A stretch of DNA of 64,000 bases from Clostridiales bacterium (lineage in GTDB: Bacteria; Bacillota; Clostridia; Christensenellales; CAG-138): the NCBI GenBank assembly GCA_012838425.1, contig DUPG01000026.1, positions 1 to 64,000 of the forward strand, in the 5' to 3' direction. A program made the translations under genes and the position numbers. How positions within the stretch are numbered: the first letter of the stretch is position 1; every line of letters begins with the position of its first letter. This document shows, in pieces, positions 1 to 64,000 of this stretch. The notes beneath the pieces are model-generated. The model did no database searches. It was given only the letters and a program-made list of their open reading frames with translations, and had not been told where the DNA came from.

Positions 1-217
1 CCGCGTGGGGAGCGACCTCTTTGAGCCTTTGTTTACCTCGACAATATCACCGATTTCAATCCACGCTCCCCGCGTGGGGAGCGACGGTCATAATTGCGTC
101 ATAAGCACTAACACCGAAATTTCAATCCACGCTCCCCGCGTGGGGAGCGACGATTGGGGGAGTGATGTAATGATAGATTTATCTATTTCAATCCACGCTC
201 CCCGCGTGGGGAGCGAC
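1..217 (-). CRISPR. CRISPR array, type I-C-like repeat, truncated by window start (one partial and three full repeats)
   Basis: 33-bp repeat ATTTCAATCCACGCTCCCCGCGTGGGGAGCGAC at 53-85, 119-151 and 185-217, partial repeat at 1-16. Spacers 17-52 (36 nt), 86-118 (33 nt), 152-184 (33 nt). Reverse complement GTCGCTCCCC..GGGGAGCGTGGATTGAAAT has the palindromic stem and ATTGAAA(C/T) end typical of I-C repeats, so transcription is on the minus strand. Confidence 0.97.
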
Positions 218-396
218 TGCAAATTAAGTAAAAAAATGAATTATCATTATGAATTTCAGCATGAAATTCACAATAAACGATTATTTAATTTGCATTATTA
301 TAGACCTTGTTTTAGTTTATGTCAACACTTTTGAAGGGATTTCCAATTTATTAGGTGCGAAGGTATGTATAAAAGTATGTTTACTTATGCTTCGCA

Positions 397-687
397 CTAC
401 ACTATCAGCACTCCTTCTGGCTCATAGGTTGCTTTTGCTCCTATGTGTTCAATTTTCGTTTGATAATTGTTACCCAGGTAATAAAACCGCAAGCTATCTT
501 TTTCGTGGTCAATCATTTCTGCTAACAAATGCTTTAGTCTTTTTGCTTGCGCGGCATCTAATAAGCATTCGAAAACGCTGTTTTGCACGCGCTGTCCATA
601 ATTTACACATTCCTTCGCAATTTTTCTGAGCCTTTTTCTGCCTGCTGCATCAGAAGTGTTCACATCATAAGTAATAAGTACCAGCAT
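397..687 (-). CDS. cas2: CRISPR-associated endoribonuclease Cas2 (I-C type)
   Basis: Protein MLVLITYDVNTSDAAGRKRLRKIAKECVNYGQRVQNSVFECLLD... is a typical Cas2. The start is trimmed from the 148-aa ORF to ATG at 687, preceded by a GGAGG RBS (actacctcc at 688-696). Confidence 0.95.
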   Translation of the reverse strand: MLVLITYDVNTSDAAGRKRLRKIAKECVNYGQRVQNSVFECLLDAAQAKRLKHLLAEMIDHEKDSLRFYYLGNNYQTKIEHIGAKATYEPEGVLIV

Positions 688-695
688 ACTACCTC

Positions 696-1727
696 CTACT
701 TCCACAAGAATGGCGGATACTCGTCTAAATCCCCTCTTAAATGTCTTGCAAGCAGCAACGCCTGCACATAAGGTACTAATCCCCAAGGCATTTTCTCTTT
801 TAGGAAAGGATGAGTGATAGTATCCCTTTTCCTTTCCTGCCATTGCTGTAATATTCGTTTTCTACCGTCATCAGTAAAGAGTACTACGCCATTTTCTCTT
901 TGCAAAAAGTCGTTTGGCTTGATAATTCTGTTGTTAATCAATGTAAGAACGAATCTGTCTGCTAAGCTGCAACGCAACTCCTCCATTAAATCTAAGGCAA
1001 GCGAGGGTCGTCCCGGCCTATCCCTATGTAAGAATCCTACATACGAGTCCAGTCCTACTGATTCAAGCGCAGAAGCGCATTCGTTGGCAAGAAGCATATA
1101 CACAAATGAAAGCATCGCGTTTACCCTATCCAACGGGGGACGCCTGCTCCTCTCCTTGAAATAAAAATGCTCTTTTTCGTTTAGAATCATCTCATCAAAT
1201 GCCGAAAAGTAAACCGAAGCCGCTTCACCCTCCATTCCTCTAAGGCTATCTAAATCATTCGTGTCTTTTATTGCATGCAATGAGTTATGCAAAAAGCCTG
1301 ATATCTCCAGCAATCTCTCCACATCAACGCGCGGGGCATGGTCCCTAATTGTTCTTTCTATGCTCCATCTTGCGTTGAACACTTTTCCGAACACCATGTT
1401 TCGCGCTATCAGGCAGCTTTTTTCCTCACTATCCGAAATGCGATATTGAGTTTTACGCAAAAGAACATTTCCGGTGCTTTTTCCAACCGCTCGTGCTAAG
1501 AATCGCCCGTTTGGAGTACAGAAGCATAGATTTATGTTTGCTTTTGCACACATACCCATCAATGCAGGACTCGCGCCACTATATGAGAAAGATATTATAT
1601 GCTCTAATGTATGCAATGGGTAGCGTGCTAATTCTTCACCGTCCTTCTGCACGACTACATTTTCGCCATCTAATGACAAGTATGCTTCGGTTGAGGTTAC
1701 ATATAGCGTATTTAACAGCTTTCTCAT
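696..1727 (-). CDS. cas1: CRISPR-associated endonuclease Cas1 (I-C type)
   Basis: 343 aa with Cas1 features (MRKLLNTLYV..., EGEAASVYFSAFD, LHRDRPGRPSLALDLMEELR). Located between cas4 and cas2. Confidence 0.96.
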   Translation of the reverse strand: MRKLLNTLYVTSTEAYLSLDGENVVVQKDGEELARYPLHTLEHIISFSYSGASPALMGMCAKANINLCFCTPNGRFLARAVGKSTGNVLLRKTQYRISDSEEKSCLIARNMVFGKVFNARWSIERTIRDHAPRVDVERLLEISGFLHNSLHAIKDTNDLDSLRGMEGEAASVYFSAFDEMILNEKEHFYFKERSRRPPLDRVNAMLSFVYMLLANECASALESVGLDSYVGFLHRDRPGRPSLALDLMEELRCSLADRFVLTLINNRIIKPNDFLQRENGVVLFTDDGRKRILQQWQERKRDTITHPFLKEKMPWGLVPYVQALLLARHLRGDLDEYPPFLWK

Positions 1728-2422
1728 AAGTTTTCCTCCAAATACTTTTTAACCGAAGGATTTTTCATCAGCGCAGGTACGCATAATTCTTTTATCGAAC
1801 ATGAGTTGCACTTCTTTGTTCGCTTTACATTTGGTGTATATCCTTTCATATACAGCAGGTGCATTTGCTCCACAGCTTCATATACTTCCTGCCTTAATTC
1901 ATCAGTAAAGGCTATCAGCTCACGACGCCTTGGTTTTCCATAATACAATGCGCCTTGCTTGATTTCACAGCATAGCATTTCCTCTAAACACATAGCTTGT
2001 GCGCAAAGCTGAGCAGCGTCGCAGTTGTTCTCCTTTGGCTCTCCATGCTTATATTCAATTGGGAAGGGCAAATATCGCCCTTCCCAGCCAAACAGTGTAA
2101 TACCGTTTGGATTTTCATGGAACTCTAACACATCACATTTACCAGACAAACCAAGACTGTGCGACTTAATATTCATGCCGCGCGTAATTATCACCTTGCC
2201 GCGCTTTTCCGTCAAGGCTTCGTTATGGGCGCGTTCATGCATTAGCTCACCTCCGACAGTCAAGACATTGTCAGCCCATTGGTCTTCAATATGTATCAAA
2301 GCCCATTGCCGCTTGCAAAACAGAAAATGCTGCAACCCAGATAATTGCAGGAAATCTTCTTCATTGTATTTGCTTACACTTTCTCGATGCAAGTTACTCC
2401 CTCGGGAATTATTTAGTAACAT
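1724..2422 (-). CDS. cas4: CRISPR-associated exonuclease Cas4
   Basis: QLSGLQHFLFCKRQWALIHIEDQW and the C-terminal cysteine cluster CNSCSIKELCVP match Cas4. Overlaps the cas1 start by 4 nt (ATGA). A TTG start at 2392 behind GGGAG is an alternative. Confidence 0.93.
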   Translation of the reverse strand: MLLNNSRGSNLHRESVSKYNEEDFLQLSGLQHFLFCKRQWALIHIEDQWADNVLTVGGELMHERAHNEALTEKRGKVIITRGMNIKSHSLGLSGKCDVLEFHENPNGITLFGWEGRYLPFPIEYKHGEPKENNCDAAQLCAQAMCLEEMLCCEIKQGALYYGKPRRRELIAFTDELRQEVYEAVEQMHLLYMKGYTPNVKRTKKCNSCSIKELCVPALMKNPSVKKYLEENL

Positions 2423-2637
2423 TTTGTTGTTGCCTTGCGACTGTTTTTATAAACGCCAATCCACACCATCTAAAAATAATCTAAACGCTTGCGTTTTACG
2501 CTGGAATACTTCAAAGCCTACTTACAATAATCTTTCATATTTCATTATAAATATTTTTCCAGAATACGCAAGGGGATATTTACAATAGTTAACATTATTA
2601 CTTGCTTCTGCATAGAGGGGTAAATAAACCCTAAATT

Positions 2638-2677
2638 AAAAAACGGTGCACATGTGGAACTTGAACCCACGCGCACC
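2638..2677 (-). terminator. Rho-independent terminator-like hairpin downstream of the cupin gene; arm resembles a tRNA T-arm
   Basis: Minus strand GGTGCGCGTGGGTTCAAGTTCCACATGTGCACC followed by GTTTTTT. Confidence 0.55.
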
Positions 2678-2737
2678 ATGCTGAGAGTATGGTCTGGTAT
2701 TCGCAGGAGCTATTTTACATCGAAAAGTATTTAATTA

Positions 2738-3193
2738 TCAATAGCTATGCCTTTCCGCGTCGGCTTTCGTTCTATGAATTGTGCCGTGAGGATGCTCGGG
2801 CGGGGCGTAAATTGTGAACAATTTTAGTGGGATACGCCCAGTGTTCACTACATTGTGCCATATACCTGCCGGAACGAATATGCCGCTTCCGCATGATATG
2901 TTCTGCCTAAAATTCAAGCAGTCACGCGTGTCGCCCATTAGCGTCATTCCTTGCCCCTCGACAATATAGAAAAACTGGTCAACCTCTTCATGAACCTCTA
3001 AGCCAACAATGTCGTTTACGTCTATGCTCATTAGAGTTAGCTGCAGATGCTCGCCGGTCCAAAGCGCTCTGCGGAAGAAATCGTTGCGACGAGCGGCTTC
3101 ATTCATGTTTGTCACAAAAGGTCGGGGGCCGAAATCCGTTTGTCCTAATTGCGAATGACCATAATTTCGATTACGATTGTTAAAATATTGCAC
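2738..3193 (-). CDS. Cupin domain-containing protein
   Basis: HEEVDQFFYIVEGQG...GSGIFVPAGIWHNVVNTG cupin motifs. Likely GTG start at 3193 behind GGAGG. Confidence 0.85.
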   Translation of the reverse strand: MQYFNNRNRNYGHSQLGQTDFGPRPFVTNMNEAARRNDFFRRALWTGEHLQLTLMSIDVNDIVGLEVHEEVDQFFYIVEGQGMTLMGDTRDCLNFRQNISCGSGIFVPAGIWHNVVNTGRIPLKLFTIYAPPEHPHGTIHRTKADAERHSY

Positions 3194-3313
3194 AAGTTTA
3201 CCTCCATAAAAAAATCTAATACTTAGTACTATAAGTATGATTTTCGACAATTTTGCGTTCCCGATTTCACGAAAATGATTTTCAATTATCTATACATTTT
3301 ATTAAAATATTAC

Positions 3314-3342
3314 TTGAAATAATATAGAATCTACTGTATAAT
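3314..3342 (+). promoter_or_regulatory. Sigma-A-like promoter of the GGDEF gene
   Basis: TTGAAA (3314-3319), 17-nt spacer, TATAAT (3337-3342). Confidence 0.6.
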
Positions 3343-3389
3343 AGAATTGAATAAGCTTTATGCTTTAGCTTGCTTATAGGTGGTAGATA

Positions 3390-4667
3390 ATGGGGAGTGT
3401 TTTTACTACAAATCGTATTGACGGTAATTTGCTTGAAAGGCTGCTTAACCGTTATGCTGGCGGCATAGGCTTATATGCGGTTGAGAATGGTTCCGTTGCT
3501 TTCCTTTTCGCAAGTGAAGAATATAAGAGCTTAGCTCTGAAAGCCGCTGATGTTTTCGCAACTCATAGCTTAGGCGAAACTGTTGTTTTATCGAATTCTC
3601 AAGGGCTGCTATATAAAACTATTATGGAAGCGTTCGATTTGGGCGAATCACAGGCAGAGCTAAAGACATTTGACGCTATTCTGAAAATTAAAGCCGAAAA
3701 GCTTGATGACGATAGTATTATTATTGTAAGATTATATGATTTCACCGAGCAGAGAAGCATTGATACCAAGCTAAAGCTAAACGAGGATATTATTCGTTCC
3801 GTGCTTAGCGAAACTGATATTTCTATTTGGGATTATCATATAGACAACAACTGTATTATTAAGCTTCCCTACTCTAACGATTTTAACAGGACGCTTGAGC
3901 CGCCTACTCCCGAAACCTTTGTAGCAAATGGATATGTTCATTCCGATTACGCTGAAGATTTCTTAGATATGTTCCGCGATATTGCTAACGGGAAAGAAAA
4001 AGTAAGCGGAACATTTTTAATAAAGGATATGAACACCTGCGAGTATAAGCAGGAAACATTTAAGTTCAAGTGCAATAAGAGCGGAACCGGTCATTCGATA
4101 GGAATATCTACTCCGCATCACGAAGCTGCAAGCAGCTCAAGCTGCGGTTTGAGTGCAGACAATATTGACAATGAAAGTGATGAGCTTAACATTGACGAAA
4201 TAACCGGGCTATACAATAAAGCCTATACTTTAAGGAGTGTATCGTGCCAAGTATCTCACTCCAGCTTTGGCTCAACGCATTGCTTATTGCTTTTCGACTT
4301 AGACAATTTCAGCGCAATTGATGAAACGCTTGGGCACGAAGCAGGCAACGAGATTTTAGAGCGTTTTGGCAACCTGCTAACAAGCGTGTTCTATACTACC
4401 GATACAATCGGAAGAATGGGCGACGATGAATTTGTAATCTATATGCCTAATGTATCCGATGCAGCGGTAAAATCAATGCTGCAGGAATTCTACGATATGC
4501 TTTTGGAAAACAGCTTTTCGCCACAGTTCAGGATTTGCGCTTCTGTTGGCGTGGTTGTGTTCACTAAGGAAGACTTCGAAGTTGACGATGTAATGCAGAA
4601 AGCCGAAAAGGCATTACAGAAAGCAAAGGATAGCGGCAAAAACAAGTACATCATATACAGACCATAG
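3390..4667 (+). CDS. GGDEF domain-containing (diguanylate cyclase-like) protein
   Basis: C-terminal DEITGLYNKAY...LLLFDLDNFSAIDETLGHEAGNEIL...RMGDDEFVIYMP. The signature is GDDEF rather than GGDEF. Confidence 0.85.
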   Translation: MGSVFTTNRIDGNLLERLLNRYAGGIGLYAVENGSVAFLFASEEYKSLALKAADVFATHSLGETVVLSNSQGLLYKTIMEAFDLGESQAELKTFDAILKIKAEKLDDDSIIIVRLYDFTEQRSIDTKLKLNEDIIRSVLSETDISIWDYHIDNNCIIKLPYSNDFNRTLEPPTPETFVANGYVHSDYAEDFLDMFRDIANGKEKVSGTFLIKDMNTCEYKQETFKFKCNKSGTGHSIGISTPHHEAASSSSCGLSADNIDNESDELNIDEITGLYNKAYTLRSVSCQVSHSSFGSTHCLLLFDLDNFSAIDETLGHEAGNEILERFGNLLTSVFYTTDTIGRMGDDEFVIYMPNVSDAAVKSMLQEFYDMLLENSFSPQFRICASVGVVVFTKEDFEVDDVMQKAEKALQKAKDSGKNKYIIYRP

Positions 4668-5327
4668 CTAAATCTCAATATATTTAATGACTTCTTCGCT
4701 GTTTTCTGCCCTGTTTCTCAATAGCAAGGTGGTGTCAGCGAGTTCTTTTTGCTCAAATTCGGTTATATCTACTGTTTTAATCGTGCTTTTGTATGGATGC
4801 AGCTCATAAATAGTATCTATGCAGTTCAGAAAAACTGTATGAAACCTGTATTTCTTTCTTTTCTGCTGAGCCTGTATCCTTTCAAAAATATGCTCAATAT
4901 CCGAATAGATTTCCCCATTGTTATGCAAGAAAATGTATAAGCAATTCGTTTTCAGCAACGAATAATTGGTGTTGAGCTTCATCAGCTTTTTATCAAATCT
5001 GTATAGCGTTTTGAATATGTACGATTGTGCGCCATTTTCTGTGTCTATGGCTTGGAGTCTGCCGCAAAAGAAGCGTGCTCTATCCATAAAAGGCTCAATC
5101 TCAGGATACGGAATTTCCTCTAAGCGCTTTCCCAAGTACTTGTCGATAACCTTTTGCGCTTCACCCTCATATTGAAGCAGAGCTTGCGTAACCTCAATGC
5201 CAATGCTCTTGCCCTCGTTGACCCAATCAGGACTTTCGGATTTAGTGTATAGCCCTCTATACTCGCTTCCTATCTTTCCTATTGAGAGCAGCGCGTAGAT
5301 TTCATTGTATAGCTTTTCGTAAATCAT
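4668..5327 (-). CDS. Hypothetical protein; possible PD-(D/E)XK-like N-terminal motif
   Basis: ATG at 5327 with a GGAGGGAG RBS. Contains SPDWVNEGKSIGIEVTQAL. Confidence 0.6.
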   Translation of the reverse strand: MIYEKLYNEIYALLSIGKIGSEYRGLYTKSESPDWVNEGKSIGIEVTQALLQYEGEAQKVIDKYLGKRLEEIPYPEIEPFMDRARFFCGRLQAIDTENGAQSYIFKTLYRFDKKLMKLNTNYSLLKTNCLYIFLHNNGEIYSDIEHIFERIQAQQKRKKYRFHTVFLNCIDTIYELHPYKSTIKTVDITEFEQKELADTTLLLRNRAENSEEVIKYIEI

Positions 5328-5404
5328 ACTCCCTCCGACCCTACTATTGTATTCATTTCTTGCTATTGGTTGCAACCGCTTAAAGTATTGGCTATCATAT
5401 TAAA

Positions 5405-6121
5405 ATGATTACTAAGAAGCAAATACACCTTACTGATAGGCTGAAAGCAGTCGCGGAAATGGTAAATTGCAAAACAGTCGCAGATATAGGGTGCGACCAT
5501 GGCAGGCTGGCTGTTTCACTTTTACAGCAAGGCAAAGCTGATTTCGCATATGCTTCCGATATCAGCCCGGCGTCAGTCGCAAAAACCGAAGCATTAGCAA
5601 AAAAGTGCGGTATGCACGATAAAATGCACATTACCTGCGCTGATGGATTAAAGGCTATTGCAGACAAAGCAGTTGATGCTATTATAATAGCAGGTATGGG
5701 CGGCATACTAATTTCGGAAATTCTTGACGCCGGTGCTATTACTGCAAAATCAGCACAGCAAATAATAATGCAGCCTATGAGGGGAGACAGTGAGCTGCGC
5801 CAATACCTCTACGAAAATAGATACAGCATTATTGATGAGCGTTTAGTATTTGAGGACAAGCGAGCGTATCCTATAATCTGCGCAAGATACACAGGCGAAT
5901 ACGATAATATCCCCGACTTTTTCCCAAAAGGATTTTATGAAGTCAGCTATTACTTGGCGAAAAAGCGGGATAAAAACCTGCACAGATACTTGCATATGCA
6001 AAAAGAAAGACTTACAGCTATTATGCAGTCAAAACCTAACAGCGAAGCAGAGCGTTTTTTGCATAGCATTGATAAAATATTAGACTACTACAATAAGGAG
6101 GAGAATGATGAAGCTAAATGA
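5405..6121 (+). CDS. trmK: tRNA (adenine(22)-N(1))-methyltransferase TrmK family
   Basis: ADIGCDHGRLAVSLLQ...IIAGMGGILISEIL...MQPMRGDSELRQYL. Followed by a Nif3-like gene, the usual neighbour. Confidence 0.9.
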   Translation: MITKKQIHLTDRLKAVAEMVNCKTVADIGCDHGRLAVSLLQQGKADFAYASDISPASVAKTEALAKKCGMHDKMHITCADGLKAIADKAVDAIIIAGMGGILISEILDAGAITAKSAQQIIMQPMRGDSELRQYLYENRYSIIDERLVFEDKRAYPIICARYTGEYDNIPDFFPKGFYEVSYYLAKKRDKNLHRYLHMQKERLTAIMQSKPNSEAERFLHSIDKILDYYNKEENDEAK

Positions 6122-6884
6122 TTTCTTAAATTTGATGGAGGAGCTTGCCCCCACTAACCTTGCTATGAGCTTTGATAATGTGGGCTTGCTTGTTGGCACA
6201 GATAAAAAGGAAATAAAAAAAGTATTAGTAGCATTGGACTGCACCATTCAAGTAGCAAAAGAAGCCATTGAAGGCAATTACGACCTGGTATTATGCCACC
6301 ACCCTATTATCAGGGAGCCCGTAAACCGAATATTGCATGACCAATATAGCACACAAGTAATCTATACGCTTATAAGAAACGGTATAGGAATGTACGCCGC
6401 GCACACGAACTTAGACGCAGTAACAGGCGGCGTTAACGATGTATTGGCGAGCATATTCGAGCTGCAGAACATCGAGGTTGAGCCAGTTGAGAAAATCGCG
6501 CGCGTTGGCGACCTGAAAATGCCTATCAAGCTCTCAGAGCTTGTGAAAAACGTTGATGAAAAGCTGAATGCAAAGTCAAAATGCGCTACTGCGAACTTCG
6601 AGCGCGACTTAGACAAAATAGAAATAAAGCGTGTAGCGGTGCTGGGTGGTTCAGGCGGGAGCAGCATAGACTTAGTAAAAGCTATGCACGCAGATGTGCT
6701 GATTACGGGCGAGGTTAAGCACAGTCAAGCTATTGAAGCGTCAACAAAGGGCTTGAGCATTATTCAAGCTGGACATTATGAAACTGAGGTGGTTGTGTTA
6801 AAACACTTGATTACTCATTTACAAAGCCTTGATAATAGTGTAGAATATACTTTGACGAGTTGCGAAACGCCTTCGCTTAGATGA
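6105..6884 (+). CDS. Nif3-like dinuclear metal center family protein
   Basis: APTNLAMSFDNVGLLVG...CHHPIIREP...AHTNLDAVTGGVND. Confidence 0.9.
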   Translation: MMKLNDFLNLMEELAPTNLAMSFDNVGLLVGTDKKEIKKVLVALDCTIQVAKEAIEGNYDLVLCHHPIIREPVNRILHDQYSTQVIYTLIRNGIGMYAAHTNLDAVTGGVNDVLASIFELQNIEVEPVEKIARVGDLKMPIKLSELVKNVDEKLNAKSKCATANFERDLDKIEIKRVAVLGGSGGSSIDLVKAMHADVLITGEVKHSQAIEASTKGLSIIQAGHYETEVVVLKHLITHLQSLDNSVEYTLTSCETPSLR

Positions 6885-6923
6885 AGCGCGTTTTTTCAAC
6901 TGCTAAAATTGGGAGGCGATAAT

Positions 6924-7640
6924 ATGGATTTGCTACAATCATTATGGGCTTACCATGATGCATGTTCAAATATAGCGCGAGTTGAAGCTGAATTGGCCTC
7001 GACAGAAGCGCATAAAAAGTTTGTTGCTCTGCACGCAGAACTGACTGAGCTGCAAAATAAGAAGAACAAGCTGGTAAATATTCTTGAAAGCAGCAATTTG
7101 GCTTTACATACTCTTGAAAATGAGTACGCAGATTTGGAGAGGAAAATTCCTATTGAGATTACTGAGCTTGAGAAAAGGCAGAGCATGGAGGATGTTACAT
7201 CTTCAAATATTATTGCGATTAAGAACAGCTTAGAGGACTTGCTGCGCGATATTAAAACATTGAAGGCAAAAATAATTAAGCTTGCTGAAAACATAATAAT
7301 TGCGCAGAATCAGCTTCAAGAAACGCTGTCGCGCGGTACTAAGGTATTGCGCGCATACAATAAAATAAGCAGTATTTGCAAGGAAGAAGCAGATGCAAGA
7401 GCGCCTGAGATTAAGAAGTTACACGAGATAAAGGCGCAGTGTGCTGCAAAGGTTCCGCCGGAGCTTGTTAGGAAGTACGACAGAGTTCGCGGAATGCACG
7501 CGGACCCGTTAGCCGCACTTAATGAAAACAAGTGCAGCGGCTGCAATATGTCATTGCCTACTTCAACAGTGCAAATTATTGAAGAGGGCAATTCAATTGT
7601 TACTTGCGAAAACTGCGGAAGAATACTATACTGTAATTGA
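6924..7640 (+). CDS. Coiled-coil protein with C-terminal C4 zinc ribbon
   Basis: Helical N-terminus and C-terminal CSGCNMSLP...CENCGRILYCN. Start at 6924 behind GGGAGGCGATAAT. Confidence 0.85.
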   Translation: MDLLQSLWAYHDACSNIARVEAELASTEAHKKFVALHAELTELQNKKNKLVNILESSNLALHTLENEYADLERKIPIEITELEKRQSMEDVTSSNIIAIKNSLEDLLRDIKTLKAKIIKLAENIIIAQNQLQETLSRGTKVLRAYNKISSICKEEADARAPEIKKLHEIKAQCAAKVPPELVRKYDRVRGMHADPLAALNENKCSGCNMSLPTSTVQIIEEGNSIVTCENCGRILYCN

Positions 7641-7981
7641 ATTCGAGTAAGACAGGGGACCGCATGTAGAAATACATGAGGAAAGTCCGAGCTCCATAGG
7701 GCAGGGTGCTGGGTAACACCCAGTGGAGGCGACTCCAAGGAAAGTGCAACAGAAAAAGTACCGCCGCATTATTGCGGTAAGGGTGGAAAAGTGAGGTAAG
7801 AGCTCACTGGCGGCTTGGCGACTTGTCCGTCCTGTAAACCCCACTCGGAGCAAGATTGGAATGAGAGCATTTAATGGTTGCCCGCCACGCTCTTTGTAAT
7901 CGCTTGAGTATATAGGCAACTATATTACCTAGATAGATGGTCCCACTTAGACAGAACTCGGCTTATGGCTTGCTCGAATTC
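7639..7981 (+). ncRNA. rnpB: RNase P RNA component (bacterial type A-like)
   Basis: Conserved blocks GAGGAAAGTCCGAGCTCC, GACTCCAAGGAAAGTGCAACAGAAA, CCCACTCGGAGCAAGA and AGATAGATGG..ACAGAACTCGGCTTA. P1-like pairing of 7639-7651 with 7969-7981. Confidence 0.95.
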
Positions 7982-8005
7982 ACATATCGTTTGGAGGAAA
8001 AGCAA

Positions 8006-8383
8006 ATGAAAGAAATAGTCAGCTTGACCACTAAGAATGTTATGGCGATTGGTCCCTACAACTTGGCTGTTAAGGCTAACGGTTTTTTATTTACATCAGG
8101 AATGATTGGTATTGACCCCGAAACAAATGAGCTGAAGCCTTGTGTTGAAAGTCAAGCGGAACAGATTTTCATCAACTTGAAGAATATCTTAAAGGATTGT
8201 AATATCACTATCCAAAATGTTGTTAAAACTACTGTGTTTTTAGCTGATATGAACGACTTTGCAAAGGTAAACACCATTTACGCTAAGCATTTTTCGACTG
8301 ATTTTCCCGCCCGCTCATGCGTAGAAGTTTCTAAGCTGCCTAAGGGCGCTTTGGTTGAAGTTGAGCTTATTGCTACCCTATAG
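8006..8383 (+). CDS. ridA: RidA family protein (reactive intermediate/imine deaminase)
   Basis: AIGPYNLAVKANGFLFTSGMIGIDPETNEL...VVKTTVFLADMNDFAKVNTIYAKHF...PARSCVEVSKLPKGALVEVELIA. Start at 8006 behind GGAGG; the longer ORF runs into rnpB. Confidence 0.93.
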   Translation: MKEIVSLTTKNVMAIGPYNLAVKANGFLFTSGMIGIDPETNELKPCVESQAEQIFINLKNILKDCNITIQNVVKTTVFLADMNDFAKVNTIYAKHFSTDFPARSCVEVSKLPKGALVEVELIATL

Positions 8384-8527
8384 TGAAAAAACTATGTTCT
8401 GATTTAACATTTTCTTATAAAAAAGCGTCATTTTTTTACTACCTTTCTTTCTGACGGTAATATGGTATACTTATATAAGATGAGTTATATTTCGGTAGAA
8501 ATAAGCTACGGATGAGGTGAGCAGCAT

Positions 8528-8875
8528 TTGGACAGCAGGTATACCGCAAACAGCCTAATTTCATTAGGGTTATGCCCAAAGTATAAGGGGTACATTTATG
8601 TTAATTATGCGATTGAGCTTGCAGTAAAGAACACAGACAAGGATTTAAGCCTAACGGACATTTATAAAGAGATAGCAAAGCGTTTTGGGGTTAAGCCTGC
8701 CGCGATTCAAACCGATATACGCAAGGTGCTTGAAGGCGCATGGTATGGCGAAAGTAACCAGTTTATTCGCTCTCTGTTCTGCGATTGCGACGATAACAAG
8801 CTGCCTTCAAATGGTGCTTTTTTGGGTTTAATCATTCTATTTGCAACCAAAACCATGAATTTTGATATGGATTAA
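8528..8875 (+). CDS. Small protein consisting essentially of a Spo0A C-terminal-like DNA-binding domain
   Basis: LISLGLCPKYKGYIYVNYAIELAVKN...LTDIYKEIAKRFGVKPAAIQTDIRKVLEGAW resembles the Spo0A effector domain. TTG start, no receiver domain. Confidence 0.75.
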   Translation: MDSRYTANSLISLGLCPKYKGYIYVNYAIELAVKNTDKDLSLTDIYKEIAKRFGVKPAAIQTDIRKVLEGAWYGESNQFIRSLFCDCDDNKLPSNGAFLGLIILFATKTMNFDMD

Positions 8876-8876
8876 C

Positions 8877-10016
8877 TCATTCTTCGATTTTGTATGCAAT
8901 CCTGCCGTTCACTATCGTATAAAGTGTTTTAGTGAACACCTCCAAGGGATTTGCGTCAAAAATCGCAATGTCTGCCTGCTTACCTACTTCAATTGAGCCG
9001 ATTTTATCAAATGCCCTGCAAGCTATTGCGGCATTTATTGTTATTGCCGCAAAAGCCTTTTCTATAGGCACGCCATCTCTAACCGATAAGCCTGCAATCA
9101 TAGGCAGATACTGTATATTGGTTCGCGGATATGCTGTTGATAATGCAAAAGGCATCTTGTTCTCTGATAACTGCTTGGCAAATTCAAACCCTTTTGATGT
9201 TCTTGTAATGCATGGTCCTAATACTATGCTGTTGCTGTACTCTCGAATTTCTATTAGCAATGCTTCGTCAACTCGTTCACAATCGTTGCAGCCTACTATA
9301 GTTGATGTAAAATTAAACTGCTTGCTTATTCGCAAAGCCATTTTCAATTCTTCTGCCGTTTTTACATAGAAATATGCAGGGATTTCTCTATTCAATATCG
9401 GCTCATAGGATTCTAATGTGGGGCTTTCAAAAAATGCGGTGTTGGCTGTTTTGCGCTCTCTGAAATAAGACTTTGCCGCTTGTATATCGTTTTTCAGCAT
9501 TGTAGCTCTAAGCGCTAAATTGCTTTCATGATTTTGTGTATCTGCCGCAAGGGAGAACTTCATAGCACAGAATTCGCTAACGATATGCGAAGTATCTGCT
9601 TTACCCGAAAATACACTTGGAATTTGCGCAGTTTTTATAAGCGCGCACTTTCCGCCTACTATGTTTCGTTCAAATGGTGCAACTACTACCGAGGTGATTC
9701 CCGCTCTTAAGCACTCATAAAATACAGGGTCATCATACTTTATTGAATTTATCACAGAGAGATTGGGCGTAATAGGGTTTGACAACATAAACAGGTCGCC
9801 TATACCGTCAAGCGCAATACCTACTTGGCTGTGCGCATCGATAAAGCCCGGGAACACGAAGCAGTCCGAAGCGTCTATTACATCGTCTGTTCGCTTGGGC
9901 GCATAATCGATGTTCTGCCCAACATCAACAATTATTCCATTATCGATTAAAATATCGCCGCCCTCAATATAATGAGCACTCATGGGGACGATATGTCCAT
10001 TTTTTATTAAAAGCAT
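8877..10016 (-). CDS. Amidohydrolase-family (imidazolonepropionase-like) paralogue with degenerate metal site
   Basis: VFPGFIDAHSQVG...ITINAAIACRAFDKIGSIEVGKQADIAIFDANPLE. Homologous over its length to the 25130-26308 product. Confidence 0.85.
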   Translation of the reverse strand: MLLIKNGHIVPMSAHYIEGGDILIDNGIIVDVGQNIDYAPKRTDDVIDASDCFVFPGFIDAHSQVGIALDGIGDLFMLSNPITPNLSVINSIKYDDPVFYECLRAGITSVVVAPFERNIVGGKCALIKTAQIPSVFSGKADTSHIVSEFCAMKFSLAADTQNHESNLALRATMLKNDIQAAKSYFRERKTANTAFFESPTLESYEPILNREIPAYFYVKTAEELKMALRISKQFNFTSTIVGCNDCERVDEALLIEIREYSNSIVLGPCITRTSKGFEFAKQLSENKMPFALSTAYPRTNIQYLPMIAGLSVRDGVPIEKAFAAITINAAIACRAFDKIGSIEVGKQADIAIFDANPLEVFTKTLYTIVNGRIAYKIEE

Positions 10017-10137
10017 TGCCCTACCCTAATGATGTTTTTATTAGTTTGCCTACAATATAGCGTATTATTCAGCCTGTATAACAAAATGATGTTTTACACA
10101 AATTAGAATAAGACTTCGCATAGTAGCAAGGAGTATT

Positions 10138-11673
10138 ATGAACGAAAACAAACGGAAGCTGCTAATAGAGAACCGCGTATTAGTGATTATACTGTTAGCG
10201 CTTCAAATAGCATTGGCTATACTGGTTATCGCTGGGGCAGGCTTCGTTTTTTATTGCTTGGGAATAGCATTTGCGCTTATAAGCATAATAATAGCACTTT
10301 ATGTAGCAGCAACTAAATCGCAAGCTGAATATAAAATCGCATGGATGGCTTTGATACTGATGCTTCCTTTATTCGGAAGCATTATGTACTTCATTCATAG
10401 AATACAAGTTAGAACTAACAGATTCGGCAAAGCATTTTCTGAAGCAACCAATAAAGGACTATCGCAGCTTCATTCGAATAAGAAACTGCTCGAAGCCTTG
10501 ACAATTTCTGATAAACCTTATTTGCCGCACGCTTGCTTTTTAGAAAGAAACGCGGGATTCCCTGTATTTACATGCTCAAGCAGCAAGTATTTCAGCTCGG
10601 GACAGGAATTCTTCTCGTCGTTACTGCAAGAATTAGCAAATGCGAAGAAGTATATCCTTATCGAAGTGTATGCAATAAAGCAAGGCAAAATGTGGGGCGA
10701 AATACTGAAAATACTTGAGCAGAAAGCAAGCGAAGGAGTAAATGTAAGAATCATATATGACGATTTATGCAGCTTTGCTCTGTTCAAAAAGGATTATTTA
10801 GAGCAGCTTGAAGGCAAACACATAAAGGCAGTTGCATTCAACCCATTGAAGCCATCAATAACCACTTCTCAAAGCTGCAGGAATCACCGAAAGGCCTTTA
10901 TTATTGACGGCAAAACCGCGTACACCGGTGGAATCAACTTGGCTGACGAATACATAAATGTTCACGAAGTACATGGACACTGGAAGGACACTGCATTTAT
11001 GCTCACAGGGGAAGGCGCATGGAGCATGGCTGTTATGTTCTTGTCGCTGTGGGCTTTCTGCACTGGTGAAGCTGTGGATTATAGAGCATTTGAACCCATA
11101 CAGGAGAATACTGACGCTGATGCCGCAAACGGCTATGTTCAGCCCTTTTATGATAATCCATTCGATATTGAGCGCATAGCTGAATCTGCATATCTGAACA
11201 TAATTCAAAGAGCAAAGCGATACCTATTCATACACACTCCATACTTGATAATAGGCGATTCTATGCTAAACGCCTTGACAATCGCAGCAAAAAGCGGAGT
11301 GGATGTGCGCATAATCACTCCTCATGCTGACGATGTGCCAGTTATGCGAATGGCAACGCGCTCATACTATCGCCACTTAATAATGGCAGGAGTGAAAATA
11401 TACGAGTATGCACCGGGGTTTATGCACTCGAAGCTGATAATTGCTGACGACGGTGTTGCCGTGATCGGCTCAATAAACTTAGATTATCGCAGCTTCAACC
11501 TACAGCTTGAATGCGGGGTAATGCTGTATGACAGCCCGGAAATTCAAAGCATGAAAGCCGACTTCAACAGCAATTTAGATATTTGCAATAAGATAACAAA
11601 AGAGATTTGCAACGAATCTGTGTTTATGCGGATTTTGCAGGGTGTGATTAGGATATTTTCGCCTATTCTATGA
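10138..11673 (+). CDS. cls: Cardiolipin synthase (phospholipase D-like)
   Basis: Two N-terminal TM segments and two HKD motifs: NHRKAFIIDGKTAYTGGIN and MHSKLIIADDGVAVIGSINLD. Confidence 0.93.
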   Translation: MNENKRKLLIENRVLVIILLALQIALAILVIAGAGFVFYCLGIAFALISIIIALYVAATKSQAEYKIAWMALILMLPLFGSIMYFIHRIQVRTNRFGKAFSEATNKGLSQLHSNKKLLEALTISDKPYLPHACFLERNAGFPVFTCSSSKYFSSGQEFFSSLLQELANAKKYILIEVYAIKQGKMWGEILKILEQKASEGVNVRIIYDDLCSFALFKKDYLEQLEGKHIKAVAFNPLKPSITTSQSCRNHRKAFIIDGKTAYTGGINLADEYINVHEVHGHWKDTAFMLTGEGAWSMAVMFLSLWAFCTGEAVDYRAFEPIQENTDADAANGYVQPFYDNPFDIERIAESAYLNIIQRAKRYLFIHTPYLIIGDSMLNALTIAAKSGVDVRIITPHADDVPVMRMATRSYYRHLIMAGVKIYEYAPGFMHSKLIIADDGVAVIGSINLDYRSFNLQLECGVMLYDSPEIQSMKADFNSNLDICNKITKEICNESVFMRILQGVIRIFSPIL

Positions 11674-12156
11674 TTGCAGCTCACTGATTATCAATCCTTT
11701 GGCAAGGGCAAGCGCTAAAAATGCCGCCTGCCGCCTTACTCTGTTGCGGCTTCCAAGCAGACGAACTCTATACACTGCCGTTCTGCTTCGTGTGCTGATG
11801 CCTATATAAACTGTGCCTATGGGGTTTTGCTTGTCGCCGCCTGTCGGACCTGCATAGCCTGTTGTGGATATTCCAATATCGGCTTTTGAAGTTACTCTTA
11901 TGCCCTCCGCCATTTCTTTTGCGACCTGCTTCGATACTGCGCCATACTTTTCAAGAGTTTCTCTGTGCACATTCAGCCTGTCTGCTTTTGCTTCGTTTGA
12001 ATATGTAACGCAGCCTTGCAAGAACCAACCTGAACTGTTTGGAACCGATACAAACGCAGAGGCTATCAGCCCGCCTGTTATGCTTTCGGCAGTGGCTATT
12101 GTTTTACCGCTTTGCTTCAAAATATCGCCTATATCTTTGGCTATGCTATACATCAT
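11668..12156 (-). CDS. CinA family protein (nicotinamide-nucleotide amidohydrolase, PncC-type)
   Basis: TIATAESITGGLIASAFVSVPNSSGWFLQGCVTYSNEAK...GISTTGYAGPTGG. Confidence 0.93.
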   Translation of the reverse strand: MMYSIAKDIGDILKQSGKTIATAESITGGLIASAFVSVPNSSGWFLQGCVTYSNEAKADRLNVHRETLEKYGAVSKQVAKEMAEGIRVTSKADIGISTTGYAGPTGGDKQNPIGTVYIGISTRSRTAVYRVRLLGSRNRVRRQAAFLALALAKGLIISELQS

Positions 12157-13505
12157 TACTCCTTTATAACAGCTACGCAGTTATTATCTATTCCGAACGG
12201 CTTTGCTCCCTGCGAAATTGCGCTGATGAGCATATCGACCTTTTGCGCTGTGATTTTCTCGTTAGGAAATACAACGGAAATGCCCGGCGGATACAGCCCT
12301 ATGGAATACTTGGCTATTCTTCCCGCTGCTTTTTCTAATGGAAGCATTTCGCAAGGTGCTGAGAGCGTGTCTCTGATTTTAATAATAGCATTGCTGTTTT
12401 CGAAGTTAAGCTTTTTATACGCAAACGGTTCAGCATTATCATTTTTCATTGACAACAATGCTTCAAGCAGTCTTTCATACCATATTTCGGAATCATATGG
12501 CGTTGTAATAAGCACCGCGCAATAAGTATCAGACATTTCCGGGTATATGCCGACTTCGTTTAACTTCTTTTCTAACGCATAGCCTGTTTCAGAAAAAGGC
12601 TTAGCCAATATGCAAATTCGTGAAATATCGGAATGCTCTGCCGATTTTGGCTTTTCTACAAGCGAAATATTATGTGCAAGCAGCTTTTCTCTGACGCGCT
12701 GTATGCGCTCACAATGAACTTGCCAAATATACTTTGCTTCCCCTACCCCATGCTCTATACTCAATATTATTGGATATGACGGGCTTGTAGTCTGCACCAT
12801 ATTTATCGCATTTTGAATACTCTGAGCACTTAACGCTTCAGAGTTTGAAAGCAGTATAGCGCTTTGATTCAATGCAGCTAATGTTTTGTGCGTGCTTACA
12901 ACGCAATAATCGCAGTTCTGTTCTATTGCGAAAGGCGGTAGGCTGCTTGAAAACGGAAAATGCGCGCCATGCGCTGAATCAACGAACAGAATCGCGCCAA
13001 GCTCGTGAACTGTTTCGGATATTGCTTTTATATCCGCGCACATACCATAATAGTTCGGCGATGTTATGAACACCGCGTCTATATTCTTATAATGTTCAAG
13101 CGCATTTCTTATTGTTTCGGGAGTAACAACTCCGCATAGCTCGTCAGCCGGGTTTACGCCTATGACCTCCGCGCCCGAGAGAATAGCCGCATTCACAAAA
13201 GAGCGGTGGCAATCCCTGCCGACCAATATTCGCGGGGGTCTGTTATGAATCTTCTCCGCTAACGCAAGTTGAAATGCTAATATGCCTGCTGTGGAACCGT
13301 TTACTAACAGATTTGCGCGCTTAGCACCATATACTTTGGCGCAAAAACTCTGTATTTGATCTATTGCGCTATCGGGACAGCTCAAGTTATCCGAAAATGC
13401 CAGCTCGGTAATATCGTAAGCTGAAAGCATACCCTTATGCCCCGGCATATGAAACCTTGCAGGGTCACTTGCTATGTAATTATTTATGTTTTCACGCAGC
13501 TTCAT
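12156..13505 (-). CDS. PLP-dependent Orn/Lys/Arg decarboxylase-family / aminotransferase fold protein
   Basis: FHMPGHKGM...NLLVNGSTAGILAFQLAL...VDSAHGAHFPFS...STHKTLAALNQSAIL. Confidence 0.9.
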   Translation of the reverse strand: MKLRENINNYIASDPARFHMPGHKGMLSAYDITELAFSDNLSCPDSAIDQIQSFCAKVYGAKRANLLVNGSTAGILAFQLALAEKIHNRPPRILVGRDCHRSFVNAAILSGAEVIGVNPADELCGVVTPETIRNALEHYKNIDAVFITSPNYYGMCADIKAISETVHELGAILFVDSAHGAHFPFSSSLPPFAIEQNCDYCVVSTHKTLAALNQSAILLSNSEALSAQSIQNAINMVQTTSPSYPIILSIEHGVGEAKYIWQVHCERIQRVREKLLAHNISLVEKPKSAEHSDISRICILAKPFSETGYALEKKLNEVGIYPEMSDTYCAVLITTPYDSEIWYERLLEALLSMKNDNAEPFAYKKLNFENSNAIIKIRDTLSAPCEMLPLEKAAGRIAKYSIGLYPPGISVVFPNEKITAQKVDMLISAISQGAKPFGIDNNCVAVIKE

Positions 13506-15970
13506 GCTTTTATGAAATTAAGCCTGTTTTCATCAATTTCAATATTGACTGTGTCGCCGGCTCGTATATTTTTGCGCAATAGCTCCTCTGATAATGCGTT
13601 TTCAACATACTGAGTTATTGTTCGCCTTAATGGTCTTGCGCCATACTGCTTGTCGTACCCCATTTTTGCAATCCAAGTTACCACTTCGTCAGTTATGGTC
13701 AGCTTAATACCATTTGTCAGCAGCCTTTCCTGCAATGAATTCAGCATAACCCTTGCGATTTTAGCCAAATCCTCTAACTCCAAGCTGTTAAACACTATTA
13801 TTTCGTCAACTCTATTCAAGAATTCAGGCTTGAACACATTTTTCAGCTCTTTTTTCAGCTCGTCCTTCAAAATAAGGTCGTTCGCTTCGCTTGCGCCAAA
13901 GCCGATTGACTTAATTTTTGCAGCATCACGAACACCCGCGTTGGATGTCATAATAATCACACAGTTTCTAAAGTCAATAGTCCTGCCCTTTGAATCCGTC
14001 AGCCTTCCATTATCGAGCACCTGCAATAGTATGTTGAATATATCGGGGTGCGCTTTTTCTATTTCATCTAAAAGCAGTACGCTGTATGGCTTTTTATACA
14101 TTAGGTCGGTTAGTTGACCGCCTTCTTCGAACCCGACATACCCGGGCGGTGAGCCAGTGAGCTTTGAAACAGAGTGCGCCTCCATGTATTCAGACATATC
14201 GAGCCTTAGAAGTGCTTCCTCATCTGCGAACAATGCCCAAGCAAGCGCTTTTGATAACTCAGTCTTGCCAACGCCTGTAGGTCCTAAGAAAATGAATGAG
14301 CCTATTGGACGGTTAGGGTCTTTCAAGCCCGCACGCGCACGCCTTAACGCCAAGCATATTGACTTTATAGCCTCGTCCTGCCCTATTACCCTTTCGCTCA
14401 GCACTTCTTCAAGCTTCAAGTAACGCTCTGCTTCCTGCTCTGTCAGCCTGCCTGTGGGTATGCCTGTCCACTCATTAACGACCTTTGCTATGTCTTCTTC
14501 TGTAACCGTATGCTCTACAGAACCCTGCGCCTTCTCCCAAGCTGCTCTACGACGCTTTATTTCCTCACGAACAGAATGTTCTTCATCACGAACTGCGGCG
14601 GCGCGCTCGTAGTCTTGATTGTCTATGGCTATTTGCTTTTCAAGCAGCAGCTTGTTTATTCGCGCTTCTAACTCTTGAATTTCATCGGGCTGGGAAAGCG
14701 AGCTCAATTTCACCTTGCTTGCGGCTTCGTCCATTAAATCTATTGCTTTGTCGGGCAAAAACCTGTCTGTGATATACCTTGCGGAAAGCTCAACAGCAGC
14801 TTCAATAGCACTATCCGTTATTTTAACTCTGTGATGTGCTTCATACTTTTCTCGAAGCCCGTATAGAATCTGCTTTGCTTCTTCGATAGACGGTTCATTT
14901 ATTATAACGGGCTGGAAGCGTCGCTCTAACGCGGCGTCCTTTTCAATATACTGCCTATATTCGTCTATTGTTGTTGCGCCTATTACCTGTATTTCTCCTC
15001 TTGCAAGCGCGGGCTTTAATATGTTTGAAGCGTCGAATCCGCCCTCGGAAGCGCCTGCGCCGACAATAGTATGAATTTCGTCTATAAACAGAATCGCGTC
15101 TTTATCTGCGGAAAGCTCGTCTATCATTGATTTTAGGCGCTCTTCAAAATCGCCCCTGTACTTTGTTCCTGCAAGCATGGCTGTAATATCAAGTGATAGT
15201 ATTCGCTTATTCCTTAGTGTGTCCGGCAAACGCCCGCTTATCAGCTTGTCCGCAAGCCCCTCTATAATTGCGGATTTGCCTACACCCGGATCGCCTATCA
15301 GCACCGGGTTATTCTTGGTTCTTCTGCTTAAAATCTGAATTATTCGCTGAATTTCGGCTTCTCTGCCTATTACGGGATCTATTTTGCCATGCCTTGCTTG
15401 CTGGGTAATATCTCTGCAGAAACGGTTTAATGCTTTGTGGTCATTTTGCTTTTCATGGTTACTTTGTGATACTGCAAGCTCTTCGCCTTCGTATTCCTCT
15501 TCCTTTGGTGATTGGGAAGAGTAATTTCCTAAAATGCGCTGTCTTAGCGCGAAAAAATCTACATTCAGTTCAGCTAATATTCGCGTTGCGGTTGAATTCT
15601 TATCGCGCAATATTGCTAATAGAATATGGTGGGTATCTATGTATTCGGAGTTGTTTTCGCGCGCTTCGTAGCTGCTCCATTCAAGAATCTTATTTGTGGC
15701 AGGAGTGTTCCCGAACGCGTCTGTGAAATGATATTTGCCCTTATCCGCATATACTTGCGCGCAACGGATAATATCTTCCTCGCTAAAATCAGCTAACGCA
15801 AGCGCAGCAACGCCTTCGCCCTCTTGCACTAAGCCTATGAGCAGGTGCTCGCTGCCAACATAGTTATGCCCTAACTCCTTTGCGGATTGCTGAGCCAAGT
15901 ACAGAGCTCTTGAAGCCGCGTCTGTATATTTATACTGCTTTCTGCCAAGAAACCTGTTTACCTTTTCCAT
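13502..15970 (-). CDS. clpC: ATP-dependent Clp protease ATP-binding subunit ClpC
   Basis: N-domain repeats, two AAA modules ([30 protein letters not shown]), UVR-like middle region ([21 protein letters not shown]). Confidence 0.96.
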
Positions 15971-16035
15971 TTTTCCTCCGTTTGACTGTCTATGATTATA
16001 TATGACGCTGCAATTATATTCAAGTAAAGGCTGTG

Positions 16036-16064
16036 TTGACAGCGATAGTATATAAATGTATAAT
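16036..16064 (+). promoter_or_regulatory. Consensus sigma-A-like promoter of degV
   Basis: TTGACA (16036-16041), 17-nt spacer, TATAAT (16059-16064). Confidence 0.8.
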
Positions 16065-16092
16065 GAAGCACATTATTAAAAAAGAGGTGAAT

Positions 16093-16965
16093 ATGAACGA
16101 CTATATTTTGCTGACTGATTCGTCCTGCGATTTGCCCGCAGAAATGTATGCTGAGCTTGACCTTAAATATGTTCCGCTGACTTTTCATCACAACGACGAG
16201 GTGTATAAGAACTACCACGACGAGCGCGACATTCGCATAAAGGACTTTTATGAGCAAATGCGGCATGGCAAGGTGTTTAAGACTTCTGCGCTGAACATAC
16301 AGGACTTTGCTTCTGCTATGGAGCCATTTTTAACAGAAGGTAAGGACATACTGTATATCGGCTTTTCTTCGGGTTTAAGCAGCACATACAACGCATCTGA
16401 AACCGCTGCCAACGAGTTGAAGGAGAAATACCCCGACAGGAAAATCTATACCGTTGATTCGAAATCTGCTTCATTAGGGCAAGGCCTATTAGTGTATTTG
16501 GCGGCTAAGCAAAGGCAGCTTGGAAAATCAATTGAGGAAGTGCGCGATTATGCTGAAGAAATGAAGCTGAAGGTGTGTCATTACTTCACCGTTGACGATA
16601 TGAAGTACTTAAAGCGCGGCGGAAGGATTTCCGGAGCGACTGCCGCAATAGCAACCGTTCTGAACATAAAGCCGGTTATGCATGTTGACAACAACGGCAA
16701 ATTGGTTGCAATAGAAAAGGCAAGAGGACGCAAAGCAGCAGTAAAATCGCTCATAAACAGGGCTGTTGAGGGCGCGGTGCAGCCAAATGAGCAGGTATTC
16801 TTCATAAGTCATGGCGACTGTATAGAAGAAGCCCAGCAATTAGGCGAAACGCTAAAAGAGCAATTAAAAGTAAAGCAAATAGTTTACAACAACATAGGCC
16901 CTGTTATTGGCTCGCACTCAGGCCCGGGAACGCTTGCTATGTTCTTCATAGGAAAACAAAGATAG
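16093..16965 (+). CDS. DegV family protein (fatty-acid binding)
   Basis: ILLTDSSCDLPAEM...YIGFSSGLSSTYNA...VDDMKYLKRGGRISG...ISHGDCIEEA...IGPVIGSHSGPGTLAMFF. Start trimmed to 16093 behind an AAGAGGTGA RBS. Confidence 0.95.
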   Translation: MNDYILLTDSSCDLPAEMYAELDLKYVPLTFHHNDEVYKNYHDERDIRIKDFYEQMRHGKVFKTSALNIQDFASAMEPFLTEGKDILYIGFSSGLSSTYNASETAANELKEKYPDRKIYTVDSKSASLGQGLLVYLAAKQRQLGKSIEEVRDYAEEMKLKVCHYFTVDDMKYLKRGGRISGATAAIATVLNIKPVMHVDNNGKLVAIEKARGRKAAVKSLINRAVEGAVQPNEQVFFISHGDCIEEAQQLGETLKEQLKVKQIVYNNIGPVIGSHSGPGTLAMFFIGKQR

Positions 16966-17008
16966 TAAGAGTTTCGATTCAACTATTGAGTTATTCAGTA
17001 TAAAAAAC

Positions 17009-17031
17009 AAGCCCCAAGCGGGGCTTTTATT
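17009..17031. terminator. Bidirectional hairpin terminator between convergent degV and vanW-like genes
   Basis: AAGCCCCAAGCGGGGCTTTTAT. Confidence 0.85.
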
Positions 17032-17035
17032 CTTA

Positions 17036-18733
17036 TCAATCGCCGGGATCCGGTGTGGGCTCGGGCGTAGGCTCAGGCGTTGGCTTTGGCGTGGGCGGAG
17101 GTGTAGGTACAGGTGTCGGCTTGGGTGTTGGCGACGGCTTGGGCGTAGAAGTGGGCGTCGGCGATGGCAGCGATGAATACTTGGGTACCCAATTGCCGTT
17201 TTCATCGATTATTACTTCTTTATAAGGATCCAGCTTCGTGCCGGGCACATAGCCGGGATACACATAATAGCGTTTTGGGTGCATCCTGTATTTAGAGGTA
17301 TCTACGAACTTCGTATCTACCAGATTATCGCCCTTGTAATAATACTTGTATGAATCATAAACATAGCCTGTTATGGCTTCGTTTCTCAATACCCACTGCC
17401 CTTCCTTGAGCTTGGGCGATTCGGTGTAAACCGTTTCGGTGGGCTCTATCCTTTCAACAAATGTCGCGCTGAACTCTATTCTGTCAAATGTTTCTGGGAA
17501 CCTCTGCCCGTATATTGCCGCATAGACTTCTTCCTTCTTTGTGTCTAACCATGTGAACACATACACGGGATAATCTGTATTGTTGCGCCATATGAAGTCT
17601 ATCGTATCTGTATTTATTGTAGCGTCTAAGCCCGGGTCAATATATGAGCTTGGCTTTGAGTGATTTCTGCGGTAAATAATCTCATAATCTGACCTGACAA
17701 CTGCGTTATAAAGCGTTGTCGAAACTTGGCATACGCCGCCACCCGGCTGATCCTCATATGCCGCGCCACCGGAAATAACCGCGGGAGCATCGAGCCAGCC
17801 GTTTGCAGTTGTGCGCCTGCCAATTACTCCCTCAGTTGAGAATACTTCGCCCGGGAGCACTACTGTTTTGCATATCATATTTGCAGCTTTTGTGATGTTG
17901 AATACTCTGTTATAGCTGTTTCCAGAGTGATAAGAGGTTTTGAAATAAGCGCGCAGCACTACATTTTTCTTCATCTCTTCAAGTGTGATTTCAGGCTCAA
18001 CCTCAACCACAGGAAGCTCAACCTCACCATACTCTTTATTTGAAACCATTGATGTTAATGCTTCAAGAAGCGTATCTTTATCAACCGCTATGCCCTTCTT
18101 TGAGTTTGTAAAAACAAAGGGATAGCCGTTAATCACGGTAGAATAATTAAACTCCGTAATGCTTGGGTCTATTGAGGCTGTTGCGTTTTTGGGCGCAATA
18201 TAAACCTCATTCGCTATATTGTCGATAGCTTCAGAAAGCTTAGATGGCTCAATGGTATAGGTTATTGCAAAGCTCTTATTTATTGTGCCGCTTGGGTTTT
18301 CGCTCTGCAAGCTCAAAAGACCGCCCGATTTGCCTATCTTCAAGGCTTCGGCTAATACTTCATCGGTATTGAAGCGCACATCAAATGCTGTGTGATCGAT
18401 AGTGAAGCTCTTTTCACCATAGGTCAATGTATAATTGATTTGCGATTTTATCTGATCTTCTACCTGTGTCAGCTTGGTTTTTGCTTCATTAAATGTCAAT
18501 CCGCTAATATCTACGCCCTCAACGGTTATGCCGCTGTGATATCTGCCGGATTTGATAATGTTTATGCGCTGCTCTTCCTTCTTAAATTCGCTTACGCTTA
18601 TGCCGCCTATTATAAACACCATAACTATTGCAGCGAGCAAAACAGTTGCTGTTGCAATCAATAAAGCAAGCACACGCCTTTTCTTTGATTTGGTTATGTT
18701 ACGCTTTTTAGCTGGTTGATTATTATTCTCCAT
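17036..18733 (-). CDS. VanW family protein with N-terminal TM segment and Pro/Thr-rich C-terminal tail
   Basis: NVVLRAYFKTSYHSGNSYNRVFNITKAANMICKTVVLPGEVFSTEGVIGRRTTANGW..GGGVCQVSTTLYNAVVRSDYEIIYRRNHS, matching the VanW core. Confidence 0.92.
   Translation of the reverse strand: MENNNQPAKKRNITKSKKRRVLALLIATATVLLAAIVMVFIIGGISVSEFKKEEQRINIIKSGRYHSGITVEGVDISGLTFNEAKTKLTQVEDQIKSQINYTLTYGEKSFTIDHTAFDVRFNTDEVLAEALKIGKSGGLLSLQSENPSGTINKSFAITYTIEPSKLSEAIDNIANEVYIAPKNATASIDPSITEFNYSTVINGYPFVFTNSKKGIAVDKDTLLEALTSMVSNKEYGEVELPVVEVEPEITLEEMKKNVVLRAYFKTSYHSGNSYNRVFNITKAANMICKTVVLPGEVFSTEGVIGRRTTANGWLDAPAVISGGAAYEDQPGGGVCQVSTTLYNAVVRSDYEIIYRRNHSKPSSYIDPGLDATINTDTIDFIWRNNTDYPVYVFTWLDTKKEEVYAAIYGQRFPETFDRIEFSATFVERIEPTETVYTESPKLKEGQWVLRNEAITGYVYDSYKYYYKGDNLVDTKFVDTSKYRMHPKRYYVYPGYVPGTKLDPYKEVIIDENGNWVPKYSSLPSPTPTSTPKPSPTPKPTPVPTPPPTPKPTPEPTPEPTPDPGD
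17043..17165 (-). repeat. Degenerate in-frame tandem repeat encoding (PTPxPTPKP)n tail
   Basis: Encodes SPTPTSTPKPSPTPKPTPVPTPPPTPKPTPEPTPEPTPDP. Confidence 0.85.
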
Positions 18734-18887
18734 TATTAACCCCCATCACAAATGAGCATTCATTTTGCTTCCAATTATTATATCATTGTACGCTTGATAT
18801 GCAAGCGATTTTGTCTCCTGTACTCCGCAAAGGTGAGTAAATCACGCATAATAGCAGGATAACCCACTATCTAAAAAAACCAGCGCT

Positions 18888-20015
18888 TTACAGCCTTTCC
18901 AACATCTGAGCCGCAAGCAGGTATGCCCCGGAATTCACGAAATCTATTGCCTTTGCGTATATTCTTTCGGTTTGGGCATCTAATTTGCCGCTTATTACAG
19001 TGTTCGCATTCGCTATTCTCAGTATTTTTATTATTCCCGTAAGCACATTCGTTGATTTATCGTCAATCACAATTCCTTGCGCGAACTTCAAAGCCTCGAC
19101 TAAGCGTTTTTCAGCGATTTTATACTGATACACTTCGATAAAGCGCATAATTACATACAGTTTAGCATTGAAGCGTTCAGTTACATCTGCGAATTCTTCT
19201 TCAAATTTGTCGAACATCTTAACCGCAAAATCATATGCCCCGCTGTTAAAAAATCCCATGCATTTGCTGTGCATATTAGCGGTTTTCTCATTCATATACG
19301 GAAGGAGAGATTCGGTTGTGGGCATTACTGCAACATCGCGCAGGTCTTCATTTTCTTCTATTTCTTCGATTTCTTCGGGCTTTGGCTTTTTGCTTTTAAT
19401 TACAGACTCGTTGTAGTCGGTGATTGTTCTAACTATAGGCGCTGATATAAATGCCGCAGCCGCTGCTTCAATAGCTATGCAAATGAACATCGGGAAAGAG
19501 AAGAATGTATTTGCGAAGTCGGCGCCCTTATTTGCAAATGCCAACGAAGCGCCCATAAGTATTGCAAAAGCTAATGTATATGCCAATGAACCGCCAATAG
19601 CCGCATAGGATATTATCGTACTCTTTGTTAGCCTTTTTCTCCTATACTGGTTTGTGCGGTTCAGCTTTAATAGCTTCAAATAAATATAGTTAGTCGCAAC
19701 AGGGAGCACCAATGCCGGCACAACAGCTGTTAAGAACACCGCAAAAGAGCTATGCGGAAGCAAAAGACTTGCGAATACAGTTTGCTTTGCTAACGATTTA
19801 TTGAAGGCTGCAAGCATAGAAGCTAACCCGAGAGCAAAGCCTGCTGCTGCTCCTGTTTTTACGCCTAATAGCAGCGTAATAATTATAACAGGTATGTGCA
19901 TTATTGTAAGGTTGATAGAACCCAACGGTATCAATCCTACAGGAGTCATACCTATAAGGAACACAAGCGATGCTATTATGCCTGCTAATGCAGTTTTTCT
20001 TGCGTATTCTTTCAT
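18888..20015 (-). CDS. ECF transporter S-component-like membrane protein with C-terminal helical extension
   Basis: N-terminal half similar to the adjacent 20016-20624 ORF (MTPVGLIPLGSINLTIMHIPVIIITLLLG). Acidic linker, then a ~150-aa cytoplasmic-looking region. Confidence 0.75.
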   Translation of the reverse strand: MKEYARKTALAGIIASLVFLIGMTPVGLIPLGSINLTIMHIPVIIITLLLGVKTGAAAGFALGLASMLAAFNKSLAKQTVFASLLLPHSSFAVFLTAVVPALVLPVATNYIYLKLLKLNRTNQYRRKRLTKSTIISYAAIGGSLAYTLAFAILMGASLAFANKGADFANTFFSFPMFICIAIEAAAAAFISAPIVRTITDYNESVIKSKKPKPEEIEEIEENEDLRDVAVMPTTESLLPYMNEKTANMHSKCMGFFNSGAYDFAVKMFDKFEEEFADVTERFNAKLYVIMRFIEVYQYKIAEKRLVEALKFAQGIVIDDKSTNVLTGIIKILRIANANTVISGKLDAQTERIYAKAIDFVNSGAYLLAAQMLERL

Positions 20016-20624
20016 TTAGTTAGTATCAATATCCCTGTATTTCAATAACTGCTTTGCTACAGGTATAGATATAATACCTGCAACGGTTGCTTCGGCTATA
20101 ACTGCAATTAGTATTACAAATGTAAATATTTTTTCTGCGAATGTACCCCACACACCATAAGCATTAAACAATAAGGCCATTATTCCCAAATATCCTACTG
20201 TATTGGTGAAAGAACCCACGACCGCGGCAATACCAATACCCGCTGTCGGCAGCTTCTTTTTTAGCAAGCTATATACCGCATGGGTTGTAAGCGGGATTAA
20301 GAGCCTTGGCAGTAGACACATCATAATAACTGCAAAGGGACCCCATGGCGTTTGGGAAATGAGTGCAGTCGCCAAACCAGATGGAGGCGTAAGCGATAGC
20401 CCGAATGCCGACAATGCGCTCGCTATTCCAAATGCTGCGCCAAGCAACAGCCCCATCTTCCAGCCCAATACTATCGTGCCGATTATTACGGGGATATGCA
20501 CGATTGTAAGGTTCAAAAAGCCTAAGGGTATAAGCCCTACAGGTGTCATTGCGAGCAGGAAAACGAGCCCTGTAAATATGCCTGCGATAGTTAATGTTTT
20601 TGTCTTCATTTCCATAGCACACAA
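20016..20624 (-). CDS. ECF transporter S component family protein
   Basis: GIFTGLVFLLAMTPVGLIPLGFLNLTIVHIPVIIGTIVLGWKMGLLLGAAFG. Multi-TM. Confidence 0.8.
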   Translation of the reverse strand: MCAMEMKTKTLTIAGIFTGLVFLLAMTPVGLIPLGFLNLTIVHIPVIIGTIVLGWKMGLLLGAAFGIASALSAFGLSLTPPSGLATALISQTPWGPFAVIMMCLLPRLLIPLTTHAVYSLLKKKLPTAGIGIAAVVGSFTNTVGYLGIMALLFNAYGVWGTFAEKIFTFVILIAVIAEATVAGIISIPVAKQLLKYRDIDTN

Positions 20625-20656
20625 TCTTCCTTAATAAATTCTTATAATACGCTTTA

Positions 20657-20685
20657 ATTATGCTTGTTATTACATAGATTGTCAA
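20657..20685 (-). promoter_or_regulatory. Sigma-A-like promoter of the ECF S-component pair
   Basis: Minus strand TTGACA (20680-20685), 17-nt spacer, CATAAT (20657-20662). Confidence 0.6.
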
Positions 20686-20831
20686 GCGATATATAAAATG
20701 TATGCATAAAACTGATTATAAGGTAAACACCAGGTTTTCAGGGGTTTTGAGAAGCACTGATTTTCCCCGGAGGTATTTTGGCAAACTGCCTTAAAAAAGG
20801 TCATTCTGTGTTTCTTCTACTAAGTGATATC

Positions 20832-20860
20832 TTGTTATTACCTAATAAATAGGATATAAT
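20832..20860 (+). promoter_or_regulatory. Sigma-A-like promoter of the M18 aminopeptidase gene
   Basis: TTGTTA (20832-20837), 17-nt spacer, TATAAT (20855-20860). Confidence 0.6.
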
Positions 20861-20887
20861 TAAATCGATTAAATATTGGAGGACGCT

Positions 20888-22183
20888 ATGAAGCAATACA
20901 TTCAGAAACTATCCGATTTCCTAAGCTCTTCGCCTACTGCGTTTCATGCTGTGGCGAATATAAAGGCCGAATTAGATAAAAACGGTTTTATAGATGCAGC
21001 TACAAGCAAGGAGCTTGCTCCCGGCGGAAAGTATTATCTTATTAAGAACCAATCCTCACTCATTGCATTTATTATGCCCCAAAGTACGCCGTTGGGCTTC
21101 TTAATTGCCGCAAGCCATAGCGACTCACCTACCTTTCAAATAAACAACAATGGTGAAATTGTTATAGACGAGAAATATGTAAAGCTGTCTGTTACTCCGT
21201 ATGGCGGAATGCTGTACTCGACTTGGCTTGACAGGCCGCTATCGATTGCAGGCAAGGTGCTAATTTCAGATGGTGATAAAATTAAGACTGTGCTTGTGAA
21301 CATTGAGCGCGACCTGATTATGATCCCCAACCTCGCTATACATATGAACAGAAACGCCAACAGCGGCTACGAATATAAGGCAAACAAGGATTTGCAGCCG
21401 CTATTCAGTAATGGAAGCTCAAAAGGAAAGCTGCTCGACATAGTAGCTGAGAACGCGAAAGTAAGCAAAGAAAGCATTTTAAGCGCAGAGCTATACCTTT
21501 ACAACCGTATGCCCTCATCGATTTGGGGGGCAAATGAGGAGTTCTTCTCAGCGACGCGTATTGACGACCTGTTATGCGCTTTCACATCATTTGAAGCGTT
21601 TATGCAGGCAGAAGCTAACACGCACATTCCAGTATTCATGTTAAGCGACAACGAAGAAGTAGGAAGCGACACAAAGCAGGGCGCAGGCTCGGAGTTCCTG
21701 CCGGATATTATGAAGCGCATATATTTGGCGTATGGTTGCTCTCATACAGATTATACGGTAGCGTTGGAAAACTCAATGATGCTTTCATGTGATAATGCCC
21801 ACGCAGCTCATCCAAACTATATGGAGTTCACGAACTCATGCAATAAGCCCTATCTCAATGGCGGAGTTGTAATAAAATACGGTGTGCGCTATGCTACGGA
21901 CTCGGTTTCGGAAGCATTGTTCAGAAAGCTTTGCGAAAAGCACGGTATTCCTGTTCAGACCTACGCCAACAGGGAGGATTTGCCCGGCGGCTCTACATTA
22001 GGCAATATATCAAACACCAAGGTAGGCGTAAATACCATAGATATTGGCGCTGCGCAGCTCGCTATGCACTCATCATATGAAACAATAGGCGTTTTCGATG
22101 TAGAGCATTTGATAAACGCAGTTAAAGCCTTTTACACAATAAACCTGCGTCATAATGGCAACGGTGAATACATTATTGAATAG
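20888..22183 (+). CDS. M18 family aminopeptidase
   Basis: LIAASHSDSPTF...DNEEVGSDTKQGAGSEFL...SCDNAHAAHPNYME...DLPGGSTLGNI. Start at 20888 behind GGAGG. Confidence 0.95.
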   Translation: MKQYIQKLSDFLSSSPTAFHAVANIKAELDKNGFIDAATSKELAPGGKYYLIKNQSSLIAFIMPQSTPLGFLIAASHSDSPTFQINNNGEIVIDEKYVKLSVTPYGGMLYSTWLDRPLSIAGKVLISDGDKIKTVLVNIERDLIMIPNLAIHMNRNANSGYEYKANKDLQPLFSNGSSKGKLLDIVAENAKVSKESILSAELYLYNRMPSSIWGANEEFFSATRIDDLLCAFTSFEAFMQAEANTHIPVFMLSDNEEVGSDTKQGAGSEFLPDIMKRIYLAYGCSHTDYTVALENSMMLSCDNAHAAHPNYMEFTNSCNKPYLNGGVVIKYGVRYATDSVSEALFRKLCEKHGIPVQTYANREDLPGGSTLGNISNTKVGVNTIDIGAAQLAMHSSYETIGVFDVEHLINAVKAFYTINLRHNGNGEYIIE

Positions 22184-22192
22184 AGTATATTG

Positions 22193-22498
22193 ATGCGGCA
22201 TAAGAGAGCTATACCTAAATACAGAAAGCATACGCCCACAAAGCGAATAAAGCACAAGGTAGTAAAGCCTAATGTTGTTTTTAAGCCTCACAGAAAGGTA
22301 AAAAGCGTACGGGAAGCAAAGCCTATCCCAATCGCGCGTCAACATAGGAAGCTGCCCAAAAAGCCTTTGCCTAAGGCACCCTTCAGGTATAAGCATAAGT
22401 CTGAATATACGCTTGACTGGAGCTTTGTGGGATTAACGCTTCTGTTGCTTGTTCTGTTGGGGGGATTTGGGTATTTGCTCTATTTCCTGCTAAAATAG
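22193..22498 (+). CDS. Small highly basic tail-anchored hypothetical protein
   Basis: Lys/Arg/Pro-rich N-terminus and one C-terminal TM (FVGLTLLLLVLLGGFGYLLYFLLK). Immediately downstream of the aminopeptidase. Confidence 0.55.
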   Translation: MRHKRAIPKYRKHTPTKRIKHKVVKPNVVFKPHRKVKSVREAKPIPIARQHRKLPKKPLPKAPFRYKHKSEYTLDWSFVGLTLLLLVLLGGFGYLLYFLLK

Positions 22499-22560
22499 CC
22501 GCTTGCTATAACGCAGCATAGTATTTATAATGAATTATTGTTTTAAGGTGGTATTGCTTA

Positions 22561-23208
22561 GTGTTTAGGGATATATTTACCATAGAGTTTTGGATAAGCT
22601 TATTATATGTAGTTCCCGGGTTTCTTTTCGCGATTTCAATTCACGAATTCGCCCACGCTTACGCCGCGTACAAGCTGGGGGACCCTACCGCAAGGAACTT
22701 AGGCAGAATGACACTAAACCCGTTTGCGCACCTCGATATTGTAGGCACGCTCCTGCTGATATTCGTCGGCTTCGGCTTTGCAAAGCCCGTTCCCGTAAAT
22801 CCGCGAAATTATAAAGGCAACAAGAGCGTTGCAGACACTATCGTATCTTTAGCAGGCATAACAGCTAACTTTATAGTTGCGCTTTTGGGCCTGTTGTTGC
22901 TGAATGCTCTTTTTGCGCTTAACTTTTCAAACCAAACTATTTTGATAATGCTGCAATACTTGGTTATCATCAATATTACTTTAATGGTATTCAACTTGGT
23001 GCCTATACCGCCTCTTGACGGTTCGCATATCGCCGAAAACCTGCTTATAAGGCATGTCGGGGTTAGACCCTTTATGTTCATGCGCAAGTATCAGACCTAC
23101 CTGCTTATCGCTTTCTTTTTGATAATACGCAGTACGGGGTTGATTTCGACAGTAACACTTGCTATATACAACTTTCTAAACAGAGGCTTCGGCCTGATAT
23201 TCGGATGA
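22561..23208 (+). CDS. Site-2 protease family protein (M50)
   Basis: FAISIHEFAHAYAAYKLGDPTARNLGRMTLNP and NLVPIPPLDGSHI. Confidence 0.95.
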   Translation: MFRDIFTIEFWISLLYVVPGFLFAISIHEFAHAYAAYKLGDPTARNLGRMTLNPFAHLDIVGTLLLIFVGFGFAKPVPVNPRNYKGNKSVADTIVSLAGITANFIVALLGLLLLNALFALNFSNQTILIMLQYLVIINITLMVFNLVPIPPLDGSHIAENLLIRHVGVRPFMFMRKYQTYLLIAFFLIIRSTGLISTVTLAIYNFLNRGFGLIFG

Positions 23209-23999
23209 TGGCATATAAAATTTCGATAAAACAATTTGACGGTCCGCTTGATTTGCTTCTGCACCTCATTGAGAAGGCAGAGCTTGATATTCGCGATGTT
23301 TTTGTGTCGGAAATCACTTCGCAATACCTCGAATATGTGTATTCAGCAGAAGACTTGGATTTAGACACAGCAAGCGACTTTTTAACCATGGCAGCAAGAC
23401 TCATGTATATTAAGTCGCGCTCGCTGCTGCCCAAGCCTCCCAGAGAAACCGATGAGGAGGAGGAAGACCCCGAAGAGCTGCTTATAAGGCAATTACGCGA
23501 ATACAAGGCATATAAGCAGGCTTCGCAAATGCTTTCAGAGCTTGAAAAGGACGCTTCGAAAGTATATACTAAGCTGCCGGAGGAATTCATACTGCCGCCT
23601 AAGGAAGTAATTTTCACCGGAGGAACGCCCACAGAGCTGTATTACGCCTTCTGCGAGCTATTGCACAGGGCAGAGCAAGGCGGAGCAAGGGACAATAAAG
23701 CGCTAACTCACGAAGTAACGCCCGACATATACACAGTAAGGGGCTGTATGGCTGAAATTCGGCAAATGCTGCGTGAAAAAGACGGCGAATGTGAGTTTTT
23801 TGAGCTCTTCGAGGACGACGCGCCGAAACTAAAGATAATAGTAATGTTCATGGCGTTGTTAGAAATGCTGCTGCGCCAAGAAATTGCAATAAATCAGTCG
23901 AAAACATTCGGAAAGCTGCATATTAAGGCATTAGAGCTGAAAGACGGCGAAGCATACAAAAACGTAAAGATGATGGACGAGGTTGTTTCTGATGAATAA
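23208..23999 (+). CDS. scpA: Segregation and condensation protein A
   Basis: MAYKISIKQFDGPLDLLLHLIEKAELDIRDVFVSEITSQYLEY. Followed by scpB. Confidence 0.96.
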   Translation: MAYKISIKQFDGPLDLLLHLIEKAELDIRDVFVSEITSQYLEYVYSAEDLDLDTASDFLTMAARLMYIKSRSLLPKPPRETDEEEEDPEELLIRQLREYKAYKQASQMLSELEKDASKVYTKLPEEFILPPKEVIFTGGTPTELYYAFCELLHRAEQGGARDNKALTHEVTPDIYTVRGCMAEIRQMLREKDGECEFFELFEDDAPKLKIIVMFMALLEMLLRQEIAINQSKTFGKLHIKALELKDGEAYKNVKMMDEVVSDE

Positions 24000-24564
24000 T
24001 ACCGAATTACTTAACGCGCTTGAATGCGTACTGTTCGTTTCAGGCGAACCTGTATTGATTGAGGAGCTATGCAAGCTATTTGACGTTACTATGCTTGAAA
24101 TGACCTCTATGTTGAGCCAAGCCAGCAAGCTATATGAGGAACAGGACAGGGGCGTTCTGCTTCATATTACTGAGGAGAGTGTACAGCTTGTATCCAATAA
24201 AAAGTACTCAAAGTATGTGGAGGAGCTTTTGCAGCCTACGCAGTCGCGCACATTCTCTCAGGCTTTACTCGAAACGCTAACAATAGTCGCGTATAGACAG
24301 CCTATTACAAGAGCGGAAATTGACTTCATACGCGGAGTGCGCTCGGAATACTCGGTTTCGCAGCTAATGAAGCAGGGGTTCATCAAAGAATGCGGCAGAA
24401 AAGATATTGTAGGCAAGCCTCAGCTATTATGCACCACAGATAAATTTTTAAGAAAATTCGGGCTGAATACATTGAGCGATTTACCCAACTATGATTTATT
24501 ATCCGACCCTAACAGATTATCCCTTCCTGATGATGACGAAAAAGAGCTGATTGATACGGTTTAA
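23992..24564 (+). CDS. scpB: Segregation and condensation protein B
   Basis: SQALLETLTIVAYRQPITRAEIDFIRGVRSEYSVSQLMKQGFIKECGRKDIVGKPQL. Confidence 0.96.
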   Translation: MNNTELLNALECVLFVSGEPVLIEELCKLFDVTMLEMTSMLSQASKLYEEQDRGVLLHITEESVQLVSNKKYSKYVEELLQPTQSRTFSQALLETLTIVAYRQPITRAEIDFIRGVRSEYSVSQLMKQGFIKECGRKDIVGKPQLLCTTDKFLRKFGLNTLSDLPNYDLLSDPNRLSLPDDDEKELIDTV

Positions 24565-25136
24565 CGCTTGTAATAAGCATTGCTTGGCGCGAAAACTGCG
24601 TCAACTGTGCAGTCGTGCGGTTCGCGCGGGATTTCATCTGCTATTTGAGCATCGAATACCAATCCAGCCGCATAACCCTTTACTTTGCTTAAAAGCCTGT
24701 CATAATAGCCGCCGCCCCGTCCTAACCTATTGCAGTTCTTATCATAGGCGATAGCAGGCACTATAAATAAGTCAATGCTTTCATGATTGATGATTTCTGA
24801 ATTAGCTATGTCCGGCTCTTTTATTCCGAATGCGCCTACTACAAATGCGTTTTCGTGATTAGGCACGCAAAGGCATAGCCCTCCCTCTTCTGTGCAAAGA
24901 GGGAAAGCTACTTTTTTCCCTTGGCTCTGTGCCTGTTCGACTAAATATTTCGGGTCGCACTCGTACTTAATAGCATTGTACGCAAGAATTATGTGCGCAT
25001 TTTTGAATACATCTGTTTCACATAGCCTTTTGCATGCTAAAACGGATTCTTCAGCAAGGGCTATTTCGCTTTTTTGACGCAATAGCCCCTTTATCACTTT
25101 ACGCAGCTGCTTTTTTTGCGAAACTACATCTAACAT
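24561..25136 (-). CDS. 5-formyltetrahydrofolate cyclo-ligase
   Basis: KKVAFPLC...DLFIVPAIAYDKNCNRLGRGGGYYDRLLS. Confidence 0.94.
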   Translation of the reverse strand: MLDVVSQKKQLRKVIKGLLRQKSEIALAEESVLACKRLCETDVFKNAHIILAYNAIKYECDPKYLVEQAQSQGKKVAFPLCTEEGGLCLCVPNHENAFVVGAFGIKEPDIANSEIINHESIDLFIVPAIAYDKNCNRLGRGGGYYDRLLSKVKGYAAGLVFDAQIADEIPREPHDCTVDAVFAPSNAYYKR

Positions 25137-26308
25137 ACTTCGTTATGCACTATCTTGCCGTTGATTATAGTCATAACGCAGCGTGAACGCACATCTAAGG
25201 GATGTCCGTTGAATACTGCAAGGTTTGCAAGCTTATTGGTTTCGATTGTGCCTACCTTATCGTCAATTCCGCAAATTTTCGCAGGATTTATAGTGATTGC
25301 CTTCAAAGCTACATCCTCCGGCAAGCCCTCTCTGACTGCTATCGACATACATACGGGCAGATATTGCTGGGGAATAACGGGACAGTCCGTCATCATAGCG
25401 AACTCTATGCCAGCTTCATGCAGAATACGCGGTGCTCCGAATGTAAGATTTTTTAGCTCAATCTTGCTTCTTTCTGAAAGCAATGGCCCGATTATTACGC
25501 CGCAGAGATTCTTTTTGAACTCGGGCTTTACCAAGTCGGCTATCAAATAGCCTTCTGTGAAGTGGTCAAGAGTAAACTTAATATTAAACTCATTCGCAAT
25601 TCTAATGGCTGTCAAAATATCGTCCGCTCTATGACAATGAATTTTTAGCGGAATCTCACGCTTCAATACCGGAATAAGCGATTCATACGCAAAATTGAAT
25701 GTCGGGGCTTTGTCGGGGTCTTGCTCTGCGCGCTCCTTCTTCTTCATATACTCCTGCGCCTTAAAAAGCGTATCGCGCATAATTGAAGCGGTTGCCATGC
25801 GCGTATTGGGTGATTTTTTCAAGCTGTCGTAAACGCGCTTTGGGTTTTCGCCGAAAGCCGCCTTCATGGCTGCGGGGTTGTTCTTTTCGGTTTCAAAAAT
25901 CATATCATCAACACCTTTTCCGTATGTGTTGATAATTACGAACTGACCGCCTATTACATTTGCGCTTCCGGGGCCGGTCATAACGGTTGTAACGCCCGCC
26001 TTGTACGCTTCCTCGAAGCCCATGTCAAATGGGTTTATAGCGTCTATTGCGCGCAGCTCCGGAGTTACTGGGTTTGAGATTTCATTACCGTCGTTTCCCT
26101 CAAAGCCCATACCGTTTTCGAACATACCCAAGTGCGAATGAGCATCGATAAAGCCGGGAACTATATAATGCTCGGGCAGGTCGTAAACCTCGCCATCGCC
26201 TTTTGCTGTGCCGCCTACTTGAACTATCCTGTCGTCATCAATAACTACATCGCCAACGAACTCAGGCTTGACCTGCGATAAAATCTTCAGATTCTTTAAT
26301 GTAATCAT
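25130..26308 (-). CDS. Amidohydrolase (imidazolonepropionase-like), intact metal-ligand motifs
   Basis: GFIDAHSHLG, LKIHCHRADD, TLDHFTEGY, MMTDCPVIP. Confidence 0.92.
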   Translation of the reverse strand: MITLKNLKILSQVKPEFVGDVVIDDDRIVQVGGTAKGDGEVYDLPEHYIVPGFIDAHSHLGMFENGMGFEGNDGNEISNPVTPELRAIDAINPFDMGFEEAYKAGVTTVMTGPGSANVIGGQFVIINTYGKGVDDMIFETEKNNPAAMKAAFGENPKRVYDSLKKSPNTRMATASIMRDTLFKAQEYMKKKERAEQDPDKAPTFNFAYESLIPVLKREIPLKIHCHRADDILTAIRIANEFNIKFTLDHFTEGYLIADLVKPEFKKNLCGVIIGPLLSERSKIELKNLTFGAPRILHEAGIEFAMMTDCPVIPQQYLPVCMSIAVREGLPEDVALKAITINPAKICGIDDKVGTIETNKLANLAVFNGHPLDVRSRCVMTIINGKIVHNEVC

Positions 26309-26543
26309 AGCTTTCTCCTTGCCTTCATATAGTTACATTCATATTACCACAAAAGCTATTGAGTGTAAATAAAGCTGCGCTATTAGAAGCTTCTTCTTAT
26401 CATTGTTTTTTCATGGATATTTCGCCAAATAACTCATAAAAATTAGTGTCGAAACAGGCGTAAATATGCACAACATTAGATTTTCCTGCGTATTATACAG
26501 CATAGAGCAATGCTCTAAAATATGCATTAAGGAGGAACTTCTT

Positions 26544-26771
26544 ATGTTCAACAATTGTGGCGGTGGTGGCAATAATTCTTGCTGCTTGCTTCTCTTGCTG
26601 CTTGCTTGCTGCGGCAACAACAATGGTTTTGGTGCATTCGGCAACGGCTGCAATGGTGGCGGCAGTGGTAACAACACCTGCGAATTACTGCTTTGGCTGT
26701 TGCTGTTCTGCTCATTATGCGGCAATGGCGGCGGTTCAGGCAGCCCCTGCCTTGGAGGATGCGGTTGCTAA
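26544..26771 (+). CDS. Small Cys/Gly/Leu-rich peptide (75 aa)
   Basis: MFNNCGGGGNNSCCLLLLLLACCGNNNGFGAFGNGCNGGGSGNNTCELLLWLLLFCSLCGNGGGSGSPCLGGCGC. Strong AAGGAGGAA RBS, followed by a terminator. Confidence 0.75.
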   Translation: MFNNCGGGGNNSCCLLLLLLACCGNNNGFGAFGNGCNGGGSGNNTCELLLWLLLFCSLCGNGGGSGSPCLGGCGC

Positions 26772-26789
26772 CCCTAACCGGCGGGCTAT

Positions 26790-26813
26790 GCGGTGGGTAA
26801 CCACCGCTTTTTT
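26790..26813 (+). terminator. Rho-independent terminator after the Cys/Gly-rich peptide gene
   Basis: GCGGTGGGTAACCACCGCTTTTTT. Confidence 0.9.
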
Positions 26814-26924
26814 ATACACAATACTGTCATTTCAACGCAGTAAATATCGCTAATTGAAAATGCTCTCTTCCTATGCTATTATAATTTGGTATGCAATAGC
26901 ATTTGATTTGGGGGTATATTTTTT

Positions 26925-29900
26925 ATGAAGAAAATCTATTCTGTCATAGCACTTGTGCTGCTTATTCTTTTAATACCCGTTTATTCACTTGCAGATTCAA
27001 AAAACCTCAGTGTGAACGGCGATTTTGAAGAACCAAGCACTACGAGCTATCCGCGCGGCTGGTCATTCAGCACATGGGACGAAAACAGACCTTCGATTGC
27101 AGAGGTAGTAGAAATTGAAGGCAGGGGAAATGTTGTTTACATAAAAAACGAAAAAGCCAATGACACCAGCTTATATCAAGTGATGCCCGTTGAGCCAAAC
27201 TCGTATTATGAGATTTCGTGCTATATAAAAACAGCCGGAGTTGAATCGGGCAAGGGCGCAAACATATCCGTATTGCATAGCCACGCTTACTCTACCACTC
27301 TGTTTGGTGATAACGACTGGCAGAAGGTCTCTTTTATAGGGCAAACCAATGCTGACCAAGAGGAGATAAGCGTTGCTATACGCATAGGCGGATACAGCGG
27401 AATAGCTTCCGGCGAAGCATGGTTTGACGATGTAACGGTTACAAAATTAGATAAAGCCCCATCAGATACATCAATTGTTCAAAAGCTGTATATAGAAAGT
27501 CAACCGAACCCCAACAACACAGAAGGCGAAAATATGCCCTACATGGGTACAATACTTGGATTAACGCTTTTGTTCGCTATTGCACTCATACTTATCTACA
27601 ACAAAATGATAAAGAACCCGAAAATGATTAAGTTGAATGAGAAAAAGGGCTTACTCGAAAACCCTTACATGATATTCATTCTGCTTGGCTTGGGCTTAGT
27701 AATAAGAATACTATGCAACTATTTGTTCCAATCCGTAGGCGATGACCCGCAATTTGGACATCCGACAGACATAAAGTGCTTCTTCGCATGGGGCGAAAGG
27801 ATGTTGAGCAATGGTCCAAGCGGATTCTATGCGCCCGATTATTTCTGCGACTATCCTCCCGGCTACCTGTATTTCTTAGGATTGTCATCGGGATTAAGCC
27901 ATCTTTTCGGTGCGGCGTATGGCTCTGCAACACATGCGCTATTCATGAAGCTTCCCTCAATAATTGCTGACCTGCTATTCGCTTTCTTGGCGTACAAGAC
28001 GGCAAAACGCATTAAGCTGAACGAAACTGTAGCGAACATCGCCGCTTGCTTCGTATTATTTAACCCGACAATCATATTCCTATCCTCTGTTTGGGGACAG
28101 ATTGACATTATACTCTCTTTGCTTATAGCAATTGCGGCAATACTGTTTATTGACGGAACAAAGATTGTAAAGACTGCCGGGCTGCTGAACCCAAGAATTA
28201 TAGCCTGCGGCGCAATATATGGATTGGCTATTCTAATAAAGCCGCAAGCATTGATGGTAGGTCCTGTATTTTTTGTTGCATATATTGTTTATATCATTAA
28301 CAACGACAAGCGAAATCAGCTTAACCAAGCGCTTTTGAACACCGTGTTGGCTGTGCTGTCTGCATTTGCGGTGATACTGCTTGTGTCATTCCCGTTTAAG
28401 CCGCAGCTTTTCGGACAAGAGGGGCTTGTTAAATGGCTGTTTGAAAAATACATTGGCACTGTAGGCGGATACAATTACGCAAGCGTTGAAGCGTACAACT
28501 TCATGTCGCTTATAGGCGGGCTGTGGACAAACGCCGACAAGGTTGTGTTCTTAGGGCTTACATACAAGCATATAGGCACAATTCTTATGGTGTTTGTGGG
28601 CATCGCTACGGCTGTATACTATGTTTTCGGCGAGAAAAAGAACAAGAGCGCGCTTATACTTTGCATGGCGTTTATGTTTGCGGGACTGTTCACATTCGGG
28701 CATTATATGCACGAGCGTTACATATTCCCCACATTAGTACTGTTAGTGCTTGCCGCTGTCGCTTACAAGGACAAGCGTCTGTATTTGCTGAGCGGGCTGT
28801 ACTCAATATCCGCTTTCCTAAACAGCGCAGGCGCGTTTATAATAATATCGAATCAATTTGCGAGAACAGAAAGCTATGATAACTTCGTGCTTTTAGGTTC
28901 ACTTTTCACTGTATTGTGCTTCTTATACTTCATATATGTAGGATACAAAATTATGATTAACGGAAAAATCGAAAAAGCGTTTGACGCGAAAAAGCCTGAA
29001 CAGCTTGCCATAACGCAAACAACAAGCGGAAGGATACTTCCCGACAAGGTCGATAACAAGCTGAGATTCAAGCGCAAGGACTATATATTCATAATCGCTG
29101 TTACACTTATTTACGCGGTGATTGCGCTAACCAACCTGGGTACGACTCAAGCGCCCGAAAACGGCTTGGTGATGACTATACAAGACGAAGACGCTGTAAT
29201 AGAGTTCGATAAAAAGGTCGAGATTTCCTCTGTATATGTGTACGGCGGCATAGCAAACCAAAGCCGCGTAGCTTTAAGAGATGCCGACAATAATGTGATA
29301 GCCTCATACGAACAGGTGTATGGGCATATGTTCAGATGGCGCGAAATTACAACCACGCCATTTTCAACGAATAAGGTAGTACTATCGGTCGAGTCGGGCA
29401 AAATTGACTTCAAAGAAATTGCATTCTATGATCCCCAAGGCAACCCGATAATAGGTCGCTCAAACGAGTTTGCAAGCCCGTTGATTGACGAGCCTGATGA
29501 GATTCCCATTAAGTCGAAAATATCCTATATGAACGGAATGTATTTCGACGAGCTGTATCATGGCAGAACAGCGTATGAGCACCTGCACAACCTAAAAGCA
29601 TACGAGGTAACACACCCGCCGCTTGGAAAAATCATAATAAGCATAGGCATCGCGATATTCGGTATGAACGCATTCGGCTGGCGTGTGATGGGCGCTTTGT
29701 TCGGCGTGGCTATGGTGCCTATAATCTACTGCTTCGCTAAACGGTTGTTCAAGAAGAGCGAATACGCATTGCTGGTAGCGTTCATATTCGCATTTGACTT
29801 CATGCACTATGTTCAGACGCGCATAGCGACTATTGACGTTTACGGCGTGTTCTTCATATTGCTGATGTTCTACTATATGTATCAGTACTTCACCATGAAT

Positions 29901-30911
29901 GTATTTGTTGACGGGCTCAAAGCTACCTTCAAGCCCTTAGCGTTGGCAGGACTTTTCTTCGGATTAGGCGCCGCAAGCAAGTGGATATGCTTCTACGCCG
30001 GCGGCGGCTTGGCAATAATGTTCCTGATTTCGATTATTCAAAGGATAATCGAGTACAAGAAGGTAATGGCATATGGCACTCCTGAGGAAGAAGAAAAGGT
30101 TTCGCATTTCCCGAGGTATTTGATTGCTACAATCGGGTGGTGCTTGATATTCTTCGTTGCGCTGCCAATAGTGATTTACTCCGCTTCATACCTTGTGTTC
30201 CCCGATGTTGCGCAAGCATTTAAGCAAAAAGGTATTCAAGGCTTTATGGACAGGGTATGGTACTTGCAGAAAAACATGTACGATTACCACAGCGATTTGA
30301 AGGCCACACATTCATTCCAGTCGCCTTGGTATTCGTGGCTGCTTGATATTCGTCCGATATGGTTCTACAAGGGAGCAGCGCCCGACGGCTATGTCGCTAC
30401 TATATCTTCATTCGGCAACCCGTATATTTGGATACCTTCATTGATAGGAACTATCGCTTTGGTAGTGCTGACTCTCAAGAAGAAGTTAAAAGCTAACGCA
30501 GGGATTATTATGGTGATAATAGGCGTTGCTTCTAACCTTGGTCCTTGGGTGCTGGTAACGCGCTGTACATTTATTTATCACTACTTCGCTACTGTTCCTT
30601 TCATAATACTTGGAGCGGTGTACCTGCTGAAATACCTTGAAGAAAAGTACAACTGGCTCTCATATATTAAATGGGGCTGGATGATAGTTGCCGGCGTAAT
30701 GTTTGCAGCGTACTATCCTTTCTTGACGGGTATTATAGCTTCTAAGAAGTACATGGAGCTTTTACAATGGATGCCCTCATGGACATTCTTGGGCTCACAA
30801 GGTCCAATTAAGGGAACCATATTCGGAATATGCGTAACCGTATTCATCATAATCGCATTCGTGCTTTTCGGAATGATGAAAAAGCAGAAATATGAGGCGC
30901 GATTTTTATAG
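26925..30911 (+). CDS. Large membrane glycosyltransferase: signal peptide, CBM-like domain, GT-C module and PMT/GT39-like module
   Basis: 1328 aa. N-terminal NLSVNGDFEEPSTTSYPRGWSF..., first multi-TM module (HPTDIKCFFAWGERMLSNGPSGFY..CDYPPGYLYFLGL), second with FDELYHGRTAYEHL..THPPLGKIIISIGIAIFGMNAFGWRVMGALFG as in PMT family. Confidence 0.88.
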   Translation: MKKIYSVIALVLLILLIPVYSLADSKNLSVNGDFEEPSTTSYPRGWSFSTWDENRPSIAEVVEIEGRGNVVYIKNEKANDTSLYQVMPVEPNSYYEISCYIKTAGVESGKGANISVLHSHAYSTTLFGDNDWQKVSFIGQTNADQEEISVAIRIGGYSGIASGEAWFDDVTVTKLDKAPSDTSIVQKLYIESQPNPNNTEGENMPYMGTILGLTLLFAIALILIYNKMIKNPKMIKLNEKKGLLENPYMIFILLGLGLVIRILCNYLFQSVGDDPQFGHPTDIKCFFAWGERMLSNGPSGFYAPDYFCDYPPGYLYFLGLSSGLSHLFGAAYGSATHALFMKLPSIIADLLFAFLAYKTAKRIKLNETVANIAACFVLFNPTIIFLSSVWGQIDIILSLLIAIAAILFIDGTKIVKTAGLLNPRIIACGAIYGLAILIKPQALMVGPVFFVAYIVYIINNDKRNQLNQALLNTVLAVLSAFAVILLVSFPFKPQLFGQEGLVKWLFEKYIGTVGGYNYASVEAYNFMSLIGGLWTNADKVVFLGLTYKHIGTILMVFVGIATAVYYVFGEKKNKSALILCMAFMFAGLFTFGHYMHERYIFPTLVLLVLAAVAYKDKRLYLLSGLYSISAFLNSAGAFIIISNQFARTESYDNFVLLGSLFTVLCFLYFIYVGYKIMINGKIEKAFDAKKPEQLAITQTTSGRILPDKVDNKLRFKRKDYIFIIAVTLIYAVIALTNLGTTQAPENGLVMTIQDEDAVIEFDKKVEISSVYVYGGIANQSRVALRDADNNVIASYEQVYGHMFRWREITTTPFSTNKVVLSVESGKIDFKEIAFYDPQGNPIIGRSNEFASPLIDEPDEIPIKSKISYMNGMYFDELYHGRTAYEHLHNLKAYEVTHPPLGKIIISIGIAIFGMNAFGWRVMGALFGVAMVPIIYCFAKRLFKKSEYALLVAFIFAFDFMHYVQTRIATIDVYGVFFILLMFYYMYQYFTMNVFVDGLKATFKPLALAGLFFGLGAASKWICFYAGGGLAIMFLISIIQRIIEYKKVMAYGTPEEEEKVSHFPRYLIATIGWCLIFFVALPIVIYSASYLVFPDVAQAFKQKGIQGFMDRVWYLQKNMYDYHSDLKATHSFQSPWYSWLLDIRPIWFYKGAAPDGYVATISSFGNPYIWIPSLIGTIALVVLTLKKKLKANAGIIMVIIGVASNLGPWVLVTRCTFIYHYFATVPFIILGAVYLLKYLEEKYNWLSYIKWGWMIVAGVMFAAYYPFLTGIIASKKYMELLQWMPSWTFLGSQGPIKGTIFGICVTVFIIIAFVLFGMMKKQKYEARFL

Positions 30912-30924
30912 GAGAAGCAAGCAA

Positions 30925-31428
30925 ATGAAGAAAAGCGCAGCGAATAATATCCTTCAATTCATAAAGTTCGGCATTGTGGGTGTGATGAACACCCTTGTCG
31001 ATTTTCTCGTTTTCACTTTACTTACTCTGCTGTTTGGCGGCATGCGCGACAGCATATTTTTGACGGGAGTATTTACACTCATAGCCTATGCTTGCGGAGT
31101 GCTTAACAGCTTTTTATTGAATTCGCGCTGGACATTCAGGCAGGAATACAGACGCACGAAGCAAGAGAAGTATATGTTCGTATTGGTGAACGCTGTATCG
31201 TGGCTGGTGTCTTTCTTCTTCGTATGGCTGTTCTCGAACCATGTGTTCCCCAACAGCAGTTTGACAGAGTTCACATACAATCTGTTAGGCTATACAGAGG
31301 TTGAGCAATATGAAAAGGTTGTGAGCATATTGTCAAAGCTGTTCTCTGCTCCTATTGTAATTATAGTGAACTTTTTGGGTACAAAGCTGTTTGTATTCAA
31401 CGGAAATAAAAACGAAGGAATCGAGTAA
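30925..31428 (+). CDS. GtrA family protein
   Basis: QFIKFGIVGVMNTLVDFLVFTLL...CGVLNSFLLNSRWTF. Confidence 0.92.
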   Translation: MKKSAANNILQFIKFGIVGVMNTLVDFLVFTLLTLLFGGMRDSIFLTGVFTLIAYACGVLNSFLLNSRWTFRQEYRRTKQEKYMFVLVNAVSWLVSFFFVWLFSNHVFPNSSLTEFTYNLLGYTEVEQYEKVVSILSKLFSAPIVIIVNFLGTKLFVFNGNKNEGIE

Positions 31429-32957
31429 TGTACACTAACATAAAGAGCCATGGTCTGTCCGGCATAGAGGGGTTCACCGTGAATATTGAGGTGGCGATAT
31501 TCACAGGTCTGCCCGCATACAACATGGTAGGCTTGCCCGATACAGCGGTAAGAGAATCACGCGAGAGGGTTCAGTCGGCTATAAAGAACAGCCGATACAC
31601 ATTCCCGAATGACAAGGTAATTATTAACTTGGCACCTGCCGATATGCGCAAGGAAGGTACGCAGTACGATTTGCCCATAGCGTTGGGCCTGTTGGTCGCC
31701 TCAAAACAGATTTCGGATAAAAACATAGGCAATTTTACTATACTTGGCGAGCTGGCGTTAGACGGCACAGTTCGACATATAAACGGAATACTGCCCATGG
31801 TGATTGACGCGTCAGAGAGGGGCGAAACCAACTTTTTGATTTCTGCCGCGAACGCAAAGGAAGCAGCGCAAATTGAAGGAGTTAACATATTCGCTGTAAA
31901 CACGCTGAAAGAGGCCGCCCAGTTTTTAGACGGCAAGCTGAATATTGAGCCGATGCCCATTGAGCGCTGGCTTCCTGATGACGATTGCAGGAGCAATGAC
32001 TTTTCGCTTATACAAGGGCAGTTCAGCGCAAAGAGAGCTGTAGAGGTAGCAGTTGCAGGAGGGCATAACATACTGCTTATAGGCACTCCCGGCTCGGGAA
32101 AGACAATGATTTCGCGTAGTATACCGTCGATATTGCCCGACTTGACTAAGGAAGAAGCCATAGAGATAACGAAAATCCATTCTATTGTGGGGGAGCTGCC
32201 GCCGGATTCAGGTTTGGTTACGCAAAGACCATACAGAAGCCCGCACCACACCTCATCTGCCGCTTCATTGGTAGGCGGGAGCACAAAAGCGCTTCCCGGA
32301 GAGATAAGCCTTGCGCATTTCGGCGTATTGTTCTTAGATGAGCTGCCCGAATTTAAGCGCGATGTGTTAGAAGCGATGCGTCAGCCTTTAGAGGACGGTT
32401 TTATCACCGTATCGCGTGCAACCTTCAGAGCGACATATCCCGCAAGCTTTATGCTTGTAGCGGCTATGAACCCCTGTCCTTGCGGAAATTACGGCTCAAA
32501 GCATAACAAGTGCCGGTGCTCTTTGCAGCAGATTAAGAAATACCAACAGAGAATTAGCGGTCCGTTGCTTGACAGAATAGACCTGCATATAGAAATGACC
32601 GAAGTTGAGTACAGCGATTTCACTAACACCACGCCTGCTGAATCGAGCAAAAGCATTAAAGCGCGTGTAAATGCCGCAAGGGCTATTCAGAGAAAGCGAT
32701 TTGATGGTACGGGAATTCTTTTCAACGCGCAAATGGATTCAACGCATATAAAAGAATTCTGCACGATTGATTCGGAGGGCGAAAAGCTTATGGAAATGGC
32801 GTTTTCACGGCTTAACCTCAGCGCAAGAGCGTATAATAGGCTTAAAAAGGTCGCACGTACCATTGCGGACTTAGATAATTCAGAGAAAATATCTGCTTCG
32901 CATATTTCTGAAGCAATTCAATACAGAAGCTTAGATTCAAAGTACTGGGGTAATTGA
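31428..32957 (+). CDS. YifB family Mg chelatase-like AAA ATPase (ComM-like)
   Basis: GLPAYNMVGLPDTAVRESRERVQSAIKNS, GTPGSGKTMISRSIPSILP, FLDELPEF, AAMNPCPCGNYG. Confidence 0.96.
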   Translation: MYTNIKSHGLSGIEGFTVNIEVAIFTGLPAYNMVGLPDTAVRESRERVQSAIKNSRYTFPNDKVIINLAPADMRKEGTQYDLPIALGLLVASKQISDKNIGNFTILGELALDGTVRHINGILPMVIDASERGETNFLISAANAKEAAQIEGVNIFAVNTLKEAAQFLDGKLNIEPMPIERWLPDDDCRSNDFSLIQGQFSAKRAVEVAVAGGHNILLIGTPGSGKTMISRSIPSILPDLTKEEAIEITKIHSIVGELPPDSGLVTQRPYRSPHHTSSAASLVGGSTKALPGEISLAHFGVLFLDELPEFKRDVLEAMRQPLEDGFITVSRATFRATYPASFMLVAAMNPCPCGNYGSKHNKCRCSLQQIKKYQQRISGPLLDRIDLHIEMTEVEYSDFTNTTPAESSKSIKARVNAARAIQRKRFDGTGILFNAQMDSTHIKEFCTIDSEGEKLMEMAFSRLNLSARAYNRLKKVARTIADLDNSEKISASHISEAIQYRSLDSKYWGN

Positions 32958-34135
32958 TGAACTATACTCACGAGTGGATATGCTGTCTTTGGCTTGCTTT
33001 GATGCTGCCCGACTGCTCACCGCGCTATATGCAGTTAGTAGAAGAATACGGCGCGGCGGTTACTGTTTTTGAGAATTTTGAGGACATTCACAAAGAGAAC
33101 CCATCGCTTATAAGGCAAGTCGAGCTTGAAAGAATGCGCAAAACAAGCCCTGAACAGCTTTTTCACAGGTTCGAGAACACACTGCAAAAGCTGAAGGTTG
33201 ATGTAATATTTCTGAACTCTGATGAATACCCCAGCATATTAAAGCAGATTTCAAGTCCACCGAATGTGTTGTTTGTAAGAGGTAAAATGCCAAACGAGGA
33301 AGCATTGACTGTCGGGATAGTAGGCTCAAGGAAATGCACAAGCTACGGTGTTGAAGCTACAAGGAATATTGCATACAGCTTAGCCGAAGGCGGAGCGTGC
33401 ATTGTATCAGGGCTTGCCGAGGGAATAGACGCGCACGCATCATCAGCGGCGCTTGAATGTAAAAGCAACTCCTGTCCTACTGTCGCGGTGCTGGGCAGCG
33501 GAATAGATGTAGTTTTTCCGAAATGCAACGAATCACTGTACCATGCTATAATCGAACGGGGTGCAGTTATTTCGCAATTCTGCCCGAATGCGCAGCCTGC
33601 AAGCTATACTTTTCCAAAGCGCAACAAGGTAATTGCGGGGCTTTCACGCTGTTTGATAGTATCCGAAGCAGCAAAGGACAGCGGCGCCTTAATTACAGCC
33701 GACTATGCAGGCAAATTCGGAAGAAAGGTATTCTGCATACCCGGGCGCATTACGGATTGGCAGAGCGAAGGCTCAAACACGCTTATAAATTCGAAAAAAG
33801 CAACCCTGCTGTTATCTATCGAGCAGGTGATTGATGAGTGCAAGAAAGATTCGTTTGAGAATTTGCAGTATAACAATATAAGAAGCAATAAACCGAAAGA
33901 AAAAACACAGAAAACACCGGCAATCAGCAAGCCCGCAAAACCAAAAATTGAGTTGGACGAAAAGAGTATGACGATATACAACGCGTTGTTAGACGGCGAA
34001 AAGACATTTGACGAATTATGTATAATTACAGGCTTATCGGTGCCGGAATTAAATTTGTCCTTGACAACTATGGAGTTTTCACGAATAATTAAACAGTCGC
34101 AAGGAAGAGCTTACAGTATCTTTTGCGACATTTGA
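32957..34135 (+). CDS. dprA: DNA-processing protein DprA
   Basis: VGIVGSRKCTSYGVEATRNIAYSLAEGGACIVSGLAEGIDAHASSAAL...FPKRNKVIAGLSRCLIVSEAAKDSGALITADYAGKFGRKVFCIPG. Confidence 0.96.
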   Translation: MNYTHEWICCLWLALMLPDCSPRYMQLVEEYGAAVTVFENFEDIHKENPSLIRQVELERMRKTSPEQLFHRFENTLQKLKVDVIFLNSDEYPSILKQISSPPNVLFVRGKMPNEEALTVGIVGSRKCTSYGVEATRNIAYSLAEGGACIVSGLAEGIDAHASSAALECKSNSCPTVAVLGSGIDVVFPKCNESLYHAIIERGAVISQFCPNAQPASYTFPKRNKVIAGLSRCLIVSEAAKDSGALITADYAGKFGRKVFCIPGRITDWQSEGSNTLINSKKATLLLSIEQVIDECKKDSFENLQYNNIRSNKPKEKTQKTPAISKPAKPKIELDEKSMTIYNALLDGEKTFDELCIITGLSVPELNLSLTTMEFSRIIKQSQGRAYSIFCDI

Positions 34136-34157
34136 CTGTATGGAGGTACTAATATAA

Positions 34158-36281
34158 ATGGCTGGAAAAGCAGTAAAAAGCACGAAAACCACAGCTAAGT
34201 CAAAGGATTTGATAATTGTTGAATCTCCCACGAAGGCGAAGAAGATTTCTAACTTCTTGGGTTCAAAATACACTGTAATCGCATCTAATGGACATATACG
34301 CGATTTGCCGAAGAGCAAGCTCGGGATAAAAATTGAAAACGGCTTTGCTCCCGAATACATTACTGTTCGCGGAAAAAGCTCTCTCATTAACGACATAAAG
34401 AAGCAGGCAAAGGCAAGCAACAAGGTTTATCTCGCAACCGACCCTGACAGAGAGGGCGAAGCGATTTCTTGGCATTTAGCCAATGTATTAGGCATTAATG
34501 AAAAAGACAAGTGCCGCATAGTATTCAACGAAATTACTCCCGCCGCTGTAAAGTCCTCGCTTTCTAACGCAAGGGCTATTGATGCTGCGCTTGTTGACGC
34601 GCAGCAGGCAAGAAGAGTATTAGACCGCTTGGTTGGCTATAAGATAAGCCCCCTGCTTTGGGCGAAAGTAAAGCATGGACTGTCCGCCGGGCGTGTGCAG
34701 TCTGTCGCTACACGCATGATATGTGACAGAGAGGAAGAGATAAAGAATTTCGTTCCCGAAGAATATTGGACTATTACCGCCTCCGTATTGAAAGAGGATA
34801 ACAAAAAGCCATTTAATGTAAAATTCTTTGGCTTCTCTGATAAAAAAGCCGATGTGCGCACAGAAAAGGAAGCGCGTGAAATAGTTGAAAAGACAAAGAG
34901 CATAGGTACGCTGACCGTATCTAACATAAAAGTCGCTTCAAAAAGCAAGCACGCGCCGCCGCCATTCACTACAAGCAGTATGCAGCAGGAGGCTTCAAAG
35001 AAGTTAGGGTTTACTTCGGAAAGAACTATGCGTATTGCGCAGGAGCTGTACGAGGGCGCTAACTTCGATTCGGGCTTGATTACATATATGCGTACGGACT
35101 CTGTTCGCGTTTCGCAGGAAGCGCAAAAGGAAGCGTTAGAGCTTATAAACAGCAAGTACGGTAAAGAATATGCCCCGAATACGCCCAATGTTTACAAAGG
35201 AAAGAAGGGTACGCAGGACGCGCACGAGGCTATTCGCCCCACTTCGCTTGCAAATACTCCGCTGAAGGTTAAGGATAAGCTTACGCCGCAGCAGTATAAG
35301 CTGTATAAGCTGATTTATGAACGCTTTTTGGCAAGCCAGATGACGCCTGCTGTTATTGAGACCACAACGGTTACAATGAACGCGAATGAGCTTACCTACA
35401 AAGCAACAGGCGCTCATATTCTGTTTGCCGGCTATACAATCATATACAACGAAAACTCAGACGAAGAAAAGGTTGAGAACATTCCTGCACTTAAGGAAAA
35501 CGAGGTGCTTAAGGTTGAAGATGTAGCTTCCGAGCAGCATTTTACCCAACCGCCAAGCAGATATACAGACGCGACACTAATAAAAGCGTTAGACGAATTC
35601 GGCATTGGTCGTCCGAGCACATATGCGCCTACTATTTCGACGATAATAGCGCGTGGCTATGTTGTTCGCGATAAGAAAATGTTAGTGCCTACCGAGCTGG
35701 GAATAATAGTTACGAATATAATGAAAGAGAGCTTTTCCGATATTGTGGACATTAAGTTCACAGCGGATATGGAAGATGAGCTTGACAAGATTGAAGAAGG
35801 CGAAAAGGAATGGACTAAGGTCATCGAAAAGTTTTATGAGCCTTTTATAAAGACAGTTCAGGTTGCGCAAAGCACATTAGAGCGTGTTGCTATACCCGAC
35901 GAGGTATCCGATGTGCCATGCGACAAGTGCGGCGCAATGATGGTGTATAAGATGGGCAGATTCGGCAAATTCTTGGCCTGCCCGAACTACCCCGAATGTA
36001 AGAATACAAAGCCAATAGTCGTAACCATTGATACGCCCTGCCCCAAGTGCGGCGCGTCATTGGTAAGACGCTCAAAAAAAGGTTCGAATAAATATTTTTA
36101 CGGTTGCGAACGCTATCCCGAATGCGATTTTGCATCAAAGGATCTGCCGCTTAACGAAAAATGCCCCGTATGCGGCGAGCACATGGTACAAGTAATGACA
36201 GAGAAGGGGCGCTTCAAGACCTGTTCTAACAGAGAATGCACCCCACACAAGCGCAAGGCCAAGCGGGGTGAAAGCAATTAA
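34158..36281 (+). CDS. topA: DNA topoisomerase I
   Basis: DLIIVESPTKAKKISNFLG, ATDPDREGEAISWHL, SAGRVQSVATRMI, ITYMRTDS. C-terminal zinc-ribbon repeats. Confidence 0.98.
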   Translation: MAGKAVKSTKTTAKSKDLIIVESPTKAKKISNFLGSKYTVIASNGHIRDLPKSKLGIKIENGFAPEYITVRGKSSLINDIKKQAKASNKVYLATDPDREGEAISWHLANVLGINEKDKCRIVFNEITPAAVKSSLSNARAIDAALVDAQQARRVLDRLVGYKISPLLWAKVKHGLSAGRVQSVATRMICDREEEIKNFVPEEYWTITASVLKEDNKKPFNVKFFGFSDKKADVRTEKEAREIVEKTKSIGTLTVSNIKVASKSKHAPPPFTTSSMQQEASKKLGFTSERTMRIAQELYEGANFDSGLITYMRTDSVRVSQEAQKEALELINSKYGKEYAPNTPNVYKGKKGTQDAHEAIRPTSLANTPLKVKDKLTPQQYKLYKLIYERFLASQMTPAVIETTTVTMNANELTYKATGAHILFAGYTIIYNENSDEEKVENIPALKENEVLKVEDVASEQHFTQPPSRYTDATLIKALDEFGIGRPSTYAPTISTIIARGYVVRDKKMLVPTELGIIVTNIMKESFSDIVDIKFTADMEDELDKIEEGEKEWTKVIEKFYEPFIKTVQVAQSTLERVAIPDEVSDVPCDKCGAMMVYKMGRFGKFLACPNYPECKNTKPIVVTIDTPCPKCGASLVRRSKKGSNKYFYGCERYPECDFASKDLPLNEKCPVCGEHMVQVMTEKGRFKTCSNRECTPHKRKAKRGESN

Positions 36282-37584
36282 GGTTATAGTTATCGGCGCA
36301 GGCTTGGCAGGCTGTGAAGCGGCTAACATTATTGCTTCATTCGGTATAAAAGTAGTTCTTTACGATATGAAGCCAGAGCACTTTACGCCTGCTCATAAAT
36401 CTCCAAACCTTTGCGAGCTTGTATGCTCTAACTCCTTGCGTTCAAACAGCATTCAAAACGCCGCAGGACTGTTAAAGCAGGAAATGAGGGAGTTGGGCTC
36501 AATTGTAATGGAGGCAGCCGATACTCACGCTGTGCCTGCAGGCAGTGCGTTGGCCGTAAATCGTGAGGATTTTTCGAAGCACATTACTGATAAAATATTA
36601 TCTAACCCGAACATAAAGTATATTTCAGAAAAAATAGATGCTTTACCCGCTCCAAGCGCAGATTGTCCCGTAATAGTCGCCACAGGACCGTTGACCGACG
36701 GCGAATTATTAAAATCCATTGAGAACACTATGGGCGAATCGCTGCACTTTTTTGATGCCGCGGCACCCATAGTTTCTGCTGAATCGCTGGACTTTACAAA
36801 GGTGTTTGAGGGTTCACGCTATGATAAGGGCAATGATTACCTTAACTGCCCCATGAGCAGAGAAGAATACATATACTTTGTGCGCGAGCTTGTAAATGCC
36901 GAAACGGTTGTGCTTAAAGAGTTTGAGAAGGGTGATATTTTCGAAGGCTGTATGCCTCTTGAAATAATGGCGAAGCGCGGTGAAATGACCTTGGCGTATG
37001 GCCCGTTAAAGCCTGTTGGACTGACAAACCCGCATAGCTCAGAAAAGCCCTTTGCGGTTGTTCAACTGCGCCGAGAGGATAAAGAGGGCAAGTACTACAA
37101 CATAGTGGGCTTTCAGACTAACCTGAAATTTTCAGAACAACGCAGGGTGTTCTCTATGATTCCCGGGCTTGAGAATGCAGAGTATATGCGCTATGGCGTA
37201 ATGCACAGAAACTCATTTATCAATTCGCCAAATAAGTTAGACTTTACTTACATGGTAAAGGATATCCCCCACCTTTATTTTGCAGGGCAGATTACAGGCG
37301 TTGAGGGCTACTTGGAAAGCGCTTCAAGCGGGCTTGTGGCGGGGCTAAACGCTGCCTTGTCGCTGTTAGGGCGTGAAAGAATTGATTTTACAAGCAAAAC
37401 AGCAATAGGTGCTTTGGCGCACTATGTTTCTGAATACTGCGGATATGATTTTCAGCCGCAAAACATAAACTATGGCTTAATAGACGACTTAGAAACGCGC
37501 ATAAAGAATAAAGTTGAACGGAATATGGCGATTGCAAACCGGTCATTAGAAATTATAAGGAATATTAAAGCTCTATGTAAATAA
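36268..37584 (+). CDS. trmFO: Methylenetetrahydrofolate-tRNA-(uracil-5-)-methyltransferase TrmFO
   Basis: IGAGLAGCEAANI...YDMKPEHFTPAHKSPNLCELVCSNSLRSNS...FAGQITGVEGYLESASSGLVAGLNAA. GTG start overlapping topA. Confidence 0.97.
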   Translation: MKAIKVIVIGAGLAGCEAANIIASFGIKVVLYDMKPEHFTPAHKSPNLCELVCSNSLRSNSIQNAAGLLKQEMRELGSIVMEAADTHAVPAGSALAVNREDFSKHITDKILSNPNIKYISEKIDALPAPSADCPVIVATGPLTDGELLKSIENTMGESLHFFDAAAPIVSAESLDFTKVFEGSRYDKGNDYLNCPMSREEYIYFVRELVNAETVVLKEFEKGDIFEGCMPLEIMAKRGEMTLAYGPLKPVGLTNPHSSEKPFAVVQLRREDKEGKYYNIVGFQTNLKFSEQRRVFSMIPGLENAEYMRYGVMHRNSFINSPNKLDFTYMVKDIPHLYFAGQITGVEGYLESASSGLVAGLNAALSLLGRERIDFTSKTAIGALAHYVSEYCGYDFQPQNINYGLIDDLETRIKNKVERNMAIANRSLEIIRNIKALCK

Positions 37585-37686
37585 TTGTCAGTTACTTATG
37601 AACAATCTATGAATTTTACTCCCAGCAGGTAACAAAATCAATTAAGTTATGGTATTATTAGCTTTAGAGCAATATTTTTTGCTATT

Positions 37687-38232
37687 ATGAGGTATGTAAT
37701 GGATATAAGAGGAACAACCATTATCGCAGTAAGGAAGGACGGTAAGTGCGCCATAGCAGGCGACGGACAAGTAACCTTAGGCGAAACAACTATAATGAAA
37801 CACTCGGCGAAGAAGGTTCGCAGACTATATAACAGCAAGGTCGTAGTTGGGTTTGCAGGTTCGGTTGCAGACTCTTTTTCGCTATGCGAACGCCTTGAAG
37901 CGAAGCTTGAAATGTATAGCGGCAGCTTGCGCAGGGCTGCTGTTTCATTGGCGCAGGATTGGAGAAGCGACAAGGTGCTAAGGCAGCTGCAAGCAATGCT
38001 TATTGCGGCAAATGAGGAAGAATTGCTGCTCATATCAGGCACAGGCGAAATAATAGACCCCGACGACGGTATAGCCGCAATAGGCTCGGGCGGTATGTTC
38101 GCACTTTCTGCCGCAAAGGCGCTTATGCGCAACACCGATTTGCCCGCAGACAAAATTGCGATGGAGGCGCTGAAAATAGCCTCTGAAATATGCGTATATA
38201 CCAACTCTAATATATCTGTGGAGGTAGTGTAA
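37687..38232 (+). CDS. hslV: ATP-dependent protease subunit HslV (ClpQ)
   Basis: [41 protein letters not shown]. Adjacent to hslU. Confidence 0.96.
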
Positions 38233-39632
38233 TGCTTACTCCCAAAGAAATAGTCGCTCAACTTGATAAGTACATTATCGGTCAAAATAATGCAAAGCGG
38301 GCTGTGGCAATCGCATTGAGAAACAGGTATCGCCGCTCGCTTTTATCCCCTGAAATGCAGGAGGAAGTATATCCTAAGAACATCATAATGATGGGTCCTA
38401 CAGGCGTTGGTAAAACTGAGATTGCACGCCGCTTGGCAAAGCTTGTCGATGCGCCCTTCGTTAAGGTTGAGGCTACCAAGTTTACAGAGGTAGGCTATGT
38501 GGGCAGAGATGTCGATTCTATGATAAGGGATTTAATCGATGTGTCGGTTCGCATGACAAAGACCTTGAAGGCGCAGGAGGTGCAAAGAATCGCTGAATCC
38601 GCCGCTGAAAACAGAATACTCGATTTGCTTATGGGTACTGAGGAGGACAACTCCGACAAGGATTCGGATGCTTTTGCACCAATTCAAATGCTTTTTGGCG
38701 GAATGACTACTAAAAAAGCTTCTCAAGCTGATACATATGACGATATAAGCGAAGAAGAAACGCTTGCTGAGCGCGAAAGGCTGTTGCATGAGCTGCGTGA
38801 GGGCAGGTTAGACGATGCTCTGATAGAAGTGGTGTTAGACGACAATAGCACGAATGTCAACGACGCCTTTTTTGCTATGGGTATAGATATAAACATGGGC
38901 GACCTGTTCAGCGGAATACTTCCCAAGAAGAAGAAAAAGAGAAAGATAAAGGTTTCCGAAGCGTACCGCATATTCGTTCAAGAGGAAATTGACAAGCTTA
39001 TCGATATGGACGAAGTAATAAGAGAAGCAATCAAGAAGGCCGAACAGGAAGGCATAGTTTTCATTGACGAAATAGATAAGATTGCTACTACAAGCCGCTC
39101 TTCATCTGGTCCCGATGTATCAAGAGAAGGCGTGCAAAGGGACATACTCCCTATTGTTGAAGGCAGCGCGGTAAGCACGAAGTACGGCATAGTAAAAACC
39201 GACCATATACTCTTTATCGCCGCGGGTGCTTTCCACATGACTAAGGTAGCGGATTTGATTCCCGAGCTGCAGGGGCGCTTCCCAATAAGAGTGCAGTTGG
39301 AAGCACTAACCAAAGATGACTTTGTTCGCATATTGACACAGCCGCAAAATGCGATTATAAAACAATATAAAGCCTTGCTCGCCACAGACAACATTGAAAT
39401 TGAGTTTACTGACGACGCAATAGATAGAATTGCTAAATACGCCTATGATTTTAACGAAAACTGTGAAAATATTGGCGCAAGGCGTTTGCACACCATCATT
39501 GAAAACCTGCTCGATGAGATTTCATTTGAAACAGGCGGTAAAAAACCAAAGAAGGTGCTTATTGACGCAAAGTATGTTGACGAGCATATAAGCAAGGACA
39601 TTGCTGTCGATTTGCGCAAATATATAATTTAG
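38232..39632 (+). CDS. hslU: ATP-dependent protease ATPase subunit HslU (ClpY)
   Basis: [69 protein letters not shown]. Confidence 0.97.
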   Translation: MLTPKEIVAQLDKYIIGQNNAKRAVAIALRNRYRRSLLSPEMQEEVYPKNIIMMGPTGVGKTEIARRLAKLVDAPFVKVEATKFTEVGYVGRDVDSMIRDLIDVSVRMTKTLKAQEVQRIAESAAENRILDLLMGTEEDNSDKDSDAFAPIQMLFGGMTTKKASQADTYDDISEEETLAERERLLHELREGRLDDALIEVVLDDNSTNVNDAFFAMGIDINMGDLFSGILPKKKKKRKIKVSEAYRIFVQEEIDKLIDMDEVIREAIKKAEQEGIVFIDEIDKIATTSRSSSGPDVSREGVQRDILPIVEGSAVSTKYGIVKTDHILFIAAGAFHMTKVADLIPELQGRFPIRVQLEALTKDDFVRILTQPQNAIIKQYKALLATDNIEIEFTDDAIDRIAKYAYDFNENCENIGARRLHTIIENLLDEISFETGGKKPKKVLIDAKYVDEHISKDIAVDLRKYII

Positions 39633-39700
39633 CGTCGTTTTTTGAGACGCTTACACTCAAGTAAATGCTATGGCATTTACACGACGAAATGGAGGATTAT

Positions 39701-41314
39701 ATGAAAAGGATATTGATTCTGACGCTATTGGTGCTGATTTTATTTTCATCATGCGCTGCGCCGATTGAATCGCATAGCCCTAAAAACACCGATACAAGCA
39801 ATAATGTAACAGACGAACAGGTGAAGTCTAAGGACCAAGGTTCAACGAATATCCCTTCTGTAACGCTTGAACCCTCACAAACTCCTATACCTACACTTGC
39901 CCCTACGCCTGTTCCCACCCCGTATCCCGACGAGCTGGTTGAAGAAGCAAGCGGATACGGTTTTACATATGAGGAAAGCAATCCGCTGTATATTGAGCCT
40001 GACACGAACGGCATAGTAGTAGCAGAGTTGGAAGCGGACAGCGATTTGCTAATCACCGGCGAAGCGAATGACTTTTACAGAGTCGAAGCTAACGGTGCAG
40101 TAGGCTTCCTTCCAAAAAAATCTGTGGCTTTTTCAAGCGGATACATAAACGCTACCGAGGTTAAGCTGAGAAAGGGTCCGAGCACGAGCACAGATATAAT
40201 AAAGGTTACCGAGATGAGCACCGAGTTAGTGATACTTGGCAAAAAGGATACTTGGTTCAATGTAGTTTTAGAAGATGGAGAGCACTCAACAGGCTATATG
40301 CACATGGACTATGTATCCTATGTTGAGGGCTACATAATAAACGACGGTGTTAATGTGCGCGAATGTCCTGACGAGAATTCAAAGAAGATAACCCAGTTCT
40401 CAAAGGGCAAGTGCGTTTCGCTTGTGAATGAATACAAAGGCTGGTACAAGATTGAAACAGCCGATTTTGTAGGATATGTGAATGGTCAGTACATACAGGA
40501 AGCACCTATCATTTCTAAGCTTGAGCGTACAAGAGCATATGTTACCGACTCCGGCGTTCATGTTAGAGAAGGGGCTTCGACGGGATTTAACATTATAGAC
40601 AAGCTCCACAAGTACGCGCCTGTGTATATTACAGGCGAAGCAGACGAATGGTATCGCATAGAGTATCAAAACGATAAAGACGAAACTGTTGAAGGCTTCA
40701 TAGTCAAGGTATTTGTCGAGATGGGCAAGCCCATAGTATATGTAATTGGGCAGGATGTAAACCTGCGCGCCGGTCCCGGCACCGGATATGACCTGCTGAC
40801 AAAAGTCAGATTGAACAGCCAGTTCGTGATAATAGGCAGAACGAACGAGTGGTACAAGGGCGAAGTATGCGGCAACATAGGCTATATTCGCGGTGATTAC
40901 TTGGATACTCAGCCCGTAGGCGACGGCAAAACCGAGAAAGAGTTTACCGAAGATGAAATATACCTTGCCGCAAAGGTTGTTTATCTTGAAGCAAAGGGCA
41001 GAGGAACCGAAGCGTACAGAGCTGTTGCGAATGTTATCTACAACAGAGTTAAGAGCAGGAAGTTCCCAAACAATATAAGAGATGTTGTTTTACAGCGCAA
41101 CCAGTTTACTGTTACGAATCACTCAAACTTTGGTTCGGTTAAGCCCTCTACACAGGCTTTGAACGCAACGCGTGAGGTATTAAACGGAGGCTTGCGCCCA
41201 TTGCCGTTCAATGTGCTGTTCTTCCACGCGGTACATTTGGGTACGAACTGGGGCAGCGATAAGGAGCTATACAAGATTATCGGTAACAACGCGTTCTTTA
41301 GATATGTTGGATAA
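39701..41314 (+). CDS. Putative lipoprotein with multiple bacterial SH3 domains and a SleB-type cell wall hydrolase domain
   Basis: Lipobox-like LILFSSCAAP. SH3-like repeats (VNVRECPDENSKKITQFSKG; VHVREGASTGFNIIDKL; VNLRAGPGTGYDLLTKV). EIYLAAKVVYLEAKGRGTEAYRAVANVIYNRV. Confidence 0.9.
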   Translation: MKRILILTLLVLILFSSCAAPIESHSPKNTDTSNNVTDEQVKSKDQGSTNIPSVTLEPSQTPIPTLAPTPVPTPYPDELVEEASGYGFTYEESNPLYIEPDTNGIVVAELEADSDLLITGEANDFYRVEANGAVGFLPKKSVAFSSGYINATEVKLRKGPSTSTDIIKVTEMSTELVILGKKDTWFNVVLEDGEHSTGYMHMDYVSYVEGYIINDGVNVRECPDENSKKITQFSKGKCVSLVNEYKGWYKIETADFVGYVNGQYIQEAPIISKLERTRAYVTDSGVHVREGASTGFNIIDKLHKYAPVYITGEADEWYRIEYQNDKDETVEGFIVKVFVEMGKPIVYVIGQDVNLRAGPGTGYDLLTKVRLNSQFVIIGRTNEWYKGEVCGNIGYIRGDYLDTQPVGDGKTEKEFTEDEIYLAAKVVYLEAKGRGTEAYRAVANVIYNRVKSRKFPNNIRDVVLQRNQFTVTNHSNFGSVKPSTQALNATREVLNGGLRPLPFNVLFFHAVHLGTNWGSDKELYKIIGNNAFFRYVG

Positions 41315-41347
41315 ACGAAAAGCACAAATTTGATTCGCTTTTCAAAG

Positions 41348-41375
41348 AGAAGGCACTGTAAGGTGCCTTCTTTGC
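41348..41375 (+). terminator. Hairpin terminator downstream of the SleB-domain gene
   Basis: GAAGGCACTGTAAGGTGCCTTCTTT. Confidence 0.65.
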
Positions 41376-41467
41376 TTGATGGATTTCTTACCTGCGTGAT
41401 GATTGCCTCTCCACACTCCTAACTCCTAACTCCAAACTAACTAAACTCCTCATAGCTCAAACTTTTA

Positions 41468-42661
41468 TCACAGTATTTTCTCATACGCGTCCCAGACATA
41501 GTCATACATATCAAGCTTGCCTCTAAACTCAAAGCCGCAGGTTTCATATAGCTTTGCAGCCTTTTTATTTTTGCCGCATACTAAAAGCACAACAGAGTCA
41601 AAACCTAATTCCTTGATACGATTTATTGCAAAGAACATCAGCTTCTTTGCCAATCCCCTGCCCTGCATATCTCTGCGAACAGCTAATCTGCCCAAGCTAC
41701 ACGGATTCTTTACCCTGTCACTCCAAACATTTGCACGCAGATGTTCGCTATCGCTTTCTATTGAAATTGCGCCTATGATCTCATTGCCGCTTTCTAAAAC
41801 GAAAAGCGACTTGTTCTCAATATCATGCTCTATAATCTCTGCGTTGGGGTATTCATCGCTCCAAGTACAGCCCTCTGAGCCATACAGCGACTTGTATAGC
41901 TCAGCAATAGCCCTTTTATCCTTCATAGCTGCTTCGCGGATAGGCTTTAGCTTCAAATCCAATTTGCGATAGCAGTACGGAAACGACTTAATACTCCAAT
42001 GAAACGATATGCACTCCTCGCACTTGCCATGCCTTGAGCAAGACATAGGACAGGGACATAGCTCGTTATTGCTTCTGCGAACCGGTATGCGAACAACATA
42101 TTTTGATTTCTCGGGAGATTTTTTATCTACCTTCACAAGAATTATTTGCGTTCGCCTTTCGCTGTTTACGCTTTGTATGAGCCCATGCTCCGCAATATAG
42201 TTGCTTAACATCTTGTATGTTTGATATATGTATTTCAGCTCGCCCAAGTGCATGCAATGTACGCACAGCCCAGCTTCATAGGTTTTTAGCATATATTGCG
42301 GGGTCTCTTTCTTGCATACCGCGGACTTTGCCTTCAAAAACACTTCATCTGTAATAAAGTCGGGCTGCCTGATTAGTAGTGACCACCTGTCAATCACATT
42401 GCTGTCGCGCTGCGGAGGCGTAATCAGCAATTCATATGGCGGAATAGAGTAATCAAAAAAGCCCTCATTATCACTTGCTAATGCTTTTACGGCTTTTGCA
42501 AGCTTTTTTATAGTATTTCTTGCGTGCATGTATTCGGGATTAGTAGGGCAAAGAACACCGCTCCCGTCGAAAACTATATACTTAGCAGGCGGAATAACAA
42601 TCTCTCGCGGGACTCCTGATGGCTTGTATTCGTCCTTGTAGTGCTTAACAAAATTAAACAT
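41468..42661 (-). CDS. Fusion: GyrI-like small-molecule-binding domain, Cys-rich DUF6485-like segment and GNAT N-acetyltransferase
   Basis: N-term REIVIPPAKYIVFDGSG...RWSLLIRQPDFITDEVFLKAK...YEAGLCVHCMHLG; middle CPCPMSCSRHGKCEECISFHW; C-term LGRLAVRRDMQGRGLAKKLMFFAINRI. Start trimmed to 42661. Confidence 0.82.
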   Translation of the reverse strand: MFNFVKHYKDEYKPSGVPREIVIPPAKYIVFDGSGVLCPTNPEYMHARNTIKKLAKAVKALASDNEGFFDYSIPPYELLITPPQRDSNVIDRWSLLIRQPDFITDEVFLKAKSAVCKKETPQYMLKTYEAGLCVHCMHLGELKYIYQTYKMLSNYIAEHGLIQSVNSERRTQIILVKVDKKSPEKSKYVVRIPVRRSNNELCPCPMSCSRHGKCEECISFHWSIKSFPYCYRKLDLKLKPIREAAMKDKRAIAELYKSLYGSEGCTWSDEYPNAEIIEHDIENKSLFVLESGNEIIGAISIESDSEHLRANVWSDRVKNPCSLGRLAVRRDMQGRGLAKKLMFFAINRIKELGFDSVVLLVCGKNKKAAKLYETCGFEFRGKLDMYDYVWDAYEKIL

Positions 42662-42812
42662 AGCGTTCCTTAACAACCTTTTGATGTTTATAGTATAATC
42701 TTTGAATATATAAAAAGCAATATATTTTATTATTATTTTCACTATTAAATATATAAAAGCGTAATTTTTGATGTTTTAGTTTGATTACTTTAACTTTATT
42801 ACACAATATTGA

Positions 42813-42841
42813 TTGACTACACCCCTTCAAAATGCTATCAT
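42813..42841 (+). promoter_or_regulatory. Sigma-A-like promoter of the methionine gamma-lyase-like gene
   Basis: TTGACT (42813-42818), 17-nt spacer, TATCAT (42836-42841). Confidence 0.6.
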
Positions 42842-42872
42842 TTAAGTATTACAGGACTTGGAGGATGACTAT

Positions 42873-44075
42873 ATGTCAAGCAAGAAAAAATTGGGTTTCG
42901 CAACAAGGCAAATACACGAAGGCAATTTACATATCCCCGGCATAGCACCATTAGCAACACCGATTTTTCAAACTTCAACTTTTATATTTGACAGCACCGC
43001 TCAGGGCGCAAAGCGCTTTGCAGGCGAAGAAGAGGGCTATATCTATACGCGCTTGGGCAATCCCAACGCTGCTCAGGTTGCGCAAAAGGTTGCCGACTTA
43101 GAAAACGGCGAAGCAGGCTTGGTGGCTGCTTCCGGCATAGGCGCTATTACAACTGCTATTTGGACTCTTGTAAAGGCAGGCGACCATATAGTAGCTGACG
43201 ATATGCTATACGGCTGCACATTTGCATACTTAAAGCATGGAATTTCACGCTTTGGCGTTGATGTAACCTTCGTAGATTTTTCACAGCCCGGAGCATTGAA
43301 GAGCGCATTGCGTGAGAATACGAAGGTCGTTTACTTCGAAACTCCCTGCAATCCTAACTTGAAGATAATCGACATTGAGGAAGTTGCGAAACAGGCGCAT
43401 GAATATAACAAAGACATTACCGTTATGGTAGATAATACATTCTGCACGCCTTACCTGCAACGGCCGTTGGATTTAGGCGCAGATGTTGTAATTCACAGCG
43501 CGACTAAGTACTTAAACGGTCATGGCGATGTTATTGCCGGCGTTATAGTAGGCAAGAAAGACTTTATTAACGAATGCAATCTGTTCGGCATGAAGGATAT
43601 GACCGGCTCGGTTATCGGTCCCTTTGAGTCCTTCCTGATTGCGCGCGGAATGAAAACATTAGATATAAGAATGAAAAGGCACTGCGAAAACGCAATGAAG
43701 GTAGCTAAATATCTCGAAGCGCACCCGATGGTTGAAACAGTTTACTACCCCGGGCTTGAATCACACCCGCAACACGATATAGCAAAGAAGCAGATGGACG
43801 GTTTCGGCGGCATGATTGCTATAATATTGAAGGCATCACGCGAGAAATCGGAAGAGCTGTTAAACGCATTCGAGCTTTGCACATTGGCTGTATCGTTGGG
43901 CGACGCGGAAACCTTGGTAGAGCACCCCGCTTCAATGACTCACAGCACATACACCGAGGAAGAGCTGTTAGCGTGCGGACTAAACCCGGCTATGATACGC
44001 TTCAGCATAGGCTTAGAGGACCCAGAGGACATAATTCAAGACATTGAAAACGCTTTCAAGAAGGTTTTCGGTTGA
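42873..44075 (+). CDS. Cys/Met metabolism PLP-dependent enzyme, probably methionine gamma-lyase
   Basis: YTRLGNPNAAQVAQKVADLENGEAGLVAASG, MLYGCTFAYLKHG (MGL-type cysteine), HSATKYLNGHGDVIAG (PLP lysine). Confidence 0.9.
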   Translation: MSSKKKLGFATRQIHEGNLHIPGIAPLATPIFQTSTFIFDSTAQGAKRFAGEEEGYIYTRLGNPNAAQVAQKVADLENGEAGLVAASGIGAITTAIWTLVKAGDHIVADDMLYGCTFAYLKHGISRFGVDVTFVDFSQPGALKSALRENTKVVYFETPCNPNLKIIDIEEVAKQAHEYNKDITVMVDNTFCTPYLQRPLDLGADVVIHSATKYLNGHGDVIAGVIVGKKDFINECNLFGMKDMTGSVIGPFESFLIARGMKTLDIRMKRHCENAMKVAKYLEAHPMVETVYYPGLESHPQHDIAKKQMDGFGGMIAIILKASREKSEELLNAFELCTLAVSLGDAETLVEHPASMTHSTYTEEELLACGLNPAMIRFSIGLEDPEDIIQDIENAFKKVFG

Positions 44076-44087
44076 TAAAATAAGCAC

Positions 44088-44110
44088 AAAGCCCCGAGAG
44101 GGGCTTTTTT
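44088..44110 (+). terminator. Rho-independent terminator
   Basis: AAAGCCCCGAGAGGGGCTTTTTT between convergent genes. Confidence 0.9.
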
Positions 44111-44111
44111 G

Positions 44112-47100
44112 CTATAATTCAACAAGCACATCATGCACTTTACCGTCATCAATAAGCTCAATTATGCCATTCTTTGCTGTAATACCGTCAACCACAACTC
44201 TTTTGCTTCCGCTGAACTGCTTGACTTTAATCTTATATACGGATGTTAGGTATTTGTATTCAATGCTGTATTCGTTCCAGACTGTATTGGGCTGAATTTT
44301 CAAGGTGTTACCATATCTGACTATACCCAAAATGCTTTCAACTGCCGCAACATACAGCCATGCAGCACTGCCCGTGTACCATGTCCACCCGGCGCGTGAA
44401 GCATTTTTGCCGAAGGAATATACATCGCCGGCAACCGCATAGGGTTCACCCTTGTATTTTAGCATTGAGGTCTTCTGCGCAGTATGGTTTATGGGGTTAA
44501 TAAGCCTGAACTGACGCATTGCAAGCTCTTGGTTGTTCAGCTTGCAGGCAGCAATTATGCTCCATGCGGCTGCGTGCGTGTATTGACCGCCATTCTCGCG
44601 CACTCCCGGCAAGTATGCCTGAATATAGCCTACTACCCTTTCGTCGCCCTCCTGTATCTCGCCATATGGAGGTGTTAGCAACGCGATTGTGCCGTTTTCT
44701 TCGTTCATAAGCATAGACACAGCTGACTTATATGCTGTTTTCGCCCTTTCCGCGCCTGCAAACACCGAGAAAACCTGCGGAATTATATCAATGAGCCCTT
44801 CTGTATTTGTGTGCGAGCCTAATGGTGTGCCGTCTCCGAAAAACGCGCGCTTATACCATGCGCCGTCCCATGCGTGCACTTCTACCGCTTCCCTCAATTC
44901 TTCCTTGACTCTTTCAAACTTGGCTATGCGCTTGTCATTCCTCTGCTTCGCTATCGGCGCAATACCTTCTATGACAAGCTGCAAAAAGAACGCCAAGAAT
45001 ACGCTTTCGCCGCCGTTTCTGCCTACGCAGTCCATACCGTCGTTCCAATCGCTGCCGCCCATAAGAGGCAATTTGTGCGCGCCTAACTCAAGCGTGGCTT
45101 CTATTGCACGCATACAGTGTTCGTATAGCGTATCGGTGTGGCTCGTGTGCTCTGCTACGAAATACTTGTCGTTCTCATGCTCTTGTAGCGGAACATCCTT
45201 CAAATACGGTACTTTCTCATCATAAATGGAATAGTCGCCCGTTACCTCGCAATATTTTGCTGTTACGAAGGGCAAAAACAGCCTGTCATCAGTTATCCTT
45301 GTGCGCACGCCCTTTGAAGGTGTATGCCACCAGTGCAGCACATCGCCGGCTTCGAACTGCATAGCGGCTGAAATGAGTATCTGCCCCTTCGCGCGCCTGG
45401 GATTCGAATGCAGCAGCGCCAAAACATCTTGCAGCTGGTCTCTGAATCCATACGCGCCGCCGCTTTGATAATAGCCTGTTCGCGCCATGAGCCTGCTTGC
45501 ATATACTTGATAAAGCAATCTGCGATTTATTAGCAGGTCGAACTCAGGCTCGGGCGTTTTTACCACGATTTGATTCAGCTTGCTGTTCCAAAGTGCCTTT
45601 ACGCGCTGCAATACTATATCAAAATCTGATGGTCTGCTTTTGTCTATTATCGCTTTTGCGGTTTCGTACTCGTCCTCGCCTAACATGAGCAGTAGGTCTT
45701 TCTTCTCGCCCGCGTTAACGCTGAAGGTCACGCAAATGCAAGCCATATTGCTTTTGCCTGTGTGCTTAGAAATGCTTTCTAAGTGCCAGCCTTGATTGAG
45801 CACCGCATCCCTGTCTGTTGAAAGCTCTATGCTGTGCTCGCCATCTATAACCGCGCAAGTGTATCTGCACTCATGCGTTTTGGCGCTGAACATGAATACA
45901 GCGTTATTTTCTAAGCGCGGAGTTGCGTCTGCCGCCAAGTCATACTCCACAATATAGAAGCAGGTTATGTGCCTTTTTCTTTCCGCCGGATTGCTTATTG
46001 AAAGCCTGCTGAGCTTAATGGGTCTATAATCGTCAACTGCAACAGTCAGTACCTGTTCTAATCCGCTGTTGCCTGATGTGAAGCTTGAATAACCGAAACC
46101 GTGTCGCACAAGCACTTGACCTTCGCCTTGCAACGCGCCATGAGTTACTGTCCACACCTCACCTGTTTCATCATCTCTTAATAATATTATCTCATTCAAC
46201 GGGTCGCGAACTGGGTCGCAATGCCATGGTGTGATTCTGTTTTCGTGGCTGTTGCCCTTCCATGTGTAACCGCCTCCGCTTTCTGTAATTAGAGTTCCAA
46301 AGCCTTCATTAACTAATATGTTGCTCCATGGCAGAGGGGTGTTTTCGTGCTTTGAAAGCATTATTAGATAGTCGCCTGTTTCCTCATCAAAACCGCCTAA
46401 GCCATTATCAAACAGCAGCTTAGGCCTTTGGATAGGCAACGGCTTTACATATCGACCGTCGTTTATGTACTTCCTCTGCGGCTTGTCAACGAAAGGCTCT
46501 ATCTCGAATTGCCTGTCAAGCGACCTGTTGGGATCTATTACTATCAGCGCACACATACATAAAAGATCGAATACTTCGTCATTAATCTCGTAGCCATGAA
46601 TCACACGGACAGAATATGAATACATATCGTTAATTGAGCTTGTGGAAACTATATCCGCGATTTTCGACCGCAGCTCATTTGAATACTCATTTTCATAATC
46701 TCCCACTATTGCAAGCTCGAAATTGCAGCCCATTTTAGACATATACTCATGGAATTTAAGCAGAGTTTTCAGCAGTCTAAGCTGTGTTGTGTTCGAAATC
46801 TTCACCAGAACAAGCGGAAGCACATTTGATATGCCGAACTTGTGCAGCTCCTCGCGCCTTAAACGCGACACCTTTATATCATCAGGCTTTTTACGAATTC
46901 TTAGCAGCACGAACGCCGCCATTTTTTCGAATAACTCGGCTTTTCCGGCGGACAAATTCATAAATCGCAAAGCGCTCATAGACTTTGCCCATGCTAAATC
47001 CCTGACCTGCTCTATTGTGGTGCTGCTCAATTCGCGACAATCGGATATGGCTTGCTCCTTTGATTTTGCTAAGCCCATTACAAACAGAAGCGTGTTAGAC

Positions 47101-50100
47101 TCTCCCGCCTTTATAGTTACCTCTGAGCGCGCGCATATTCCGGGTTCTATAGGCGCTGTAACGTCCGCGCTCATAAACAATGGAGATTTCATAGCCGATG
47201 CATGGCTGCTGTTCCTGCCGGGAATTATCAGCCTGTCCGTTACATAGCGCGGGCGCGAATCGCCCCCAATCATCTGTGCATACATATACACAGGCTTTCG
47301 CTTTATTGTGCCGCGCCTATGGAATAGCAGCATATCATCTGCAAGCTCTGCGTCAACCGTTACGCGCACAAATGCTGGGTGCGAAATATCCTCTTGGAAT
47401 GAGGCTAAGCTCACCTCCGAGAATACGCCTACCTCTACCGTTTTCTCCTCGCTGCCATGATTTATTAGGGTGATTTGCCGCAGCTCACCGTTGCAATCGG
47501 GCGAAACTATTGTTTCAACCTTGCAGGTAATATCGCCAATGCGCTTTACCTGCTCTACCCTATGCCTATCAAATACCGTAAACGCGCTGTCGCCCTCCTG
47601 CTGACATAGTGCCGGTGCGACCTCTTCTATTTCATCATCGCATTTTATGCAAACGGCAACCCCTGAATCCGAACGCAGATAATCCGGTCTGAATCTTGTC
47701 AAATAAACATCTCCACATTTTGAAAAGCCGACGCCATTGTCGCAAATAAACACAGTGTATTCGCCATTCGTAAGCAATTGAGATTGCGGCGTTTTGTGGA
47801 ATCTGCGCAGGTACCTTGGCTTCGAATCCGCTCTTCTTTTACATTCTTCTTCGTCCTCATAGGCGGTGCGCTCAAACTCTTTGAGCGTTATTGCGTTAGA
47901 GGGCAGCTCTTCCTCATTCAACAGCAATACTGTTCTTATTTCGGGAATCCTTGAAAAGCGTTCTTGAATTATATTGCCGCGCAATACATTCGTAATCGCG
48001 CATAGGCTCATGCCCTGATGGTGAGCCATGTAGCTTTCCACAATTTCGTATTCTGCATTGGGGCGCACGCGGCTATTCGTATAATCAATCGCTTCAAAAT
48101 AACCGTACCTTCCGCGCATACTTTCATCAAACAGCCTTATGCCATCGCAAGCGGCTTCCTTATCAACAAGCAATGCAAGTACCGTTGCATACGGGGCTAT
48201 TACAAGCTCGCGCTCGCGAATGGGGCAAAGCCCCAGCTTAGGAACGCCAAATGCCCTGTACTGATAGTACATAGACTGGTCGAAAGCATAGTATCCCGAC
48301 TCTGAAATTCCCCAAGGTATTGTGCGCTTTTTGCTCAAGCTCTCGGCATACTTGCGCTGGGCTATTACTACATTTTTGCAGCTTTCGTCCAGCAATGTAT
48401 CTTCAACATTGGGAGTAAATATTACGGGCATAAGGTACTCGAACATTGTGCCGCCCCACGAAATCAATGCCCTAACCTTATCCGCCTTTATAAGTAACCT
48501 GCCCAGCGAAAACCACGCTTTTACGGGTATCTTATTCATAGCGCAGGCGACAAAATAGCTGAGCCGCGCTTCAGACGCCAACAGGTCATACCAAGATTGA
48601 TTAAGTACACCATTGTTATAGTCAAAGCCTATGTGGAATAGCGACTTGCTATTGTCAAACAGCGCGGAAAAGTCCATATCATACGCTATTTTTCGTAAAT
48701 CCTGCGCAATTCTCTCTTTTTTCTCTCTTCTCTCTGCGCTTAATGAGCCGTCATTCAGCTCAAGCACCGATTGAGCGCATACTAAAAGGCACGCCGCCAA
48801 GTTGCCGCTGTCAACAGTGGATATGTAGGGCGGCTCTAGCTTTTCGCCGGTATTTATCGAATACCAGTTGAACAGATGTCCATTCCATTTTTCTAATCTA
48901 TTGATGTACACAATTGTGATTTCTAAGCGGGAAAGCATTGTATCTGCATCAATATAGCCCAAATCATACGCGCAAACTGTCGCCATAAGCCCCATACCAA
49001 TATTCGTGGGCGATGTGATTCTAACCGCTGGCTTTTTGGGATTCTCCTGAACATTATCGGGCGGAATAAAGCCATGCTCCTTTTCGCCCTGCTCATCAAA
49101 GAACGCCCATATTTGCTTGGCAAGCTCCTCAAGCATTGATTTATTAGCTTCGGACAATTCCTTTTGCTTTTTAGGCAAATCCATAAGATAAATAACTGCC
49201 GGAGCGAATATCCAAGCTATCCCCAGCACTATTGCCGCGCAGAATTGGCAAAAGGGCATTGAGAAATAAAAAATACCGAACGCGGTGTTCACCCATGTTT
49301 TTCTGTAATAATACGCTAAGTTCTTATTCTTAAAATGCTTCTCGCTTTCGGCTGCGGTTTGCCATTCCAACATTCTTCTATGCGTGAAATTCACTCTCAC
49401 TAATGTTCTTATAATCGCGTCAAGGCTTATATACGCTTCATAGGGAAGCATAATTATTCGCAATACCGCGCGCAAAGCGGTATAGGCTTGGTCTTTCAGC
49501 TTGCCAAAGCCGCATTTTGGGATATGCACAAAGGCTGATAGACAGTCTATTACTTGGTCAATGAGGAGAGCAGCTATTCCGATATACGCCGAAGCTCGCC
49601 ACCCTATAAATATAGAAAGCAGCAATGTCATCATTACGCTGGGGATAATAAGGCTTCTTCTTAGATTATCAAGTATCTTCCAGCGCGCAAGCCTTGATAG
49701 ATATGTATTGTATTTTACGCCATTTAAGTCCTTGCCGTTGCGCGAAAGGTAAGGCAACAGTTGCCAATCGCCCCTAAGCCAGCGGTGCTGCCTTTTCCAC
49801 CACGAAATATAAGTCGAGGGCTCACCGTCATAAAACACGACATCGCTTAAATACCCTGCACGCACGAAGCAGCCCTCAAGCAAGTCGTGGCTTAGCACTG
49901 TATTGTCCCTTATTTTGCCCTCTAAAGCCTTTGCGAACACTTCAATATCGAATATTCCCTTACCGCAGAAGGTGCCTTCGCGGAATATATCCGAATAGAA
50001 GTCGCAAGCAAACCCCGAATATGACGACACGCCGCCAAAGCCCGTAATAACCTTTGAGAACTTGGTTTTCGCGGCGCTTTTTGCTGTGTTATCCATTCGC

Positions 50101-51968
50101 GGAAACATCAACCCATAGCCGCTTACTACGACTCCATGCTCATTTAGTACCGGAGCGTTTTGCGGATGCGCCATTGCTCCTATCATTTCTTTTAGAGATT
50201 CGCGCGGTATTATCGTATCTGAATCCACGACCACGCAATACTTTAATTTTTCAGGCAAAGGCGAAGATATAAGCGCATAGGGCGACTCATTTTTATTCAG
50301 CACATACGAAATGAAGTCCATTACCGCGCCGCGCTTGCGCTCTCTGCCCATGAATATTCCGTCGGGCTCGTTTTTGGTTCTTTCTCTGTGCAAGAAGTAA
50401 AACAGCTTTTCTTCGCATGGGTACTTTTTGTTGAGCTTTTCAACTAATTCTTCCGCGTATTTTACAAGCTCTACTTCACCTTCCCTCCAAACAAGGTTTG
50501 AATCGGAAAAATCGCCCAAAACAGCGAAAAAGCAGCCTTCAAGCGGGTTTGACAGGTAATGCGTTTCCACTTGCTCTACACTATGCTCTACGCTTGCCTT
50601 ATCGAATATAAGCGTTGGCACAATTACTATTGTGCGCATGCTTTCTTCTAACTCGTTTCCGATTTCAAGCCTTGGAATGAAACGCGGTTTTAGCCCTTTC
50701 ATCAACAGCCTAACTGCTATTGCGTTTGCGATAGTCAATGCCGGAATTACTACGAATAGCGCTTCAAGGAGGTTAAATACTGCAAGCGGCAACACTATCA
50801 CAGCCGCAATGGCTAATTGAATGAGTATGAACCGATTCAGCTTATGATTATTCGTTCTGTATATTGACTTGCAGTCGGGGCGAAGCTCTTTCCTTAGCTC
50901 GTCTATGCCTGTATCGTCAAGCAGGTACCTGCCTACATGGGTATTGCTCATTTTTGCAAGGTTTACGGCGCGCATTGCTACGGCGGCTTCTGTTACATCT
51001 AAGTCAAGCGCAATTTTTGACACTATTTCAGCATACTTCTTCTTTGATGTGAGGTTCATATTGTTATAGAGTTCATCTGCCGAAAGCGCCTCGCGGACTA
51101 CTGAGAGAGCATTATACGCTTGCTCCCAATTCATTGTATCTATGAACTTCAAGCTGTTGATTGCGTTTGCTGCGATTCTATGACTATCGCTTTGGCGTTG
51201 AATGTGCAGGTCGTTCTCGTCCTCTATTGTTCGGCTTTGAGTTGCTAACTCGTCTTTTAGATACGAAATAAGCTCAAAGCTATCCTTTTCACACAGATAC
51301 GAATACAGATGGTTTATGCCGGCAGAATCAAGCGTTTTGACGCTTTGCCTGATTATTTCCTTCTGCTTGCGCTTACTGTTTGAATATTTTGAAAGCGTTT
51401 CCCATACCTCATCGGCGCTTTCATACTCGGCAATGGTTTGTATTGCTGTTAATGCGCTTGCTGTAAGCTGTTCAATACATACGATTTTCAACATTAAAGG
51501 TAACAGCTCTAACTCTGCGCTGCCCAGAGGTGCTATCTTTTGAAACTCGCGTATGAAGCTGTAAAAAACCTCCTCATTAAACCTGTATTCCTTATGCGCC
51601 AACAGCTCGCTTGCTATGCCGTAAACACGAAGCTGACCATTCCTTGAGCCTTCGGCTGATACAGGGATAGAATGTGGTAGTCTCTGCACTTTCAAAATAT
51701 CTGAAATTGCTGTTAAATTCTTTTCGACCAAGTAGAAATTATCAATAAGCGTATCTGCTACAGGCGGCAGCTCTACACACTTTGAGTTTGCTTTTATTAC
51801 GAATTTATATATGGCGGTTAGAACCTTTTTTTCTGAAGAAATGCTTAAATTTGCGTCATTTATGCGTATTGCCCTGCACCGCACAAAAGACAGCTCTCGC
51901 GCTAATCGTAAAAGATCCGAATCGCTTAGAAGCGTAGCCGAACCGCTTACTCGATTTTTATTATACAT
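44112..51968 (-). CDS. Cyclic beta-1,2-glucan synthase-like giant protein (GT84-like, glucoamylase-like and GH94-like modules)
   Basis: 2618 aa. CVVVDSDTIIPRESLKEMIGAM, WWKRQHRWLRGDWQLLPYL, C-terminal GGSDWNDGMDCVGRNGGESVFLAFFL as in NdvB/Cgs and GH94 enzymes. Confidence 0.88.
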   Translation of the reverse strand: MYNKNRVSGSATLLSDSDLLRLARELSFVRCRAIRINDANLSISSEKKVLTAIYKFVIKANSKCVELPPVADTLIDNFYLVEKNLTAISDILKVQRLPHSIPVSAEGSRNGQLRVYGIASELLAHKEYRFNEEVFYSFIREFQKIAPLGSAELELLPLMLKIVCIEQLTASALTAIQTIAEYESADEVWETLSKYSNSKRKQKEIIRQSVKTLDSAGINHLYSYLCEKDSFELISYLKDELATQSRTIEDENDLHIQRQSDSHRIAANAINSLKFIDTMNWEQAYNALSVVREALSADELYNNMNLTSKKKYAEIVSKIALDLDVTEAAVAMRAVNLAKMSNTHVGRYLLDDTGIDELRKELRPDCKSIYRTNNHKLNRFILIQLAIAAVIVLPLAVFNLLEALFVVIPALTIANAIAVRLLMKGLKPRFIPRLEIGNELEESMRTIVIVPTLIFDKASVEHSVEQVETHYLSNPLEGCFFAVLGDFSDSNLVWREGEVELVKYAEELVEKLNKKYPCEEKLFYFLHRERTKNEPDGIFMGRERKRGAVMDFISYVLNKNESPYALISSPLPEKLKYCVVVDSDTIIPRESLKEMIGAMAHPQNAPVLNEHGVVVSGYGLMFPRMDNTAKSAAKTKFSKVITGFGGVSSYSGFACDFYSDIFREGTFCGKGIFDIEVFAKALEGKIRDNTVLSHDLLEGCFVRAGYLSDVVFYDGEPSTYISWWKRQHRWLRGDWQLLPYLSRNGKDLNGVKYNTYLSRLARWKILDNLRRSLIIPSVMMTLLLSIFIGWRASAYIGIAALLIDQVIDCLSAFVHIPKCGFGKLKDQAYTALRAVLRIIMLPYEAYISLDAIIRTLVRVNFTHRRMLEWQTAAESEKHFKNKNLAYYYRKTWVNTAFGIFYFSMPFCQFCAAIVLGIAWIFAPAVIYLMDLPKKQKELSEANKSMLEELAKQIWAFFDEQGEKEHGFIPPDNVQENPKKPAVRITSPTNIGMGLMATVCAYDLGYIDADTMLSRLEITIVYINRLEKWNGHLFNWYSINTGEKLEPPYISTVDSGNLAACLLVCAQSVLELNDGSLSAERREKKERIAQDLRKIAYDMDFSALFDNSKSLFHIGFDYNNGVLNQSWYDLLASEARLSYFVACAMNKIPVKAWFSLGRLLIKADKVRALISWGGTMFEYLMPVIFTPNVEDTLLDESCKNVVIAQRKYAESLSKKRTIPWGISESGYYAFDQSMYYQYRAFGVPKLGLCPIRERELVIAPYATVLALLVDKEAACDGIRLFDESMRGRYGYFEAIDYTNSRVRPNAEYEIVESYMAHHQGMSLCAITNVLRGNIIQERFSRIPEIRTVLLLNEEELPSNAITLKEFERTAYEDEEECKRRADSKPRYLRRFHKTPQSQLLTNGEYTVFICDNGVGFSKCGDVYLTRFRPDYLRSDSGVAVCIKCDDEIEEVAPALCQQEGDSAFTVFDRHRVEQVKRIGDITCKVETIVSPDCNGELRQITLINHGSEEKTVEVGVFSEVSLASFQEDISHPAFVRVTVDAELADDMLLFHRRGTIKRKPVYMYAQMIGGDSRPRYVTDRLIIPGRNSSHASAMKSPLFMSADVTAPIEPGICARSEVTIKAGESNTLLFVMGLAKSKEQAISDCRELSSTTIEQVRDLAWAKSMSALRFMNLSAGKAELFEKMAAFVLLRIRKKPDDIKVSRLRREELHKFGISNVLPLVLVKISNTTQLRLLKTLLKFHEYMSKMGCNFELAIVGDYENEYSNELRSKIADIVSTSSINDMYSYSVRVIHGYEINDEVFDLLCMCALIVIDPNRSLDRQFEIEPFVDKPQRKYINDGRYVKPLPIQRPKLLFDNGLGGFDEETGDYLIMLSKHENTPLPWSNILVNEGFGTLITESGGGYTWKGNSHENRITPWHCDPVRDPLNEIILLRDDETGEVWTVTHGALQGEGQVLVRHGFGYSSFTSGNSGLEQVLTVAVDDYRPIKLSRLSISNPAERKRHITCFYIVEYDLAADATPRLENNAVFMFSAKTHECRYTCAVIDGEHSIELSTDRDAVLNQGWHLESISKHTGKSNMACICVTFSVNAGEKKDLLLMLGEDEYETAKAIIDKSRPSDFDIVLQRVKALWNSKLNQIVVKTPEPEFDLLINRRLLYQVYASRLMARTGYYQSGGAYGFRDQLQDVLALLHSNPRRAKGQILISAAMQFEAGDVLHWWHTPSKGVRTRITDDRLFLPFVTAKYCEVTGDYSIYDEKVPYLKDVPLQEHENDKYFVAEHTSHTDTLYEHCMRAIEATLELGAHKLPLMGGSDWNDGMDCVGRNGGESVFLAFFLQLVIEGIAPIAKQRNDKRIAKFERVKEELREAVEVHAWDGAWYKRAFFGDGTPLGSHTNTEGLIDIIPQVFSVFAGAERAKTAYKSAVSMLMNEENGTIALLTPPYGEIQEGDERVVGYIQAYLPGVRENGGQYTHAAAWSIIAACKLNNQELAMRQFRLINPINHTAQKTSMLKYKGEPYAVAGDVYSFGKNASRAGWTWYTGSAAWLYVAAVESILGIVRYGNTLKIQPNTVWNEYSIEYKYLTSVYKIKVKQFSGSKRVVVDGITAKNGIIELIDDGKVHDVLVEL

Positions 51969-52093
51969 CCGTTCCTCCGCAAAATTAGGTATGCCGCAGC
52001 GCAGTATAAGCCAAGTCAGGCGGCTTATTGTTATTATTGAGTTTTCAGAGCTTTTTATAATAATTTAGCTTGCAAAATTCGAAAAAACATTTA

Positions 52094-52122
52094 TTGAAAA
52101 TTTAGGCTAATAGTGCTAAACT
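52094..52122 (+). promoter_or_regulatory. Sigma-A-like promoter of the TetR-family gene
   Basis: TTGAAA (52094-52099), 17-nt spacer, TAAACT (52117-52122). Confidence 0.5.
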
Positions 52123-52152
52123 CTTATTATAAACAATATATAGGAGTTATAT

Positions 52153-52761
52153 ATGGAGTTCGACGATACTAACATTAGCGAAAAGAACTCAAAAAATGTG
52201 CGGGATTTGATTATTGACACCGCCGCAAGATTATTTGCCGAGCAGGGAGTACATGCTACAAGCTTAGCCGATATTGCATCGGCTGCAGAGCTTAGCAAGG
52301 GTACTCTATATTACTATTTCCCTGCAAAAGAGGATTTAACGCAGGAAATCTGCGAAATACATATAGAAAAGCTATCAGAGATACTCATTATGTGGATTGA
52401 GGATTTAGCCACGCCAGCTTTTTTTGATGGCTGCACCCTTGATAAAACGGATTACGCTTTATCACACCTCATAGACTGCATACTAAAAAGCGATATTTCA
52501 CCCCAGCTTCATATAGCACTTTGCGCAGAAGCGGCTATGTGCAACTCACCGCTTAAAGACTTGATAGCACAGTGCTACCACAACCTAAGCGTAGTGCTTG
52601 AGGTCGGAGCGCTTAGGATTCCTACAGAGATATTCGATAATTCTAAGCTGTCAATTGCCTTCTTTATGCTGCTTGACGGCTACATAATGCACAAGGCTAT
52701 GGGAATTGATACTATTTCTAAAGACGAGCTGTTTGCGTATTTCAAGGCTTGGTATAAATAA
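52153..52761 (+). CDS. TetR/AcrR family transcriptional regulator
   Basis: IIDTAARLFAEQGVHATSLADIASAAELSKGTLYYYFPAKEDL, a typical TetR HTH. Confidence 0.95.
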   Translation: MEFDDTNISEKNSKNVRDLIIDTAARLFAEQGVHATSLADIASAAELSKGTLYYYFPAKEDLTQEICEIHIEKLSEILIMWIEDLATPAFFDGCTLDKTDYALSHLIDCILKSDISPQLHIALCAEAAMCNSPLKDLIAQCYHNLSVVLEVGALRIPTEIFDNSKLSIAFFMLLDGYIMHKAMGIDTISKDELFAYFKAWYK

Positions 52762-52779
52762 AAAGCGGATTGCTCCGCC
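52760..52779 (-). terminator. Rho-independent terminator of tkt
   Basis: Minus strand GCGGAGCAATCCGCTTTTTATTT. Confidence 0.75.
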
Positions 52780-52800
52780 TCTTACTTGCAGTTAATCGTT

Positions 52801-54792
52801 TTACTGCTTATTCTTTTCTATTGCACGCTTTACGCTTTCGATGACTCTATCCTTTGTTATGCCGAAATACTCATATACCTGCTTTGCCGGCGCTGAAGTG
52901 CCGAATGTATCCATAGTTACCGCTTCGCCATTCAAGCCAATATACTTATACCAGCTTACCGACGAACCGGCTTCGACAGCTACCCTTGAGGTGATGGCCT
53001 TTGGCAACACACTTTCGCGATATTCCTCTGACTGCTTATCGAACAGCTCCATGCAGGGCATGCTTACAAGGCGCGTATTTATGCCTTGCTGCTTCAATTC
53101 TTCATGCGCCTGCTGTGCAATCTCTAATTCAGAGCCTGATGCTATAATTATGCACTCAGGATTCTCACAATCAGAAGCTATATAGCCGCCATACATTGCT
53201 TTTTCGCTTGTGATTTCATATGTAGGCAGATTCTGGCGTGAAAGCGCCAACACTGAGGGGCAGCTTGCTTTCAGAGCGCTTGCGTATGCCGCGACTGTTT
53301 CCTTATAATCCGCCGGTCTGAACACCAAAACATTTGGAGTTGCGCGCAATGCTGTCAAATGCTCTATGGGCTGGTGGGTGGGACCGTCCTCGCCTACTCC
53401 TATGGAATCATGCGTCAAAATGTATAGCACTCTAAGCCCCATCAATGCGCTTAAACGCAAAGCCGGCTTGAGATAATCGGAGAACACCATGAATGTTGCG
53501 CAGAAGGGAATGAAGCCGCCATACAGCGCAATACCGTTACAGGCTGCCGCCATAGCGAATTCCCTTACGCCGAAATGAATGTTTTGCGGTGCGAAATCAG
53601 CCTTGCTTATAAAGTCCTTAGGAGAAATTATAGTCTTATTCGAAGGTCCTAAATCAGCAGAGCCGCCGAAAAGATTTTTCATATCCAATTCGTTATACAG
53701 CATATTAAGTATTGCGCCTGAAATTGAGCGCGTTGCTTCGCCCTTTGCTTGCGGCACATTTATCAAATCTATGAGCTTTTGAATTGCTTCTTCGCTTACT
53801 TCGCTGTGCCATAGCTCATATTGCTCGGCAAGCTCGGGATAAGCTTTCTTGTATTCCTCAAACAGCTTTTTATGCTCCTGCTCATACTGTTCTCTTATGA
53901 CTTGCAGCTTTTCATAATGCTCATATACTTCGCTTGGAACCGTGAAAGGCTCGTAATTCCAGCCCAAGCGTGCCTTCATATCGGATAATACTTCCTCGCC
54001 CAAGGGTTCGCCATGCGCTGACGCCTTGCCCTGCTTTTCCGTTCCATGCGCTATATTCGTTCTGACTATAATCAGCGTGGGCTTTTTCTTCTGCGACTTT
54101 GCCTTGTCTATCGCTTTTGAAATCTTGTCTATATCCTCACCGTCAGATACCTTTATAACATTGAAGCCGTATGCTTCATAACGCTTTCCGACATCCTCCA
54201 AAAATGCTTGGTCGGTATCACCTTCAATCGATATGCTGTTGGAATCGTAAATCGCTATCAGCTTGTGCAAGCCCAAGGTACCAGCTAATGACGCCGCCTC
54301 GGAGGATACGCCCTCCATCATACAGCCGTCGCTCATCAATACATATGTGTAGTTGTTGACTATATCAAAGCCTTCCCTATTGAATATTGCTGCCTTGTGC
54401 GCTTCTGCCATAGCCATGCCTACCGCCATAGCAAAGCCCTGACCCAACGGGCCTGTGGTAGCTTCGACGCCGGGAGTATGCTTATATTCAGGATGCCCGG
54501 GAGTTTTTGAGCCAAGCTGTCTGAAATTCTTAATATCCTCTATCGAAACATCATAGCCGTTTATATGGAGCAAGGAGTATAAAAGCATAGAAGCGTGCCC
54601 TGCCGCCAATATGAACCTATCTCTGCCCTCCCAATCAGGATTTTTGGGATTGATACGCATTTTGTTGAATACCGTATAGCCTATCGGGGCGGCACCTATG
54701 GGCATTCCCGGATGACCGCTTGACGCCTTTTGCACAGCCTCGGCAGACAATACTCGAATTGTGTTGATGCACAGCTTATCGATTGAATTCAT
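52801..54792 (-). CDS. tkt: Transketolase
   Basis: AVQKASSGHPGMPIGAAPIGY, GPLGQGFAMAVGMAMAE, SDGCMMEGVSSEAASLAG, HDSIGVGEDGPTHQPIEHL. Start trimmed to 54792. Confidence 0.97.
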   Translation of the reverse strand: MNSIDKLCINTIRVLSAEAVQKASSGHPGMPIGAAPIGYTVFNKMRINPKNPDWEGRDRFILAAGHASMLLYSLLHINGYDVSIEDIKNFRQLGSKTPGHPEYKHTPGVEATTGPLGQGFAMAVGMAMAEAHKAAIFNREGFDIVNNYTYVLMSDGCMMEGVSSEAASLAGTLGLHKLIAIYDSNSISIEGDTDQAFLEDVGKRYEAYGFNVIKVSDGEDIDKISKAIDKAKSQKKKPTLIIVRTNIAHGTEKQGKASAHGEPLGEEVLSDMKARLGWNYEPFTVPSEVYEHYEKLQVIREQYEQEHKKLFEEYKKAYPELAEQYELWHSEVSEEAIQKLIDLINVPQAKGEATRSISGAILNMLYNELDMKNLFGGSADLGPSNKTIISPKDFISKADFAPQNIHFGVREFAMAAACNGIALYGGFIPFCATFMVFSDYLKPALRLSALMGLRVLYILTHDSIGVGEDGPTHQPIEHLTALRATPNVLVFRPADYKETVAAYASALKASCPSVLALSRQNLPTYEITSEKAMYGGYIASDCENPECIIIASGSELEIAQQAHEELKQQGINTRLVSMPCMELFDKQSEEYRESVLPKAITSRVAVEAGSSVSWYKYIGLNGEAVTMDTFGTSAPAKQVYEYFGITKDRVIESVKRAIEKNKQ

Positions 54793-54949
54793 TTCAAACC
54801 TCCATACACATTGTCGCTTCATATGATAACATTATGGCGAATTTTGTTCAAGTATATAAAAATCAGCCGATAATAAAATAGGCAGTTCAACTATTAGAAA
54901 TCGCAAGTTTGTCCATACTATACCCATATACAAATTCGGAGGTGAAATC

Positions 54950-56614
54950 ATGCAGTGGATTATTTTCGGCCTGGTGCAGATTATCGTAATGATAACGGTT
55001 TATTCTTACTTCAAATGGCGAAAAAAGAAAGAGGAAGGACAAACAAAGCAGATAATAAACCGAGAGGACACAAGAGAATTATATGAGTTGAGGGCTATGC
55101 GCGCACGCTCATTGAATATTCCATTATCTGAAACTGTGCGGCCGGCTTCGCTGAACGATATTATCGGTCAAGAAGAAGGCATAAAGGCACTCAGAGCGGC
55201 ACTTTGCGGCGCAAACCCTCAGCATGTGCTTATATATGGACCTCCGGGCGTGGGCAAAACCTGCGCGGCAAGGCTTATATTAGAAGAAGCTAAGAAGCGC
55301 GACATATCGCCTTTTAACCAGCATTCACAGTTTATCGAAATAGATGCTACATGTGTTCGCTTTGACGAGCGCTCGATAGCGGACCCGCTTTTAGGCAGCG
55401 TGCATGACCCCATATATCAAGGCGCGGGAGCGTTGGGCGTGCAGGGTATTCCCCAGCCAAAGCCGGGCGCTGTATCAAGAGCGCATTGCGGAGTGCTTTT
55501 CTTAGACGAAATAGGCGAGCTGCATCCTATTCAGATGAACAAGCTGCTGAAGGTATTAGAAGATAGGTGCGTGCATTTTGAAAGCGCGTATTACTCTAAG
55601 CACAATACAAATATTCCACAGCATATACACGATATTTTCCAAAAGGGTCTGCCTGCGGATTTCAGGCTTGTTGGCGCCACTACGCGCTCGCCGGAGGAGC
55701 TGCCGCCTGCCCTGCGTTCACGCTGCGTCGAGATATTTTTCTCGCCCTTAACCGATGAACACCTAATCTCTATCGCTAAAACAGCCGCCGCTAAGCTGAA
55801 TATAGGCATTAACCAAAGCACTTTGGCGGAGTGCGCCGCGTATTCGAAGTCCGGACGCGACGCTGTTAACATAATTCAGCTTGCAAGCAGCATAGCTTAT
55901 GAGGAAGGTCGAAGCTTCATATCGAAAAGTGATGTGGAATGGGTTGCCAATGTATGTCATCTGATAAAGCGGCACAGCAGTATCATTCCATCACATTCGC
56001 AGGTAGGCGTTTGCTATGGCTTGGGCGTTACAGGCAGCGTAGGCTCGATTATTGAGATAGAATGTATCGCGACTAAGGCAATTTCGGGTACCGGAACCCT
56101 AAATATTCGCGGCGCAATAATGGAGGAGGATTTCAACACGAACGGCAGACGCTTAAAACGAAAGAGCATGGCATATTCTTCTGTTGAAAATGTGTGCGCT
56201 GCATTCTACAAGGTGTTTGGAATAGATTGCAGGAAGTACGACATTGCCTTCAACATACCCGGCGGAATGCCTATGGACGGACCGAGTGCGGGCATAGCAT
56301 TGAGTACCGCCTTAATGAGTGCGCTTACAGGCAGGGCACCGCAAAGCAGCATTGCGCTTACAGGCGAAGTAACAGTGAATGGCGAAGTGCGTGCTGTGGG
56401 CGGCATACGCGAGAAGATTCAAGCGGCAATATTAGCAGGCGCGAAAAAGGTAATAATTCCGCAAGCTAATTTAGAGCAGGCAAAGGGATTTGATATTCAG
56501 ATAATACCTGTTAGTAACTTACATGAGGTTATGGCTGTGGGATTTAAGGTAAGCGGTTTAGTGAATAGCTCTGTTTCAGCAGGGCGTACGGAACAGGGGG
56601 TATTTACAAGCTAA
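54950..56614 (+). CDS. lonB: Lon-family ATP-dependent protease, LonB-like
   Basis: N-terminal TM, YGPPGVGKTCAARLILEEA, GVLFLDEIGELHPIQMNKLLKVLEDR, protease domain GGMPMDGPSAGIALSTAL...AGAKKVIIP. Confidence 0.92.
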   Translation: MQWIIFGLVQIIVMITVYSYFKWRKKKEEGQTKQIINREDTRELYELRAMRARSLNIPLSETVRPASLNDIIGQEEGIKALRAALCGANPQHVLIYGPPGVGKTCAARLILEEAKKRDISPFNQHSQFIEIDATCVRFDERSIADPLLGSVHDPIYQGAGALGVQGIPQPKPGAVSRAHCGVLFLDEIGELHPIQMNKLLKVLEDRCVHFESAYYSKHNTNIPQHIHDIFQKGLPADFRLVGATTRSPEELPPALRSRCVEIFFSPLTDEHLISIAKTAAAKLNIGINQSTLAECAAYSKSGRDAVNIIQLASSIAYEEGRSFISKSDVEWVANVCHLIKRHSSIIPSHSQVGVCYGLGVTGSVGSIIEIECIATKAISGTGTLNIRGAIMEEDFNTNGRRLKRKSMAYSSVENVCAAFYKVFGIDCRKYDIAFNIPGGMPMDGPSAGIALSTALMSALTGRAPQSSIALTGEVTVNGEVRAVGGIREKIQAAILAGAKKVIIPQANLEQAKGFDIQIIPVSNLHEVMAVGFKVSGLVNSSVSAGRTEQGVFTS

Positions 56615-56633
56615 CAACTCCCAAAAACACAAT

Positions 56634-56660
56634 AAGGCGTAGGTAACACTACGCCTTTCT
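56634..56660. terminator. Hairpin terminator between convergent lonB-like gene and rpmB
   Basis: AAGGCGTAGGTAACACTACGCCTTTCT. Confidence 0.75.
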
Positions 56661-56681
56661 ATTGCTAAATTTGCTTTGTGA

Positions 56682-56888
56682 TTAGACGCTAAGCTTCAAA
56701 CTGCCATGCTTTTTAACAGTACGATAGCAACGAGTGCACATCTGCAATCTCTTAGTAGCGCCGCCTTCAACAGTCACGCTAACCTTTTGGATGTTGGGTG
56801 CAAACGCACGCTTTGTTTTTCTGTTTGAGTGGCTGACATTGTTACCCGACATTGCGCCCTTATTGCATACCTCGCAAAACTTTCCCAT
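56682..56888 (-). CDS. rpmB: 50S ribosomal protein L28
   Basis: MGKFCEVCNKGAMSGNNVSHSNRKTKRAFAPNIQKVSV...CTRCYRTVKKHG. Confidence 0.97.
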   Translation of the reverse strand: MGKFCEVCNKGAMSGNNVSHSNRKTKRAFAPNIQKVSVTVEGGATKRLQMCTRCYRTVKKHGSLKLSV

Positions 56889-57119
56889 TATATAACACCT
56901 CCTTGTTGCCTTTCGCACGCTAAATTTACAATCATGCCGGTATTAAGCACGAATGAGATTATACCACTAATCAACACTGTACGCAAGTATAGTTTTTGTA
57001 TATTATCTAATTTTAACTAAGAAATTTTTATGCTTATTGAGTCAAAATAATGAAAAAGTATTTTACTTATAATTAGTATATGATAAAATATTTATGATAA
57101 TTCATGTGGGAGGTATACT

Positions 57120-60100
57120 ATGGAAAGTGTCTGCCGCATTACAAGCATAATTCTTGTGATAGTATTTATAGCTGCGTTACTTATACCAATTACTTTTGCT
57201 GTGGATTTTGAGAACCTTTTTGAGCCATCAGCAGAGGAGAAGCTAAACGAGCTGTTTTCTACTTGGAATGTTATAGAAAGCCATGAAAAATCGGTTGAAC
57301 AAAATACAAAGGGCGATATGAAAATCGTCGAAGCAATGTATGAGTATATATCGAGCTTAGATAATGTAACAGAGATTATTTACGAGAATGAATATTACTT
57401 TTCATTCCAGCTGAGCACTGGGCTTTGGAGCGAATACCACCGTTTCGGTGATATATCCACTAACGAATATGTATTTGATAGCGAAAGCTTCGACTTTGAG
57501 CCTGTGAAGGACATAGAGGTAGTAGGCAGCAAGGTTATAGGCGTTTACTCACCATACTATGGCGTTGACCAAAGCATGACCACCAACTACTACAATGCCG
57601 CGCAAGGAATGGTGAGCAGATTGGGTCCTGACTGGACCGTAGAAGCCTGGTATGGCAATGGTTCGGCTTCCTTCTGCACTGGTGCCGGCAATGTTGAGAG
57701 CTTCAAAAACTTTGGCAAGTACAGCGTAGTACTTGTTGACAGCCATGGCTCTTCACTATCAGCTACAGGAAAGTCGTATATATGGGTGCCTATTCCCGGA
57801 GAATACGACTTAATAGACATTGCAGAAGGACACCTGATGTATTCAGGCGGTGAAATAGGCGTTTCGGGAACATATATCGAAAAATACTGCACATTGCCCA
57901 ACAGCTTCATATACTTAGGAATTTGCGAAGGCATGATGCAGTTGGGTACCGCCGAGGCTTTGATTCGCGCAGGCGCCGGCTTCGTATGCGGATATAATGA
58001 TTCGGTTTCTTTCACATATGACGGGCAGATGATGCCTACAATATGCCAATATATATCAACAGTGCATAAGACGGATACCACAAGAACTTACTCAGCCGCA
58101 GAAGCCTGCAACGAAGCGAAGAAAAAGCATGGCGCAGTGGATCCATACGCACAGCCAACATATAAAGCGGTCTTAATATGGCTTGGCAACGAGGATTTGG
58201 TGCTGTGGCATCCTATACCCGTTGAGGGCGTTGAGATAATAGATAAAGAAATCGACCTGTATATAAGCAATACTCATAAATTCACATTCGAAACAACACC
58301 GTTAGATGCGAACGGATATAATGTGCGTTGGGAATCTGACGCGCCTGAGGTAGCTTCAATAAATGAAAGAACGGGAGAAATAGTCGCGTTGTCTGAAGGT
58401 GTTGCGAACATAACATTAACTGTAAGCGATACATACGGTTCGGGAAACACTTTTTCAAGTGAAGCTGTTGTAAATGTGCTTGGCGTTATGCACGCAGAAG
58501 GCATAAGCTTTGAATCAGCGGCTTACGACACCTGCATAGGCAACAGCATTGCAATACCCGTAGTATTCACACCCGCTAACACCTCTAATAAGGAAGTTAC
58601 ATGGTCAATAGACAATCCAGCTGTAGCGGAAATTGACGAAAACGGCGTTATAACTCCCCTAAGCATTGGCAAATCAAGAGTTACGGCAACTTCTGTTGAC
58701 GGCGGCTTTATTGCAACCACAACCTTGCGCGTGTTAGACCTGAACGGTGCCATAAATGCAGAGCGCGGCAAGCTAAATTTCACAACCTCACCACAGAATT
58801 ACGCTTGGAAACCCTTCATATACAACGATAAAGTGGTCGCTATATCCGGTAATACAGGCGTTGCAAGCTCTTCATCAATACTGTCTTTGAGTATCAACCT
58901 GAACAAAGGGCAGAAGCTGACATTCGACTATTTAGTCAGCAGTGAGCAAAACAAGGATGTGTTTTCATTCATCGTAAACGGTTCAGAGGTATTTAAGCAA
59001 TCAGGCACTACTAACACATGGAAAAACTACACATACACCTGCAGCACTACGCGAAGCTATACATTCATTTGGCAATACGCTAAGGATTACAAAAACAATT
59101 CAGGTTTTGACGGTGCATTGATTGACAATATCTTGATATCAAGCGGCGAAACTGAAGATCAAATACCTGCAGGCGAGATAATATTCAGCGAATACTTCGA
59201 AACCAACCCATTTGATAGCGGCTGGACTGTTGAAAATCTAACAGATTACGATAAAACTTGGGAGCACGACACAGAAAGCGGCAACGCCTATGAGGGCGAA
59301 GGCTTTATGCATTCGTACTCATATATTGATGGTGTTGGCGAAGTGCCTCACACGAATTTGCTTGTAAGCCCAGCTATTACTATTCCTAAAAAGATGGAGA
59401 ATATGACGCTGTCCTTCAGAGCAAAGGCTTCGGACTATATTTGGGAGAGCGAGGAGTTTACAGTATTAGTTGGTATTAGCCCTGATAATTTGGCAGAAAA
59501 GCAGACCTTTATTACCACAGGTGATTATCAGCGCTATACAATCGATTTGACGGACTATGCAGACGATACGATTTACATAGCCTTCCGCCATAATGACAAG
59601 CCCGCGCAGTCCTCGCTTTGCTTGGATAATGTTGAGCTGTACGCGACAATAAACCCCGTGTATAAGCTGACATACTACTTGAATGGCGAGTTTTATGCAC
59701 AGTTTGAGCATACTGCGGGAGAAAAAATTGAGCCTTTGGAAGCGCCATCACAGGAGGGATATGCTTTCTCCGGCTGGCAGGGGCTACCCGAGGCAATGCC
59801 TGCGCATGATGTTGATGTTGCAGGAACTTTGATGAAAATGACTTTCACCGTAACCTTCTGGGACAGCATTGCGAACACAGAGATTTCTAATATAACCGTA
59901 GAATACGGAGATGTTGTAACAGAGTTCCCCGCGCCGCCTGAGCATGAAGGATATTTGTTCTTAGGCTGGGATTATGACAATTTGCCTGTTGTTGCAGATA
60001 TAACCATAGCCGCAAATTATCTGCTGCTGGGCGATGTAAATAACGACGGCGTAATAAACACGGGCGACGCTGTGATAGTATTAAAGGGCACAATCAGCAA

Positions 60101-60218
60101 TACCCTGAACGAACAACAAAAGCTGGCTGCCGACTTCAATCAAGACGGCAAGCTGAATACCGGCGACGCCGTAGCGATATTGAAGTACATTGTTAGCAGA
60201 AGAAAAGAGTTGTTCTAA
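57120..60218 (+). CDS. Secreted multidomain protein: clan CD-like cysteine peptidase domain, BIG2-like domains, jelly-roll-like domain, InlB-like repeats and C-terminal dockerin
   Basis: Signal peptide-like N-terminus; VVLVDSHGSS and FIYLGICEGM (His-Gly and Cys dyad candidates); two BIG2-like segments; YKLTYYLNGEFYAQFEHTAGE..GYAFSGW; dockerin GDVNNDGVINTGDAVIVLK..ADFNQDGKLNTGDAVAILKYIV. Confidence 0.8.
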   Translation: MESVCRITSIILVIVFIAALLIPITFAVDFENLFEPSAEEKLNELFSTWNVIESHEKSVEQNTKGDMKIVEAMYEYISSLDNVTEIIYENEYYFSFQLSTGLWSEYHRFGDISTNEYVFDSESFDFEPVKDIEVVGSKVIGVYSPYYGVDQSMTTNYYNAAQGMVSRLGPDWTVEAWYGNGSASFCTGAGNVESFKNFGKYSVVLVDSHGSSLSATGKSYIWVPIPGEYDLIDIAEGHLMYSGGEIGVSGTYIEKYCTLPNSFIYLGICEGMMQLGTAEALIRAGAGFVCGYNDSVSFTYDGQMMPTICQYISTVHKTDTTRTYSAAEACNEAKKKHGAVDPYAQPTYKAVLIWLGNEDLVLWHPIPVEGVEIIDKEIDLYISNTHKFTFETTPLDANGYNVRWESDAPEVASINERTGEIVALSEGVANITLTVSDTYGSGNTFSSEAVVNVLGVMHAEGISFESAAYDTCIGNSIAIPVVFTPANTSNKEVTWSIDNPAVAEIDENGVITPLSIGKSRVTATSVDGGFIATTTLRVLDLNGAINAERGKLNFTTSPQNYAWKPFIYNDKVVAISGNTGVASSSSILSLSINLNKGQKLTFDYLVSSEQNKDVFSFIVNGSEVFKQSGTTNTWKNYTYTCSTTRSYTFIWQYAKDYKNNSGFDGALIDNILISSGETEDQIPAGEIIFSEYFETNPFDSGWTVENLTDYDKTWEHDTESGNAYEGEGFMHSYSYIDGVGEVPHTNLLVSPAITIPKKMENMTLSFRAKASDYIWESEEFTVLVGISPDNLAEKQTFITTGDYQRYTIDLTDYADDTIYIAFRHNDKPAQSSLCLDNVELYATINPVYKLTYYLNGEFYAQFEHTAGEKIEPLEAPSQEGYAFSGWQGLPEAMPAHDVDVAGTLMKMTFTVTFWDSIANTEISNITVEYGDVVTEFPAPPEHEGYLFLGWDYDNLPVVADITIAANYLLLGDVNNDGVINTGDAVIVLKGTISNTLNEQQKLAADFNQDGKLNTGDAVAILKYIVSRRKELF

Positions 60219-60237
60219 ACAAAAATAATTAAATAAG

Positions 60238-61125
60238 CTAAGCTGGGTTAGAAATGACTTTCAGCTTAGCTTTTTCTAATTCTATCACTATGTCTTTATC
60301 AGACTGTATTACTTCTCCATCAATATTTATGTTCATTTCGGTTGAGTTTTCGATAATGATTTTGCTTGCGGAGAATGCTTCCACATATTTTTTGAACTTA
60401 ATATGCTTGCCATTGAATATTGAGGGGAACAAGAACAATAAATTCAGATTGCTTAAATTCCTTACTAAGCAAACATGAAGCTTGTTGTCTGTTAAATCTG
60501 CATCAGGCAACACCTTCAGCCCGCCGCCATAATATTTCCCCTTGCCTACTGCGAGCAATACGAGATTTCGTCTATACTCAACATCGTCTATTATGAAATT
60601 GAACTGCTTTTTCTTAAAGCCGAACAATGCAGAAAACACGCCTAAAATATAAGCGAATCGATTTTTGACTTTCTTCTTTATGCTGTTTGTGCGAATCAAT
60701 ACATCGACATCAAAGCCCACACTCGCAATATTGAATATGTTGTAGCCATTTATTTTTGCCACATCTACTTCCATAGTGTGTCCTCTTAATATGACTTCTA
60801 ACGCTTCTTCGACCTTGCTTGGAATACCGATAGATTTCGAATAATCATTGCCGGTACCGCAAGGCAATACGCCGAAAATACCCTTGCCGCTGTTCAATAC
60901 ACCTTGCGCAACCTCGTTGACTGTACCATCTCCGCCTACCGCAACTATTAACGAATACTCATTCGCGTATTGCTCTGCCAGCTGTGTAGCTTCCTTTGGC
61001 GCTTTTGTAAAAACTATTTTGAATTCTACATTTTCATTCTTCAGTCTGTTCTCTATTATGCTGACGCTCTTTTTTGCGCGTCCTGCGCCTGCAACGGGGT
61101 TTACAATAAATAGCAGCTTATCCAA
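60238..61125 (-). CDS. Diacylglycerol/lipid kinase family protein (YegS/BmrU-like)
   Basis: LLFIVNPVAGAGRAKK...IVAVGGDGTVNEVAQGVLN...GVLPCGTGNDYSKSIGIP. Confidence 0.94.
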   Translation of the reverse strand: MDKLLFIVNPVAGAGRAKKSVSIIENRLKNENVEFKIVFTKAPKEATQLAEQYANEYSLIVAVGGDGTVNEVAQGVLNSGKGIFGVLPCGTGNDYSKSIGIPSKVEEALEVILRGHTMEVDVAKINGYNIFNIASVGFDVDVLIRTNSIKKKVKNRFAYILGVFSALFGFKKKQFNFIIDDVEYRRNLVLLAVGKGKYYGGGLKVLPDADLTDNKLHVCLVRNLSNLNLLFLFPSIFNGKHIKFKKYVEAFSASKIIIENSTEMNINIDGEVIQSDKDIVIELEKAKLKVISNPA

Positions 61126-61143
61126 AGCTCCTCCAACTAATCT

Positions 61144-61983
61144 TTAGTTAATAATTTCCCAAATGTTTTTTATTGACTGATTGAGCAGGCTTTGAATCCT
61201 TTCACCTGCTAAGCTCATAGCCTTCTGCACATCTTCATGTGATAGCAGATCTGCGCTCAAGCCTGCCGCGGCGTTGGATACGCAGCTTATTCCGCAAACA
61301 CGCATACCGCAATGCCTTGCCGCTATAACCTCGCAAACTGTGCTCATGCCTACCGCGTCTGCCCCCAACGCTCTCAGTGCGCGAATTTCAGCAGGGGTTT
61401 CGTATGCAGGACCAGTTAGCTGCACATATACACCGCGCTTTATATCTTGATTTAACTGTGTTGCTGCGTCTAATATGGCCTTTTTCAACTCAGCATCATA
61501 GGCCTGCGTCATATCGGGGAAGCGAGTACCCAGCTTGTCCAAATTCTGCCCGATTAAGGGAGAGGGTATGAACAAGCTAATATGGTCGTCAATCAGCATG
61601 AAGTCGCCTGCCGCAAAATTCTCGTTTATACCGCCGGAAGCGTTGGTAACGAACAACACTTCCGCACCCATTAAGCGCATTAAGCGAATGGGCAGCACCA
61701 CATCTTCCATAGTATAGCCTTCGTAGTAATGCACCCTGCCCTGCATTATAATAAGCGGTATGTCATCTATGTAGCCAAGCACAAATCTGCCGGTATGCCC
61801 CTCAACTGTGGATACGGGGGAGCCATCAAGCTCATTGTAGCTTATGGTCGCTTCTATATTCACAGATTCGGCAAATCTGCCTAAACCCGAGCCTAACACG
61901 AGCGCGATTTTAGGCACAAAATCCGTACGCTTCCTGATCTGCTTCAAGCATTTATCCAATCTGCTTTGCATCTTGTTCTTCAT
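61144..61983 (-). CDS. Purine-nucleoside phosphorylase
   Basis: ALVLGSGLGRFAE, VEGHTGRFVLGYIDDIPLIIMQGRVHYYEGYTMEDVVLPIR, VTNASGGIN, GADAVGMSTVCEVIAARHCGMRVCGISCVSNAAAG. Confidence 0.96.
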   Translation of the reverse strand: MKNKMQSRLDKCLKQIRKRTDFVPKIALVLGSGLGRFAESVNIEATISYNELDGSPVSTVEGHTGRFVLGYIDDIPLIIMQGRVHYYEGYTMEDVVLPIRLMRLMGAEVLFVTNASGGINENFAAGDFMLIDDHISLFIPSPLIGQNLDKLGTRFPDMTQAYDAELKKAILDAATQLNQDIKRGVYVQLTGPAYETPAEIRALRALGADAVGMSTVCEVIAARHCGMRVCGISCVSNAAAGLSADLLSHEDVQKAMSLAGERIQSLLNQSIKNIWEIIN

Positions 61984-62060
61984 AGGATTACCTCCTAAAA
62001 AGTATTACATTCTATTATAGCATTATTGTAGATAAAACGGTAGCGCTATACGAAAATTGC

Positions 62061-62089
62061 TTGCAATTGCACGAATGTTCTGTTATTAT
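62061..62089 (+). promoter_or_regulatory. Candidate uvrB promoter with an embedded LexA/DinR-like box
   Basis: TTGCAA (62061-62066), 17-nt spacer, TATTAT (62084-62089). GCACGAATGTTC (62069-62080) is one mismatch from GAACN4GTTC. Confidence 0.5.
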
Positions 62090-62140
62090 GATTAGGATTG
62101 CAGAATGCTTTGTGCTTTGTGTAATCGTATGGAGAGAAAA

Positions 62141-64000
62141 ATGAGCGAATTTAAGATAGTATCGCCTTTTACACCTACGGGCGACCAGCCGCAGGCGATT
62201 GAGAAGTTAGTAAGCGGCTATAAGCAAGGCAAAAAAGAGCAGGTTCTGCTTGGGGTAACGGGTTCGGGCAAAACCTTTACAATGGCAAATGTTATAGAGC
62301 AGCTTCAAAGGCCTACGCTTGTTATAGCGCATAACAAGACATTGGCCGCCCAGCTATGCTCGGAGCTGAAAGCGTTTTTCCCGAACAACGCTGTGGAATA
62401 TTTCGTTTCATATTACGATTATTACCAGCCTGAAGCGTACATCGCCTCAACTGATACATATATCGAAAAAACAGCCCTTATAAACGACGAGATAGACAAG
62501 CTGCGCCATGCCGCGACAGCTGCTCTGAACGACAGGAATGATGTTATAATTGTCGCTTCTGTTTCGTGCATTTACGCGCTTGGCGATCCCGAAGAATATC
62601 TGCGCATAAGCCTTTCTCTGATACAGGGCACAGAGGTTGACAGGAATGAGGTCATACGAAAGTTAGTCGATTTGCAATACCAGCGCAGCGACATAGATTT
62701 TACGCGCGGTACTTTTCGCGTAAGGGGCGATGTGTTGGATATTTTTCCGGTATCAAGCTCGGACACCGCAATTCGCGTTGAGTTCTTCGGCGATGAAATA
62801 GACAGGATAAGCCGAATAGACCCGCTTACCAACAAAACATTGAACGATATTGGCTTCATTGTGATATATCCCGCGTCGCACTATGCTACAAGCTATGAAA
62901 AAACATTAAATGCGCTTGAGAGAATAGAAGCCGACATGAAAATTGCTGTCGAGCAGTTCAAAAAAGAGGGCAAGCTTATAGAAGCACAGCGCATTGAACA
63001 GCGCACGCGCTACGATTTAGAGATGATGCGCGAGGTCGGCTACTGTCAAGGCATTGAAAATTACTCACGCTATTTTGACGGCAGGAAGCCCGGCGAGCCG
63101 CCATATACGCTTGTTGACTATTTTCCGGATGATTTCTTGATTATTATCGACGAATCGCATGTTACGCTTCCTCAATTAAGAGGAATGTATATGGGTGACT
63201 CTGCGCGAAAGAAGGCGTTAGTGGAATACGGCTTCCGCCTGCCCGCCGCTTATGACAACAGACCGTTGAAGTTCAAGGAGTTTATGCAGAAAACGGACAA
63301 GCTGCTATATGTTAGCGCAACTCCGGGCGATTACGAAAAGCAGGCATCAAACAATGAAATTGTTGAGCAGCTGATTCGCCCGACTTGGCTGCTTGACCCC
63401 GAAATTGATGTTCGACCCACAGAGGGGCAGATAGACGACCTGTTAGGCGAAATACGAAAAACCACTGAAAAGGGCTATCGCACGCTTGTTACAACGCTTA
63501 CTAAGCGCATGGCGGAGAATCTTACCGAATACTTCGCCTCCATGGGCGCAAGGGTTCGCTATATGCATTCTGAAATTCAAACAATGGAGCGTATGGAGAT
63601 AATCAGAGATTTGCGCTTGGGTGAATTCGATGTGCTTGTGGGAATTAACCTCTTGCGTGAGGGGCTGGACTTGCCTGAGGTTGGGCTTGTAGCCATACTT
63701 GACGCGGACAAGGTAGGCTTTTTGCGTTCTACAACATCGCTTATACAGACAATAGGACGCGCCGCAAGAAACGCAGAGGGCAGAGTAATAATGTACGCCG
63801 ACACCATAACCGAATCCATGCAGGAGGCAATAAACGAAACCAACAGGCGCAGAAAGTATCAGGAAGCGTATAATATTTCGCATGGCACAAAGCCTAAGAC
63901 TGTGGAAAGAGAGATTCACAAGGTTATTGAGATTGGCGGCAGGTCGCGCGCTCCTAAGGACAGCATGAGCGAGGAAGAGTTGAACCTCAAAATCGAGATA
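62141..64000 (+). CDS. uvrB: Excinuclease ABC subunit B (truncated by window end)
   Basis: Open frame from ATG at 62141 behind GGAGAG to the window end: [72 protein letters not shown]... [20 protein letters not shown]. Absent from the ORF track because no stop is reached. Confidence 0.97.

Follow-up and report, generated by a model that had tools for sequence, protein, structure and literature searches.

The gene at 57120-60218 on the forward strand of the 64,000-nucleotide stretch analysed here (the window) raises the question of what a secreted, caspase-like peptidase might dock to, and for what purpose, when the discussion of cohesin-dockerin assemblies is nearly always about polysaccharides. 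The answer that we consider probable is that its product is a surface-docked secreted peptidase within a protease-biased, cellulosome-like cohesin-dockerin system that feeds peptide uptake. The reading of this protein in a preliminary description, as a clan CD-like cysteine peptidase carrying a dockerin, is supported, and the larger finding is the protease-biased cohesin-dockerin set of the source genome, that of an uncultured gut-type bacterium.

Gene and domain organization

The open reading frame runs as first described and encodes 1032 amino acids. GGGAGG precedes its ATG, a hydrophobic signal-like stretch opens the protein, and the following features are recognizable along it.

57120-60218 (+): whole gene, predicted secreted caspase-fold peptidase with a C-terminal dockerin (1032-residue open reading frame; Pfam)
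57120-57200 (+): signal-peptide-like N-terminus, residues 1-27, MESVCRITSIILVIVFIAALLIPITFA (sequence reading)
57219-57458 (+): pro-region-like helical and beta segment, residues 34-113; a linker modelled with low confidence comes next (AlphaFold secondary structure, pLDDT)
57504-58223 (+): predicted caspase-fold catalytic domain, residues 129-368 (models, Foldseek, 35-member alignments)
57744-57746 (+): invariant H209, motif D-S-H-G, after a predicted core strand (alignments, model)
57924-57926 (+): invariant C269, motif G-I-C-E-G-M, after a later core strand (alignments, model)
58209-58484 (+): first Big_2 Ig-like domain, boundaries approximate (Pfam PF02368, two stretches)
58491-58739 (+): second Big_2 Ig-like domain (Pfam PF02368)
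58743-59147 (+): first of two jelly-roll-like modules, probably the first Cleaved_Adhesin/choice_anch_J stretch (two Pfam/NCBIfam stretches; boundaries from sequence reading)
59172-59648 (+): Cleaved_Adhesin/choice-of-anchor J module (PF07675; NF038128, E 4.1e-18)
59661-60023 (+): two InlB/Flg_new repeats (PF09479, two stretches)
60027-60191 (+): type I dockerin, residues 970-1024, with two F-hand calcium loops and NTGD at the end of each loop (PF00404)

Residues 34-113, as modelled, may constitute a propeptide. The middle of the protein had been read as two BIG2-like domains, a jelly-roll-like region and InlB-like repeats, and domain searches agree, returning two Big_2 domains, Cleaved_Adhesin/choice_anch_J and two Flg_new repeats (Pfam, NCBIfam). 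The two-EF-type dockerin was likewise recovered, with a Dockerin_1 score of 38 bits against the Pfam cut-off of 22.9, which places it in type I, and with two complete 12-residue calcium loops, DVNNDGVINTGD and DFNQDGKLNTGD. The first 380 residues have no Pfam or NCBIfam match, and matches to PDB sequences are confined to the Ig and dockerin parts.

A sigma-70 promoter scan performed no better here than on shuffled sequences. The gene is flanked by ribosomal protein L28-like and diacylglycerol-kinase-like genes (names from sequence reading), and these neighbors are uninformative. Just upstream, 54950-56614 (+) encodes a LonB-like protein with an AAA ATPase and a Lon C-terminal protease domain (Pfam). 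Two further large genes lie in the window: 44112-51968 (-) encodes 2618 residues with GT, glycoamylase-like and GH94 domains (Pfam) and resembles a cyclic beta-glucan synthase, and 26925-30911 (+) encodes 1328 residues with glycosyltransferase domains of the PMT type (PF02366 in two stretches, Pfam).

The catalytic domain and its family

AlphaFold models residues 38-380 (343 residues) with a pLDDT of 88.6, and a trimmed version comprising residues 129-368 (240 residues) with a pLDDT of 92.9. With either model nearly all of the best 50 Foldseek matches in the PDB belong to clan CD, headed by SAVED-CHAT (TM-score 0.57, probability 1.00) and including Csx29, Dronc, MALT1, separase, caspases, metacaspase, gingipain RgpB and legumain; the best TM-scores (0.57) are moderate, and the sequence identity to known clan CD structures is about 10%. 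In the trimmed model, and in its numbering, H209 comes after strand 75-80 and C269 after strand 135-140, which is the clan CD order. The motifs VVLVDSHG and IYLGICEG, from which a His-Gly/Cys dyad was originally proposed, both occur in the protein and place H209 and C269 at a distance of 60 residues, and all 35 aligned homologues retain D207, H209, G210, D233, C269 and G271 without exception. These homologues share 22-55% identity and were retrieved with the whole domain and not with the motif, and invariance of the D, H, G and C positions among them argues that the motifs did not arise by chance. A reading in which the His and Cys motifs are coincidental and the domain adopts some other fold could appeal to the lack of Pfam, NCBIfam or PDB sequence matches, but we give it almost no credence, because the confident models resemble clan CD structures and hardly anything else, and because the two residues do not vary among the homologues. 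The predicted caspase (clan CD) fold of the N-terminal domain, on which the preliminary description depended, is well supported by this modelling, and we infer that the protein is a proteolytically active cysteine peptidase with a predicted His209/Cys269 dyad.

The proposed kinship with gingipain, clostripain and CHAT peptidases holds at the level of the fold, and it does not extend to family assignment by sequence, since none of the 35 members matches a sequence model for C25 (gingipain), C11 (clostripain), C14 or CHAT. Comparison of the 35 members with all of Pfam (E<=1) and NCBIfam (E<=0.1) yielded no peptidase family, the returns being unrelated weak noise. We therefore reject placement of the domain by sequence in a peptidase family of Pfam or NCBIfam, and as no member has a match we regard this as an unnamed caspase-fold family, which would add a new family of secreted caspase-fold peptidases. 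A profile search of PDB sequences gave no clan CD match; its weak phosphatase matches are restricted to one short stretch (PYYGxDSxF) and were rejected. C11 peptidases and metacaspases have a basic S1 pocket, marked by an Asp at the second position ahead of the catalytic Cys. The 35-member alignment shows G, A, V or S there and never Asp, so a basic-P1 pocket of the C11 or metacaspase type is not predicted from it.

The source genome (1.48 Mb) encodes three paralogues of the catalytic domain, with 41, 35 and 27% identity, and each ends in a dockerin. The domain is present in 48 of the 103 genomes of its GTDB family and in 4 of approximately 390 other genomes sampled across the class (about 1%). 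Named relatives, found in genome contigs by an alignment scan where a single-sequence scan gave none, are Clostridia and Christensenella-labelled metagenome-assembled genomes (placement as labelled), many of them from ruminant guts. There are up to nine caspase-fold copies per genome, with eight in G035 and three in G025, both from related genera, and several differently built paralogues coexist. Clan CD also includes transpeptidases and autoprocessing domains, such as PorU-type C25 and self-cleaving enzymes, and the pro-region-like segment and linker that precede the domain would suit a reading of it as a module of that kind and not as a general protease. The high copy number and the coexistence of differently built paralogues argue otherwise, as does the lack of any target motif or partner substrate in what we have seen, and we judge such a role very improbable.

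Cohesins, dockerins and their cargo

The window contains no cohesin gene, as had been remarked, and none of the genome's cohesin matches falls there. The remaining genome has 11 cohesins distributed among seven proteins (two are recognized by Pfam, ten by an own-genome cohesin profile, and 11 are counted with a lipoprotein included), and the Pfam and own-genome profile matches rule out the cohesin-less genome that would have counted against a complex. Three tandem genes encode single-cohesin proteins with the layout signal peptide, cohesin, linker, PPQTG/PPVTG/PVTG, transmembrane segment and RKK, that is, with sortase-type tails. Two proteins are cohesin-dockerin adaptors, one with two cohesins and one with three, and another is the cohesin-bearing lipoprotein. 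A 1744-residue subtilase (L072:4629-9860, G000:C25) combines PA and fn3_5 domains with two cohesins, a proline/threonine linker and a PPVTG-transmembrane tail, and from its sequence it appears to be a protease acting as a scaffoldin. The genome encodes two sortases. In a single open reading frame (L088:8962-10995, G000:C27), RCC1 repeats are oddly combined with both a dockerin-like stretch and a domain resembling a sortase, and the product may itself be a surface-assembly enzyme.

There are 26 dockerins in the source genome, with NTGD at loop positions 9-12 in at least one loop of 23 and in both loops of 15. Both calcium loops and the residues at positions 9-12 are largely uniform across the dockerins of the genome, and the recurrent NTGD suggests a shared specificity. 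One of the 26 open reading frames is cut at a contig end and was left out of the assessment of cargo. Among the cargo are the four caspase-fold paralogues, a single subtilase, two proteins with NlpC/P60, one transglutaminase-like protein and one AhpC/TSA protein, and other dockerin proteins carry RCC1, LRR and InlB repeats; as many of these are non-enzymatic, the set may serve adhesion too. Pfam finds no glycoside hydrolase among the dockerin proteins, and a genome-wide search for GH9 found none. The same protease bias, again with no docked glycoside hydrolase found, is seen in G035 and G025, with 45 and 59 dockerin open reading frames and two and six subtilases, respectively. CHAP domains also appear in the cargo when the source and related dockerin sets are taken together, beside the subtilases, caspase-fold proteins and NlpC/P60 domains. 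Three of the G025 dockerin proteins contain DUF2436, and a 1507-residue dockerin protein from that genome (L245:236-4756, G025:C27) has DUF2436 together with Cleaved_Adhesin. Several hallmarks of a cellulosome, namely cohesin scaffoldins and dockerin proteins in one genome, surface-anchoring signals and sortases, are present in the source genome, but no plant-cell-wall glycoside hydrolase was found among the dockerin proteins assessed, and for this reason we reject an ordinary cellulosome for this genome.

At least two Pfam cohesins are found in 43 of 48 genomes that have the peptidase and in 8 of 55 that do not, and the corresponding proportions by genus are 9 of 10 and 4 of 16 (Fisher p 0.004), with phylogeny ignored in both comparisons. 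A clear exception is the relative G031, which carries the closest homologue (55% identity) and 17 dockerins, but in whose 95% complete genome neither Pfam nor an own-genus profile detects a cohesin. This genome favors a reading in which the dockerin has no cohesin partner and, as a C-terminal module that binds calcium, does something else, leaving the enzyme free and secreted, and the passage of PMC8542988 that cites Peer 2009 gives dockerin-like modules as known outside cellulosomes. We think this improbable for the protein described here, since the source genome has cohesins and cohesin-dockerin adaptors, the congener G001 has cohesins and the same adaptor layout, the number of cohesins follows the peptidase through the GTDB family, and the dockerin loops vary so little within the genome.

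Proposed role and relation to known systems

In the surface-docked configuration that we prefer, the dockerin most likely plugs into cohesins displayed on the surface of the same cell, and docking could be direct, on the sortase-anchored single-cohesin proteins, or could proceed via the two cohesin-dockerin adaptors and the cohesin-bearing subtilase. The peptidase would then share with several other docked proteases a complex that resembles a cellulosome but has protein, and not polysaccharide, as its substrate, and the peptides set free would be imported by an Opp-type transporter. OppB, OppC and OppD-like genes of an Opp-type operon are located within 2-4 kb of one paralogue (C33:123-126 kb), with two peptide-binding-protein matches upstream and a glutamine synthetase between, an arrangement that would fit peptide uptake. 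Single-cell genomes of Christensenellales have been reported with cohesin and dockerin matches, listed without analysis of cargo, and with high peptide-transporter transcription.

A docked peptidase need not digest nutrients, and could instead serve in processing or housekeeping, by the maturation, trimming or shedding of other proteins of the surface or the complex. High specificity is common among clan CD enzymes, and Cleaved_Adhesin modules occur in partner proteins. Such a role has already been proposed for dockerin peptidases in C. thermocellum and in R. flavefaciens (reviewed in PMC12484212). However, the presence of four caspase-fold paralogues in the source genome, and of as many as nine in a single genome, together with subtilases as the second main kind of cargo, suggests that degradation is broad and not a single processing step, and an oligopeptide transporter adjoins one paralogue; we therefore regard a processing role as unlikely, though it is the alternative that we take most seriously.

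More tentatively, and with slightly less than even confidence, we suggest that in one lineage of Clostridia from guts and digesters the plan of the cellulosome has been converted into a complex that is anchored at the surface and degrades protein, in which a subtilase partly carries the cohesins, subtilases and the unnamed caspase-fold family are the main docked enzymes, and glycoside hydrolases are not docked. A protease-biased version spread over several genera from herbivore guts and digesters would extend the cohesin-dockerin principle to protein breakdown and, if true, would bear on the loss of feed nitrogen in ruminants. In the one limited literature collection searched, there is no description of this caspase-fold family or of a protease-biased system in this lineage. 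The expectation that a docked protease would be unlike typical carbohydrate-active dockerin proteins stands insofar as the combination is unusual, but it is not unprecedented, since dockerin-borne peptidases, one C25 included, have been published (PMC2930009, PMC3573020, PMC8542988).

The predicted fold, and the order of His then Cys after successive core strands, are shared with SAVED-CHAT, Csx29/TPR-CHAT, caspases, MALT1, separase and RgpB, although identity to these clan CD peptidases of known structure is about 10% and no clan CD family in Pfam or NCBIfam recognizes the 57120-60218 domain. In Ruminococcus flavefaciens, dockerins are similarly found on peptidases, an NlpC/P60 module, transglutaminase-like and LRR proteins, and an X-dockerin peptidase is bound to the surface-anchoring ScaE, but this is a true cellulosome in which CAZymes make up about half of the dockerin proteins, and the peptidase module is papain-like and not caspase-like (PMC2930009, PMC3573020). 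Subtilases are joined to dockerin modules in the C. thermocellum S8 protease with a double dockerin (PMC12484212) and to cohesin modules in the A. mesophilus scaffoldin with an S8-like domain (PMC11557425), although these are cellulosome accessories and no caspase-fold cargo is reported there. The Limousia mucinolysome (PMC12997984) is, like the system proposed here, a non-cellulosic cohesin-dockerin complex of gut Clostridia with a sortase-anchored scaffoldin and some dockerin peptidases, but it docks many CAZymes for mucin glycans, whereas no docked glycoside hydrolase was detected in the source genome. Candidatus Stygibacter (Cloacimonadota; PMC8542988) belongs to another phylum, its peptidase to the named C25 family, and its one large scaffoldin bears a CBM and glycoside hydrolases are docked as well, but it too combines a secreted clan CD peptidase and a subtilase, both with C-terminal dockerins, with a cohesin scaffoldin in the same genome.
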